DNA of 43,084 nucleotides from Bacillota bacterium (GCA_021784595.1 JAJYHT010000068.1:1-43084); one strand, 5' to 3'. Counted from the first letter of the stretch, positions 1 to 43,084 are shown. Notes: a model not told the origin generated them from the sequence alone. Made by a program: numbers and translations.

Positions 1-1032
1 CCGGCCCCCTGGCGGGGCCCCCGCTGAAGCTCGGATCAACATCTGGGGCGTACGAGCCCGTGTAAGTCAGGAGGAGCCGCTCAGGAAATGGGGCACCGCA
101 CCGATAAAATTGGTAGTGGTTGGCAGGGATAACATGGGATATTCCTGCGGGTGTTAATCCTGGCCATGGGCCGATATTTATCCCCAAAATAAAAGTGTTG
201 ACATATTCGATAACATCTTTGCGTACCAATTATTACCATTTAAGCCATTAACTTACTCACAAAAATAAGGTACACCCATTATCAATGGCCTTATCTACTA
301 AAACTTCGCGTCATTTTGATAAAACTATTCAGCTGGCCGTCCTGGTTGGGCGGAGGCCGTTTACGTAGCCAGGATGGACAGCTTGCCAGAAACCGACCTT
401 ACGCAACGGTTGTCTTACGCCGATTTACTACCAAACAGTTGGTAGCGTAACCCAGTTGAAAGAGATTTTGGGTGAGGTGCGTGCGCAACATAAAGGCGAA
501 TATTCGCCCAAGCGTATTAGCCATACTAGGCCCTACTAATGACCCCGTAGAGGCCATTAGTGTTTCGGGGTCGGAAACACACTGTCCTGATGATATACGT
601 CAACGGCCCACGGGCCATTACTAATTCGATCTCAACTACTAAGAATGAATGACTGTAATGCATAATATGGGATACATGGTAATTTATGATCAAAAGAGTT
701 TGAAAGGCTGATGGAGAAATAACTCCTCATCATTTAATCGTTACACCAATTGAACCGTCATTCAAGCTCAAAATGAGCACCGAGTTCGCCCAATGAATGG
801 ATGCAGAGCTCGTGGAGTACGCGATGGACTACTGTCCACTGATCAAATTCCCGTTGATACCGGATGCTGGCTCTTGAAACACATGCACCACGCCATAGCC
901 GTAGTCTTCCGCGTAGCACACTATACAAACGTCGATTGGTCGGTGAGCGTAATTGTTGAATCTAGTAACTATTGACGGCGATTTTGGTAACGACTCAGTC
1001 TATAGTGTTCTTGGGCATCTACCGCGAATCCG
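1..1032. other. Gene-poor region, no supported gene
   Basis: No reading frame here looks like a conserved protein. The longest is a 60-codon frame at 793-975 without a convincing ribosome site. Short interrupted frames around 283-540 could be a decayed gene or transposase, but no motif was recognised. Two small hairpins are visible: GGCCCC/GGGGCC at 3-19 and GACCCCG/CGGGGTC at 541-572. Neither has a T-run, so I do not call terminators. Confidence 0.4.
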
Positions 1033-1087
1033 ATACATCCTTAGCTACGGTAGACCGGAATCAACCGATATTCATGTCCTCTTTTGG

Positions 1088-2035
1088 TTAGTGCTCTTTG
1101 TCGATACGGATGGCCGCCAATAGTTCATCTAAAGTGGAGACTTCTAGTATTTTGGGCAATAGTAAGCGCATGATATCTGTCGCGTCAAGACAGGAGAGTT
1201 CCGTCACCACCGCTTCGCTGAGGGGACCGAAACGAGCACGGAGAATTGTGATCGCTGCTTGTAGTTGCCCATCATGCCGTCCCTCTTTAAGTCCTTCTTG
1301 CAGTCCCTGTTCCCTTCCTTGTTGCAATCCTTTTTCTAATCCTCGCGCAATCGCTTCCTCTTCTAACTGTCGGATGAGTTCAGTCATCCGAATCACCTCC
1401 TTTAACGATTTTAACATATCCGCACTGAGAAAATTACTGGTTAATCCCGCTATCAGCGCCCCCACGTACGACTGATGGGTCTTGGGAATATGGGGCAAGA
1501 GATCCACCGACTGTGCCACCAATTGCTGTTGGGTTAAATCCCGATGCCCCATGAAGGGCAGAAACGCCAAATCCAGATCGTCGTAGATCGTCCAGTCTTC
1601 GGGTCGAGTCCGTTGGATACGGCGGATCGCGTCTTCGGCATTTTTGTTCGCCAGATACACATTGTGCACGTGAACTCGAATCGTCCCCCAATCTTCGTCC
1701 GTGACGGCATCACGCACACCACTCAGATAAATGACTACCGTCCGCACAGAACATCCATACTTGTCGGCCAGATGCAACGCATAATTGCCCAATCGAACCA
1801 ATGACGGCACCGGGGTCGATTGGAACTCCACATTGAGCAATTGGCCATCTTCAGTTCGAAACACCGCGTCGAGAACCTTTTCATGGACGTCTATGATCGG
1901 TACGTTGGGCGGGTACGCCTGGACAATGCGGGGCAGTTGCAAGCCATACCACTCGAGCAGGGAGTCCTGGAGAATATGGGCGAGTGCTCTTTGAATGACA
2001 TCTTTGGCGTTACGGGGGAACTCTTCCGACGGCAC
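1088..2035 (-). CDS. Rpn-family PD-(D/E)XK nuclease / transposase-like protein
   Basis: Resembles the Rpn/YhgA group (recombination-promoting nucleases often annotated as putative transposases). The N-terminal half holds the nuclease-like core with V-L-D-A-V-F followed by L-N-V-E-F-Q, which fits the D...ExQ signature of the PD-(D/E)XK fold. Near residues 220-255 is a charged Gly/Glu/Gln-rich repeat typical of these proteins (EKGLQQGREQGLQEGLKEG). The last 60 residues resemble the DUF4351-type tail. The ATG at 2041 sits directly against AAAGGAGG with no spacing. The in-frame GTG at 2035 is six bases downstream of that ribosome site and is the better start. The gene stands alone between gene-poor regions, as these mobile-type genes often do. 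The fold assignment is by recognition; activity is inference. Confidence 0.75.
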   Translation of the reverse strand: MPSEEFPRNAKDVIQRALAHILQDSLLEWYGLQLPRIVQAYPPNVPIIDVHEKVLDAVFRTEDGQLLNVEFQSTPVPSLVRLGNYALHLADKYGCSVRTVVIYLSGVRDAVTDEDWGTIRVHVHNVYLANKNAEDAIRRIQRTRPEDWTIYDDLDLAFLPFMGHRDLTQQQLVAQSVDLLPHIPKTHQSYVGALIAGLTSNFLSADMLKSLKEVIRMTELIRQLEEEAIARGLEKGLQQGREQGLQEGLKEGRHDGQLQAAITILRARFGPLSEAVVTELSCLDATDIMRLLLPKILEVSTLDELLAAIRIDKEH

Positions 2036-2045
2036 AGTCATCCTC

Positions 2046-2615
2046 CTTTACAATTACAAGAGAAACACAAGCATCCTCCATCACAGTACCTGATCCAGAC
2101 GCTCCCGGGTAGGAAAAACTTGAGTGCTGTCGAACGATTCTTGTAATCGAGGAAACGGAGCACAGTTTCATTTTAACGGCTATGTTTGCCGGTAATCGAC
2201 TCAGGAAACCACCTGAGGGCGAACCCCCGATTGCGGGGAAATCCTCCTCCTGAGGGGTGCGGATAAGGGCGGTTACCATGTAACGGGGGCCTGTGGTGCT
2301 TGCCCTCAAAGACGAGGGGGTGATGCCCAGGCTTCGGTCCGCGGATCACATTTCTTGCGCACCGTGGGAGGGACCCTTTAATCAAGGATCGGATGCGCGC
2401 CTGTGGTATTACATGCCTTCCAGTCGACTCTTTTCGTGTGACCACAATTTTAAAGTGCACCCTATTGCGGCTAGGATTCATGGAATTAGTGAGTAGATGG
2501 GGTTTGTTGCCTAAAAAGAAAAATAGGCAATATTGCAAGGAAGAGATTAGGTCAGGCCAGGATTCTCCTCGTCATTGTAAATCGAACCACCCCACGCCGT
2601 CATTGGAGAGTTTTA
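2046..2615. other. Gene-poor region, no supported gene
   Basis: Only overlapping short frames on both strands occur here, with no ribosome site and no recognised protein. It lies beyond the broken 3' end of the IS4-type transposase fragment and may include decayed insertion-sequence DNA. Confidence 0.35.
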
Positions 2616-2948
2616 CTATCGCTGGAAAAGAAGCGGTATAAAGGGCCGCACATGCCGATAGACCTCCCGGGCCACGTGACTTAAAACTCGGCGCCAATTC
2701 CAGCGGGGGTCATTGAGGAAACGGTAGACCACGTCTTTGCCGAATGGCACCTCGTCAGATGGGCGAGTTTCCCACCACCGCCAGAAATTTCGTTGGGTGA
2801 AGATCAGGCCGAGGAGAAACTGTATCACGATACGGGGAGCGATCCCCACCGCAGCTCTATGGATGCCTGCCGCGTGGAGAATGCGGGCGAAGCCGATCGT
2901 TGCGAGGAACGGAGAAAGTCTTGAATCCGGATGATTTTGTGGTATCAT
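2616..2948 (-). pseudogene. IS4-family transposase, N-terminal fragment
   Basis: The 110-residue frame looks like the start of an IS4-type DDE transposase: a hydrophobic N-terminal part (ARILHAAGIHRAAVG), then G-K-D-V-V-Y-R-F-L-N-D-P-R-W-N-W-R, the phrase that precedes the first catalytic Asp block in this family. The frame ends at VRPFIPLLFQR before any DDE residue, so the catalytic domain is missing. Nothing downstream (2046-2615) restores it. A weak ribosome site (AGAGG) lies ahead of the ATG. This is a dead 5' remnant of an insertion sequence. The family call is by pattern recognition only. Confidence 0.6.
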
Positions 2949-3014
2949 TATTTTGCCTCTTTCTGGCTAATTTTTGGTAGACACCTAAATTACACCAGAA
3001 ACGAGGCATTTTTT

Positions 3015-3060
3015 GTTGTCAAGCGGTCAGGTCAACGCAAAAAATCGGCGTCCTGACAAC
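3015..3060. repeat. Inverted repeat upstream of the transposase fragment
   Basis: GTTGTCA at 3015-3021 is matched by TGACAAC at 3054-3060, with a nested GTCAGG/CCTGAC pair inside. It lies just outside the start of the IS4-type fragment and may mark the end of the former insertion sequence or a hairpin in its leader. Confidence 0.35.
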
Positions 3061-3195
3061 GTTTTTAAACACTTTTCTCCTGCGAAAGTTGAGTTATAAT
3101 TATGCGATAAGTACGGGTCAGTGCCTAAAACTAAAGTAGAGCCATACTGCTTGCCATGCCATCGGCGCCGCTAAGAAATCCGGGAGTGTTCCAAG

Positions 3196-4476
3196 TTATT
3201 CTTTGACTAGGAGTTGTTCTCGTTCTGGGCCAACGGAAATCAGATGCACCGGAGTGCCGATGAGTTCCTCAATCCGTTCCACATAGTGGCGAGTGGCGCT
3301 CGGTAAGTTGTGATACCTGCGGATGGCTCGAATGTCGGTTCGCCATCCCGGCATCATCTCGAATATCGGTTGGGCTGCGGTCAGTTGAGTCGTGGTGGGA
3401 AACTGGGTGGTTACTTTCCCATCTATGCGATATCCGACCGCAATGGGAATTTCCTCTAAATAGCCTAACACGTCCAGATTTGTTAACGCGACTTCGGTTG
3501 CCCCCTGGACCGCACAACCATAGCGGGTGGCGACCGCATCGAACCAACCGACCCGACGCGGCCGGCCAGTTGTCGCGCCGTATTCGCCCGCGTCCCCGCC
3601 GCGCTCACGTAATGTCTCTGCGTCCGAACCCAAGAGCTCAGTGACGAAGGGCCCGGCGCCGACACAGGTGGAATAGGCTTTGGTGACGGCAATAATCCGC
3701 GTGATGGCGTACGGTGGAATGCCGGCTCCGACGCTGGCAAATCCCGCCAAGGGAGATGACGATGTGGTAAAGGGATAAATGCCATGGTCGGGATCTCGGA
3801 GCGCCCCCAGCTGACCCTCTAGTACGATGCTCTGGCCATCTCGCCATCCATTTTGAAGTAATGTGGTCGTATCCGCCACATAGTCGGCAATTTGGGCAGC
3901 CTCGTGCCACAAGGTTTCGGTGAGAGCGTCGGGATCTACCATAGGTTGGTTGTAGCCATAAACGAATAACACATTCTTCAGTGCAAGCGCCCGCTCCACG
4001 CGCTCTCGAAGCCGATTCTTGCTGAACAGTTCGGAAATCTGCACTCCAATTTTGAGCGCCTTATCAGCATAAAACGGCGCAATACCCGTGCGGGTGGATC
4101 CAAATTGATTCGCTCCGAGTCGCTCTTCTTCATATCGGTCTAACTGGACATGAACCGGTAGCACTACCTGAGCGCGCTCTGACACCCTCAGTTGCGGCGT
4201 CGGCACCGCACGCTCACGGAGGGTCGCGAGTTCGCGCAGGAGATCTTTGATATTCACTGCCACGCCCGGTCCAATCACATTGTGGACGTGAGGGTAAAAC
4301 ACCCCAGAGGGCAATGCATGCAGAGCAAATTTGCCCCACGCGTTGAGAATGGTGTGCCCGGCATTACTACCTCCTTGAAAACGCACCACAAAATTTGCAT
4401 CGTGGGCTAGATAATCCGTAATTTTCCCTTTACCTTCGTCGCCCCAATTGGCCCCGACGACCGCCATGACGCCCAT
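3196..4476 (-). CDS. purA: Adenylosuccinate synthetase
   Basis: Catalyses GTP-dependent formation of adenylosuccinate from IMP and aspartate, the first committed step to AMP. Recognisable blocks: the GDEGKG loop near the N-terminus with the catalytic Asp, GGSNAGHT with the catalytic His, the EYGATTGRPRRVGW aspartate/IMP loop, and NLDVLGYLEEIPIAVGYRI near the C-terminus. At 426 residues it has the usual length. The start chosen is MGVMAVVG (ATG at 4476) behind AGGGGG; the longer frame to 4566 runs into the promoter. The sequence is divergent: the usual WGDEGKG is preceded by Asn instead of Gln, EGAQG reads EGQLG, and TKAYTTRVG reads TKAYSTCVG. Most ligand residues remain, so I expect an active PurA. 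A paralogue with altered specificity is a weaker alternative. It is transcribed divergently from a LysR-type gene. Confidence 0.93.
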   Translation of the reverse strand: MGVMAVVGANWGDEGKGKITDYLAHDANFVVRFQGGSNAGHTILNAWGKFALHALPSGVFYPHVHNVIGPGVAVNIKDLLRELATLRERAVPTPQLRVSERAQVVLPVHVQLDRYEEERLGANQFGSTRTGIAPFYADKALKIGVQISELFSKNRLRERVERALALKNVLFVYGYNQPMVDPDALTETLWHEAAQIADYVADTTTLLQNGWRDGQSIVLEGQLGALRDPDHGIYPFTTSSSPLAGFASVGAGIPPYAITRIIAVTKAYSTCVGAGPFVTELLGSDAETLRERGGDAGEYGATTGRPRRVGWFDAVATRYGCAVQGATEVALTNLDVLGYLEEIPIAVGYRIDGKVTTQFPTTTQLTAAQPIFEMMPGWRTDIRAIRRYHNLPSATRHYVERIEELIGTPVHLISVGPEREQLLVKE

Positions 4477-4513
4477 TGAACGGTTCCCCCTCTTCTTAAT
4501 TGCCTGCCTGGCT

Positions 4514-4542
4514 AGTATAATGAAGCCCAAGATATAATGAAA
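4514..4542 (-). promoter_or_regulatory. Putative purA promoter
   Basis: On the minus strand TTTCAT and TATACT are separated by 17 bases and lie about 37 bases before the purA ATG. On the plus strand the same stretch holds two TATAAT hexamers (4516-4521, 4533-4538) that could serve the divergent LysR gene. The two promoters therefore overlap. Confidence 0.45.
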
Positions 4543-4573
4543 TTTAATTCTTCTTAGAGGAGCCATAAGTTTT

Positions 4574-5476
4574 ATGAATATGGTGACATCTATAGACCGG
4601 TATCGGATTTTTCATGCGGTGGCAGAAGCCGGGAGCCTCACCCAAGCGGCTGAGGACTTATTCGTATCGCAACCAGCGGTTAGCCAATCAATTAAAAAAT
4701 TGGAAAACGAGATAGGTGCAGCTTTATTGATTCGCACTGCTCGGGGCATCCAATTGACTTCCGCAGGGGTCGTGTTGTTGTCGTATGTGGACCAAGCATT
4801 ACAGCTTTTGGAGGCTGGAGAGCGCCACGTCGCCGACCTCCGGCAATTGAACCGAGGCGACATCCGCATTGGGGCCAGCGACACTCTTTGCCGTCATTAT
4901 CTCTTGCCCATTTTGGATTCTTTTCACCGGGAACATCCCCACATCCAATTGCATGTGACAAATCGAACATCGCGGGAAACGGTGACGTTATTGCAGGCCG
5001 GACAGATTGACTTTGGCATCGTGAACCTCCCGGTATCCAACGAGCGGCTTACCATTTTCGAAGGTCCTCGTCTGCAGGACTGTTTTGTCGTGGGGGATAA
5101 GTATCGCGAGTTGGCGAACCGCCCCTTGGCTCTGGCGGAATTATCACGAGTTCCACTTCTCCTGCTAGAGACTGGGAGCGTGACCCGAGCTCAGATCGAC
5201 GAATTTTTCGTGGCCAACGGGGTGTCCCTCACTCCAGAAATTGAGCTGGGTAGTATCGATCTGTTGGTCGAATTTGCTCGCATTGGGTTGGGGGTATCCG
5301 CAGTCATCCGTAATTTTGTGCAGGACGATTTGACCCGCGGACGCCTTTACGAAGTGCAGACCGTCCCGCCGATGCCGAGTCGGTCGGTGGGGCTGATTGT
5401 TTCCAAAGAGGTGCCGATGTCCTACGCGGCGGTGCAACTGATGACCCAATTGCGTGCAGCGCGGTTGGACGACTAG
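4574..5476 (+). CDS. LysR-family transcriptional regulator
   Basis: A full-length LysR-type regulator of 300 residues. The N-terminal winged helix-turn-helix (about residues 5-65) contains the family pattern A-V-A-E-A-G-S-L-T-Q-A-A-E-D-L and S-Q-P-A-V-S-Q-S-I-K-K-L-E. It is followed by a periplasmic-binding-protein-like effector domain (about 90-295, starting GDIRIGASDTLCRHYLLP). AGAGGAG at 4556-4562 is the ribosome site, 11 bases before the ATG. The gene diverges from purA with about 97 bases between starts, the usual LysR arrangement in which the regulator controls its neighbour and itself. A LysR/purA pairing is unusual and the effector cannot be read from sequence. Confidence 0.9.
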   Translation: MNMVTSIDRYRIFHAVAEAGSLTQAAEDLFVSQPAVSQSIKKLENEIGAALLIRTARGIQLTSAGVVLLSYVDQALQLLEAGERHVADLRQLNRGDIRIGASDTLCRHYLLPILDSFHREHPHIQLHVTNRTSRETVTLLQAGQIDFGIVNLPVSNERLTIFEGPRLQDCFVVGDKYRELANRPLALAELSRVPLLLLETGSVTRAQIDEFFVANGVSLTPEIELGSIDLLVEFARIGLGVSAVIRNFVQDDLTRGRLYEVQTVPPMPSRSVGLIVSKEVPMSYAAVQLMTQLRAARLDD

Positions 5477-5705
5477 TCAATGTCCAAGGAGATTGTGAAT
5501 AGGGGGGTGAGCCAGCCAGGGTCAATAAACACTCAGTGGTCGAAGACCGTAATAGCGCGAAGGTTTGGGGGAACTTCAAGGACAGCCACTTTGGCAGGAT
5601 TTTAAAATGACTCTTTAGTTTGGAAAGACTAGATTGGTCTGCCAACAGGACCGTCACTGCAGGTTAGCGCGGATGCTTGAAGAGAGTCGTGGAGGACAGG
5701 CTTCC

Positions 5706-6674
5706 TCAAGGAGAATGAAAGGCCAATATGCGCCTTGCGCGCTCCAAGACCATCGCACCGACCTCGGGAGGACCGATGACTCGGATGTCCGATCCAAAAC
5801 TTAAGATATGGCGGCAAGCCGATTCCACGGTTTCGAAGATCACTCGCACCTCGGTATAACCCGGATGCGTCTCTTGATATCCTTTCGGTTCGTCGTAGAG
5901 GATACGCCATGGAGTGGCTTGAATGAATTGGCCATAAACCTGATCCCTAATCCAGAGCAACACCTCATATCGCGGACGACTCGTTTCAAATTCACGTATC
6001 CATTGCGTCCAAAAGGCTCGGAGATCGAACGCAATTGATCGAACGCATTGTTCGTCACGCATGAGGGTCTGTTGAATGCGCGACACTCGATATACTCTGA
6101 GTATTTTATCACTGGCACCTACCAGGTACCATACGCCGACTTTAGCCACTAGCGCATATGGACATATAGCGCGGGATATCACAGAACCGTCTGGTTTGGC
6201 GTACATCAGATCCAACTGCCGGTTTTGCCACAGGGCCTGCTGGATCGTGTCCAAAGCGGGTTCGGTCTTGGGCGAGCTAAACCATGGTGTTTCGTCGATG
6301 TAGAACCGTTGAGTCACCTCTGCGGCTACGGAATATTGATCTGACGGTATGGCCAGGTGCAGCTTATCCTGTGCTGTCAAGGCATCTTGTTCCCAACCAA
6401 GATCAGCCAGCAGGCCTTCATGGCCTCCAAGAAGCAAGGTCCGGAGTTCAGCGGTTCGCAGACCAGACAAGTCCAGTCGGTAGCCGCTCATCAGTTGAAA
6501 ACCCCCGTGGGAGCCTCGCTGCGCGTACACCGGGATACCGGCCATGCCTAAGGCTTGTATGTCTCGTAAAACGGTTCGCTCCGATACCTCAAGCCGTTCT
6601 GCTAGCTGACGGGCTGTTAATGAGTGGCGACGCTGCAAAAGCAGAATCATGGCGACCAGGCGGTCAGCGCGCAT
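5706..6674 (-). CDS. WYL-domain transcriptional regulator (HTH_11/YafY type)
   Basis: A 322-residue regulator. Residues 1-60 form a DeoR/HTH_11-type winged helix (R-A-D-R-L-V-A-M-I-L-L-L-Q-R, then LAERLEVSERTVLRDIQAL). The WYL ligand-sensing domain lies about 145-220, with R-A-I-C-P-Y-A-L-V, the V-W-Y-L-V-G core and F/Y-R-V-S-R-I, followed by the WCX-type C-terminal part to 322. GGGGAGG lies nine bases before the ATG. The gene diverges from the BtrH-like gene at 6817. A perfect palindrome between them (6712-6730) is the likely operator, so it probably controls that gene and the MFS gene behind it. WYL domains sense nucleotides or other small ligands; the ligand here is unknown. Confidence 0.88.
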   Translation of the reverse strand: MRADRLVAMILLLQRRHSLTARQLAERLEVSERTVLRDIQALGMAGIPVYAQRGSHGGFQLMSGYRLDLSGLRTAELRTLLLGGHEGLLADLGWEQDALTAQDKLHLAIPSDQYSVAAEVTQRFYIDETPWFSSPKTEPALDTIQQALWQNRQLDLMYAKPDGSVISRAICPYALVAKVGVWYLVGASDKILRVYRVSRIQQTLMRDEQCVRSIAFDLRAFWTQWIREFETSRPRYEVLLWIRDQVYGQFIQATPWRILYDEPKGYQETHPGYTEVRVIFETVESACRHILSFGSDIRVIGPPEVGAMVLERARRILAFHSP

Positions 6675-6711
6675 AAGACATCGCCTCCCCGATTGCAGAA
6701 TTTGTTCTTAT

Positions 6712-6730
6712 CATGACACAAGATGTCATG
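6712..6730. promoter_or_regulatory. Perfect palindrome, candidate WYL-regulator operator
   Basis: CATGACA-CAAGA-TGTCATG: seven-base arms matching perfectly with a five-base spacer, in the divergent gap. The right arm overlaps the -35 hexamer of the rightward promoter, a position suited to repression. Confidence 0.6.
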
Positions 6731-6752
6731 TTTGTGGATCTAGGATTATAAC
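6724..6752 (+). promoter_or_regulatory. Putative promoter of the BtrH-like gene
   Basis: TGTCAT and TATAAC are separated by exactly 17 bases. The -35 element is weak and lies in the palindrome; the -10 is near consensus. The start codon at 6817 follows at a normal leader distance. Confidence 0.5.
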
Positions 6753-6816
6753 GTGAGTTTGCACTGAATCTTTTTGGTCAGGGCATCAGCCGGTAAAGGT
6801 CGGGAGGAACAAGACA

Positions 6817-7758
6817 ATGACACCGCCTCACTACATTGGAAAATCCGAGTATTGCTATTCAAATTCTGTTGCTATGATGCTGGCCACTTTGGGTGAGCGG
6901 ATTGAGCCGTCTACCATTGAGGTGCTGACTGGTATGGGTATTGGGGCATTTCTGGAAAAAGGCTCCGGATTTCTTTTTTTTGACTGTTCTACACCCGACA
7001 CGGGGATTACTCGAGCCTTGCACGCCTTGGGATTCGACTTCCTAGAAATCTGGCAGGAGGAGCCGGCACAGGATCCCATGCCTGGGCTGATCGAAGCGCT
7101 GCAAGAAGGCCCGGTGATTCTTGGCCCCTTGGACCTTGGGTTATTGTCGTATAACCCGCACACGTTGGGGGAGAGCGGCGCTGATCACTATGCACTCGCT
7201 TATGATGCGGACAATGCGTTCGTCTTCCTCCATGATCCCTGGGGTTTTCCTTGTGCCATGATTTCCCACGCCGAACTCAGAGAAGCTTGGCGAGCAGACA
7301 CCATTGATTACAAACGAGGCTACTTTCGAGCCTGGAGGCGTCTATGGCGGGTCGAAAACCCCTCAAAGGATGAGATCTACCAGCGTGCTCTCGCAGGGAT
7401 GAAGACAGTATACAGTGGCGAACAAATGTTGTTAGAGAAGGCGGAGATTATCGCCGGATCCCAAGCCATTCGGGTTGTGGCCCGCCTTGCCCATGAGGGG
7501 ATGCTTAGGGACAAGGCGCGAGAATTTCTGATAGGTTTCTCCTTGCCGCTAGCGACCCGGCGTGCTCTCGATTATGCAACATTTCTCGAATTGCATCAGG
7601 GGGAATTGTCGGATCTCAAGTATCGGCAAGCTAGGGCTTTGGGCATCTGTCAGACGTATGCGGTGGCACGAGATGGACAGTTGGGCACTATGCTTCATCA
7701 CGTAGCAGATTTGGAAGACGCCTTTCGTGAGATCGTCACCGCCGTACGACAGTCATGA
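6817..7758 (+). CDS. BtrH-like / C39-like papain-fold protein
   Basis: The N-terminal domain (about 1-165) resembles the BtrH_N family, a papain/C39-peptidase-like fold named after the butirosin acyltransferase BtrH. A candidate triad is visible: Cys13 in GKSEYCYSNS, His124 in GADHYALAYD and Asp140 in FLHDPWG. The rest (about 180-313) is helical and charged, like the DUF4872-type tail that often follows BtrH_N. There is no signal peptide, so it should be cytoplasmic. GGAGG precedes the ATG. It heads a rightward unit with an MFS gene behind it and the WYL regulator diverging. Members of this family act as acyl- or peptidyl-transferases or proteases on small metabolites; a role in making or modifying something exported by the MFS protein is inference. 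Confidence 0.6.
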   Translation: MTPPHYIGKSEYCYSNSVAMMLATLGERIEPSTIEVLTGMGIGAFLEKGSGFLFFDCSTPDTGITRALHALGFDFLEIWQEEPAQDPMPGLIEALQEGPVILGPLDLGLLSYNPHTLGESGADHYALAYDADNAFVFLHDPWGFPCAMISHAELREAWRADTIDYKRGYFRAWRRLWRVENPSKDEIYQRALAGMKTVYSGEQMLLEKAEIIAGSQAIRVVARLAHEGMLRDKAREFLIGFSLPLATRRALDYATFLELHQGELSDLKYRQARALGICQTYAVARDGQLGTMLHHVADLEDAFREIVTAVRQS

Positions 7759-7978
7759 TAGGAAACTCTCATGGATAGCTGGACGGCATGCATTTTGGCT
7801 GCGTGTGGCTCTCTGGGGTTCTTGAATTGTTTGGCGTAACGAGTAACTCTATGGAAAACACAGTTGGTTTGTCCTGGATACGGCCATCCATATGACTCTT
7901 TTAGGGCAACCGGTGTGCCAATGGTTGTTTGAATTGCTCATGGCACTCTAGAACTCCAATCTTCTCTAGGAGGAAACC

Positions 7979-9218
7979 ATGTTATACCGTATTCTCAACC
8001 GGCTAGTAGGAGTGGAAATAGATTTTTCCTTACGACCACTCCTACTTGTCTCGTTTCTCAGCACCGTCGCATTCTCGGCATTGTGGAGCTTCATCGGGAT
8101 TTGGGCTTCTTCTTATTTGCATGCTTCTCCTACCAGTATAGGAATTATGTATGCGATGGATGCGACAGCGGCCGCTACCACGGGTTATCAAGGGGGGGCG
8201 CTGGTCGGATCGCGTCGGCAGGCGGCAAGCAATTGGCCTCGCCTGGGGTGCCCAGTCAATTGCGAGTCTCGCACTATCTGTTTGTGGGCATGATCTTATC
8301 TTTGGAATCGTTATGGTAGTGATTGCGGGTGCAGCTTCTGGTCCTGGATTTGCCGCCACAAATGCCATGGTAGGCGACTTGGTGCCCGAACACAATAGCG
8401 AAACGGCGTATGGAACGCTCCGTGTGGTGACCAATATAGAGTATATGGCCGGACCGCCTTTAGGCGGACTGGCCCTGGTGGGAAATCACTGGTTCATTTT
8501 CTTTTTGGGCATCGCCTTGATGGGTTTGATTTCGGCAACGGCCGCGTTTGTTTTGCTACGGGATGACCATGTTGTCGAGAATGGGGTTCCAAGTGAACAC
8601 CAAATCAACCTCCGAACGTTATTCAATGACAGACCGTTCCTGCTGATCCTTTTATCCACTTTTGCAGGATTTTTGGTGTACACAGCTTATGAGGTCATGC
8701 TGCCCATCGCTGCAGTAATGTCTTATCGATTATCGGCGACAACTTGGGGGCTTCTCGCCATGATCAATCCCATTCTTATCGTTGCGTTTCAAGGTCGATT
8801 CATCAAAGTCACAAGAAGAATTTCGACGATGCTGAAGCTCGGCGGGTCGCTGGTGTTGATGGGGACGCCGTTCCTTATTCTCATCACCATTAGCAGCAGG
8901 TGGGGAATTGCTCTCGTTCTTATTTTATTTGCTTTCGGCGAGATGATTTGGGGACCAACATCGCAAGCGTTCGCGGCCTTGCTCGCGTCTGAGGTCAACA
9001 GAGGCGCATACCTGGGCACCTTTGGCGCGAGTGGTTCCGCAGCGTGGGCGGTCGGGCCGCTCGTCGATCTTTACTTGCGGGGAATCGGGGGAATGGCCGC
9101 GACCTGGGCGTTTACGGCCTTGATGGGTGTGGCTGCAGGGCTAATCGCCATGGCCGCTTTCCGATTGGCGGGACGGCATGGACGTTGCAGAACACATGGC
9201 ATCGCGCCAAATGGCTGA
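7979..9218 (+). pseudogene. MFS transporter interrupted by a +1 frameshift at a G7 tract
   Basis: Two frames make one major-facilitator protein. The first, from ATG 7979 (behind AGGAGG), gives the N-terminal helix to about GYQGG. The second continues as GRWSDRVGRRQAIGLAW, the classic MFS motif A between helices 2 and 3, and runs through the remaining helices to 9218. The break is at seven Gs (8192-8198); with six Gs the frames join exactly. The rest of the second frame is intact, with no further stops, so the damage is recent, phase-variable or a sequencing error. About 412 residues if restored, normal for the family. It is probably an exporter for the product or substrate of the upstream BtrH-like protein. 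Confidence 0.8.
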
Positions 9219-9492
9219 GTGTGCAGATATTTTGAATTGGGGTGATGCCGCAAGAGGTCTAAGATTAATCCTGTTAATGAAGATAATCACGGCCAAACCT
9301 TTGTACATGATCACACTCATCCCGTCTTATTAAACGTTTGCCGTGCTTGTGGGGGCGAGATGGCATTGCGCGAGGACCTGCCACATACATCGTTCACGAC
9401 ACTGTAGCAGGATTTTTCTGGAAAGTCGCGAATCTTTGCATGGGAGGTAGAAATCCCCACAAAAATTTGCGAAGTCAGGGAGGACAGATGCA

Positions 9493-11388
9493 ATGAAACG
9501 AGGATGGGCTGTACTTAGTTCCGCAGCGCTCTTGGTCGTCCCCATAATGTTGAGCTCAGGTTCAGCGGCAGCCAGCCAATATGGTCAGTTGGAAGGAAGC
9601 ACTGCAAACGCACTGCTTCGTCAATCGACTAATAACGGCCCAGCTGACACCTCGGCACAAATCACCCTATTCGTCGGATTTAACTTTCAAGTACCTAGCA
9701 ATATGCCAACATTATCTCAGTATATTCAGGACACGGAGACGCCAGGAAACGCATATTTCCACAAGTTCTTGACAAAGTCTGAGTTCGCATCCTACTACGC
9801 CCCGTCATCCAGCCAAGTGAGCGCAATGTTGAATTACCTGGCGCAATACAACATTGTACCAGTTACCGTTAATGGGAAAGCGGTACAATACGCGATGGGA
9901 ATCAACGTAACCGGTAGCGTGGGTAATGTGGAGAAGGCATTTGACGTCTCGATCAACAACTATACATCGGGTGGGCGTTCATTTATCGCTAACAATCAGA
10001 ATCCTTCACTCCCCCTGTCCTATACATTCAACGGCACGTCATACAATCTTCAAGCACTGGTTTCTGGAGTGGCGGGCATGACCACATATAACGCAATAAC
10101 GACTCATGTGCAGCAACAACAAAATGTGTCGAATTTGGATAGTCAAAGCGGTCCGGTAGGATATTCACCGCAACAAATGGCCACGGCTTACGATGCGACA
10201 CCGTTGCTCAACTCTAGCATCACGGGGAAAGGAGTTACCATTGGTGTTGCTACCTTGGCTAGCTTCGTACCTAGCGATGCATCGTATTTCTGGAAGTACT
10301 ACGGGATTAAACGCGAGGGGACGTTGTCAGAGGTAGGGGTCGACGGTCAGAGTACGACCGCATCGGGTAAGGGACTCGGCGGATCTGAAACTAGTCTGGA
10401 CGTTGAACGGTCGGGCGCAATGGCCCCGGGCGCAAACATCATTGTCTATGAGGCGCCCAATACCAATCCGGGCTTTATCGATCTTTACGATGCTGTGGCC
10501 ACTCAGGATCAGGTGCAGGTAATGACAACGAGTTGGGGAGAAGCAGAATTCTTTGTGCCATTCTCGTACGCTTATCTGCTCAACCAGGCGTTTATGCAGG
10601 GAGCGGCCGAGGGGATTACGATGATGGCCGCTTCCGGTGATTACGGAGCATACGATGGGTACCCTTCCGACAAGAATCTGGCCGTTGACTCACCCGCGTC
10701 GAGTCCGGACATTTTAGCGGCAGGAGGCACCACCTTGCCTATGGTTTCCTCTAAACCTAATGCCAATCCCATTACGCCGGGCTCTTCCGAATCCGGAGTA
10801 ATTCCCATTCCCGGTGGTACTATTGCCATGACTGGTGAACAGGGATGGGGGTGGCAGTACCTCCTTCCTTATTACGCCAACTTCGGTGTGAGGACGCAAT
10901 CACAGTGGCAACGAGACATTTATCCTGTGGGGTCTACGGGTGGCTACAGTGCCCTATGGACTTCCGGGTCACCTGATGGCGCAAGCGCCTTATACAGTTG
11001 GTGGCAAAGCGGGACTGGTCAAAGTGGAGCCCGCGGAGTGCCAGACGTGGCACTCAATGCCGACCCCTTTACGGGATATGCCATCTATGACACGAACTCC
11101 GTGTATACCACACCTTCAAACGGTTGGACAAACGGTTGGGGCGGCACGTCATTTGCGGCCCCTCAATGGGCTGGCATTGTCGCGCTACTCGACCAGTATC
11201 TGGGCGGTGCGCAGGGATTAATTAACCCCGCTCTGTATGCTACGGCCAAAGACGGCGGATTCCATTCCATAACCCAAGGCAACAATTGGTATTACAATGC
11301 CGGTCCTGGTTGGAATGCGGTTACTGGCTTAGGTACGCCAGACGTATACGATTTGGCAAAGAGCTTGGCGCAATGGAATAACGGCTAA
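9493..11388 (+). CDS. Secreted sedolisin (S53, kumamolisin-type) acid protease
   Basis: A secreted serine-carboxyl peptidase active in acid. Residues 1-27 are a typical Sec signal peptide ending at GSAAAS. Residues about 35-200 are the pro-kumamolisin activation domain (LSQYIQDTETPGNAYFHKFLTKSEF). The catalytic domain follows with Glu299 and Asp303 in GSETSLDVE, Asp383 in SGDYGA (oxyanion hole) and nucleophile Ser553 in GGTSFAAPQWAG. The C-terminal G-L-G-T-P-D-V-Y-D belongs to the calcium site. All catalytic residues are present and the 631-residue length is normal for a pre-pro-enzyme. It is transcribed alone and ends just before a strong hairpin. Such proteases suit peptide scavenging in an acidic habitat. 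Confidence 0.95.
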   Translation: MKRGWAVLSSAALLVVPIMLSSGSAAASQYGQLEGSTANALLRQSTNNGPADTSAQITLFVGFNFQVPSNMPTLSQYIQDTETPGNAYFHKFLTKSEFASYYAPSSSQVSAMLNYLAQYNIVPVTVNGKAVQYAMGINVTGSVGNVEKAFDVSINNYTSGGRSFIANNQNPSLPLSYTFNGTSYNLQALVSGVAGMTTYNAITTHVQQQQNVSNLDSQSGPVGYSPQQMATAYDATPLLNSSITGKGVTIGVATLASFVPSDASYFWKYYGIKREGTLSEVGVDGQSTTASGKGLGGSETSLDVERSGAMAPGANIIVYEAPNTNPGFIDLYDAVATQDQVQVMTTSWGEAEFFVPFSYAYLLNQAFMQGAAEGITMMAASGDYGAYDGYPSDKNLAVDSPASSPDILAAGGTTLPMVSSKPNANPITPGSSESGVIPIPGGTIAMTGEQGWGWQYLLPYYANFGVRTQSQWQRDIYPVGSTGGYSALWTSGSPDGASALYSWWQSGTGQSGARGVPDVALNADPFTGYAIYDTNSVYTTPSNGWTNGWGGTSFAAPQWAGIVALLDQYLGGAQGLINPALYATAKDGGFHSITQGNNWYYNAGPGWNAVTGLGTPDVYDLAKSLAQWNNG

Positions 11389-11479
11389 CCATGAAGGGGT
11401 ATGACAAAGACAGGACAGTGACGCCCGACTGTGATTGTCAGTAAGGTTACAGAAGAGTATTAATTAACCGAAAGGAAGC

Positions 11480-11515
11480 AAATAATATCCCCGCCGCTGG
11501 GTGGGGATATTATTT
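11480..11515. terminator. Strong hairpin, probable terminator of the protease gene
   Basis: A perfect 13-bp stem (AAATAATATCCCC with GGGGATATTATTT) and a 10-base loop. A second outer pair, CCGAAA at 11468 and TTTCGG at 11514, could extend it on one side. The A/T-rich outer stem supplies T-runs on both strands, so it may act both ways. Confidence 0.6.
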
Positions 11516-12042
11516 TCGGTGCGCTCAATCCTGGCGGCCAAAACCGTTCAGATGCCGACAACCAAGAATTCGACTGATCAGCATAGGTATGTCCGAATCA
11601 CACGGTATCTCGCATTTCATTGGGGTCGACGCGTCTTGGTCTGTCGCACGGTGTGGGCGGCATCCGGCGTTAAACAGGCCCGATTCCGGGTATGGAGTGC
11701 CTAAAATTACGAAAGAACCTATCCTACGCCGGCAGTCAAACGTGGTCCTCGCGTTGAACAGCGTTAAATCTGTAAGAAGTCGTAGCCGCGTCTATGGTTA
11801 GACGGTTTGTCTTGTGGGCGTCCGCACAGTACAATTGCTAGGAGTAACATATCTCGCATTCGTTGGCGGGACTCTTTTTTTCACAGAATGCAAAGTTGTG
11901 TATTATGTTGAGGTGCGTGGAGCGGTGATAGATTTACTGCAATGGTACAATGATTTGTCTAAGGGAAGAAATGGTTCATGGTTGGGCATTAGTAGCCAAC
12001 AGAGGGCGTTGTCTGGAAAAACCCATCTTTCCGAGGAGTGTA
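11516..12042. other. Intergenic region before the carbonic anhydrase gene
   Basis: No frame here has a convincing ribosome site and motif. A frame starting near 11589 reads HFIGVDASWS, faintly like the start of a DUF429 or IS110-type protein, but it goes nowhere. The frame open upstream of the carbonic anhydrase is only an extension of that gene. A promoter for it may lie near 11880-11910 (TATTAT), with no good -35. Confidence 0.35.
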
Positions 12043-12048
12043 GTGACA

Positions 12049-12615
12049 GTGACACGTTTGGACGAAGTTTTAGCTTTCAATCAGCAATTTGTAGAAAACC
12101 AGGAGTATGAGCAGTACCGCACATCTAAGTTTCCCAACAAAAAACTTGTGGTTTTATCCTGCATGGATACGCGACTTAGCGATCTGTTGCCCCGTGCAAT
12201 GAACCTTAAAAATGGTGACGCAAAATTCATAAAAAATGCTGGAGCCGTGGTTTCTCACCCATTTGGCAGCATTATGCGCAGTATTGTTGTTGCTGTCTAT
12301 GATCTAGGAGCCGATGAAATTTGGGTGATAGGCCATCACGGATGTGGAATGAGCAGTATCGATCCTGAGGAAACCATCAAAAAAATGACCAAAAGGGGAA
12401 TTTCCCGCAACACCATTGATACTCTAGAGAACGCAGGAGTGAACTTCAACGCATGGCTACAACGCATTGAGTCGATACCAGACAGCGTACGTGAAAGCGT
12501 GCGCATGATTCGCAATCACCCATTAATGCCAAAGTCGCTTCGAGTTCACGGACTCGTCATTGATCCTGAAACGGGTAAATTGGACGTTGTCGTAAATGGG
12601 TACAACCCCGAATAA
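12049..12615 (+). CDS. Beta-class carbonic anhydrase
   Basis: Interconverts CO2 and bicarbonate. The zinc-ligand and dyad residues of the beta class are intact: V-L-S-C-M-D-T-R-L (Cys and Asp-Arg) and I-G-H-H-G-C-G-M-S (His and Cys). NAGAVVSHPFGSIMRS is the conserved active-site helix, and HGLVIDPETGKLDVVVNGY closes the fold. It resembles the Bacillus YvdA subgroup, about 188 residues. The frame is open to 11950, but the leader holds GAGGAG at 12033-12038. Of two in-frame GTGs (12043, 12049) the second has the better spacing and gives the family's usual N-terminus (T-R-L-D-E-V-L-A-F-N). It stands alone. It may supply bicarbonate for carboxylases such as the one encoded downstream; that link is inference. 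Confidence 0.92.
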   Translation: MTRLDEVLAFNQQFVENQEYEQYRTSKFPNKKLVVLSCMDTRLSDLLPRAMNLKNGDAKFIKNAGAVVSHPFGSIMRSIVVAVYDLGADEIWVIGHHGCGMSSIDPEETIKKMTKRGISRNTIDTLENAGVNFNAWLQRIESIPDSVRESVRMIRNHPLMPKSLRVHGLVIDPETGKLDVVVNGYNPE

Positions 12616-12736
12616 TTCTCCCCACATGATTCGGCCCCCTTAAAAAAACAGAACCGGGACGGCCGACGGCGAGAGATTGACTGAAAATTCTTGCCTCAAA
12701 CCATAGCAGCAACTGGCTCTTTCTAAAATCCGATGA

Positions 12737-13075
12737 TTATCCTGCCATGTCTCCCGCCCAGATCACATTGTAGGCATTGAGTAACTCCAGTCCTGCGCTT
12801 GCAGCGATACCCGCCAGCTTTTCCAAGACTTCGAGTAGCGCCAGAATCTGATGGGCCGCCGTGGGCGAGGCGGCAATCACGGCTTCCAGGTCCCGTTGGA
12901 CTGGTTCGGTCAAATGTTGGCCGGGGACAAACTCCCACTCCGCCCCTGATACAATCAACTCGGGTTGTGGATAATTGAAGCACTGGCATGGGTGGTGTGC
13001 ATGTTCGTTCTGACTGGGGGATCGCCAGAAGGCCCCTCGGCCGGCCGGTTCCAACCTAAACCGCACGCCTTTCAT
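12737..13075 (-). CDS. Hypothetical protein, 112 aa
   Basis: Not recognised. It begins nine bases after the stop of the kinase-like gene (13085) on the same strand, so it is probably co-transcribed. It has an HAHHPCQCF stretch near residues 25-33 that could bind metal, and an amphipathic helical C-terminal half (TAAHQILALLEVLEKLAGIAAS). No signal peptide or membrane helix. No good ribosome site is seen at its ATG, so translation would depend on coupling. It could be a non-coding frame. Confidence 0.4.
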   Translation of the reverse strand: MKGVRFRLEPAGRGAFWRSPSQNEHAHHPCQCFNYPQPELIVSGAEWEFVPGQHLTEPVQRDLEAVIAASPTAAHQILALLEVLEKLAGIAASAGLELLNAYNVIWAGDMAG

Positions 13076-13084
13076 ACGTAAGCG

Positions 13085-14077
13085 TCAAACGGTTCCCACC
13101 CTCTCTTCTGTTTGAGAAACCGGAGAGGGAGGATGATCGATAAATCTAATTGGAGCATTCATCCAAGTAGTCCAATCGACCGCCCCTTGGAAAGACATGA
13201 GTCGCAATAGCAGCCGATAAGCCGAACGATAGGGTGCGAGAATAGGCAGAGGCATAATGCGTTCGTATCCTAGACGAAACATTTGGGCCCGATCCTCATC
13301 CAATAAGTATTCCAATCCGATCAACTCCAGTTGTCTTGGGCCCAGTGCGTAAAGCTCGGTATCGACTAGGCCAGTAATGGCCGCGCCGTCGGCAAGAAAC
13401 TGGGTCGGATCCATGTCCAGCATAATCGGCGAGGCATAATCGAGGGGCAAAAGATGTGAGCTCTGGTCTAAGAAATTTGTCCAGTAGGGCCGTACCTGCA
13501 AATCATCGGCGTAAAACGTGTCTACCAAGTACTGCATGGTTTCAATCATTCTGGCGTGAAACCGGAACAGCGCATGGTTGTCAACAAAAGGGGGAGTGAT
13601 CTTTTCCATAAGCAAAGGCGAGCCAAAAGAAGAATATCGGCAGCTATGGATGCTTCCCAGTGCTTCTCCTAGCTTAGTCAGTGCAGGGACGGGAAGTTCC
13701 ATAAATGATGATAACGCATAGCCAGGAAGTTTCTCTAAAATGAGATATGTGTTTTCGCCCAGGGTCTTTACATCGAAGATTTTGGGCAAGGGGATGGAAG
13801 AGAGCGGCTCTAGGCGACGGTGCACGGTGACCATCCGGCGAACTTGAGACGAATCAACGTCGAATAAGCGTTTAGCTCCTTGCCAAAAATCTTCATCAGG
13901 AGGGATAGAAAACCGGCTTGTCCGCACAATGCGCTCTCCCTCGGTGGTATCGACGCTCCACACCCAACTTGCTTGGCCGGGGTGGGTATGGGGAAACAAC
14001 CGTTGACTCCGATAGGTACCAGAGAATAACGGGGACAAATCACGCCTCAACATCTCAGGATCTTCAATAGTTTTCAT
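13085..14077 (-). CDS. APH/choline-kinase-fold phosphotransferase-like protein
   Basis: A 330-residue protein with the layout of the aminoglycoside phosphotransferase family. An N-lobe contains W-V-W-S-V-D-T-T-E-G-E-R-I-V-R-T. The family's catalytic motif HGDLHPGN is read here as MLDMDPTQ (Asp221 keeps the catalytic Asp; His becomes Met and Asn becomes Gln), followed by ITGLVDTELYALG, where the metal-binding Asp is kept (usually IDWE). The start is M-K-T-I-E-D-P (ATG at 14077) behind AAGGAG; the frame is open to 14104 without a ribosome site there. It diverges from an MFS transporter, a pairing seen in resistance or metabolite modification loci. The altered catalytic motif makes substrate and activity uncertain. 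Confidence 0.55.
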   Translation of the reverse strand: MKTIEDPEMLRRDLSPLFSGTYRSQRLFPHTHPGQASWVWSVDTTEGERIVRTSRFSIPPDEDFWQGAKRLFDVDSSQVRRMVTVHRRLEPLSSIPLPKIFDVKTLGENTYLILEKLPGYALSSFMELPVPALTKLGEALGSIHSCRYSSFGSPLLMEKITPPFVDNHALFRFHARMIETMQYLVDTFYADDLQVRPYWTNFLDQSSHLLPLDYASPIMLDMDPTQFLADGAAITGLVDTELYALGPRQLELIGLEYLLDEDRAQMFRLGYERIMPLPILAPYRSAYRLLLRLMSFQGAVDWTTWMNAPIRFIDHPPSPVSQTEERVGTV

Positions 14078-14275
14078 AGAACACTCCTTATGGCCACTGA
14101 CCAATGCATTGGCATCCTAGACTATGATATACCACAGCGCTATAAAGAGTCTGCCTTGGTGGGCTGGACGAGGTTCTCTGTTGGGGCAACCTTCTGGTAT
14201 GCTTATTGCTGGCCTCCGGTGTCAACCACTGTGGGGCAGCTTAATGCGATATGCCACGGAGAGGATGACAGACTT

Positions 14276-15424
14276 TTGCGTCGAGCATTGTTGTTAGCCT
14301 CGGCCATCGAAGCATTTTTCCTGTTGGTTCTGTTGGGGTACGGTCCACTATATTTGCATCAAGAGCTTCATGCAGGATATTTCTTAGCTAGTCAGGCTGC
14401 CGCATTGCCAGCCCTAGCCACATTTGCGGGTTCGATGTTCTGGGGTCAGATGGCGCGCAGAAGTGGTCTTCGAGCATTGGCCGTGGTGGGTTTATTGGGA
14501 TATTTGGCATTGGGCGCCGTAATCTTTGTTGAGCGCACACCCTTAGGGTATATCGTGGGAGTGAGCGCCATCACCTTATGCTCTTCGGCACTCGCCCCCG
14601 CCACTCTGACATTGCTCACGGAATCCGGTGGCAATATGGGCCGACGTCTGGCTCAACGGTTGCAATGGCAAAGTAGCGGTTGGATGATGGGTGGGCTTTT
14701 GGGCGGCTACATTTTTGATTTGTCTTCTCATGGCTATTTGGACTTAATGGTGGGTTTGTCTCTAGGGTTAGCAGTACCCTTATTCCTGGTGTTGAAGGCA
14801 CCCGCCTCAGCCTCTAGGCCAACTGTGGTGGATCCTGTAGACCGAATTGTGTTGCCTAGGACTCGTTACGGCCTCTTGATTGTGTTGTTGGTGCTGCCTT
14901 TTTTCCTTGCGTATTCCGGCAACGAAGGATTTTTTACTAATTTTGGCTTGTACCTGTCGGCTATTCATATTTCAGGAGCATGGGTGGGTTGGAGCGCTGC
15001 CGTTAGCACGGGGTTGGGCTGGATTTTGGCGTCCCGCATTGGTCGGTGGGCGGACCAATGGGGAGGCAAGATGCTTTTGACGCGAGTACTGTTAGTGTAC
15101 GTGATTATGTATGTCATGATGTCACTAGTACCGTGGCCGGTGATTGTGGTCGGGGCTTTTTGCTTGCCCCTCTACCCCCTATTAAATATTGGGGTTCAAC
15201 GAGCGGTGGCCGAATCTGTGCCTCCGCAAATGCATGGCGCTGCTATGGGAATGATTAACGGGGCCAGTGGCTTGGCAACATTTGTCGGAGGTCTCTTGAT
15301 TGGGGGTGTCGACGATACGATCGGACCCCATATGATGCCGTGGGCCGCCGCTACTTTGGTCGGTCTTGGCTTGGCGGCTGCGCTCACGGTTTACCGACGC
15401 CGCACCGGGATTGTCCCATCGTAG
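14276..15424 (+). CDS. MFS transporter
   Basis: A twelve-helix major-facilitator protein. The N-terminal helix begins R-R-A-L-L-L-A-S-A-I-E-A-F-F-L-L, and the loop between helices 2 and 3 reads G-Q-M-A-R-R-S-G-L-R, a motif A variant. A second half begins near LIVLLVLPFFLAYSGNEGFF, with an equivalent loop SRIGRWADQWGGK. The frame is open back to 14090 and would overlap the divergent kinase-like gene. Those first 62 residues are not membrane-like. A TTG at 14276 lies 11 bases after GGAGAGG and gives a normal 382-residue protein, so I prefer it, with moderate confidence. No substrate can be read; polyol, sugar or drug efflux are all possible. Confidence 0.8.
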   Translation: MRRALLLASAIEAFFLLVLLGYGPLYLHQELHAGYFLASQAAALPALATFAGSMFWGQMARRSGLRALAVVGLLGYLALGAVIFVERTPLGYIVGVSAITLCSSALAPATLTLLTESGGNMGRRLAQRLQWQSSGWMMGGLLGGYIFDLSSHGYLDLMVGLSLGLAVPLFLVLKAPASASRPTVVDPVDRIVLPRTRYGLLIVLLVLPFFLAYSGNEGFFTNFGLYLSAIHISGAWVGWSAAVSTGLGWILASRIGRWADQWGGKMLLTRVLLVYVIMYVMMSLVPWPVIVVGAFCLPLYPLLNIGVQRAVAESVPPQMHGAAMGMINGASGLATFVGGLLIGGVDDTIGPHMMPWAAATLVGLGLAAALTVYRRRTGIVPS

Positions 15425-15433
15425 GAGGCCCGA

Positions 15434-15685
15434 TTATTTCGAAGCAGTCTCTAAACGATGGCCGATGAGGCTTGTCATCGCCTCTGTGGGGTTGGGTTCC
15501 TGATGAGCCTTCAGCATGATATGAATCAAAGAGGTGAGTTCTTTTTCGTTCAAGGTGGAGACATAGTCCCAGTTGCCTAAGATTAGCTTGTGCGGCTCGC
15601 CGGTTTGGGACTCATCCTGAGATAAAACGGCCTGCACCATGTAGTTGGGGAATTCCCCTGTAAAGGAAAAATCTTTGATAACCAT
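15434..15685 (-). CDS. Small hypothetical protein, 83 aa
   Basis: Not recognised. An excellent ribosome site (AGGAGG, eight bases before the ATG) and clean composition argue for a real gene. It is soluble: a beta-rich start (MVIKDFSFTGEFPNYMVQAVL) and a helical end with NEKELTSLIHIMLKAHQ. It is convergent with the MFS gene (nine bases between stops) and lies in the same direction as the sulfocyanin-like gene, about 40 bases downstream of it, so the two could be one transcript. Confidence 0.65.
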   Translation of the reverse strand: MVIKDFSFTGEFPNYMVQAVLSQDESQTGEPHKLILGNWDYVSTLNEKELTSLIHIMLKAHQEPNPTEAMTSLIGHRLETASK

Positions 15686-15727
15686 GAAGGTCGCCTCCTG
15701 AGGGACTATTTTATCAATGTGCGAGAA

Positions 15728-16306
15728 CTATGGCTCCGATAGTGTACCCGCCAAGCCGTGAATTGATGCGTCATGGAATTCCTGTGTGCAGCCAAGCGCA
15801 TCGGTTATCCGAGGAACACCATGGGGCTGAACCAATATAGAAATCCATAGTCCGTGGCTTAAGTCATTTGGAACCAAGCTCGCTAGACGGTAGTGGCCCA
15901 GAGTCTTAGCAGTAAAACGAAAATATCCCCGTTGATGATAGCTTAGACCCCAGCCTAGGTCTCGCCAAGGAGTGCCCGCGCCGGGGTATAAGGGAGTATC
16001 GGTGCGGGTATCGATCAGCGCCAGCGAGTGACGATGGTGGTCCTCGTTGCCAAAATACACAATAACTTTGAGATTTTTAGGGATAAACACTTTCAGTGTC
16101 CCGTAAGCACTCTCATTCAAATTCATTCCGCCATTCGGATAGCCAGCCATTACCGTTAGTGTTAAGAGATTTTGGGCCGGATGGTAGGTGATCCAGTGGG
16201 TTGGCGGCATAGAGGGAGTGGTGATTTTCGCTTGGCTGTGGCCGCACCCTAATAGGGTGGTCAACAGCACTGATGATATGGCACCAAAAACCCACTTTTT
16301 CAACAT
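15728..16306 (-). CDS. Sulfocyanin-like cupredoxin lipoprotein lacking most copper ligands
   Basis: A 192-residue lipoprotein: a basic, hydrophobic signal ending L-L-G-C with lipid Cys21. The mature domain matches the sulfocyanin/SoxE layout: NLNESAYGTLKVFIPKNLKV, YFGNEDHHRHSLAL (His93 at the first copper ligand) and GHYRLASLVPNDLSHGLW. In sulfocyanin the last segment reads G-x-Y-x-L-x-C-x-x-P-G-H-x-x-x-G-M-W. Here, at the same spacing, Cys is Ser143, His is Asp148 and Met is Leu153. Three of four type-1 copper ligands are therefore gone, and it should not carry electrons as a blue copper protein. The ATG at 16306 follows AGGAGC; the frame open to 16468 lacks a ribosome site. Role unknown; perhaps a structural or metal-binding relative. 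Confidence 0.72.
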   Translation of the reverse strand: MLKKWVFGAISSVLLTTLLGCGHSQAKITTPSMPPTHWITYHPAQNLLTLTVMAGYPNGGMNLNESAYGTLKVFIPKNLKVIVYFGNEDHHRHSLALIDTRTDTPLYPGAGTPWRDLGWGLSYHQRGYFRFTAKTLGHYRLASLVPNDLSHGLWISILVQPHGVPRITDALGCTQEFHDASIHGLAGTLSEP

Positions 16307-16522
16307 CGAAGTGCTCCTCTTCTTGAGGTTGCTGCCAATATCATACCCGTGAACCAAAAATTGAATTCCAGCCCCAGGGGGTTTGAAATGCGGTTTGGGA
16401 GCGGTACGAGCCTGTATCCAGATAATGAGGGCACTGTGGAACTCTTGATCGATGGGTCTGCCGCACAATTTTATTTAATGGGAGTGCCCCGGGGAGAATG
16501 CAAGATGACAAAGCTAATTGGA

Positions 16523-17401
16523 TTAAAGGCTTTCAATTAATTGATATAGAGCTTGGTGGTGGGGGATCGGGATTCCTGCTTTTTTTGCCTGTTCTATAAT
16601 ATAACCGGTAATCGCCTGGATTTCGGTAGGCTTGCCTAGCAAGACATCCTGCAGCATAGAGGAACGGTTGGGCCCTGTATCAGTCGCCAATTCAACAATC
16701 CATGGCAACGTACGGTCTATCTCGACACCATAGGCTCGGGCCACGGTTTCGGCTTCTTGACACAAGGGCTTCGATAGACGCCATATCGGCAAGCCTGGCA
16801 GATCTCCGTTGGGTTGACCGGCGAGCGCCGATAAGGGATTGATAATTGAGTTGGCGATGAGCTTTTTCCAACGCAAAACTTTCATGAATTCCGCATCATG
16901 CCAAGACCAAGGCAATCCTAAAGACTGGGCCCTATCTCGAAGGATTAATTCATTGGGATGCGCGACCTGGGTGAGTTGGGCCTGTCCGCGGTTCTTAACG
17001 GCAACCCGCCAGACGCCTGTCATTGGATCATCATCGCGAAAGGCAGCGTCCGTGGTAATAGCTGGACTTAACTGCGATGGATGAAGAGGCGGGATAAGGG
17101 CATCTTCCTGTCCCATGCCATTCATAAATGGAATGATTAGGGCGTCGCCCGCCCATCGCTGCAACCAATTCCGCACCAATGGCATAGCAGGCCATTTTAC
17201 CAGAATGAAAACGACATCCCAGGAGTCGGGCGAGGGGTCGTCCCACCTTTGAAACCGCAGATTATGCCGACTAACCAACTCGTTGGGATCGGTCAACAGA
17301 TACGGTCCCAATTGGCGTCCAATCATCAGCGGATCGTCGTCTTGAAATATCGCACCATAAAGACGTGCCAGGGAACCGGTGCCTAAGATGGCGATTTTCA
17401 T
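16523..17401 (-). CDS. panE: 2-dehydropantoate 2-reductase (ketopantoate reductase)
   Basis: Reduces 2-dehydropantoate to pantoate with NADPH in pantothenate/CoA biosynthesis. The N-terminal Rossmann motif is M-K-I-A-I-L-G-T-G-S-L-A-R-L-Y-G. The central conserved Lys lies in LRWKKLIANSIINPLSAL, and the C-terminal helical ApbA_C domain ends with RSSMLQDVLLGKPTEIQAITG. At 292 residues it is normal in length. ATG 17401 lies two bases after the panB stop, so the genes are translationally coupled; the frame open to 17440 is an artefact. The nucleotide loop is GTGSLA rather than GAGAVG, within family variation. No panC or panD is present in this window. Confidence 0.88.
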   Translation of the reverse strand: MKIAILGTGSLARLYGAIFQDDDPLMIGRQLGPYLLTDPNELVSRHNLRFQRWDDPSPDSWDVVFILVKWPAMPLVRNWLQRWAGDALIIPFMNGMGQEDALIPPLHPSQLSPAITTDAAFRDDDPMTGVWRVAVKNRGQAQLTQVAHPNELILRDRAQSLGLPWSWHDAEFMKVLRWKKLIANSIINPLSALAGQPNGDLPGLPIWRLSKPLCQEAETVARAYGVEIDRTLPWIVELATDTGPNRSSMLQDVLLGKPTEIQAITGYIIEQAKKAGIPIPHHQALYQLIESL

Positions 17402-17403
17402 GG

Positions 17404-18243
17404 CTAGATCGGAGTCTCTAACGACAAAAACTCTTGCCACTCGCGATCGGTGACGTGGTAGCTTTCCTGGTCGGTAGGGAATGATCGGTTTTCTACTTGA
17501 GTCCGATATTGTGTGAGTCCTTCAATGATGCGGGCGCGTAGATCTTCAAAGGGGCGGGCAAATTTAGGATATCCAGAGGAGAGCCCCAGGCAATCGTGGA
17601 AAACCAAGACTTGTCCGTCGCATCCTGCTCCAGCACCAATTCCAATAGTGGGGATGTCGATGGTTTGAGTGACATACTGGGCTACCCGATCCGGAATGCC
17701 CTCTAGCACAATTGCCCCCACCCCGTGGTCGGCGAGCTCGCGGGCGTCGCTTACCAAATGGCTGATGGCTTCGGCTGACCGGGCCTGCACTTTGTATCCG
17801 CCCATCCGATGGACGCTTTGCGGCGTGAGTCCTAGATGGCCGATGACTGGAATGCTTTCTTTGATTAAGGCATCTACCACCGGAAGAATGGCTCGGCCGC
17901 CTTCTACTTTGACACCGTCTCCTAGTGCTTGTTGCATGATTCGGCCCGCGTTGCGCAGGGCTTGAGAGGGTTCGCTATAACTTAAGAACGGCAGATCGAC
18001 TATCATTAACGTATCAGGAGCACCGCGCCGAACCGCTGCGCTATGGTGTACCATATGATCCATGGTTACGGGCAAGGTGGTGTCAAATCCTAAAGTGGTC
18101 ATCCCCAATGAGTCACCTACAAGAATTACATCAATGCCGGCAGCTTGCACCAGTTGTCCCTGGATAAAGTCGTATGCTGTCATCCAAGAAATGGGACGCT
18201 GGCCCTTAAGCTTAATTAGTTCAGGAATTGTGAGTTTAGCCAT
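17404..18243 (-). CDS. panB: 3-methyl-2-oxobutanoate hydroxymethyltransferase (ketopantoate hydroxymethyltransferase)
   Basis: Transfers a hydroxymethyl group from 5,10-methylene-tetrahydrofolate to 2-oxoisovalerate, giving ketopantoate for panE. Family signatures are intact: M-T-A-Y-D, ILVGDSLGM with metal-binding Asp, PVTMDHMVHHSAAVRRGA, ADLPF-equivalent VDLPFLSY, VKVEGG, PVIGHLGLTPQSVHRMGGYKVQ, LEGIP, TIGIGAGAGCDGQVLVFHD. The 279-residue length is exactly typical. ATG 18243 follows AAGGAGG with seven-base spacing. It is first in a panB-panE unit and diverges from the acyl-CoA dehydrogenase gene; a TATAAT on its strand at 18269-18264 may be its -10. Confidence 0.96.
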   Translation of the reverse strand: MAKLTIPELIKLKGQRPISWMTAYDFIQGQLVQAAGIDVILVGDSLGMTTLGFDTTLPVTMDHMVHHSAAVRRGAPDTLMIVDLPFLSYSEPSQALRNAGRIMQQALGDGVKVEGGRAILPVVDALIKESIPVIGHLGLTPQSVHRMGGYKVQARSAEAISHLVSDARELADHGVGAIVLEGIPDRVAQYVTQTIDIPTIGIGAGAGCDGQVLVFHDCLGLSSGYPKFARPFEDLRARIIEGLTQYRTQVENRSFPTDQESYHVTDREWQEFLSLETPI

Positions 18244-18315
18244 GGCGCATCCTCCTTGGCCCAATTATAGAGGATGGCGTGGAAAAGCGATAGAATGAAT
18301 GCGGAGGCGATGAGG

Positions 18316-19461
18316 GTGCAGTTTGATTTAACCCCAGAAGAACTGATGATTAAGGATGCCGTGCGCGATTTCGCGGACGGGGTGGTGGCGCCCGGCGCTG
18401 GGCACCGCGATGAAACAGGAGAGGTGCCGCTGGACATTATGCAGCAAATGGGCGCCTTAGGTTTCTTTGGCATTCCCTTTTCCGAAGAGTGGGGAGGGAC
18501 GGGTGCCAATACGGTAAGTTATGCTTTGGCGGTGGAAGAGATTGGCCGGGTAGACGCTTCCTTGGGCCTGGGATTTGCGGCCCATGTGTCGCTTGGCTGT
18601 TCTCCCGTATATTACTTTGGGACCCCAACCCAAAAACGAGAGTTTTTAGAGCGGGCCATTCGTGGGGAGTACTTGGCCGCTTTTGGATTGACGGAACCGG
18701 AAGCCGGTTCGGATGCGGGGGGCACCCAAACCCGGGCCCGTCGGCTGGGTGATACATATCACCTCAATGGGACGAAAATTTTTATTACCAATGCCGGCCA
18801 TGCCGGCTACATTGTGGCGACCGCCCGTACCTCGGATCAATCGCGTAAAATTTCGGCGTTTATCGTTCCGCGAGAGACACCAGGGGTGGGGGTGCGGTGC
18901 GACTATAAAAAAATGGGCATGCGCTCCAGTGAGACCTGTGAAATTCACTTCGATGACGTGGTCATTCCAGAGGACCATTTGCTAGGGGCCGAAGATAAGG
19001 GGTTTCATCAATTTCTGGATATTTTAGATGGGGGTCGGATCAGCATTGGCGCCCTTTCAGTCGGGGTAGCCCAAGCGGCCTTGGATGCATCGGTGCAATA
19101 TGCGCAGCAACGACGTCAATTTGGTAAAACTCTCAGTGCGTTTCAAGCCATTCAGTTCAAATTGGCCGATATGGCCATGGAAGTGGAATTGGCACGAACC
19201 ATGGTGCTCAAAGCCGCCTGGCTCAAGGATCAGCATCGGCCTTATGCCAAAGAGGCAGCCATGGCCAAGCTTTTTGCATCGGAAACTGCTATGCGGGCGG
19301 CGTCTGAAGCGGTCCAGATTTATGGCGGGGCCGGCTATATGCATGACTTTCCGGTGGAACGCTATATGCGCGATGCCAAGCTGTTGGTGATTGGCGAAGG
19401 CACTTCGGAAATCCAGCGTCTGGTCATCGCGCGCGCCTTATTGGAAGAGCATCCGGTCTAA
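18316..19461 (+). CDS. Acyl-CoA dehydrogenase
   Basis: An FAD-linked acyl-CoA dehydrogenase of about 381 residues. FAD/substrate motifs are L-T-E-P-E-A-G-S-D and KIFITNAGHAGYIV. QYAQQRRQFGKTLSAFQAIQFKLADM is the middle of the C-terminal domain, and the end reads RDAKLLVIGEGTSEIQRLVIAR. The Glu before GTSE sits where the catalytic base lies in medium/short-chain enzymes; isovaleryl-CoA dehydrogenases usually have Gly/Ala there. So despite its place at the head of a leucine-type operon it need not be an isovaleryl-CoA enzyme. GGAGG at 18303-18307 fits the GTG at 18316 (eight bases); ATG 18310 is too close. The next gene overlaps its stop (TAATG). Confidence 0.92.
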   Translation: MQFDLTPEELMIKDAVRDFADGVVAPGAGHRDETGEVPLDIMQQMGALGFFGIPFSEEWGGTGANTVSYALAVEEIGRVDASLGLGFAAHVSLGCSPVYYFGTPTQKREFLERAIRGEYLAAFGLTEPEAGSDAGGTQTRARRLGDTYHLNGTKIFITNAGHAGYIVATARTSDQSRKISAFIVPRETPGVGVRCDYKKMGMRSSETCEIHFDDVVIPEDHLLGAEDKGFHQFLDILDGGRISIGALSVGVAQAALDASVQYAQQRRQFGKTLSAFQAIQFKLADMAMEVELARTMVLKAAWLKDQHRPYAKEAAMAKLFASETAMRAASEAVQIYGGAGYMHDFPVERYMRDAKLLVIGEGTSEIQRLVIARALLEEHPV

Positions 19462-20126
19462 TGAGGCTCACGGTGTGCCATCGTTGGCAGTCTGCGATTC
19501 CGTTGGCCAGCCCATATTGGGAAGCGGCGGCAGGTATGGGAGTGTGGTGGCTTAGTCCTGCGTCGTGGTCGGATCGCCTCGCGATCTGGCTAGCGGGAGG
19601 GATTTTTCGTATTGATCGACGAGGCCTGCCCGTGCAACTTGGGAGCTATGGCCCACCCACCGTGGGCTCATGTCCCCAGCCCACCGATTTGGCGGTGGGG
19701 TTGAAGGTAGCCGGGGACTTTTGGGTCTTTTCCCATCGTGCGGTCTATCAGGCCGCCGAGGCATGGAAACAATTCGATATTGCCCGGGTATACGGGGTTC
19801 CCTTGTGGGCCGACTGGTTCAATGATATCCCACAGTGGTCGGGAGAAGAGACTTTTTACCGATGTCCTTCGCCGCGCGAGGGATTTTGGGCGGCGACCAA
19901 CGGGCGCCATATTGTGTTGTGGCATCCCCAAATATTGGGCCCGTGCGGGCGAGTAATGCATGATGGCAGCCTGGAAATGGCTAAAGGACTGGACTGGGAT
20001 GGTTCACGGTCCTTTCGCGGCGAGCAGCTGCCGGTGGGCGTGGTAATCAACCAGCGTGTTGAGCCTGTAGCGGGCTCTGCAGGTTGGTTCTCTTTGGGAT
20101 TGCGATATGAAAATAGGAGGCTTTGA
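19461..20126 (+). CDS. Hypothetical protein, 221 aa, in the carboxylase operon
   Basis: Not recognised. Its ATG overlaps the dehydrogenase stop (TAATG) and it ends two bases before the biotinyl-carrier start, so it is tightly within the operon. It is soluble, rich in Trp, Gly and Pro, with no membrane helix or known nucleotide motif. Features include W-W-L-S-P-A-S-W, FWVFSHRAVYQAAEAWKQFDIARVYGVPLWADWF and FYRCPSPREGFWAATNGRHIVLWHPQ. It occupies the place where many methylcrotonyl-CoA carboxylase operons carry the biotin carboxylase subunit, but it has none of the ATP-grasp motifs of that subunit. Confidence 0.7.
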   Translation: MRLTVCHRWQSAIPLASPYWEAAAGMGVWWLSPASWSDRLAIWLAGGIFRIDRRGLPVQLGSYGPPTVGSCPQPTDLAVGLKVAGDFWVFSHRAVYQAAEAWKQFDIARVYGVPLWADWFNDIPQWSGEETFYRCPSPREGFWAATNGRHIVLWHPQILGPCGRVMHDGSLEMAKGLDWDGSRSFRGEQLPVGVVINQRVEPVAGSAGWFSLGLRYENRRL

Positions 20127-20128
20127 AC

Positions 20129-20350
20129 ATGACGAGTGTGGTCGCGAGTTTAGCTGGAGTGGTATTTAAGGTGTTGGTCAAACCGGGAGATATGGTGTCT
20201 ACTGGTCAAGAAGTGGTGCGGTTGGAGTCGATGAAAATGGAAATTCCTTTGGAATCCGAGGCTGCGGGGGTAGTCGAGGAAGTGTTGGTCAAAGAGGGCG
20301 ACTTTGTCAATGAAGGCGACCCCTTGGTGATTTTGGGAGATCCGCAATAG
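20129..20350 (+). CDS. Biotinyl/lipoyl carrier domain protein (BCCP-like)
   Basis: A free-standing 73-residue biotinyl domain. It is almost entirely the barrel-sandwich fold: V-V-A-S-L-A-G-V-V-F-K-V-L-V-K-P-G-D, the biotin hairpin R-L-E-S-M-K-M-E-I with the acceptor Lys between two Mets, and the symmetric second half VVEEVLVKEGDFVNEGDPLVIL. The MKM sequence favours biotin over lipoate. Start ATG 20129 lies eight bases after AGGAGG. It is followed by the carboxyltransferase gene, its obvious partner. A matching biotin carboxylase would have to be encoded outside the window. Confidence 0.92.
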   Translation: MTSVVASLAGVVFKVLVKPGDMVSTGQEVVRLESMKMEIPLESEAAGVVEEVLVKEGDFVNEGDPLVILGDPQ

Positions 20351-20381
20351 GATCAGACACAGGACATAAGGTGGGATCAGG

Positions 20382-21899
20382 GTGAATGTAGAGGAATTGC
20401 GCCAGCAACGGGCGCGGGCGCTGCAAGGCGGTCCGGCCAAGTATCATCAGAAACTGGCGGAGGATCATAAATTGTCGGTGCGTCGACGTCTCGAGCTCTT
20501 GTTGGATCCGGGCTATGTCGAAGATGGCTTGTTGGCAAATGCCCAGAGCGAGGGGTTGGCAGCCGATGGCGTGGTTACCGCGACCGGGACCATCAGGGGC
20601 CGGACCGTAGTCGTGATGGCCAATGATCCCACCGTTAAAGCGGGCTCCTGGGGGGCTCGCACGGTTGAGAAAATTTTGCGGATTCAAGAAAAAGCGCTGG
20701 CCTTGGAATGCCCCATTTTCTATCTAGTGGATTCAGCTGGGGCACGCATAACGGATCAAGTGGATATGTTTCCAGGCCGGCGCGGTGCGGGGCACATTTT
20801 TTACAATGAAGTGAGGCTATCTGGCAAGGTTCCCCAAATTTGTCTGTTGTTCGGGCCTTCGGCTGCAGGAGGAGCGTACATTCCAGCCTTTTGCGATCTA
20901 GTCATTATGGTTCAAGGCCATGCCTCCATGTACTTAGGATCGCCTCGAATGGCGGAAATGGTGATTGGGGAAAAAGTGACCCTGGAAGAAATGGGTGGGG
21001 CCCGAATGCATTGCACAGTGAGCGGACTAGGCGACTTGCTGGCGCAAGATGAAGAAGAAGCCATCCAGTGGGGTCAAACCTACTTGGAGTTTATGCCAGA
21101 CAATTACCAGCAGCCCGCGCCTGCTCAGCCAGCGCGCCCGGCCCAAGCGGTGGATTGGGATCGGGTGATTCCAGAGAACCAAAATGTGCCGTTTGACATG
21201 CATAAAGTGATATGGGGACTGGTTGACGAAGAGAGCTGGTTCCCTATTAAGCCATTGTTTGCACAAGAGATCATTGTGGGCTTGGCTCGTTTGGAAGGCC
21301 TGCCGATTGGCATTGTGGCCAATCAATCCAAGGTCAAAGGCGGGGTGTTGTTTAACAACTCAGCCGATAAGGCGGCGCGGTTTATTCAACTCTGCGACGC
21401 CTTCAACATCCCTCTGCTGTTTTTGGCCGATGTCCCGGGGTTTATGATCGGCACCAAAGTGGAACAAGAAGGCATTATTCGCCATGGGGCCAAGTATATT
21501 GCAGCGGTTAGTGAAGCCACCGTGCCAAAAATTAGCGTGGTGGTGCGCAAGGCGTACGGGGCGGGGCTCTACGCGATGGCAGGTCCGGCCTATGGAACCG
21601 ACGCCACCTTGGCGCTGCCGACTGCGCAAATTGCAGTGATGGGGCCAGAAGCTGCGGTCAATGCGGTGTACTATAACAAGATTCAGGAATTAGAGGGCGC
21701 AGAACGGCGCGCCTTTATCCAAGAAAAACAGCAAGAATATCGCCAGGATATTGATTTGTTGCGTCTGGCCTCCGAATTAGTGGTCGATGAGGTGGTGGAG
21801 CCAGCGGTGCTGCGCGCCGAACTAATCCGCAGATTTCGCCTCTACCGCAATAAACGGAGGGAATTCAGCACCCGGCGGCATCCCGTCACCCCGGTCTAA
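20382..21899 (+). CDS. Acyl-CoA carboxylase, carboxyltransferase (beta) subunit
   Basis: The carboxyltransferase subunit of a biotin-dependent acyl-CoA carboxylase (propionyl-/methylcrotonyl-CoA type), 505 residues, made of two crotonase-like halves. The N-terminal half has R-L-E-L-L-L-D-P-G, LVDSAGARITDQVDMFPGRRGAG and the oxyanion-hole segment AAGGAYIPAF. The C-terminal half has GIVANQSKVKGGVLFNNSADKAARFIQLCD, PLLFLADVPGFMIGTKVE and the second oxyanion segment YGAGLYAMAG. GTG start 20382 follows AAGGTGG. It pairs with the biotinyl protein just upstream. Position between an acyl-CoA dehydrogenase and HMG-CoA-lyase and hydratase genes suggests 3-methylcrotonyl-CoA; propionyl-CoA cannot be excluded. 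Confidence 0.92.
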   Translation: MNVEELRQQRARALQGGPAKYHQKLAEDHKLSVRRRLELLLDPGYVEDGLLANAQSEGLAADGVVTATGTIRGRTVVVMANDPTVKAGSWGARTVEKILRIQEKALALECPIFYLVDSAGARITDQVDMFPGRRGAGHIFYNEVRLSGKVPQICLLFGPSAAGGAYIPAFCDLVIMVQGHASMYLGSPRMAEMVIGEKVTLEEMGGARMHCTVSGLGDLLAQDEEEAIQWGQTYLEFMPDNYQQPAPAQPARPAQAVDWDRVIPENQNVPFDMHKVIWGLVDEESWFPIKPLFAQEIIVGLARLEGLPIGIVANQSKVKGGVLFNNSADKAARFIQLCDAFNIPLLFLADVPGFMIGTKVEQEGIIRHGAKYIAAVSEATVPKISVVVRKAYGAGLYAMAGPAYGTDATLALPTAQIAVMGPEAAVNAVYYNKIQELEGAERRAFIQEKQQEYRQDIDLLRLASELVVDEVVEPAVLRAELIRRFRLYRNKRREFSTRRHPVTPV

Positions 21900-21910
21900 G
21901 GAGGATGGAC

Positions 21911-22846
21911 ATGGAACGATGGAAATCTCCACAAAAGGTGTCATTGCGTGAAGTGGGTCCGCGCGATGGCTTGCAGGCCGAACCGCAGGTTATGGCCACA
22001 GCAGATAAGATTGCTTTGGTGGATCGGTTGACCAAAGCGGGCCTGCCCCGCATTGAAGTGACATCTTTTGTAAGTCCTGAGTGGCTGCCTCAAATGGCGG
22101 ATGCAGAGCAGGTGATGGCGGGAATCAGTCGAAGACCTGGCACTCGATATTCGGTATTGGTGCCTAATGTGAAGGGCGCCGAGCGTGCCCTCGTCACCCA
22201 TCCTGACGAACTGACACTTTTTCTGTCGGCCAGCGCAACACACAACTGGAAGAACGTGCATCGTACAATCGAAGAGTCGCTGGCAGGATTTCGCCAGATT
22301 GCCGAATGGGTGTCAGGGCGGGTTCCCCTGTCCGCTGTGATTGTGACAGCATTCGGGTGCCCGTACGAAGGGGAGGTGCCGCGCCAAAACGTATTGGGGT
22401 TAGCTGACCGATTGGTGGAACTGGGCATCCATGAGATTACCCTGGGAGACACCGTTGGAGTGGCCAATCCGCGCCAAGTGTTTGAAATGATCCGAGCCTT
22501 GGCAGAGCGGCAGCCCGACCTTCTACTCGGATTGCATTTTCATGATAATCGGGGAACCGCGCTAGCCAACCTGGTAGCTGCCTTAACCGCCGGAGCAGAT
22601 CGGTTTGAGACCGCGCTCGGAGGAATTGGAGGATCGCCATTTTCTCCGGGCGCTGGCGGCAACTTGGCAACTGATGACGCCGTCTATCTTTTGGAAGAAA
22701 TGGGCGTAAATACGGGTGTTGACCTTGACCAATTGCTCGCAGCGACTCAATTTTTGGTTCAAAAGCTGGATCATCCAGTGCCCTCGCGGGTTTTTCAATC
22801 CAAAGGACGCATGGTGCCCAAAGGAGGGATGACAGATGCAGGTTGA
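21911..22846 (+). CDS. HMG-CoA lyase-like aldolase (HMGL-like TIM barrel)
   Basis: Resembles 3-hydroxy-3-methylglutaryl-CoA lyase, which cleaves HMG-CoA to acetyl-CoA and acetoacetate at the end of leucine breakdown. It has the N-terminal REVGPRDGLQAE, VTSFVSPEWLPQMADAE, the metal-binding L-H-F-H-D-N-R-G and the C-terminal loop G-G-I-G-G-S-P-F-S-P-G-A-G-G-N. In classic lyases that loop is GGLGGCPY with a catalytic Cys; here the position is Ser242. The other key residues (Arg-Asp, the two His, Asn of GGN) remain. It may be a variant lyase or an enzyme of the same family with another acyl-CoA substrate. ATG 21911 lies six bases after AAGGAGG; ATG 21905 is too close. It overlaps the next gene by 11 bases. 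Confidence 0.85.
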   Translation: MERWKSPQKVSLREVGPRDGLQAEPQVMATADKIALVDRLTKAGLPRIEVTSFVSPEWLPQMADAEQVMAGISRRPGTRYSVLVPNVKGAERALVTHPDELTLFLSASATHNWKNVHRTIEESLAGFRQIAEWVSGRVPLSAVIVTAFGCPYEGEVPRQNVLGLADRLVELGIHEITLGDTVGVANPRQVFEMIRALAERQPDLLLGLHFHDNRGTALANLVAALTAGADRFETALGGIGGSPFSPGAGGNLATDDAVYLLEEMGVNTGVDLDQLLAATQFLVQKLDHPVPSRVFQSKGRMVPKGGMTDAG

Positions 22847-23609
22847 GGTGGCGCAAGACAAGACGGTAGTGGAATTGACGATTAATCGGGAGCAGGCCCG
22901 CAATGCCTTGAATTCCGAAACAATTGACGAATTGATTCGCGCGTTTCGCCGTTTTGAGAAAGATCCCACGGTGCATGCCATTATTTTGACCGGCGCTGGC
23001 GATCGGGCCTTTTGTTCTGGGGCGGATCTGAAAGAGGTGCAGCAACTGGCGGGAGTCGAAGCGCGACGCCGGTATTTCGGCGCGATAGCCGAATTGATTG
23101 AGACGATGGGGCGGCAGCCGCAGTTAGTGATTGCGGCTGTGTTTGGCTATACTCTGGCGGGAGGCATGGGACTGGCTGCTGGTGCGGATTTTTTGGTGGC
23201 AGCGGACGATACGGTGTTTGGGTTGCCAGAAATTAAAATCGGATTGTTTCCTATGGTGGTGATGGCGCCGATAATGCGTCTGATTGGGCGTCGGCGGACT
23301 CTGGAATTGGTAATGAGCGGCCGTTTGGTGGATGCGCGGACAATGGAGCAATGGGGATTTTGTAATCGCGTGGTGCCTCGGGAGCGCGTCCACCAAGATG
23401 CGCGTCAATTTGCTTTAGAAGTGACTCCAGGCAGTGCGGCCATCGCGCGACTGGGCAAAGAAGCGCTTAGGGGGGCTGAAGGTCTGTCCTACGAGGATGC
23501 GTTGCATTACCTACACAATATGGTGTCGCTGACAGCTATGACCGAGGATTCCCAGGAAGGCATTGCCGCATTTCTGGGTCATCGGGAACCGGATTGGCAT
23601 CACCAATGA
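22836..23609 (+). CDS. Enoyl-CoA hydratase/isomerase family protein (possible methylglutaconyl-CoA hydratase)
   Basis: A 257-residue crotonase. It has N-R-E-Q-A-R-N-A-L-N, the first oxyanion segment FCSGADLKEV and the second, YTLAGGMGLAAGADFLVA, followed by FGLPEIKIGLFPMVV; the E in LPEIKIGL is where one catalytic Glu usually lies. AAAGGAGG precedes ATG 22836 by eight bases, inside the end of the lyase-like gene. Context suggests hydration of 3-methylglutaconyl-CoA between the carboxylase and lyase steps. The usual second Glu (GGGxE, here GGMGL) is absent, so an isomerase or other crotonase activity is possible. Confidence 0.85.
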   Translation: MQVEVAQDKTVVELTINREQARNALNSETIDELIRAFRRFEKDPTVHAIILTGAGDRAFCSGADLKEVQQLAGVEARRRYFGAIAELIETMGRQPQLVIAAVFGYTLAGGMGLAAGADFLVAADDTVFGLPEIKIGLFPMVVMAPIMRLIGRRRTLELVMSGRLVDARTMEQWGFCNRVVPRERVHQDARQFALEVTPGSAAIARLGKEALRGAEGLSYEDALHYLHNMVSLTAMTEDSQEGIAAFLGHREPDWHHQ

Positions 23610-25498
23610 CCAGTCGGCTCTATCCTAACGATCTATATTGGTTCAACGAGGGAACTCATCGACGCATATACCAAAAATTTGGCGCTCATTTGACTGGAGC
23701 GGGGGCTCATTTTGCAGTGTGGGCCCCTAATGCCGAAAAGGTTTGGGTTATTGGCGAATTTAACGGATGGAATGGTGAAGGTCATTGCCTTGACTATGAC
23801 TTGGGGTCTGGAGTATGGCAAGGAGAAGTGCCGGGCGTCCAAGCGGGGATGGGCTATAAATTTCGGATTCAGGATAAAGCAGGATGCATTCTTTCGGATA
23901 AAGCGGATCCGGTAGGGTTTTTTCATGAAACTACCACTGCTCCGGCCTCTCGCGTTTGGGATCTTTCTTATGATTGGCAAGATCTCCAGTGGATGCAAAA
24001 ACGCACCAATAATCATCAGAAACCCGTCTCGATTTATGAAATGCATATAGGGTCGTGGCGTCGCAATGGTCAAAAAATGTGGGGATATCGAGAACTAGCG
24101 GAGCCATTATGCGCCTATTTGCTGGAGATGGAATTCACTCACGTGGAATTTATGCCCGTTCTGGAGCATCCCTTTACGGGATCATGGGGTTATCAAGTGG
24201 CAGGGTATTTTGCTCCTGCCAGTCGGTGGGGAACACCCCAAGATCTAATGTATTTGATTGATCGCCTGCATCAATCCGGCATTGGGGTGATTTTAGACTG
24301 GGTTCCCTCGCATTTTGCGACAGATGCGCATGGTTTGGGCCTGTTTGATGGCACGCATCTTTATGAACATGCGCACCCTTGGCAAGGGATTCATCCGCAG
24401 TGGCAAAGCTATGTGTTTAATTACGGAAGGCATGAGGTCGTCAGTTTTTTGTTGAGTAGCGCCTTTTTTTGGCTGGATGTTTATCATGTGGATGGACTGC
24501 GGGTGGATGCGGTCACTTCCATGCTGTTTAGAAGCTTTGGACGCCAGGCCCATGAATGGATACCTAATCGGGAAGGCGGTGCTGAAGATACAGAAGCGGT
24601 GGGTTTTTTACGCGACTTGAATCGCTCCATTAGCCAAGAGTATCCGTCGACCATGGTATTTGCTGAAGAATCCAGTGCATGGCCTGGGGTGACCCATCCT
24701 ATCGCCGAAGGGGGACTAGGATTTTCCTTCAAATGGGATATGGGTTGGATGCACGATACATTGGAGTATTTTGAAACTGATCCGCTCTACCGGAAATATC
24801 GTCATGGATTATTGACATTCCGCCCTTTGTACATGGACCATGAACATTTTGTGCTTCCGCTGTCCCATGACGAAGTGGTGCATTTGAAAAAATCTCTAAT
24901 TGATAAAATGCCGGGAACGGCTACCCAGAAATTGGCTCAATTGCGTCTGCTCTTGGGGATGCAGATGGCCACTCCTGGTAAGAAACTGCTGTTCATGGGG
25001 GGAGAAATAGGACAGTGGCGTGAGTGGAGTCCAGATCGTGAACTGGACTGGAATGTATTGCACGATGCGGGGCATCGTGGGCTGCAAAAATGGATGCAAA
25101 GCCTTAACCATTGGTATCGAAGACAGCCCGCGCTATATGAAAAAGATGACTCCTCAGGATTTCGGTGGGTCGATTGGCAGGACATCAACCACAGCATCAT
25201 CAGTTTTTTGCGTCAGGGTATTAAAGAAACGGATGCGGTGCTGGTAGTGGCTAATTTTACTCCGGTGACACACTATGGCTATCGCATTGGAGTTCCTCGA
25301 AGCGGCTCCTGGTCTGTCGTGTTAGACAGCGACGCGGTGGAATTTGGCGGCGCTGGTCTTAGAGAATTCCGCGCCATCAGTGAACCCGTGGCATGGCAAG
25401 AACAGCCGGCCTCGATTGTCCAAACTTTGCCAGGGCTTTCTGTGGCGTATTATAAGTTTAGCTATGTGCAATCTCAGGTTGGAAGTTTCGGTTTGTGA
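23606..25498 (+). CDS. glgB: 1,4-alpha-glucan branching enzyme
   Basis: Forms alpha-1,6 branches in glycogen (GH13). A CBM48 domain fills about 1-110 (FAVWAPNAEKVWVIGEFNGWN), then the catalytic barrel: EMHIGSWRR, GYQVAGYFAPASRWGTPQDL, VILDWVPSHFA, DGLRVDAV with nucleophile Asp301, the acid/base block FAEESSAWPGV (Glu354) and LPLSHDEVVH. The C-terminal beta domain ends at about 630 residues, the usual length. ATG 23606 overlaps the hydratase stop (ATGA), so it is translated by coupling at the end of the acyl-CoA operon, although its function is unrelated. No other glycogen gene is in the window. Confidence 0.95.
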   Translation: MTSRLYPNDLYWFNEGTHRRIYQKFGAHLTGAGAHFAVWAPNAEKVWVIGEFNGWNGEGHCLDYDLGSGVWQGEVPGVQAGMGYKFRIQDKAGCILSDKADPVGFFHETTTAPASRVWDLSYDWQDLQWMQKRTNNHQKPVSIYEMHIGSWRRNGQKMWGYRELAEPLCAYLLEMEFTHVEFMPVLEHPFTGSWGYQVAGYFAPASRWGTPQDLMYLIDRLHQSGIGVILDWVPSHFATDAHGLGLFDGTHLYEHAHPWQGIHPQWQSYVFNYGRHEVVSFLLSSAFFWLDVYHVDGLRVDAVTSMLFRSFGRQAHEWIPNREGGAEDTEAVGFLRDLNRSISQEYPSTMVFAEESSAWPGVTHPIAEGGLGFSFKWDMGWMHDTLEYFETDPLYRKYRHGLLTFRPLYMDHEHFVLPLSHDEVVHLKKSLIDKMPGTATQKLAQLRLLLGMQMATPGKKLLFMGGEIGQWREWSPDRELDWNVLHDAGHRGLQKWMQSLNHWYRRQPALYEKDDSSGFRWVDWQDINHSIISFLRQGIKETDAVLVVANFTPVTHYGYRIGVPRSGSWSVVLDSDAVEFGGAGLREFRAISEPVAWQEQPASIVQTLPGLSVAYYKFSYVQSQVGSFGL

Positions 25499-25731
25499 CT
25501 CCAAGCTGCCGTCGCCGGCAATTTTGGCCAAGATTGGAATATGCGGTTCGTCTTGACGGCATGCTACCTTTCCGCTGGTTGGAATTCGCAGACGACGTGC
25601 CAAACCGTGGTCAAAAGCAGACGCTATTGCGCTAACGCCCCCGTATGCCGCTTATTCGCCTTGCAAGGCTTTTCCTTGCATCAGTTACCAGACAACTCGT
25701 TGATAGTGGTGATGCGATTCTCCATCAATGT

Positions 25732-26088
25732 CTACCAGACCGACGTAGGGCAGGCCTGGATGTTATTCTGTTTCATGGACACACAGAATTCGGCGATGGT
25801 AATGCTCTGCGGTGGTTTCCCATACCGTGCCTGCTCACACGCATTCGCCTTCCTCAAAGAAATAATCCGATCGCGTGACCCCCGAAGTGTATAGGCACAG
25901 ACGCACATCCACCCCGCGATCACGCCAATGGTTACACGGCGTTCTTCGCCGTAATCTTGGTGTTCATCATTCCATACAAACCGGGGGCTCGTAAGCAGCT
26001 CCGCTCCATCCATAAAATCAAATCGTTCTATTTGATTCGGCGGCCTCTGGGATTGATCCCAGAATCGAAAGCAGTCGCGCCTCAGCAC
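25732..26088 (-). pseudogene. BrnT-type toxin-like remnant
   Basis: A 118-codon frame with the look of a BrnT/RelE-fold toxin: F-R-F-W-D-Q-S-Q, FDFMDGAEL, RFVWNDEHQDYGEERRVTIGVIAGWMCVCAYTLRG and RDRIISLRKANACE, matching the family order of helix, strand and RIISARKA-type end. The N-terminal part is poor and the start (GTG 26088) has no ribosome site. No BrnA-type antitoxin with a ribbon-helix-helix is seen next to it on the same strand. I regard it as a decayed toxin of a toxin-antitoxin pair. The family call is tentative. Confidence 0.4.
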
Positions 26089-26252
26089 CGACTACGGGAC
26101 ATACTCCCCTGAGTGTACAACAACACGGCTTATTGCGACATTCAATATTAATCCACTTACCAAGTCACAGTCCTACTGCGGATGTGCCCTCTTCAGCGAC
26201 AGAACGTTTCCCGTACCTCTGGCCACGTAGGATCATTAAGTCCGAGATTCAC

Positions 26253-27108
26253 TTACGTGTCGTGATAAACACCCAGTTCAAGACTCGGGTATTTGAGTGA
26301 GAAGCCTAAGCGAGTTACCTTGTTGGTATCCAATACCAAGGTCGCTTGCATGATTCGACGTAGCATAGGCGGAATGTTTACAGTCCCTTGAGGTGTCGTC
26401 ATGTCGATATTTTCCAATGCTTTATTAATTATGGTGGCTGCATCCTGAACGGTAAGCGGTTTATCATCCGCTACATTGTAGATACCAGGAGCATAGTCGG
26501 AGTTTTCCAACATCAAAATTGCTTGTACCGCGTCCTCCCGATGGACAAAATGGGTGGTGTTTTCCCCTTCGACCACGGATGCTAATTGGGGAAATCGTTT
26601 TATCGATGGACTTCCCGCACTATAGACCTGTGGAAGTCGAATAATTATAAGGTCAGTCTTACGGTTGGTGAGGGACAGCAGGTGTTGTTCTGCCTGTAGC
26701 TTTGAAACTGCATAAGTGTGACCAGGCAATGGATTACAATCGGTCTTCTCAGAGGCAGGCGGAGATGTAATGTCTCCATAAACGGCAGCCGCACTTACGG
26801 GAAATGAATCGTCGAACACCGTTGCTGATTGCATCTTGCATTAAGCATCGGCTCGCATGTACGTTAACGACCGTCACGTCCTCGTCTGACGGTCGCATGC
26901 CGCCACCTAAATGAAATACAACCTCCACATCTTTTGTAACATCCTTCAACGCATTTAAATCAGCCAAGTTTCCCATCACTTGTTCCACCGATTTACTCAA
27001 ATTTGATGCTTGTCTCCCAAAAATTCGAACATGAAAACCCTTATCAATTAACACATCTACCAAGCGTCGACCAATGTATCCTGTACCACCCGTAACCAGT
27101 ACCTTCAT
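26253..27108 (-). pseudogene. NAD-dependent epimerase/dehydratase, frameshifted
   Basis: Two frames form one extended-SDR protein of about 285 residues. The first has the Rossmann motif MKVLVTGGTGYIGRRLVD, VFHLGGGMRPSDEDVTVVNV and NGVRRF. The second continues VSAAAVYGD (the usual VSSAAVYG), then Y-A-V-S-K, the catalytic Tyr-x-x-x-Lys, IIRLPQVYSAGSPSIKRFPQ and FVHREDAVQA. The break is one extra base in a three-base run at 26799-26801; deleting it joins the frames as F-I-S-V-S-A-A-A-V-Y-G. The rest is undamaged, so it may be recent or a sequence error. Its ATG overlaps the MarR-type stop (ATGA), so it is the second gene of that unit. Confidence 0.8.
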
Positions 27109-27563
27109 TGATCCATCTCCATATTCTCAGCATTTTCAAGATTCAATACTGCTGTTTTTAAAATACCAATAACCAAATCTTCATCCTCACTGCTAATTTC
27201 CTGCATCATTACTGGACGCAAGACGTGAATTGGATTCGGTATGTCAGCCCATGGGATTGGACTGTCTTCGTTTGGAGCCAATACGTTTATTCGTCGGTCG
27301 TTTGGGTGTTCTCGACGAATGACCAGCCCCTTGCTAACGAGAGCATCAATTATTCCTGTTAGGGTGCCTGATTCGACTTTCATTACGTTTTGTAGGTCTT
27401 TCTGACTCATGTCATGGGAATTCTGTAGGTGATACAAAACCTCCCACTGGCTACGTGCCAATCCGTATGGACGTAATAATTTGTTGATCTTTATCGTCAT
27501 GACATGATCCAACTTCTTTATCCAGTGCCCCAAGTTATTTTCAAAGACGTCTGTTGGATCCAC
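27105..27563 (-). CDS. MarR-family transcriptional regulator
   Basis: A winged-helix regulator of about 152 residues. It has N-N-L-G-H-W-I-K-K-L-D-H, then SQWEVLYHLQNSHDMSQKDLQNVMKVESGTLTGIIDALVSKGLVIRREHPNDRRI, the standard MarR helix-turn-helix and wing with the D-x-R-x-x wing motif. The frame is open to a TTG at 27578, but GGAGG six bases before a GTG at 27563 marks the start. Its stop overlaps the epimerase start. Two perfect palindromes lie at and just upstream of its ribosome site (27575-27589, 27599-27615), consistent with autorepression. The inducer is unknown. Confidence 0.88.
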   Translation of the reverse strand: MDPTDVFENNLGHWIKKLDHVMTIKINKLLRPYGLARSQWEVLYHLQNSHDMSQKDLQNVMKVESGTLTGIIDALVSKGLVIRREHPNDRRINVLAPNEDSPIPWADIPNPIHVLRPVMMQEISSEDEDLVIGILKTAVLNLENAENMEMDQ

Positions 27564-27574
27564 TAAATTCCTCC

Positions 27575-27589
27575 ACAAATAATATTTGT
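27575..27589. promoter_or_regulatory. Palindrome at the marR ribosome site
   Basis: ACAAAT-AAT-ATTTGT: perfect six-base arms. It touches the ribosome site of the MarR-type gene and is a candidate autoregulatory operator. Confidence 0.45.
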
Positions 27590-27598
27590 AGTCATTTA

Positions 27599-27615
27599 AT
27601 TAGTACCAAACTAAT
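27599..27615. promoter_or_regulatory. Second palindrome upstream of marR
   Basis: ATTAGT-ACCAA-ACTAAT: perfect six-base arms with a five-base spacer, in the promoter region of the MarR-type gene. Its centre is 25 bases from that of the palindrome at 27575-27589. Confidence 0.45.
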
Positions 27616-27616
27616 G

Positions 27617-27870
27617 TCTAAAATGCAAGCATGTGCTGCCGCAACGGCCCGACCGTCCCGGACCCTTACCGTAGATTCGCCCCCGTAAGTACCGGAGGAC
27701 ACGGCACTTTCACAACTCCCGGTGCCACCGTCCTCGAAGAAGGGGACCGTCTGCCCCCAGCCACGCGGGCGCGTGGCGTAAGCGTTTTAAGACGGCCACA
27801 TCCGAGAGACCCGCCAACCCGATGCGACTGGCCCACGCTGCTGTCGAATACGGGCCCCAACAAAAAATAG
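27617..27870. other. G+C-rich intergenic segment
   Basis: Both strands show open frames of about 80 codons rich in Pro, Arg and Gly, but neither has a ribosome site or a recognised motif. The composition is more G+C-rich than the flanks and contains a short hairpin (CCACGC/GCGTGG around 27760-27776). It may be a decayed mobile-element end. I do not call a gene. Confidence 0.3.
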
Positions 27871-27872
27871 AC

Positions 27873-27901
27873 TTGAATTAAGTCCTTGGGGTGCGTATAA
27901 T
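27873..27901 (+). promoter_or_regulatory. Sigma-A promoter of the mutasome-like operon
   Basis: TTGAAT and TATAAT with exactly 17 bases between, 42 bases before the ATG at 27943. Near consensus; transcription should start near 27908. Confidence 0.75.
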
Positions 27902-27908
27902 GACTAAG

Positions 27909-27922
27909 CAAACAAATGTTTC
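27909..27922. promoter_or_regulatory. LexA/SOS-box-like palindrome at the transcription start
   Basis: CAAAC-AAAT-GTTTC, whose core AAAC-N4-GTTT is a perfect palindrome. It matches seven of ten defined bases of the Gram-positive SOS box CGAAC-N4-GTTCG. It lies directly at the predicted start of transcription, a good place for a repressor. Binding by LexA is inference. Confidence 0.4.
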
Positions 27923-27942
27923 TTTAACGGCAGGAGGACACC

Positions 27943-29028
27943 ATGGGCATCATCTTTTGGCGGTTAGGACATTTGAATCGTGACCAGGCCTTTCGGCCCT
28001 TAGGGCCCTTTGTGGTGTTTCAACAGAATAAGGTGTTTGATACAGATGCCCAAGGATGGGATCTGGGAGTGCGTCCTCATATGCCTTTAAGTGAGCTTAA
28101 GTGGCGGTATCCTCAGGCTTTGTTAATACCATGGAATCCAGACCACTACCGTGAAAATTATCGCGAGTTGATTCGATGGTTGAGAGAACATGCGGCCGTC
28201 TATATGCAGGAGGATGAGCGGGAAGGCTGGTGGGAATGGCCACGTATTGAAGCCACTGCACTGCGAGATCTTATGGCAGAGATCATTCCTCGTTGGGCAC
28301 TTAGAGCAGAAATTGGCATTGCGAGCCATCCTATTCTTGCACAATGGGCATGCGATCAAGGGACTAGTCTAGGGTTGAAAACATGGGATATTGCTGACGC
28401 TCAGGCATTTGTCATATTTCCACGTCAAGAAGAACAGCTTTGGCCTAAATTGCCCTTGCACTACATCGCCCGGTGGTGGCCTCAGCGTGCTAAAGAATGG
28501 AAAATTCGTGGGTGGAGCAGTGTTGGAGAGATTCCCGGTCTAGTGGAGCAAGTGCGAAAGTTGCCGATGACATCGACACAGATTCCCGTGTCGATTCACA
28601 TTGAACAAGTCATTGAAGGCGGGATGGATCGGGGATTGGGAGAACTAATAGCCTTTGTGGCGCACCAATTAGTCGACGAACTCCGACAAAAAAATTGTGG
28701 AATGTCCCATTTGAGACTTATTTGGGAAACGGCCCAGGGGATAGAAATACGGGAGCGACAGTGGCCTGAAGTGGTAGCCGAACGGCAAAGAATCATTAGC
28801 CGAGCTTTGTCGCTGATGCAGACTCTCCCCCGATCGGAGCCGGATAAACTGATATTGGAGGTGGATGATCCCGAAGTCATTAAGGCGCAGCAATTGAAAT
28901 TGTGGAAAATGGATCAAAAGTGTCGAACGAATCTTATCCCGCGTTCTCCTGCATTTGACATCGGCCGACGAGAAAATCTTTTACAATTCTGGGATATTTG
29001 GCGAATGCCATCGCCCTTGGGCACATGA
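27943..29028 (+). CDS. ImuB-like protein, catalytically dead Y-family polymerase fold
   Basis: A 361-residue protein with the order of Y-family polymerase segments but without their catalytic acids. GWDLGVRPHMPLSELKWRYPQALLIP matches the finger region (ARxxGVxxGMPLxEAxxxCP). HYRENYRELIRWLREH precedes the place of the S-I-D-E-A-Y-L-D motif, which here reads VYMQEDEREGWWEW. LRAEIGIASHPILAQWAC is the typical SIGIAxNKxLAKxAS. The N-terminal D-x-D of active enzymes is replaced by FWRLGHLN. QLKLW at 317-321 near the C-terminus resembles the QLxLF clamp-binding motif. This fits ImuB, the non-catalytic adaptor of DnaE2 mutasomes. AGGAGG precedes the ATG. It is first in a four-gene unit and overlaps the next gene (ATGA). 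Confidence 0.7.
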   Translation: MGIIFWRLGHLNRDQAFRPLGPFVVFQQNKVFDTDAQGWDLGVRPHMPLSELKWRYPQALLIPWNPDHYRENYRELIRWLREHAAVYMQEDEREGWWEWPRIEATALRDLMAEIIPRWALRAEIGIASHPILAQWACDQGTSLGLKTWDIADAQAFVIFPRQEEQLWPKLPLHYIARWWPQRAKEWKIRGWSSVGEIPGLVEQVRKLPMTSTQIPVSIHIEQVIEGGMDRGLGELIAFVAHQLVDELRQKNCGMSHLRLIWETAQGIEIRERQWPEVVAERQRIISRALSLMQTLPRSEPDKLILEVDDPEVIKAQQLKLWKMDQKCRTNLIPRSPAFDIGRRENLLQFWDIWRMPSPLGT

Positions 29029-29258
29029 AACCGATTGACAAGGTGTGGGCTCAGCGCCAAGTGCCTTATGCATTTGTTTGGCGACAGCAATATGTATCGA
29101 TTGTGAGAGTGTTGGATTATTGGCGCGATGTTGGGGAATGGTGGCGGGACGAGCCGGAATTATGGTTTTGGCGCATTCAAGGGCAGGAATCAGGGGTATA
29201 TGAATTGGCATGTAATCCTCAGACACATCAATGGTGGATGTATCACGTATATGACTAA
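29025..29258 (+). CDS. DUF6504-like small protein
   Basis: A 77-residue protein that starts inside the stop of the ImuB-like gene (ATGA overlap at 29025). It contains V-R-V-L-D-Y-W-R-D-V-G-E-W-W-R-D-E-P-E-L-W-F-W-R-I and ends WWMYHVYD. This is the pattern of small DUF6504-type proteins (VxxVLDxWRxxGEWW...RxYY, ending RVYD), which I recall from actinobacterial ImuB/DnaE2 neighbourhoods. Function unknown; position suggests a part of the same damage-tolerance machinery. An upstream ATG at 28998 lies deep in the preceding gene and is not preferred. Confidence 0.65.
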   Translation: MKPIDKVWAQRQVPYAFVWRQQYVSIVRVLDYWRDVGEWWRDEPELWFWRIQGQESGVYELACNPQTHQWWMYHVYD

Positions 29259-29305
29259 GGTCCAACCAGAGATGGATGAAAAAGCATTCAAGGGAGGTTA
29301 AACCA

Positions 29306-29449
29306 ATGGCAAAAATCATTCCGTTTCCTCACATGAAACCGGATGCAGGGAGAGCGCGTGGTGGTCCTTTAGTTGTCATTGGGGGTCATAATTACCGGAT
29401 ACGTCCTCATTCGCTGGCGGCTTCGGTGTGGCGTTGGGTAAATTGGTAG
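29306..29449 (+). CDS. Small protein, 47 aa, overlapping the dnaE2-like start
   Basis: A short frame with an excellent ribosome site (GGGAGG, seven bases ahead). It reads M-A-K-I-I-P-F-P-H-M-K-P at the start and ends in the Trp-rich tail S-V-W-R-W-V-N-W. It fills the gap between the DUF6504-like gene and the polymerase gene and overlaps the polymerase GTG start (29428) by 22 bases in another frame. It may therefore serve translational coupling, or be a small subunit. No family recognised. Confidence 0.55.
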   Translation: MAKIIPFPHMKPDAGRARGGPLVVIGGHNYRIRPHSLAASVWRWVNW

Positions 29450-32400
29450 GCGCGCATCTTCATGCGCACTCAGCATTTTCGTTTCTCTCGGGAGCTTCAA
29501 CCCCTCCCCAATTGGTCAAAGAAGCGGCACGGCTAGGCATTGGCGCACTGGCCCTTACAGATACTTTTCGATTATCAGGGGTGCCATCGTTTTTACAGGC
29601 AGCCCAGGAAATGGGCATCAAAGGAATTGTAGGGGCCGAAGTTTTGGTTGAGAATTTGGGACATCTGGTGCTATTGGTGCCCGACACGGATAGTTATGAG
29701 TCTCTTACTCGCTTATTAACGGAAGCCTTACTCTCTTCACCTCGGCGACAGCCGGTAGTGCACTGGGAAACACTGGAGCGTTATGGGAACCGGTTAGTCG
29801 CGTTGACGGGGGATCGTGGAGGCATTTTACCCCGTCCTTGGCTCCAAGGACATCGTCAGGAAATACCCACAATTATTGCCCGACTAGAAAGCATTTTTGG
29901 TCCACACAATTTATTTATTGAACTTACGGTTAATTATTTGCCGGGCGATCGTTTGCTGTTTCAGTTCTTAAATGATGTAGCGCAAAGTCGGAACTTGCGT
30001 CTGGTGGCCACAAGTGCAGCGCATTATGCGCGCAAGCAGGATTTTGGACTGTTTGATCTGATGTCCTGTATTCGTACGGGACAACGAATTGAGCAAGCGG
30101 GCCCCGAGCGGTATTTAAATGCCGAGAACTATCTAAAGCCATGGTCTGAGATGGCTTACGCTTTGCGTTCATGGCCTCAAGCTGTTCGGAATACAAACGA
30201 ATTGGCAGAACGGCTACAAACGCCAGACATTTTGCATAAGCCGCACTACCCACATTTTCCAGATTTGCCCCGAGCAGAGTTAGGCTCAGAATATTTGGCG
30301 CGATTGGTTTATCAAGGGGCACAATCCCGATATGGAAACCGGGCGGCTGAAGTGTATGGCCGTGTGCGCCATGAATTGGCTATTATCGATGAAATGGGCT
30401 TTACCGATTACTTTTTAGTGGTGTGGGACATTGCGCGCTTTGCCCGCCAAAAAGGCATTCGATTTGCGGGACGCGGATCGGCGGCAGATTCAGTGGTGGC
30501 CTATTGTTTGCATATTACAGATGTGGATGCGCATGCCCGTCAATTGCTTTTTGAACGGTTTATGAGTCGCGAACGTCAAGAGACGCCAGATATTGATATT
30601 GATTTTGATGCGCGCCGACGCGATGAGGTAGCGGACTATGTTCGACAAAAATATGGAGCGGACCGGGTGGCCCAGGTTGCGACTTATCAAACGTTTCGCA
30701 CCCGATCAGCGGTGCGCGAGATAGGGAAAGTGTTGGGATTCCCTTATTCGGAACTCGACGCATTGGCGAAATCGCTGCCGGAACGAGCGATCGATGACAT
30801 CATCGCGCATTGGGATGAAATTCCCGAACTTCGTCAATATCCTGAAAGTGAACGGCTTAAATTAATGCTTTCTTGGGCTCGGCATATTATTGGGTTGCCG
30901 CGCCATGTGGGAACCCACTTGGGAGGATTGGTCTTAAGCCAAGATTCGCTAGATGTGGTGAGTCCGCGAGAATGGTCAGAAAAAGGAGTGCAGATTATTC
31001 AATTTGATAAACGGGACATTGAATTAATGGGACTGCTAAAACTGGATTTGCTCTCTTTGAGGACTTTTTCCGCCGTGAATATGACATTGGAAGCGATATC
31101 GCAAAAAGATCCCAACTTTTCTTATGATGCATTGCCGCACGAAGACGAAGACACCTATCGGCGATTGGACAGAGGTGAAGCGATTGGCGTATTTCAATTG
31201 GAAAGTCCGGCGCAAAGATCCCTTGCCCAACGACTGCACCCTGATCGTTGGGAGGATATCGTGGCAAGTTTAGCCTTAATTCGTCCCGGCCCGATTAAGG
31301 GAAATATGGTCGATCCGTTTATTGCGCGCCGACAAGGAAGGGAAGCGGTGACCTATCTACACCCGGACCTAGAGCCTATTTTATCTAAGACCTATGGCGT
31401 GGTGCTATTTCAAGAACAGGTGATAGCTATTGCCAGTACCTTGGCAGGATTTACTCCTGGGGAAGCGGACGCCTTAAGGCGTGTTATGACACATGGCCGT
31501 TCTCAAGAGGCAATGGAGGCATTGGGCATTCAGTTCAAACAAAAAGCGGTGGAGCGTGGCATTGAGTCTCATATAGCAAACGCGGTGTTTCAGCAAATTG
31601 TCGGCTATGCTAGTTATGGATTCAATGAGGCACATGCAGCAGCATTTGCTGAAACCGCCTATCGCACGGCCTATTTGTTGGAACATCATCCGCGGGAATA
31701 TTTCATGGGCCTGCTTAATGCTGAACCTTTGGGCTACTATCCTATTGATGTGCTGCTAGTGGAGGCCAGACGCCGACAGATAGAAATTCGTCCGATTGAC
31801 ATTAACGCGAGTCAGGTTGAGGTTTCATTGGAAGACCCTTCGGTCTTGCGCATTGGGTTTCGCTTCATTCGGAATTTGGGGGAAGAATTATCCAATATGC
31901 TAGTGGGCCAGCGTCCCAACGAAGGGTGGCAACATCCTAGTCAAATTGCGGAAACCATAAAGATTGGACGCGATCAGTTGCGTGCCTTGGTGCAGGTGGG
32001 CGCGTTTGATCGTATTGCGCCAGATAGGGACGGGTTACTGCGGGATCTAGAGGGGAATAACCGTTTAGGGCTCGCCGCTGGGCAGACTCACCATACCTGG
32101 ACCATGGCGGAAAAAGTAGCCTGGGACTATAGGATTTGCGGATTCGGGCAACGAGAGCAATGGTTGGCTCCGTGGCGTGCCAAGCTTGACCAAGACGGGT
32201 ATGTACCGATAGCGGATCTGAAGAGAATGACAGTGGGAAACATGGCGCGTACGGTGGGATATCTCGTTCGTCCGCATCGGCCACCCACCCGCAGCGGGCG
32301 TCTGGTGGTGTTTTTTTCTTTATTGGATGAGACCGGCGTGCTAGAGGCGCGCTTATCCACCGAAGGATATCAGAAATTTGGGCACTGGCTGTTTGGACGT

Positions 32401-32490
32401 GTGCATCCCATATTAGCCGTTAGCGGGCGCATAGAACCTCAAGGTATCGATGTGCGGTCGATTCGCCCTTGGATGCCGCCCTCGCTGTAA
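29428..32490 (+). CDS. dnaE2: DnaE-type DNA polymerase III alpha subunit, DnaE2-like (error-prone)
   Basis: A 1020-residue C-family polymerase. An N-terminal PHP domain (GAHLHAHSAFSFLSGAS, then ALALTDTFRLSGV) has the usual TDH changed to TDT, so its metal site is probably degraded. The palm has GRGSAADSVVAY, LLFERFMSRERQETPDIDIDFD with catalytic Asp390 and Asp392, and the third Asp540 in LLKLDLLSLRTF. HVGTHLGGLVLS, RPGPIKG and GYASYGFNEAHAAAFAETAYRTAYL follow, then a short tail with an OB-fold-like segment. The length and the R-x-R-Q-E-T-P-D-I-D-I-D-F form fit DnaE2 rather than a main replicase. The GTG start overlaps the 47-aa ORF and has a weak ribosome site, implying coupling. Operon partners (ImuB-like, DUF6504-like) support a translesion role. 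Confidence 0.85.
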   Translation: MALGKLVGAHLHAHSAFSFLSGASTPPQLVKEAARLGIGALALTDTFRLSGVPSFLQAAQEMGIKGIVGAEVLVENLGHLVLLVPDTDSYESLTRLLTEALLSSPRRQPVVHWETLERYGNRLVALTGDRGGILPRPWLQGHRQEIPTIIARLESIFGPHNLFIELTVNYLPGDRLLFQFLNDVAQSRNLRLVATSAAHYARKQDFGLFDLMSCIRTGQRIEQAGPERYLNAENYLKPWSEMAYALRSWPQAVRNTNELAERLQTPDILHKPHYPHFPDLPRAELGSEYLARLVYQGAQSRYGNRAAEVYGRVRHELAIIDEMGFTDYFLVVWDIARFARQKGIRFAGRGSAADSVVAYCLHITDVDAHARQLLFERFMSRERQETPDIDIDFDARRRDEVADYVRQKYGADRVAQVATYQTFRTRSAVREIGKVLGFPYSELDALAKSLPERAIDDIIAHWDEIPELRQYPESERLKLMLSWARHIIGLPRHVGTHLGGLVLSQDSLDVVSPREWSEKGVQIIQFDKRDIELMGLLKLDLLSLRTFSAVNMTLEAISQKDPNFSYDALPHEDEDTYRRLDRGEAIGVFQLESPAQRSLAQRLHPDRWEDIVASLALIRPGPIKGNMVDPFIARRQGREAVTYLHPDLEPILSKTYGVVLFQEQVIAIASTLAGFTPGEADALRRVMTHGRSQEAMEALGIQFKQKAVERGIESHIANAVFQQIVGYASYGFNEAHAAAFAETAYRTAYLLEHHPREYFMGLLNAEPLGYYPIDVLLVEARRRQIEIRPIDINASQVEVSLEDPSVLRIGFRFIRNLGEELSNMLVGQRPNEGWQHPSQIAETIKIGRDQLRALVQVGAFDRIAPDRDGLLRDLEGNNRLGLAAGQTHHTWTMAEKVAWDYRICGFGQREQWLAPWRAKLDQDGYVPIADLKRMTVGNMARTVGYLVRPHRPPTRSGRLVVFFSLLDETGVLEARLSTEGYQKFGHWLFGRVHPILAVSGRIEPQGIDVRSIRPWMPPSL

Positions 32491-32659
32491 CGCAATAGTA
32501 TTGAAAGAGACCCCTATTCACCTACATGCGGGGAGTCAACGAGCCCCGAACTTTCATTGCAAATTTATTTTTGTATAAGAAGGAATTTAACGAAAAGAAA
32601 GCGAATATTTTGTTGGATCCTGGTAATCCATTCCATTTTGATGGTAGGAGTGTAAAACG

Positions 32660-34633
32660 GTGGGAGAAGGGGACCGCTGGCGCCGATTCGAAATGCATCG
32701 CATGATCTTTTTGATGCGTACTTTAGTATGGCTGGCCGTGTGCCTCTTTTCTTTAGGGACCCGTAACGCTGGTTTGGTTTGGACTTCTTGGATTTTATAT
32801 ATTGTCTTGGTGTCCGTACTGGTTCAATTTACTCCCCTTAAACTGGACTTCATTAACCCTTTATTAATACCGGTCGACATTCTATTGATCACATACGCGA
32901 TCGCTGGAACGGGTGGAATATCTAGCCCGTTATATATTTTATATGCCGTTGAAGCACTGTTTCTCACTGCCTATGGCGCCTTGCGCTGGGCCTCTATTGG
33001 ATCATTGGTCATCATATTGGTCTATGGGCTGGTGACCGACGGTTGGGATGACAAAATATTTTGGTGGAGAGCCGCTATTATTGGGCTCTATGTCTTATTT
33101 GCTGGCCTTTTAGGAACGGCATTTAGGCGTACGCAAGCGCATGTCAAGGAAAATTACCGGCGATTGGACCAAATTGCCGCGTTAAAATCGTTGCAAGAGC
33201 TAGTTGTGGGAGACGAAAGCATTGACGTCGTTTTGGCCACCTTGCTTCAAAATTCAGTGGGATTAGTAGGAGCCCAACTGGGCTACATTGTCCAATTAAC
33301 CGCTCATGGAGTGCTGATGCCGATCGCTGCGATCGGCATGGATCGCACTGCATTCAAGGAAGAGGGCTGTCTTTACGAAAACAGCATGGAAGCCTGGGCG
33401 CTGAAACGCCAGGCGGTCGGCATTCACCCTCTTAAAGATATTGGATCCGATATTAGAGATCATGGGCTGTCGGCTTTAGGAATAAGCCACGCTGCGGTGG
33501 TAGCGCTTACCGATACGAACCATCTGATCGGGATGCTAGTGCTCGGCAGCAATCAGTTTGTGGTGTCGGCCACCGATGGTGCTTTGGAAACGTTGGCGGC
33601 CATTGTCATTAATCAATTACGTTATGATGCCGCTCGGAAGGAAGCAAAAAAGCGTGGGCGTCTGCTTTCCGTTTTGGAGAGAGTAGGGCGTTTAGTGAAC
33701 CGTAACTTGGAAATGTCGATCTTGCTAAAATCTCTGCATCAGGCAGTAGCGGATGAGTTGGAAACCGACAGCTTTTTTGTGGCATTAAACATACCCAATG
33801 ACCCAGACCATGTGCTAATGCGCTATCTATACGACGATGGTCAGGAATATCCGCTAGAGGTCTTGCCCCTAACTCCGGGTGGACCGACAGCGAGTGTACT
33901 GGCGATGGGCGAGGGAAAAATCTTTAATGGCAATCCTGAAAAATCACAGCTGACGGGATCGCAAAAAGCTTCCCAAGGAATGCTGGTCTCACCTCTTATT
34001 CATGAGGGACGGGTTATTGGCGCTATTTCAGCCCAATCCTATCAAAAAGAGTATGACCAAGATCATCTGGAATTTTTGTCAGCTATTGCATCGCAAGCTA
34101 GCATCGCCATTCAAAATGCGCAATTGTACCAGCAAACGCAAGCAATTGCGCTGACCGACCATCTCAGTGGACTGGGCAACTCCCGCCATTTTTCTTTAGT
34201 TCTCCCCGCGGCTATAGAACATGCCATTAATCGCCAACAACCGTTGTCGCTGCTGGTAATTGATTCTGACAGCTTAAAACAGATTAATGACCGATACGGG
34301 CATACTGCGGGGGATGCTCATCTGCAAATGCTGGCTCAAGCCATTCAACGCAGCATTAGGGACAACGATACTCCCTGTCGTTATGCAGGTGACGAGTTTG
34401 TGGTCATTTTACCCGGCTCTCGCGTTGACGAGGCCATGGCCGTAGGTGAGCGGATTCGCCAAGAGATGGATCAACGGTTTGCGTGGCGGGATGCGGGCAT
34501 GATAGGAGTAACAATAAGCGTTGGCGTAGCGGAGTTGAAAGGGAATATGACCACTGAAGAACTTTTTACAGCAGCCGACAGAGCTATGTACTTTGCTAAA
34601 CAACAAGGAAAAAATCAAGTAGTAGCCATGTAA
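32660..34633 (+). CDS. Membrane GAF-GGDEF diguanylate cyclase
   Basis: A 657-residue signalling protein predicted to make cyclic di-GMP. Residues about 12-155 are five to six membrane helices (LVWLAVCLFSLG to AAIIGLYVLFAGLLGTAF). Two GAF-like domains follow (about 175-330 and 350-490; the second reads MLVSPLIHEGRVIGAISAQS and LSAIASQASIAIQNAQLYQQT). The C-terminal GGDEF domain (about 495-657) starts DHLSGLGNSRHF and has the active-site loop A-G-D-E-F (576-580). Ala for the first Gly is tolerated in active enzymes. The inhibitory I-site R-D-N-D (567-570) is intact, five residues ahead. GTG 32660 follows AGGAG by nine bases. It is transcribed alone. Confidence 0.9.
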   Translation: MGEGDRWRRFEMHRMIFLMRTLVWLAVCLFSLGTRNAGLVWTSWILYIVLVSVLVQFTPLKLDFINPLLIPVDILLITYAIAGTGGISSPLYILYAVEALFLTAYGALRWASIGSLVIILVYGLVTDGWDDKIFWWRAAIIGLYVLFAGLLGTAFRRTQAHVKENYRRLDQIAALKSLQELVVGDESIDVVLATLLQNSVGLVGAQLGYIVQLTAHGVLMPIAAIGMDRTAFKEEGCLYENSMEAWALKRQAVGIHPLKDIGSDIRDHGLSALGISHAAVVALTDTNHLIGMLVLGSNQFVVSATDGALETLAAIVINQLRYDAARKEAKKRGRLLSVLERVGRLVNRNLEMSILLKSLHQAVADELETDSFFVALNIPNDPDHVLMRYLYDDGQEYPLEVLPLTPGGPTASVLAMGEGKIFNGNPEKSQLTGSQKASQGMLVSPLIHEGRVIGAISAQSYQKEYDQDHLEFLSAIASQASIAIQNAQLYQQTQAIALTDHLSGLGNSRHFSLVLPAAIEHAINRQQPLSLLVIDSDSLKQINDRYGHTAGDAHLQMLAQAIQRSIRDNDTPCRYAGDEFVVILPGSRVDEAMAVGERIRQEMDQRFAWRDAGMIGVTISVGVAELKGNMTTEELFTAADRAMYFAKQQGKNQVVAM

Positions 34634-34727
34634 TGGTCAAATTCGTCTTGCGTCACACATCGTCCTATGATAAACTATCCCTCGTGCGTCAGAACCATTA
34701 GCAACTGAACTTGATACAATCGGTATC

Positions 34728-34756
34728 TTGACCCGACGATGACACGTTTGTATAAT
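34728..34756 (+). promoter_or_regulatory. Promoter of the tRNA cluster
   Basis: TTGACC and TATAAT with exactly 17 bases between, ending 31 bases before the first tRNA. Near consensus; all six tRNAs can be read from it to the terminator at 35283. Confidence 0.85.
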
Positions 34757-34787
34757 GAGGAAGCATGGGTTAGGCCGCTAACCAAAC

Positions 34788-34863
<76 letters not shown>

Positions 34864-34867
34864 AAGT

Positions 34868-34943
34868 GACCCCATGGTCTAGAGGCCTAGGACATCACCC
34901 TTTCAAGGTGGTAACCCGGGTTCGAATCCCGGTGGGGTCACCA
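34868..34943 (+). tRNA. tRNA-Glu (anticodon TTC)
   Basis: A 76-base cloverleaf: acceptor GACCCCA/TGGGGTC, anticodon stem CACC/GGTG around CTTTCAA, T arm CCGGGTTCGAATCCCGG, CCA encoded. Four bases after the preceding tRNA. Confidence 0.97.
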
Positions 34944-34948
34944 TTATT

Positions 34949-35025
34949 GGGCCATTAGCTCAGATGGTTAGAGCATCCGCCTTTTAAGCGGAGTGTCGAA
35001 GGTTCGAGTCCTTCATGGCCCACCA
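34949..35025 (+). tRNA. tRNA-Lys (anticodon TTT)
   Basis: A 77-base cloverleaf: acceptor GGGCCAT/ATGGCCC, anticodon stem CCGC/GCGG around CTTTTAA, T loop GTTCGAG, CCA encoded. Confidence 0.97.
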
Positions 35026-35032
35026 TAAATGC

Positions 35033-35109
35033 AGGCCAGTAGCTCCAATTGGTAGAGCAGCGGACTCCAAATCCGCCTGTTGGGGGTTCGAGTCCCTCCT
35101 GGCCTGCCA
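35033..35109 (+). tRNA. tRNA-Trp (anticodon CCA)
   Basis: A 77-base cloverleaf: acceptor AGGCCAG/CTGGCCT with discriminator G, anticodon loop CTCCAAA giving CCA, terminal CCA encoded. Confidence 0.97.
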
Positions 35110-35114
35110 CTTTT

Positions 35115-35188
35115 GCGGGTGTAGCTCAATGGTAGAGCCTCAGCCTTCCAAGCTGATCACGTGGGTTCGATTCCCATCACCCGCTCCA
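35115..35188 (+). tRNA. tRNA-Gly (anticodon TCC)
   Basis: A 74-base cloverleaf: acceptor GCGGGTG/CACCCGC, discriminator T, anticodon stem CAGC/GCTG around CTTCCAA, CCA encoded. Confidence 0.97.
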
Positions 35189-35195
35189 ATAACTT

Positions 35196-35271
35196 GGGGC
35201 TTTAGCTCAGCTGGGAGAGCGCCTGCTTTGCACGCAGGAGGTCAGCGGTTCGATCCCGCTAAGCTCCACCA
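35196..35271 (+). tRNA. tRNA-Ala (anticodon TGC)
   Basis: A 76-base cloverleaf: acceptor GGGGCTT/AAGCTCC (one G-U), anticodon stem CCTGC/GCAGG around TTTGCAC, CCA encoded. With the GGC gene at 34788 it gives two alanine isoacceptors in one cluster. Confidence 0.97.
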
Positions 35272-35282
35272 AAAATTTGGGG

Positions 35283-35307
35283 CAGCGCCGCCAAGCGCTG
35301 TTTTTTT
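35283..35307 (+). terminator. Intrinsic terminator of the tRNA cluster
   Basis: A stem CAGCGC/GCGCTG with a six-base loop, followed directly by seven Ts, 11 bases after the last tRNA. Confidence 0.9.
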
Positions 35308-35397
35308 GTCGCGAATGGCTGCACACTCGGCAACCACCCTGCGTCCTTGATCCGCGGATGGTGCAAGAAGTCTGGCCATGACAATGATGTACTAATG

Positions 35398-35428
35398 GAG
35401 AGAGCCGCCCATGTAAGGCGGCTCTCTC
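35398..35428. terminator. Long hairpin downstream of the CBS gene
   Basis: A perfect 12-bp stem (GAGAGAGCCGCC with GGCGGCTCTCTC) and a seven-base loop, just past the stop of the leftward CBS gene. It lacks a clear T-run on either strand, so it is a probable but not classic terminator. Confidence 0.55.
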
Positions 35429-35432
35429 TGGC

Positions 35433-35870
35433 TTATTGCTGGATAGCGTTGGAATGGCGACTGGGTTCGGAGATTTCGCTCAGAGCCTGACCTGATTCGT
35501 TGGTAAAGATATTGACGCGAGCTAAATCTGCGATGGCCAGGATGCCCACCAATTTCCCATGATCCACCACAGGAAGCCGGCGCACCTGATGCTCCGCCAT
35601 TTTGTTCGCTGCATCACGGGCGTCGGTGTCAGGGGTACAGGTCACAACATGGCTGAACATGACAGACTTTACCGGCGTGTCAAAAGATTTTCCCGTAGCC
35701 ACGGCCTTAATGGCAATGTCACGGTCTGTGACAACACCTACCACTTTATCGCCTTCAATAACCGGGGTGCTTCCGCAATCTACCTGCTGCATTATTTGAG
35801 CAGCTTTTTGAATGGAGTCCGAGGGTGATACGGTCGATACCTTTTTGGTCATAATTTCACTGACTTTCAT
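35433..35870 (-). CDS. CBS-domain pair protein
   Basis: A 145-residue protein made of two CBS domains. The first begins M-K-V-S-E-I-M-T-K-K-V-S-T-V-S-P and contains STPVIEGDKVVGVVTDRDIAI. The second begins VKSVMFSHVVTCTPDTDARDAANKMAEHQVRRLPVVDHGKLVGILAIADLAR. Both have the G-x-x-T/A-D-x-D/L end that usually binds adenosine nucleotides. AAAGGAG lies seven bases before the ATG. Such free pairs often act as energy or stress sensors for unknown partners. It has its own hairpin and appears monocistronic. Confidence 0.9.
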   Translation of the reverse strand: MKVSEIMTKKVSTVSPSDSIQKAAQIMQQVDCGSTPVIEGDKVVGVVTDRDIAIKAVATGKSFDTPVKSVMFSHVVTCTPDTDARDAANKMAEHQVRRLPVVDHGKLVGILAIADLARVNIFTNESGQALSEISEPSRHSNAIQQ

Positions 35871-35967
35871 GAGACATCTCCTTTCAGCAGATTCCGCCGA
35901 TAGTATGCGTTCACTAAAAAGGTCTCATGCATGAACTGTTGCGGATCAACAGTTTTTGGATCAGAAA

Positions 35968-35999
35968 AGGCAAGAAGAGTCGATAGACTTCTCTTGCCT
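35968..35999 (-). terminator. Terminator of the ABC ATPase gene
   Basis: On the minus strand AGGCAAGAGAAGTC pairs with GACTCTTCTTGCCT (two mismatches) around a four-base loop, followed by TTTTC. It lies seven bases past the stop. Confidence 0.7.
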
Positions 36000-36006
36000 C
36001 GAACGG

Positions 36007-37110
36007 CTATGATAGCAAAGATTTTTCCGTTGCAGCGTCAAATGCATGCAGACGTGCTGGGTCAAGGGCACAGGTAATGGTATCGCCAACGGTGCCATAC
36101 CAATCGTTAGCAGCTCGGGCCGTAATGGATTGGGTGCCGAGATCGAGATATACCATATTTTCGTGACCCATCGGTTCAATGAGTCGAATCACGGCGCGAA
36201 TTTGCGTTTGAGGGAGCCGAGCCACGGCTTCTTGTGATACATGGACATCCTCGGGGCGGATGCCGAGTACCATGGCTTCACCGGTTAATGCGGAGGCTGC
36301 GTGAGCAATATGAGAAGGCAGAGTCATCAATTGGTCGTCCGTCCGGAACGTTAGGGTGTCTCCTTGACGGGTTAGCGCTCCACGCAAGAGATTCATTGCT
36401 GGAGTTCCCACGAACGTGGCGACAAATTGATTGGCAGGACGATGATAAATCCCGTCTGGCGTATCAACTTGTTGGACAATGCCGTCCTTCATGACCACAA
36501 TGCGAGTACCCATGGTCATTGCTTCGGTCTGATCGTGTGTGACGTAAATAATCGTGGCCCCCAAACGCTGATGGAGACGTTTCAATTCTACACGGGTCTG
36601 CGTTCGCAACTTGGCATCTAAATTGGATAGCGGCTCGTCCATTAGAAAAGCCAACGGTTCACGCACGATAGCGCGACCTAGTGCCACGCGTTGCCGTTGA
36701 CCACCGGACAACTCTTTGGGTTTGCGGTCCAAGAGCCCGCCGATACCGAGAATTTCCGCTGCTTCTTTGACGCGACGTTCGATTTCCGGCTTAGGCACTT
36801 TACGCAGTTTGAGGCCGAAAGCCATATTTTCAAAGACGCTCATATGGGGATAGAGCGCATAGTTTTGAAAAACCATGGCTATGTCGCGATCTTTAGGCGG
36901 GACGTGACTGACGTCGCGTGATCCAATATGAATAGCTCCGCTGGACAAGTCCTCCAAGCCAGCGACCATGCGCAATGTGGTGGTTTTGCCACAGCCTGAC
37001 GGCCCTAGCAAAATTAAAAATTCTTGGTCTTCAACATTTAAGGTCACATCGTGCACTGCTTCGACTTGACCATACCGCTTCGATACGTGTTCAAGTACTA
37101 CACTGGCCAA
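36007..37110 (-). CDS. ugpC: Sugar ABC transporter ATPase, UgpC/MalK/MsmX type
   Basis: The ATP-binding subunit of a carbohydrate-type ABC importer, 367 residues. It has Walker A G-P-S-G-C-G-K-T-T, the Q-loop FQNYALYPHMSVFENMAFGLKLR, the LSGGQRQRVALGRAIVREP signature, Walker B FLMDEPLSNLDAKLR and switch His in YVTHDQTEAMTM. A C-terminal TOBE/MalK regulatory domain is present (VLGIRPEDVHV). The start is probably the TTG at 37110, nine bases after GGGAG, giving the usual M-A-S-V-V-L-E-H-V-S-K-R-Y-G. The longer frame to 37164 has no ribosome site. It stands alone without permeases or binding protein, as expected for a shared MsmX-type ATPase serving several importers. Confidence 0.93.
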   Translation of the reverse strand: MASVVLEHVSKRYGQVEAVHDVTLNVEDQEFLILLGPSGCGKTTTLRMVAGLEDLSSGAIHIGSRDVSHVPPKDRDIAMVFQNYALYPHMSVFENMAFGLKLRKVPKPEIERRVKEAAEILGIGGLLDRKPKELSGGQRQRVALGRAIVREPLAFLMDEPLSNLDAKLRTQTRVELKRLHQRLGATIIYVTHDQTEAMTMGTRIVVMKDGIVQQVDTPDGIYHRPANQFVATFVGTPAMNLLRGALTRQGDTLTFRTDDQLMTLPSHIAHAASALTGEAMVLGIRPEDVHVSQEAVARLPQTQIRAVIRLIEPMGHENMVYLDLGTQSITARAANDWYGTVGDTITCALDPARLHAFDAATEKSLLS

Positions 37111-37322
37111 TGTTAGTCGCTCCCTCGAAAAAATAGTTTTACATCCATCTTTTATAGATCCCACGAGACTTGCACTCGATCGTATTTTGTACAGATCTGA
37201 ATTGTCGCAATAGGACGAAGATCCTGATGCATTTATTATGACATAGGTATTTATACACGGCGATATTTTTTTGCTTCCAGATAGATATTGGACACTAGGT
37301 GGTCAATTAAACGATTGTTGCC

Positions 37323-37352
37323 TTGACAACAAGTAGGGCGCTGTGACATAAT
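37323..37352 (+). promoter_or_regulatory. Promoter of tRNA-Gln
   Basis: TTGACA (perfect) and CATAAT separated by 18 bases, 33 bases before the tRNA. Confidence 0.75.
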
Positions 37353-37385
37353 TCCTACTGTTGTAGAAACGCTTGACGAGAAAAT

Positions 37386-37461
37386 TGGGGAGTCGCCAAG
37401 TTGGTAAGGCACGGGACTTTGGATCCCGCACGCGCAGGTTCGAGTCCTGCCTCCCCAGCCA
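37386..37461 (+). tRNA. tRNA-Gln (anticodon TTG)
   Basis: A 76-base cloverleaf: acceptor TGGGGAG/CTCCCCA with discriminator G, anticodon stem CGGGA/TCCCG around CTTTGGA, T loop GTTCGAG, CCA encoded. It borders a region of broken mobile DNA. Confidence 0.96.
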
Positions 37462-37474
37462 CTTTTTTGGGACA

Positions 37475-37499
37475 CCGCAAGGCATTGCGGGGTTTTTTG
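37475..37499 (+). terminator. Intrinsic terminator of tRNA-Gln
   Basis: CCGCAA/TTGCGG stem with a four-base loop, then GGTTTTTTG, 13 bases after the tRNA. Confidence 0.88.
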
Positions 37500-37696
37500 T
37501 TTTGCGCTCCGCTGAAAAATCCCTCCGGGGCCGCAGAAAATCTGCAGGACGCTTCGGGCCGCAACACAACAATACCGGACTCACCAAACCATGGAGCCGA
37601 TAGCGCTCGGCCCCAGAAGCGACAGGGAGGAAAAGGGTCGTGGACGGGCCGCAGCATTACAGGCCATGACAGGCAAAGGGGACTATCGGCAATAGA

Positions 37697-38235
37697 CTAC
37701 CGGGATCCCGTTAACGCCTCCGCTAGCTCCCGCACCAATCGCCGATGCCCAGCACTCAAGCCCGGCCAAGCCATGGCGACGGCCCGAAACTCTGCGTCGA
37801 TAGGCAATGCCAGAGCCTTTTTCCCTTTTGACACTTCATGGCGCGTCCGCTCGACCATGGTGAGCACATACCCCAATACAACTGTCGTCAAATCGATGTC
37901 GTCAGAGTTCGCGATACTGCACCCGCGCCGCTTCCTCGGCCGTATCGTGCTCCAAACTCAGTGTCACCCCCAGGAACCCCACAGCCAGAGCGGGCGCGAA
38001 ACCGGCGGGGGAGCCTCGTGCATCATTTCTGCCGTCAGGTGCCATCCTGGCAATCCCAGGGCCAGCCAATTCTCCACCAGGGCTGGCCAGCGCACCGAGT
38101 GCGACCACGTGGTGCCTTGGGCGATGACCCCTACTGCGGCGACAGCGGCCGCCATATCGGCGGGCCACCATTCGGCATTGCGCGGGGCATAGGCCGGTGA
38201 CGGGTGGAGGTGATAGGCGAGGGCCCGTAAAAATA
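37697..38235 (-). pseudogene. Degraded hypothetical gene with frame breaks
   Basis: A coherent protein appears only if three minus-strand frames are joined: FLRALAYHLHPSPAYAPRNAEWWPADMAAAV to PLWLWGSWG, then VTLSLEHDTAEEAARVQYREL, then TTVVLGYVLTMVERTRHEVSKG to LAEALTGSR. At least two frame breaks (near 37965-37985 and 37890-37905) separate them. No start is seen. It is more G+C-rich than the flanks and not recognised; the helical, Ala-rich style could suit a phage or plasmid protein. It lies directly behind tRNA-Gln, a common integration site. Confidence 0.4.
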
Positions 38236-38292
38236 TTCGGTTATACGGAAATTTTTTCGATCAACACCAGGGGGTTAACAGGATGAAAAGCG

Positions 38293-38318
38293 AACCCCAG
38301 GGATCTTCCCCTGGGGTT
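38293..38318. terminator. Hairpin upstream of the group II intron fragment
   Basis: A perfect 10-bp stem AACCCCAGGG/CCCTGGGGTT with a six-base loop and a flanking TT. It ends 78 bases before the intron 5' end. Orientation uncertain. Confidence 0.5.
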
Positions 38319-38396
38319 GCTAGATCGGCTGAATGCTACCGATAGCTTTGCCAGCGGGTGAGGATTTCCGCAGCCATCGTAAGGATTCGACGCTTA

Positions 38397-38998
38397 GTGC
38401 GCCCAGATAAGTGGGTCGTGTTGAGCCGGTGCAATTCCGGTCCTCGCACGAGCTAGCCACTCACGAGGAAGCGAGTGTTGGGTGAGTATTCGTGAGGATA
38501 GTCATCAAGCGTACACAGCGCGACGTCCAGGCCGTAACCCTACGGGGTGAAGTGATTGAGCTTCGTGACAAATGAAATCCGTGGGCCGACCGTCTTAAGC
38601 AACCGGGAAGGCAATAGTACGAACCTGACACAGGCAAGGGTTCGGGAGACCATGGCGGAGTCGGAGAGCACGGCATGGCGGAAAGCGACACGGCACCAAA
38701 CTGGGGAGACCCCGGCCCTTCGCACAAAGCGCGTACGCTCCACCCGATAGGCGGTGCCGAAGGACAGCGGACGGGGGTCGAGGAGTCAGAGCTCGTGATA
38801 GTACTCCGCGCGTGGGAAAGCCACGTACATGGGGAAGCGCGAGCACAAAACACCGCGAGTCATCGCACCATTTCCCTCACACACAGAGGAGGAGACGAAA
38901 TGTTACCAGACTTGACCCGCATCACCCGAAAAGCGAGCGCTATAGAATCTGACGCGAATCATCGGTCGGTCGCCGTGTCGGCGGCCGATTTCCAATGA
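38397..38998 (+). mobile_element. Group II intron, 5' fragment (domains I-IV, truncated)
   Basis: Begins GTGCGCCCAGATAA, the canonical 5' end of bacterial group II introns. It continues with structured, G+C-rich RNA-like sequence containing landmarks seen upstream of intron reverse transcriptases: GAGTCAGAGCTC...ATAGTACTCCG near 38782-38811 and GGGAAAGCCAC near 38815. A ribosome site and the first codons of the intron-encoded protein follow at 38900. The reverse transcriptase, maturase and domains V-VI are absent, so it cannot splice or move. The spurious 130-codon minus frame here is the shadow commonly seen across such introns. Confidence 0.72.
38900..38998 (+). pseudogene. Group II intron-encoded reverse transcriptase, N-terminal remnant
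   Basis: ATG 38900 follows AGGAGGAG. The first residues (MLPDLTRITRKAS) fit the N-terminus of group II intron proteins (M-L-x-x-L-x-R-I-x-x-K-A). After about 15-20 residues the family resemblance ends and a stop comes at 38998, so nearly the whole protein is lost. Confidence 0.55.
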
Positions 38999-39002
38999 CC
39001 GT

Positions 39003-39573
39003 GAGCGATCCTTGACAGAGCGGGCTACCGTTCAAACCTTTGAGGGTGAATGGATCGTTGGTCAACCTGACGCTATCGTGTTGCCTTCTTTTCTTGAATG
39101 CGGGGTGGTCGCGAAGAAATTCTGAAACGCTTGACCCCGGGAGGATTATCGCCATCTGGGGCACGTTCTTGGTGCTCGCGTTCCGTTGACGCTGCAGGGC
39201 GCCGTCCGAAGGCTTCGGCCAGGACGGTTTGCCCGGCATCATACGGTTGTTGCCCTTGATTCAAGGCCCCGTTATACGCAAAGTGCGCCATCTCCGCCAC
39301 CTTGCGGAAATATGGTCTTTTGCCCAGCGTTGGGATCGAGGGCCATTTTATGGGAGACAATCATGACGACGCTTTCCACCGCGTGTTTCACGCTATGCAG
39401 CAATTTTGGACTCTTCCGGGATCGATCCCCGTAGCGTCGGGCTGAACAGACCGTGATGACTTTGAGCTTTCTGGGCTCCGCTCCTTGGTTGAGAATCCAC
39501 ACTGCCAAGTGCTTGGCTTCGCAGACGGCAAAGGCACGCCCCGCCGATAATCGTATATCAGTTTTGACGCCTA
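39003..39573. other. Unrecognised region between intron fragment and acylase gene
   Basis: Several overlapping minus-strand frames (for example LGKRPYFRKVAEMAHFAYNGALNQG, around 39200-39330) look protein-like in pieces but are broken and lack starts. They may be remains of a transposase or phage gene. No family was recognised. A possible junction lies near 38960-39003, where the intron fragment stops. Confidence 0.3.
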
Positions 39574-41871
39574 TCATTCCTTTGCCTTCGGTATGAGCGT
39601 GGTACAATACCGCGCGTGATCGACGACACTTTCCTTGCTGAAATGCATCGGATAAAGTTGATGATGACTCCACCATGAGGTTTGGTCTGCGTAGTGCGGG
39701 TGCGATGCTACACCACTCGTTCCAAATGGCGTAATCCAGCCAGACTTGTCCCAATCCGCCAGGTCGAACGCATATCGTGCCACTGATGAACCCTTCACAT
39801 CAAACCCCGACAGGGAATACGACGCGGCCTGAATGGTATCGCCATCACCTCCCATGGATATAGATGGTAAGTCTAGGCTGGATATTTCCGGAAAGGCTCT
39901 GGATAGCGGATGACTAGGGTAAAGCACATGAACGTCGCGCCATAGGGGCCAAGGGCTCGGCTTTAGCTTGTGCCGTCTTGCAGTTTCATCCAAGGCATAT
40001 CCCAAGGGGTCAGGCCAACGATGGCGCAAGGTTTTGGTAATGGGCTGGTCGCTTTCGGTTAAGAGAGTTACTAAATGTGATGTCAATCGCGAAAACTGCC
40101 ACATTACCGCGGGGACGGTCCGTGAAGCATTAAAAAACTTTTCGTTAGTGACTGCGGTCATGATTTCTTCGACTAATATTTTTCGCATCGTATTATAAAT
40201 CGTCGGTACAATGGTGTCGGAGGTGAGTACACCATTCCACGACAGCAGCTGGTCCCGGAGTTTCATTCCTTCCGGTGTCTTCGGTTGTGCCATTGGAAGG
40301 ATGGCGAGAAACTTCTCCGCGGATTTAGACTGGATGTCGGCATGAATGCGCACCATGTCGGTGACATCCCATTGGGGTTGGCTTAGAATTAATTCTTTAA
40401 TGCGAGTGGCGCGGTGATCGGCGGCAAAATCCAAGGCCACATAATAAGGGAACGCATCGTCGTATACTTGATTATTTGCGGTGACGATAAAGCCTTCCGA
40501 CGGGTCCGTAATGCGCGGCATGGAGGCAAAGGGCACGAAATCTTGCCATGCATATTCAGGATCGTCCGCCCGCACCGGGACCCATGCGTTAGCCAGGGAA
40601 CGCAGGGGCAGTTTGCCACGCATGCGATAGCCAATATGACCATGAACGTCAGCATAGAGCAAATTATTTACGGGATCGACCCAGTTTTGCATCGATGTGT
40701 CCAATTCATCAGTGTTTTTAGCAAAGAGCATGGCGAACAAGGTTTCCCAGGTTTTGTTGGGGTGTTGCAAAGCAGCTAATTTTAGCGCAAGGCCATAATG
40801 GTTCACAAAGTCGACCACTGGTCCGTTATCCGTATCTACTGCCTGAATAACGATTGACGCTGCGTTCCTGACGTGAATCACTTCGTCGCGAATAATTGCA
40901 TTTTTCCATCTGTTGCCCCGTCGATAAAGGCTCTTATCCAGGTTGAGTTCTTCGATAAAAACGTCTTGGGTGTCCGCGGCGGTATGTGTAATACTCCAAG
41001 CGACCCATTCGTTGTGGCCGAAGTGAGGGATGCCCGGAGTGCCGGGGAACGAAAATCCAATCACATTAAATTCCGGGCACGTGATATGGTTTTGATAATA
41101 TACGTTAGGCACTTCGACGGCTCGATGCGGGTCACCAGCCAGCAAGGGCTTTCCGGATTTCGTTCGAGCACCGGCTAAAACCCAGTTGTTGCTGCCACCC
41201 TCTTCGGAATCAGATAACCCGTTTTGAAGAGATAGGGTTTGTAATGTACGGCTTTGGTTTTCTAACAGGTGATCAAGGTCGGGAGACAAGGCTTTAAAAT
41301 GAGATGACAAAGGATATAAAACAGACAGCGCCTGCAGGCCGAATTTTTGTAGCACCTGCAGACGCCACATCTTGTGTTCCCAGCGCCCCATGGCCAAATG
41401 CCTTGATTTAAACACGGCGATAGAATCCCATGGGTTCCATGGGAGTGGGTAGTGCTCTACAATAACGCATTCGGGTGATCGCGTGTTCCCGGATAAATAG
41501 GCATTCACACCATGGGCATATGATATAAACATTTGTTGGACGGCCACGGAACAGTGATGAAAATCTTCCCTGGCGTTACTCTCAAGGCCAAGCCTACGCC
41601 AAAACACATCTTGGTCTTGGGTGTGGATGCCTAGGACTTCGGCCATTTTCCCGTAAGCCCGTAAGCGGTCAGATTCCATTTGCCATAATCTATCTTGGGC
41701 GTGTACATATCCTTGACCAAAAAAGCCGTCCGATAGGGTTTCTGCCATGATGTGGGGAATTCCCAATTGATCGCGCAGGATCATGACGCCTTTATCCAGC
41801 CCAGGGAGGACCAACCGTTGGTCGTAATTTGCGCCATCTTGATCAAAGTTTTTTGTGAAATATTTTTTCAT
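39574..41871 (-). CDS. Penicillin acylase family (S45) Ntn-hydrolase
   Basis: A 765-residue precursor of the penicillin-amidase family, which cleaves amide bonds of beta-lactams, acyl-homoserine lactones or other N-acyl compounds. The A-chain region has V-M-I-L-R-D-Q-L-G-I-P-H-I-M-A-E and GYVHAQDRLWQME. Self-cleavage would expose Ser227 in EEGGSNNWVLAG, the nucleophile; downstream are LAGDPHRAVEVPNVYYQ and FPGTPGIPHFGHNEWVAWSITHTAADTQD. The C-terminus has SMGGDGDTIQAASYS. The N-terminus (MKKYFTKNFDQDG) is not a signal peptide, unlike many exported members, so it may be cytoplasmic. The ribosome site (AGAAGG) is 12 bases from the ATG. It diverges from an oligopeptide-binding lipoprotein gene. 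Confidence 0.9.
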   Translation of the reverse strand: MKKYFTKNFDQDGANYDQRLVLPGLDKGVMILRDQLGIPHIMAETLSDGFFGQGYVHAQDRLWQMESDRLRAYGKMAEVLGIHTQDQDVFWRRLGLESNAREDFHHCSVAVQQMFISYAHGVNAYLSGNTRSPECVIVEHYPLPWNPWDSIAVFKSRHLAMGRWEHKMWRLQVLQKFGLQALSVLYPLSSHFKALSPDLDHLLENQSRTLQTLSLQNGLSDSEEGGSNNWVLAGARTKSGKPLLAGDPHRAVEVPNVYYQNHITCPEFNVIGFSFPGTPGIPHFGHNEWVAWSITHTAADTQDVFIEELNLDKSLYRRGNRWKNAIIRDEVIHVRNAASIVIQAVDTDNGPVVDFVNHYGLALKLAALQHPNKTWETLFAMLFAKNTDELDTSMQNWVDPVNNLLYADVHGHIGYRMRGKLPLRSLANAWVPVRADDPEYAWQDFVPFASMPRITDPSEGFIVTANNQVYDDAFPYYVALDFAADHRATRIKELILSQPQWDVTDMVRIHADIQSKSAEKFLAILPMAQPKTPEGMKLRDQLLSWNGVLTSDTIVPTIYNTMRKILVEEIMTAVTNEKFFNASRTVPAVMWQFSRLTSHLVTLLTESDQPITKTLRHRWPDPLGYALDETARRHKLKPSPWPLWRDVHVLYPSHPLSRAFPEISSLDLPSISMGGDGDTIQAASYSLSGFDVKGSSVARYAFDLADWDKSGWITPFGTSGVASHPHYADQTSWWSHHQLYPMHFSKESVVDHARYCTTLIPKAKE

Positions 41872-41941
41872 CGGAACACGAACCTTCTTTCGACAAAAAC
41901 CACTGGTGGTAGTGTTGTGTGTTAAAACTAGTTAAGGTATG

Positions 41942-41952
41942 TGGTATAACCA
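41942..41952. promoter_or_regulatory. GntR/FadR-type operator-like site 1
   Basis: TGGT-ATA-ACCA, a perfect palindrome of the TNGTNNNACNA type bound by FadR-subfamily GntR regulators. It lies 71 bases before the acylase start. A near-identical site is at 42068. Confidence 0.45.
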
Positions 41953-42067
41953 ATTGTGTTGCACAAAGGGTACCATAAGCATCCCGCTGTGTAAATCCAG
42001 GAAAAAATTTTGAAAAAGAAGTCTTGTCTGAGAGGGAGACCCAATGATATAGTCTTTGATAGGTCGG

Positions 42068-42078
42068 TGGTATGACCA
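42068..42078. promoter_or_regulatory. GntR/FadR-type operator-like site 2
   Basis: TGGT-ATG-ACCA followed by GTT, close to the FadR half-site ACCAGTT. It lies 47 bases before the binding-protein start and exactly 126 bases (about 12 helical turns) from site 1. Confidence 0.45.
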
Positions 42079-42124
42079 GTTGAAAGACGACGAAATTTGG
42101 TGAACATTGAAAGGGGGACTCGTG

Positions 42125-43084
42125 ATGATGACGAATCAGTGGAAGATTATCCGGTCTATAGGAGCTGGAGTCGCCAGCATTTCTCTTCTTGCGGGGTGCG
42201 GCACTGCGTCGAAAGTGGCTAGTCCGACGGCCATCAGCAACGTGCCGCATACGTTGGTCGTGGATCTTGACGCTGCACCATCAAATCTGGACCCAGGATT
42301 ACAGTATAATCTGGAAAGTTATTGGGTCTATCGGAACATGTTTGATCAGCTCTTAACAGATAATCCAAAGACCAATGCCATCGAACCCGATGTGGCCACA
42401 TCTTGGAAAAATGTCTCGCCTACCCAATGGACATTTACGATCCGAACAGGTATCAAATTTACCAATGGGCAACCGTTAACGGCACAAGATGTGGCCTATA
42501 GTTTGGATCGCATCATCAGTCCTTCTTTCGACAGCCCGCAAGCGCCTAACTTTTCAGAAGTCAAGTCGGTGGCCGCGTCAGGCAACCAGGTCACTATCAC
42601 AACGACACAGCCTGATCCCGTGTTGCTCGGGAATTTGACCACATTGAGCATTGTGCCGAAAAATTACATTGTGGCGCATGGCAATGCGTATTTTAACCTT
42701 CATCCGATTGGGTCCGGCCCCTATGAGCTCCAACAATGGGTGCAGGGATCGACCGTAACCTTGGTGCGGAACCCCCATTATTGGGGCAAAGAGCCGATTT
42801 TTCCGTCTGTAGAATTTCGTGCGGTGCCAAGTGAGGCCACTCGGGTGTCGGACTTACAGTCCGGCGTCGCGGATATTGCTTTCCCCATTCAACCAGACCA
42901 GGCCTCCGTCTTGCAGTCCAGTTCGACTTTGCAACTTCTCGCCACGCCGACCGACCGGGTAGCGTATCTTGCATTTAACACCGATCAAGCTCCCACCAAC
43001 AATTTGCTCGTTCGAGAGGCCATTACCCATGCGCTAGATATTCCCTTGATGATTAAGACCATTGAACAAGGGTATGGCCACCAA
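42125..43084 (+). CDS. Oligopeptide ABC transporter substrate-binding lipoprotein (partial, 3' end outside the window)
   Basis: The first 320 codons of an SBP_bac_5 (OppA/DppA-type) solute-binding protein; the frame is open to the window end. It has a lipoprotein signal (KIIRSIGAGVASISLLAGC, lipid Cys at 25). The conserved family segments are T-L-V-V-D-L-D-A-A-P-S-N-L-D-P, NMFDQLLTDN, PTQWTFTIRTGIKFTNGQPLTAQDVAYSLDRI, PIGSGPYELQQW, TLVRNPHYWG and VREAITHALDI. AAGGGGG lies seven bases before ATG 42125; a GTG at 42122 is too close. The permease genes, if any, should follow outside the window. Pairing with the divergent acylase suggests uptake of peptides or acylated amino compounds; this is inference. 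Confidence 0.93.
   Translation, partial: MMTNQWKIIRSIGAGVASISLLAGCGTASKVASPTAISNVPHTLVVDLDAAPSNLDPGLQYNLESYWVYRNMFDQLLTDNPKTNAIEPDVATSWKNVSPTQWTFTIRTGIKFTNGQPLTAQDVAYSLDRIISPSFDSPQAPNFSEVKSVAASGNQVTITTTQPDPVLLGNLTTLSIVPKNYIVAHGNAYFNLHPIGSGPYELQQWVQGSTVTLVRNPHYWGKEPIFPSVEFRAVPSEATRVSDLQSGVADIAFPIQPDQASVLQSSSTLQLLATPTDRVAYLAFNTDQAPTNNLLVREAITHALDIPLMIKTIEQGYGHQ

Follow-up and report, generated by a model that had tools for sequence, protein, structure and literature searches.

A predicted SOS-inducible, ImuA-less DnaE2 cassette with a split ImuB and a conserved microprotein in Sulfobacillaceae

DnaE2 is rare in Gram-positive bacteria that have PolC. Contig C11 of a 3.79 Mb Bacillota genome (97.5% complete), which is the window analysed here (the whole stretch of 43,084 nucleotides), carries at 27943-32490 (+) four tightly packed ORFs encoding an iPolY/ImuB core, a DUF6504 protein, a 47-aa product and DnaE2. 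The first-pass annotation had described this unit as a DnaE2/dead-Y-polymerase cassette without ImuA in a Gram-positive-type genome, and had proposed that one of the two small proteins may do the work of ImuA. The locus raises the question of what, if anything, stands in for ImuA. All four ORFs were found in place and closely packed on the plus strand, and the description of an ImuA-less cassette was borne out: the genome encodes PolC (G000:C44), and profile searches for ImuA returned RecA only. In addition to PolC and the cassette DnaE2, the genome contains a second DnaE (C95), one ordinary, active-looking Y-family polymerase (C85), one RecA gene and a LexA gene. We conclude that the cassette very probably encodes a translesion mutasome that is SOS-inducible, does without ImuA and has its ImuB split in two.

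Composition of the cassette

The first ORF (27943-29028, +) encodes a protein of 361 aa that matched the Pfam IMS model (E 2e-5). Phmmer against the PDB gave weak Y-family matches, which are superseded by a fold search. Using an AF2 model built from a 35-sequence alignment (pLDDT 82), we found Y-family polymerases throughout the top 50 Foldseek matches, the best being 7yll (E 2.6e-15), with modest TM-scores of ~0.4 and identities of 15-18%. The profile of this protein matched canonical ImuB at E 1.1e-10 and DinB at 3e-7. The claim that it lacks the catalytic acids of Y-family polymerases held for both aspartates: the equivalent of D7 is R7 and that of D105 is R93. Among 35 relatives, none has Asp at the first position, and the second is occupied by Arg, Gly, Gln, Trp or Met; the E106 position is Glu in 12 of the 35. 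An acid at position 91, two residues upstream, is common among the relatives, yet it is out of register. As judged from its predicted structure and its sequence, the ImuB-like protein is a Y-family fold with an inactivated active site; the lack of such a fold, which the first-pass annotation had named as an outcome that would refute its reading, was not observed. The proposed QLKLW clamp-type motif was also recovered, at residues 317-321; its family form is Q[LM]x[WL]W, and Q317 is invariant in the 35 relatives. The C-terminal tail carries a conserved RRExxLxxWDxWR, in which W350, D351 and R354 are invariant, and order-level relatives share the same tail.

The second ORF (29025-29258, +; 77 aa from the ATG) matched Pfam DUF6504 (E 3e-9). 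It starts with the ATG at 29025, which shares an ATGA with the stop codon of the ImuB core; the core ends at 29028, and the two lie in different reading frames. With an 86-aa version of the protein, tblastn gave weak matches to the C terminus of 'DNA polymerase Y family protein' on alphaproteobacterial plasmids. Hhalign aligned the protein with the C-terminal 77 residues of four canonical ImuB proteins (E 2.4e-7), and the Pfam DUF6504 model matched residues 531-603 of Novosphingobium ImuB above its cut-off (E 1.4e-5) as well as the standalone ImuB-C of Deinococcus aetherius. On the basis of these alignments, the DUF6504 protein is ImuB-C, the domain that forms the C terminus of canonical ImuB, here separately encoded. 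We therefore rejected it as a substitute for ImuA, a role for which it had been considered. The same result explains why the ImuB had seemed short or 'minimal', a description that did not survive: the core and ImuB-C together make up a whole ImuB in two pieces.

The last ORF (29428-32490, +) encodes a DnaE2 error-prone C-family polymerase. The NCBIfam error-prone polymerase model scored 817 bits and the DnaE1 model 755, both below the models' own cut-offs. In a maximum-likelihood tree, in which three long branches call for caution, it grouped with proteobacterial, Thermomicrobium and Deinococcus DnaE2 and apart from the DnaE1 of E. coli and Streptomyces (100/98). Both results agree with the DnaE2 identity first assigned to it, as opposed to that of a main replicase. 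In the same tree it stood beside, not inside, four proteobacterial DnaE2A. All three residues of its catalytic Asp triad are intact, and no clamp motif was found at the DnaE1 position, which fits clamp contact via iPolY.

Contig searches with an ImuB-C alignment identified related cassettes in Sulfobacillus species (S. benefaciens AMDSBA4, S. thermotolerans Kr1, S. harzensis and S. acidophilus AMDSBA3) and in Bacillota MAGs; the same kind of search with DnaE2 alone as the query gave no matches. We use 'Sulfobacillaceae' as a label for family f1 of the relatives, assigned from the Sulfobacillus names among the cassette carriers. The gene order iPolY-DUF6504-DnaE2 is kept in relatives. The order-level loci L073-L080 retain iPolY and ImuB-C, and also DnaE2 where the contig or match extends. 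Two genomes of genus g4 in the same family (G007 and G016, both >95% complete) had no match to the ImuB-like protein, which suggests that the cassette was lost in one genus of the family.

The 47-residue microprotein

The remaining ORF, also noted in the first-pass annotation, is present at 29306-29449 (+), and its 47-aa product has the consensus MGKVIPFP...G..YRIRP.S...R.W. A profile built from 15 seeds matched an ORF in all 27 Sulfobacillaceae loci (E 4e-9 or better), including 12 loci outside the seed. In close pairs, dN was well below dS (for example, 0.10 versus 0.34 and 0.19 versus 0.67), and dN/dS was roughly 0-0.3 in the pairs in which it was measurable. By this pattern of substitution, the ORF is a real, conserved microprotein under purifying selection. 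AF2 predicted a beta-hairpin followed by a helix with moderate confidence (pLDDT 73, pTM 0.37), and searches of Pfam, NCBIfam and PHROGs, and by fold, gave nothing significant. A phylum-wide search yielded credible matches in Sulfobacillaceae only, the rest being weak, partial or containing stops. There was no profile match in the order-level loci L073-L080, in several of which gaps of 24-97 nt leave little room for such a gene. We also found no microprotein-like ORF in the corresponding gap of D. aetherius or in proteobacterial cassettes.

One possible explanation is that the ORF is a mere leader peptide that couples the translation of ImuB-C and DnaE2 and whose product has no function. The ORF is short, its 3' end overlaps the DnaE2 start by 22 nt, and it overlaps or nearly abuts that start in many loci. 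However, its amino acids are conserved while synonymous sites diverge, which coupling would not need, and in one relative (L056) the microprotein remains beside DnaE2 despite an inserted IscB-like gene that separates both from ImuB-C. Because conservation at the protein level disfavours a mere leader ORF, we consider this reading unlikely. The overlaps themselves (ATGA between iPolY and ImuB-C, and 22 nt between the microprotein and DnaE2) suggest that translation is coupled. Our best guess is that the microprotein is an accessory subunit or a DnaE2 assembly or regulatory factor. If it is a subunit, it would provide a short handle on DnaE2 loading and control.

ImuA and the known ImuA-less systems

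In a genome-wide search for ImuA or a RecA-like ImuA, the single RecA was the only gene returned, whether the search used PF00154, NF033429 or a proteobacterial ImuA profile. Neither this genome nor any of 41 relatives (42 genomes in all) gave a match above the ImuA cut-off, and the same profiles found no ImuA in S. thermotolerans Kr1 (G025), whose assembly is a single contig. The NCBIfam ImuA model is not sensitive to all kinds of ImuA, and the control genomes, Caulobacter among them, all stay below its cut-off; given this limited sensitivity and a genome completeness of 97.5%, the absence of ImuA is strong but not absolute. As a rule, each genome has one RecA; in G047 the match is in two pieces. 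An order-level genome, G041, has a second RecA-like gene (G041:C9:8687-9505; 344 aa open frame, E 1.5e-50), with an iPolY/ImuB-C/DnaE2 cassette on another contig.

Systems of the ImuA-less kind were published in 2013, 2019, 2021 and 2026 (PMC3765255, PMC6511836, PMC8072749, PMC12926913). Aravind et al. defined ImuB-C in 2013, including a standalone form beside DnaE2 with an inactive DinB (PMC3765255). The study of Timinskas and Venclovas (2019) describes ImuA-less operons with an inactive Y-polymerase, standalone ImuB-C and DnaE2, as in Kyrpidia tusciae, and proposes that RecA stands in for ImuA (PMC6511836). In the 2026 survey, such systems are named DnaE2X, may be ancestral to ImuA-ImuB-DnaE2 and are the only ones found with all three replication-system types; its models of the M. 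tuberculosis complex place ImuB-C against the DnaE2 PHP domain (PMC12926913). In Deinococcus deserti, imuY-imuB-C-dnaE2 is SOS-controlled, and mutants lacking imuY or dnaE2 lose UV mutagenesis, which also requires chromosomal RecA; among the ImuA-less type, cassette-dependent damage-induced mutagenesis has been shown only in Deinococcus (PMC8072749).

In its parts and layout, our cassette matches the published ImuA-less iPolY/ImuB-C/DnaE2 systems and therefore belongs with this known kind. Like the Kyrpidia/DnaE2X type, it has a single operon for DnaE2, a standalone ImuB-C and an inactivated Y-family polymerase, and no ImuA; that type, too, occurs in PolC species. It differs by the additional conserved microprotein between ImuB-C and DnaE2, and possibly in the RecA-NT motif that the Y-polymerase of the known ImuA-less systems is said to carry. 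Neither inspection by eye nor Pfam DUF4113 nor hhalign against RecA N-termini revealed a clear RecA-NT motif in the tail of iPolY, although hhalign also missed the control ImuB and UmuC tails and DUF4113 missed the ImuB tails. The Deinococcus system has the same three proteins in the same order under SOS control, whereas lexA is the first gene there (the plasmid copy of D. aetherius reads lexA, Y-family, DUF6504, dnaE) and lies elsewhere in the genome here; the D. aetherius gap contains no microprotein-like ORF, and the sequences are very distant. With the canonical mutasome of Mycobacterium, Caulobacter and Pseudomonas, the cassette shares a dead Y-family scaffold with a clamp motif, the ImuB-C domain, DnaE2 and, by prediction here, LexA control, but it has no ImuA, its ImuB-C is a separate protein and not fused, and in our tree its DnaE2 is placed outside the DnaE2A of Proteobacteria. 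Other bacteria have already been shown to possess the general arrangement; what appears to be new, judged against the main texts examined, is its wide spread in Sulfobacillaceae and the conserved microprotein. The main texts of the papers on the Kyrpidia/DnaE2X type do not name Sulfobacillus, which may appear in their supplements (PMC6511836, PMC12926913), and the main texts of the literature examined mention neither the microprotein nor DnaE2 together with Sulfobacillus. In this Gram-positive family, whose members have PolC as well, a split ImuB without ImuA is the rule.

RecA probably replaces ImuA, although a clear RecA-NT motif was not visible. The microprotein could instead take that part in a minimal mutasome, bridging iPolY/ImuB-C and DnaE2 or a RecA filament. 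It is present between ImuB-C and DnaE2 in every Sulfobacillaceae cassette examined and is under purifying selection, and the conserved RRExxLxxWDxWR tail of iPolY needs a partner while no clear RecA-NT is visible. However, the microprotein has no similarity to RecA or ImuA, its moderately confident hairpin-and-helix prediction has no fold match, and order-level relatives, which share this iPolY tail and retain the remaining genes, lack it, so that an ImuA-less system can do without it. We regard this reading as quite improbable. We give similarly little credence to a four-subunit mutasome specific to Sulfobacillaceae, in which the microprotein would be essential, would assume the bridging role of ImuA/RecA and would accompany a dead Y-polymerase without RecA-NT. 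If RecA-NT is truly absent, the WDxWR tail and the microprotein would be the obvious places for a replacement contact, and the order, with its cassettes with and without the microprotein, provides a natural test of the purpose of ImuA. A canonical ImuA-ImuB-DnaE2 mutasome whose imuA lies elsewhere or was lost from the assembly is highly improbable, for although the genome is 97.5% complete and a very divergent ImuA could escape the profiles, three profiles found one RecA and no ImuA in this genome, none of the 41 relatives added a match above the cut-off, and ImuB-C is encoded apart from ImuB, whereas the canonical form has the two fused.

Predicted SOS control, proposed mechanism and surroundings

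Consistent with SOS control, the cassette is preceded at 27909-27922 (+) by a Gram-positive-type LexA box, CAAACAAATGTTTC, which matches the pattern CRAACRNRYGTTYS. This pattern has 7 sites in the 3.79 Mb genome, and the other 6 are not clearly ahead of known SOS genes; inspection by eye of the sequence immediately 5' of lexA and recA in this genome revealed no LexA box. Of 35 related loci, 32 have an equivalent box <=150 bp from the gene start, where chance would give ~0.03 per 150 bp; in 2 of the other 3 the box is somewhat farther off or becomes apparent when a longer open frame is taken as the reference. We identify the box at 27909-27922 on the strength of this conservation at the cassette operon. 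Directly before it stands a sigma-70-like promoter candidate, TTGAAT-17-TATAAT (27873-27901, +), the best-scoring match of the region (10/12). The promoter scan overall found no more sites than in shuffled sequences, so the weight of this candidate comes from its position and the conservation of the adjoining LexA box, not from the scan. Together with the lexA gene, the conserved predicted box suggests that the cassette is under LexA control.

For the ImuA-less mutasome that we favour, we infer induction, complex formation, RecA contact, mutagenesis and a role for the microprotein as follows. DNA damage would activate RecA, LexA would leave the box at 27909-27922, and the operon would be transcribed. 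The dead Y-family protein would act as a scaffold whose QLKLW motif docks on the beta clamp, and ImuB-C, made beside iPolY by ATGA-coupled translation, would link iPolY to DnaE2. DnaE2, itself devoid of a recognisable clamp motif, would copy across the lesion and create mutations. The RecA-fold contact would most likely come from RecA and not from ImuA, and the microprotein may be a lineage-specific accessory subunit, possibly aiding DnaE2 assembly or regulation.

In some relatives, IscB-like RNA-guided nuclease genes with an RRXRR domain are inserted inside the cassette (L056:4004-5290 and L069:4246-5541, both on the minus strand), on one side or the other of ImuB-C, separating it from the microprotein or from iPolY. 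The L056 insert has HNH alongside RRXRR; in L064, an insert is indicated only by a gap in the cassette that matches these inserts in size. Upstream of the cassette in the window, an NAD-dependent epimerase-like gene at 26253-27108 (-) appears split over two frames (26253-26834 and 26749-27108) and is probably frameshifted; it adjoins a MarR-type regulator at 27105-27578. Directly downstream of DnaE2 is a GAF-GGDEF diguanylate cyclase (32660-34633, +). Many Sulfobacillaceae and order-level loci have a gene of similar size 3' of DnaE2, in some cases separated from it by a short gene that looks like a flavin reductase. Farther along the window are a six-tRNA cluster (34788-35268, +), one further tRNA (37386-37458, +) and a group II intron RNA match (38432-38670, +; Rfam, 135 bits).
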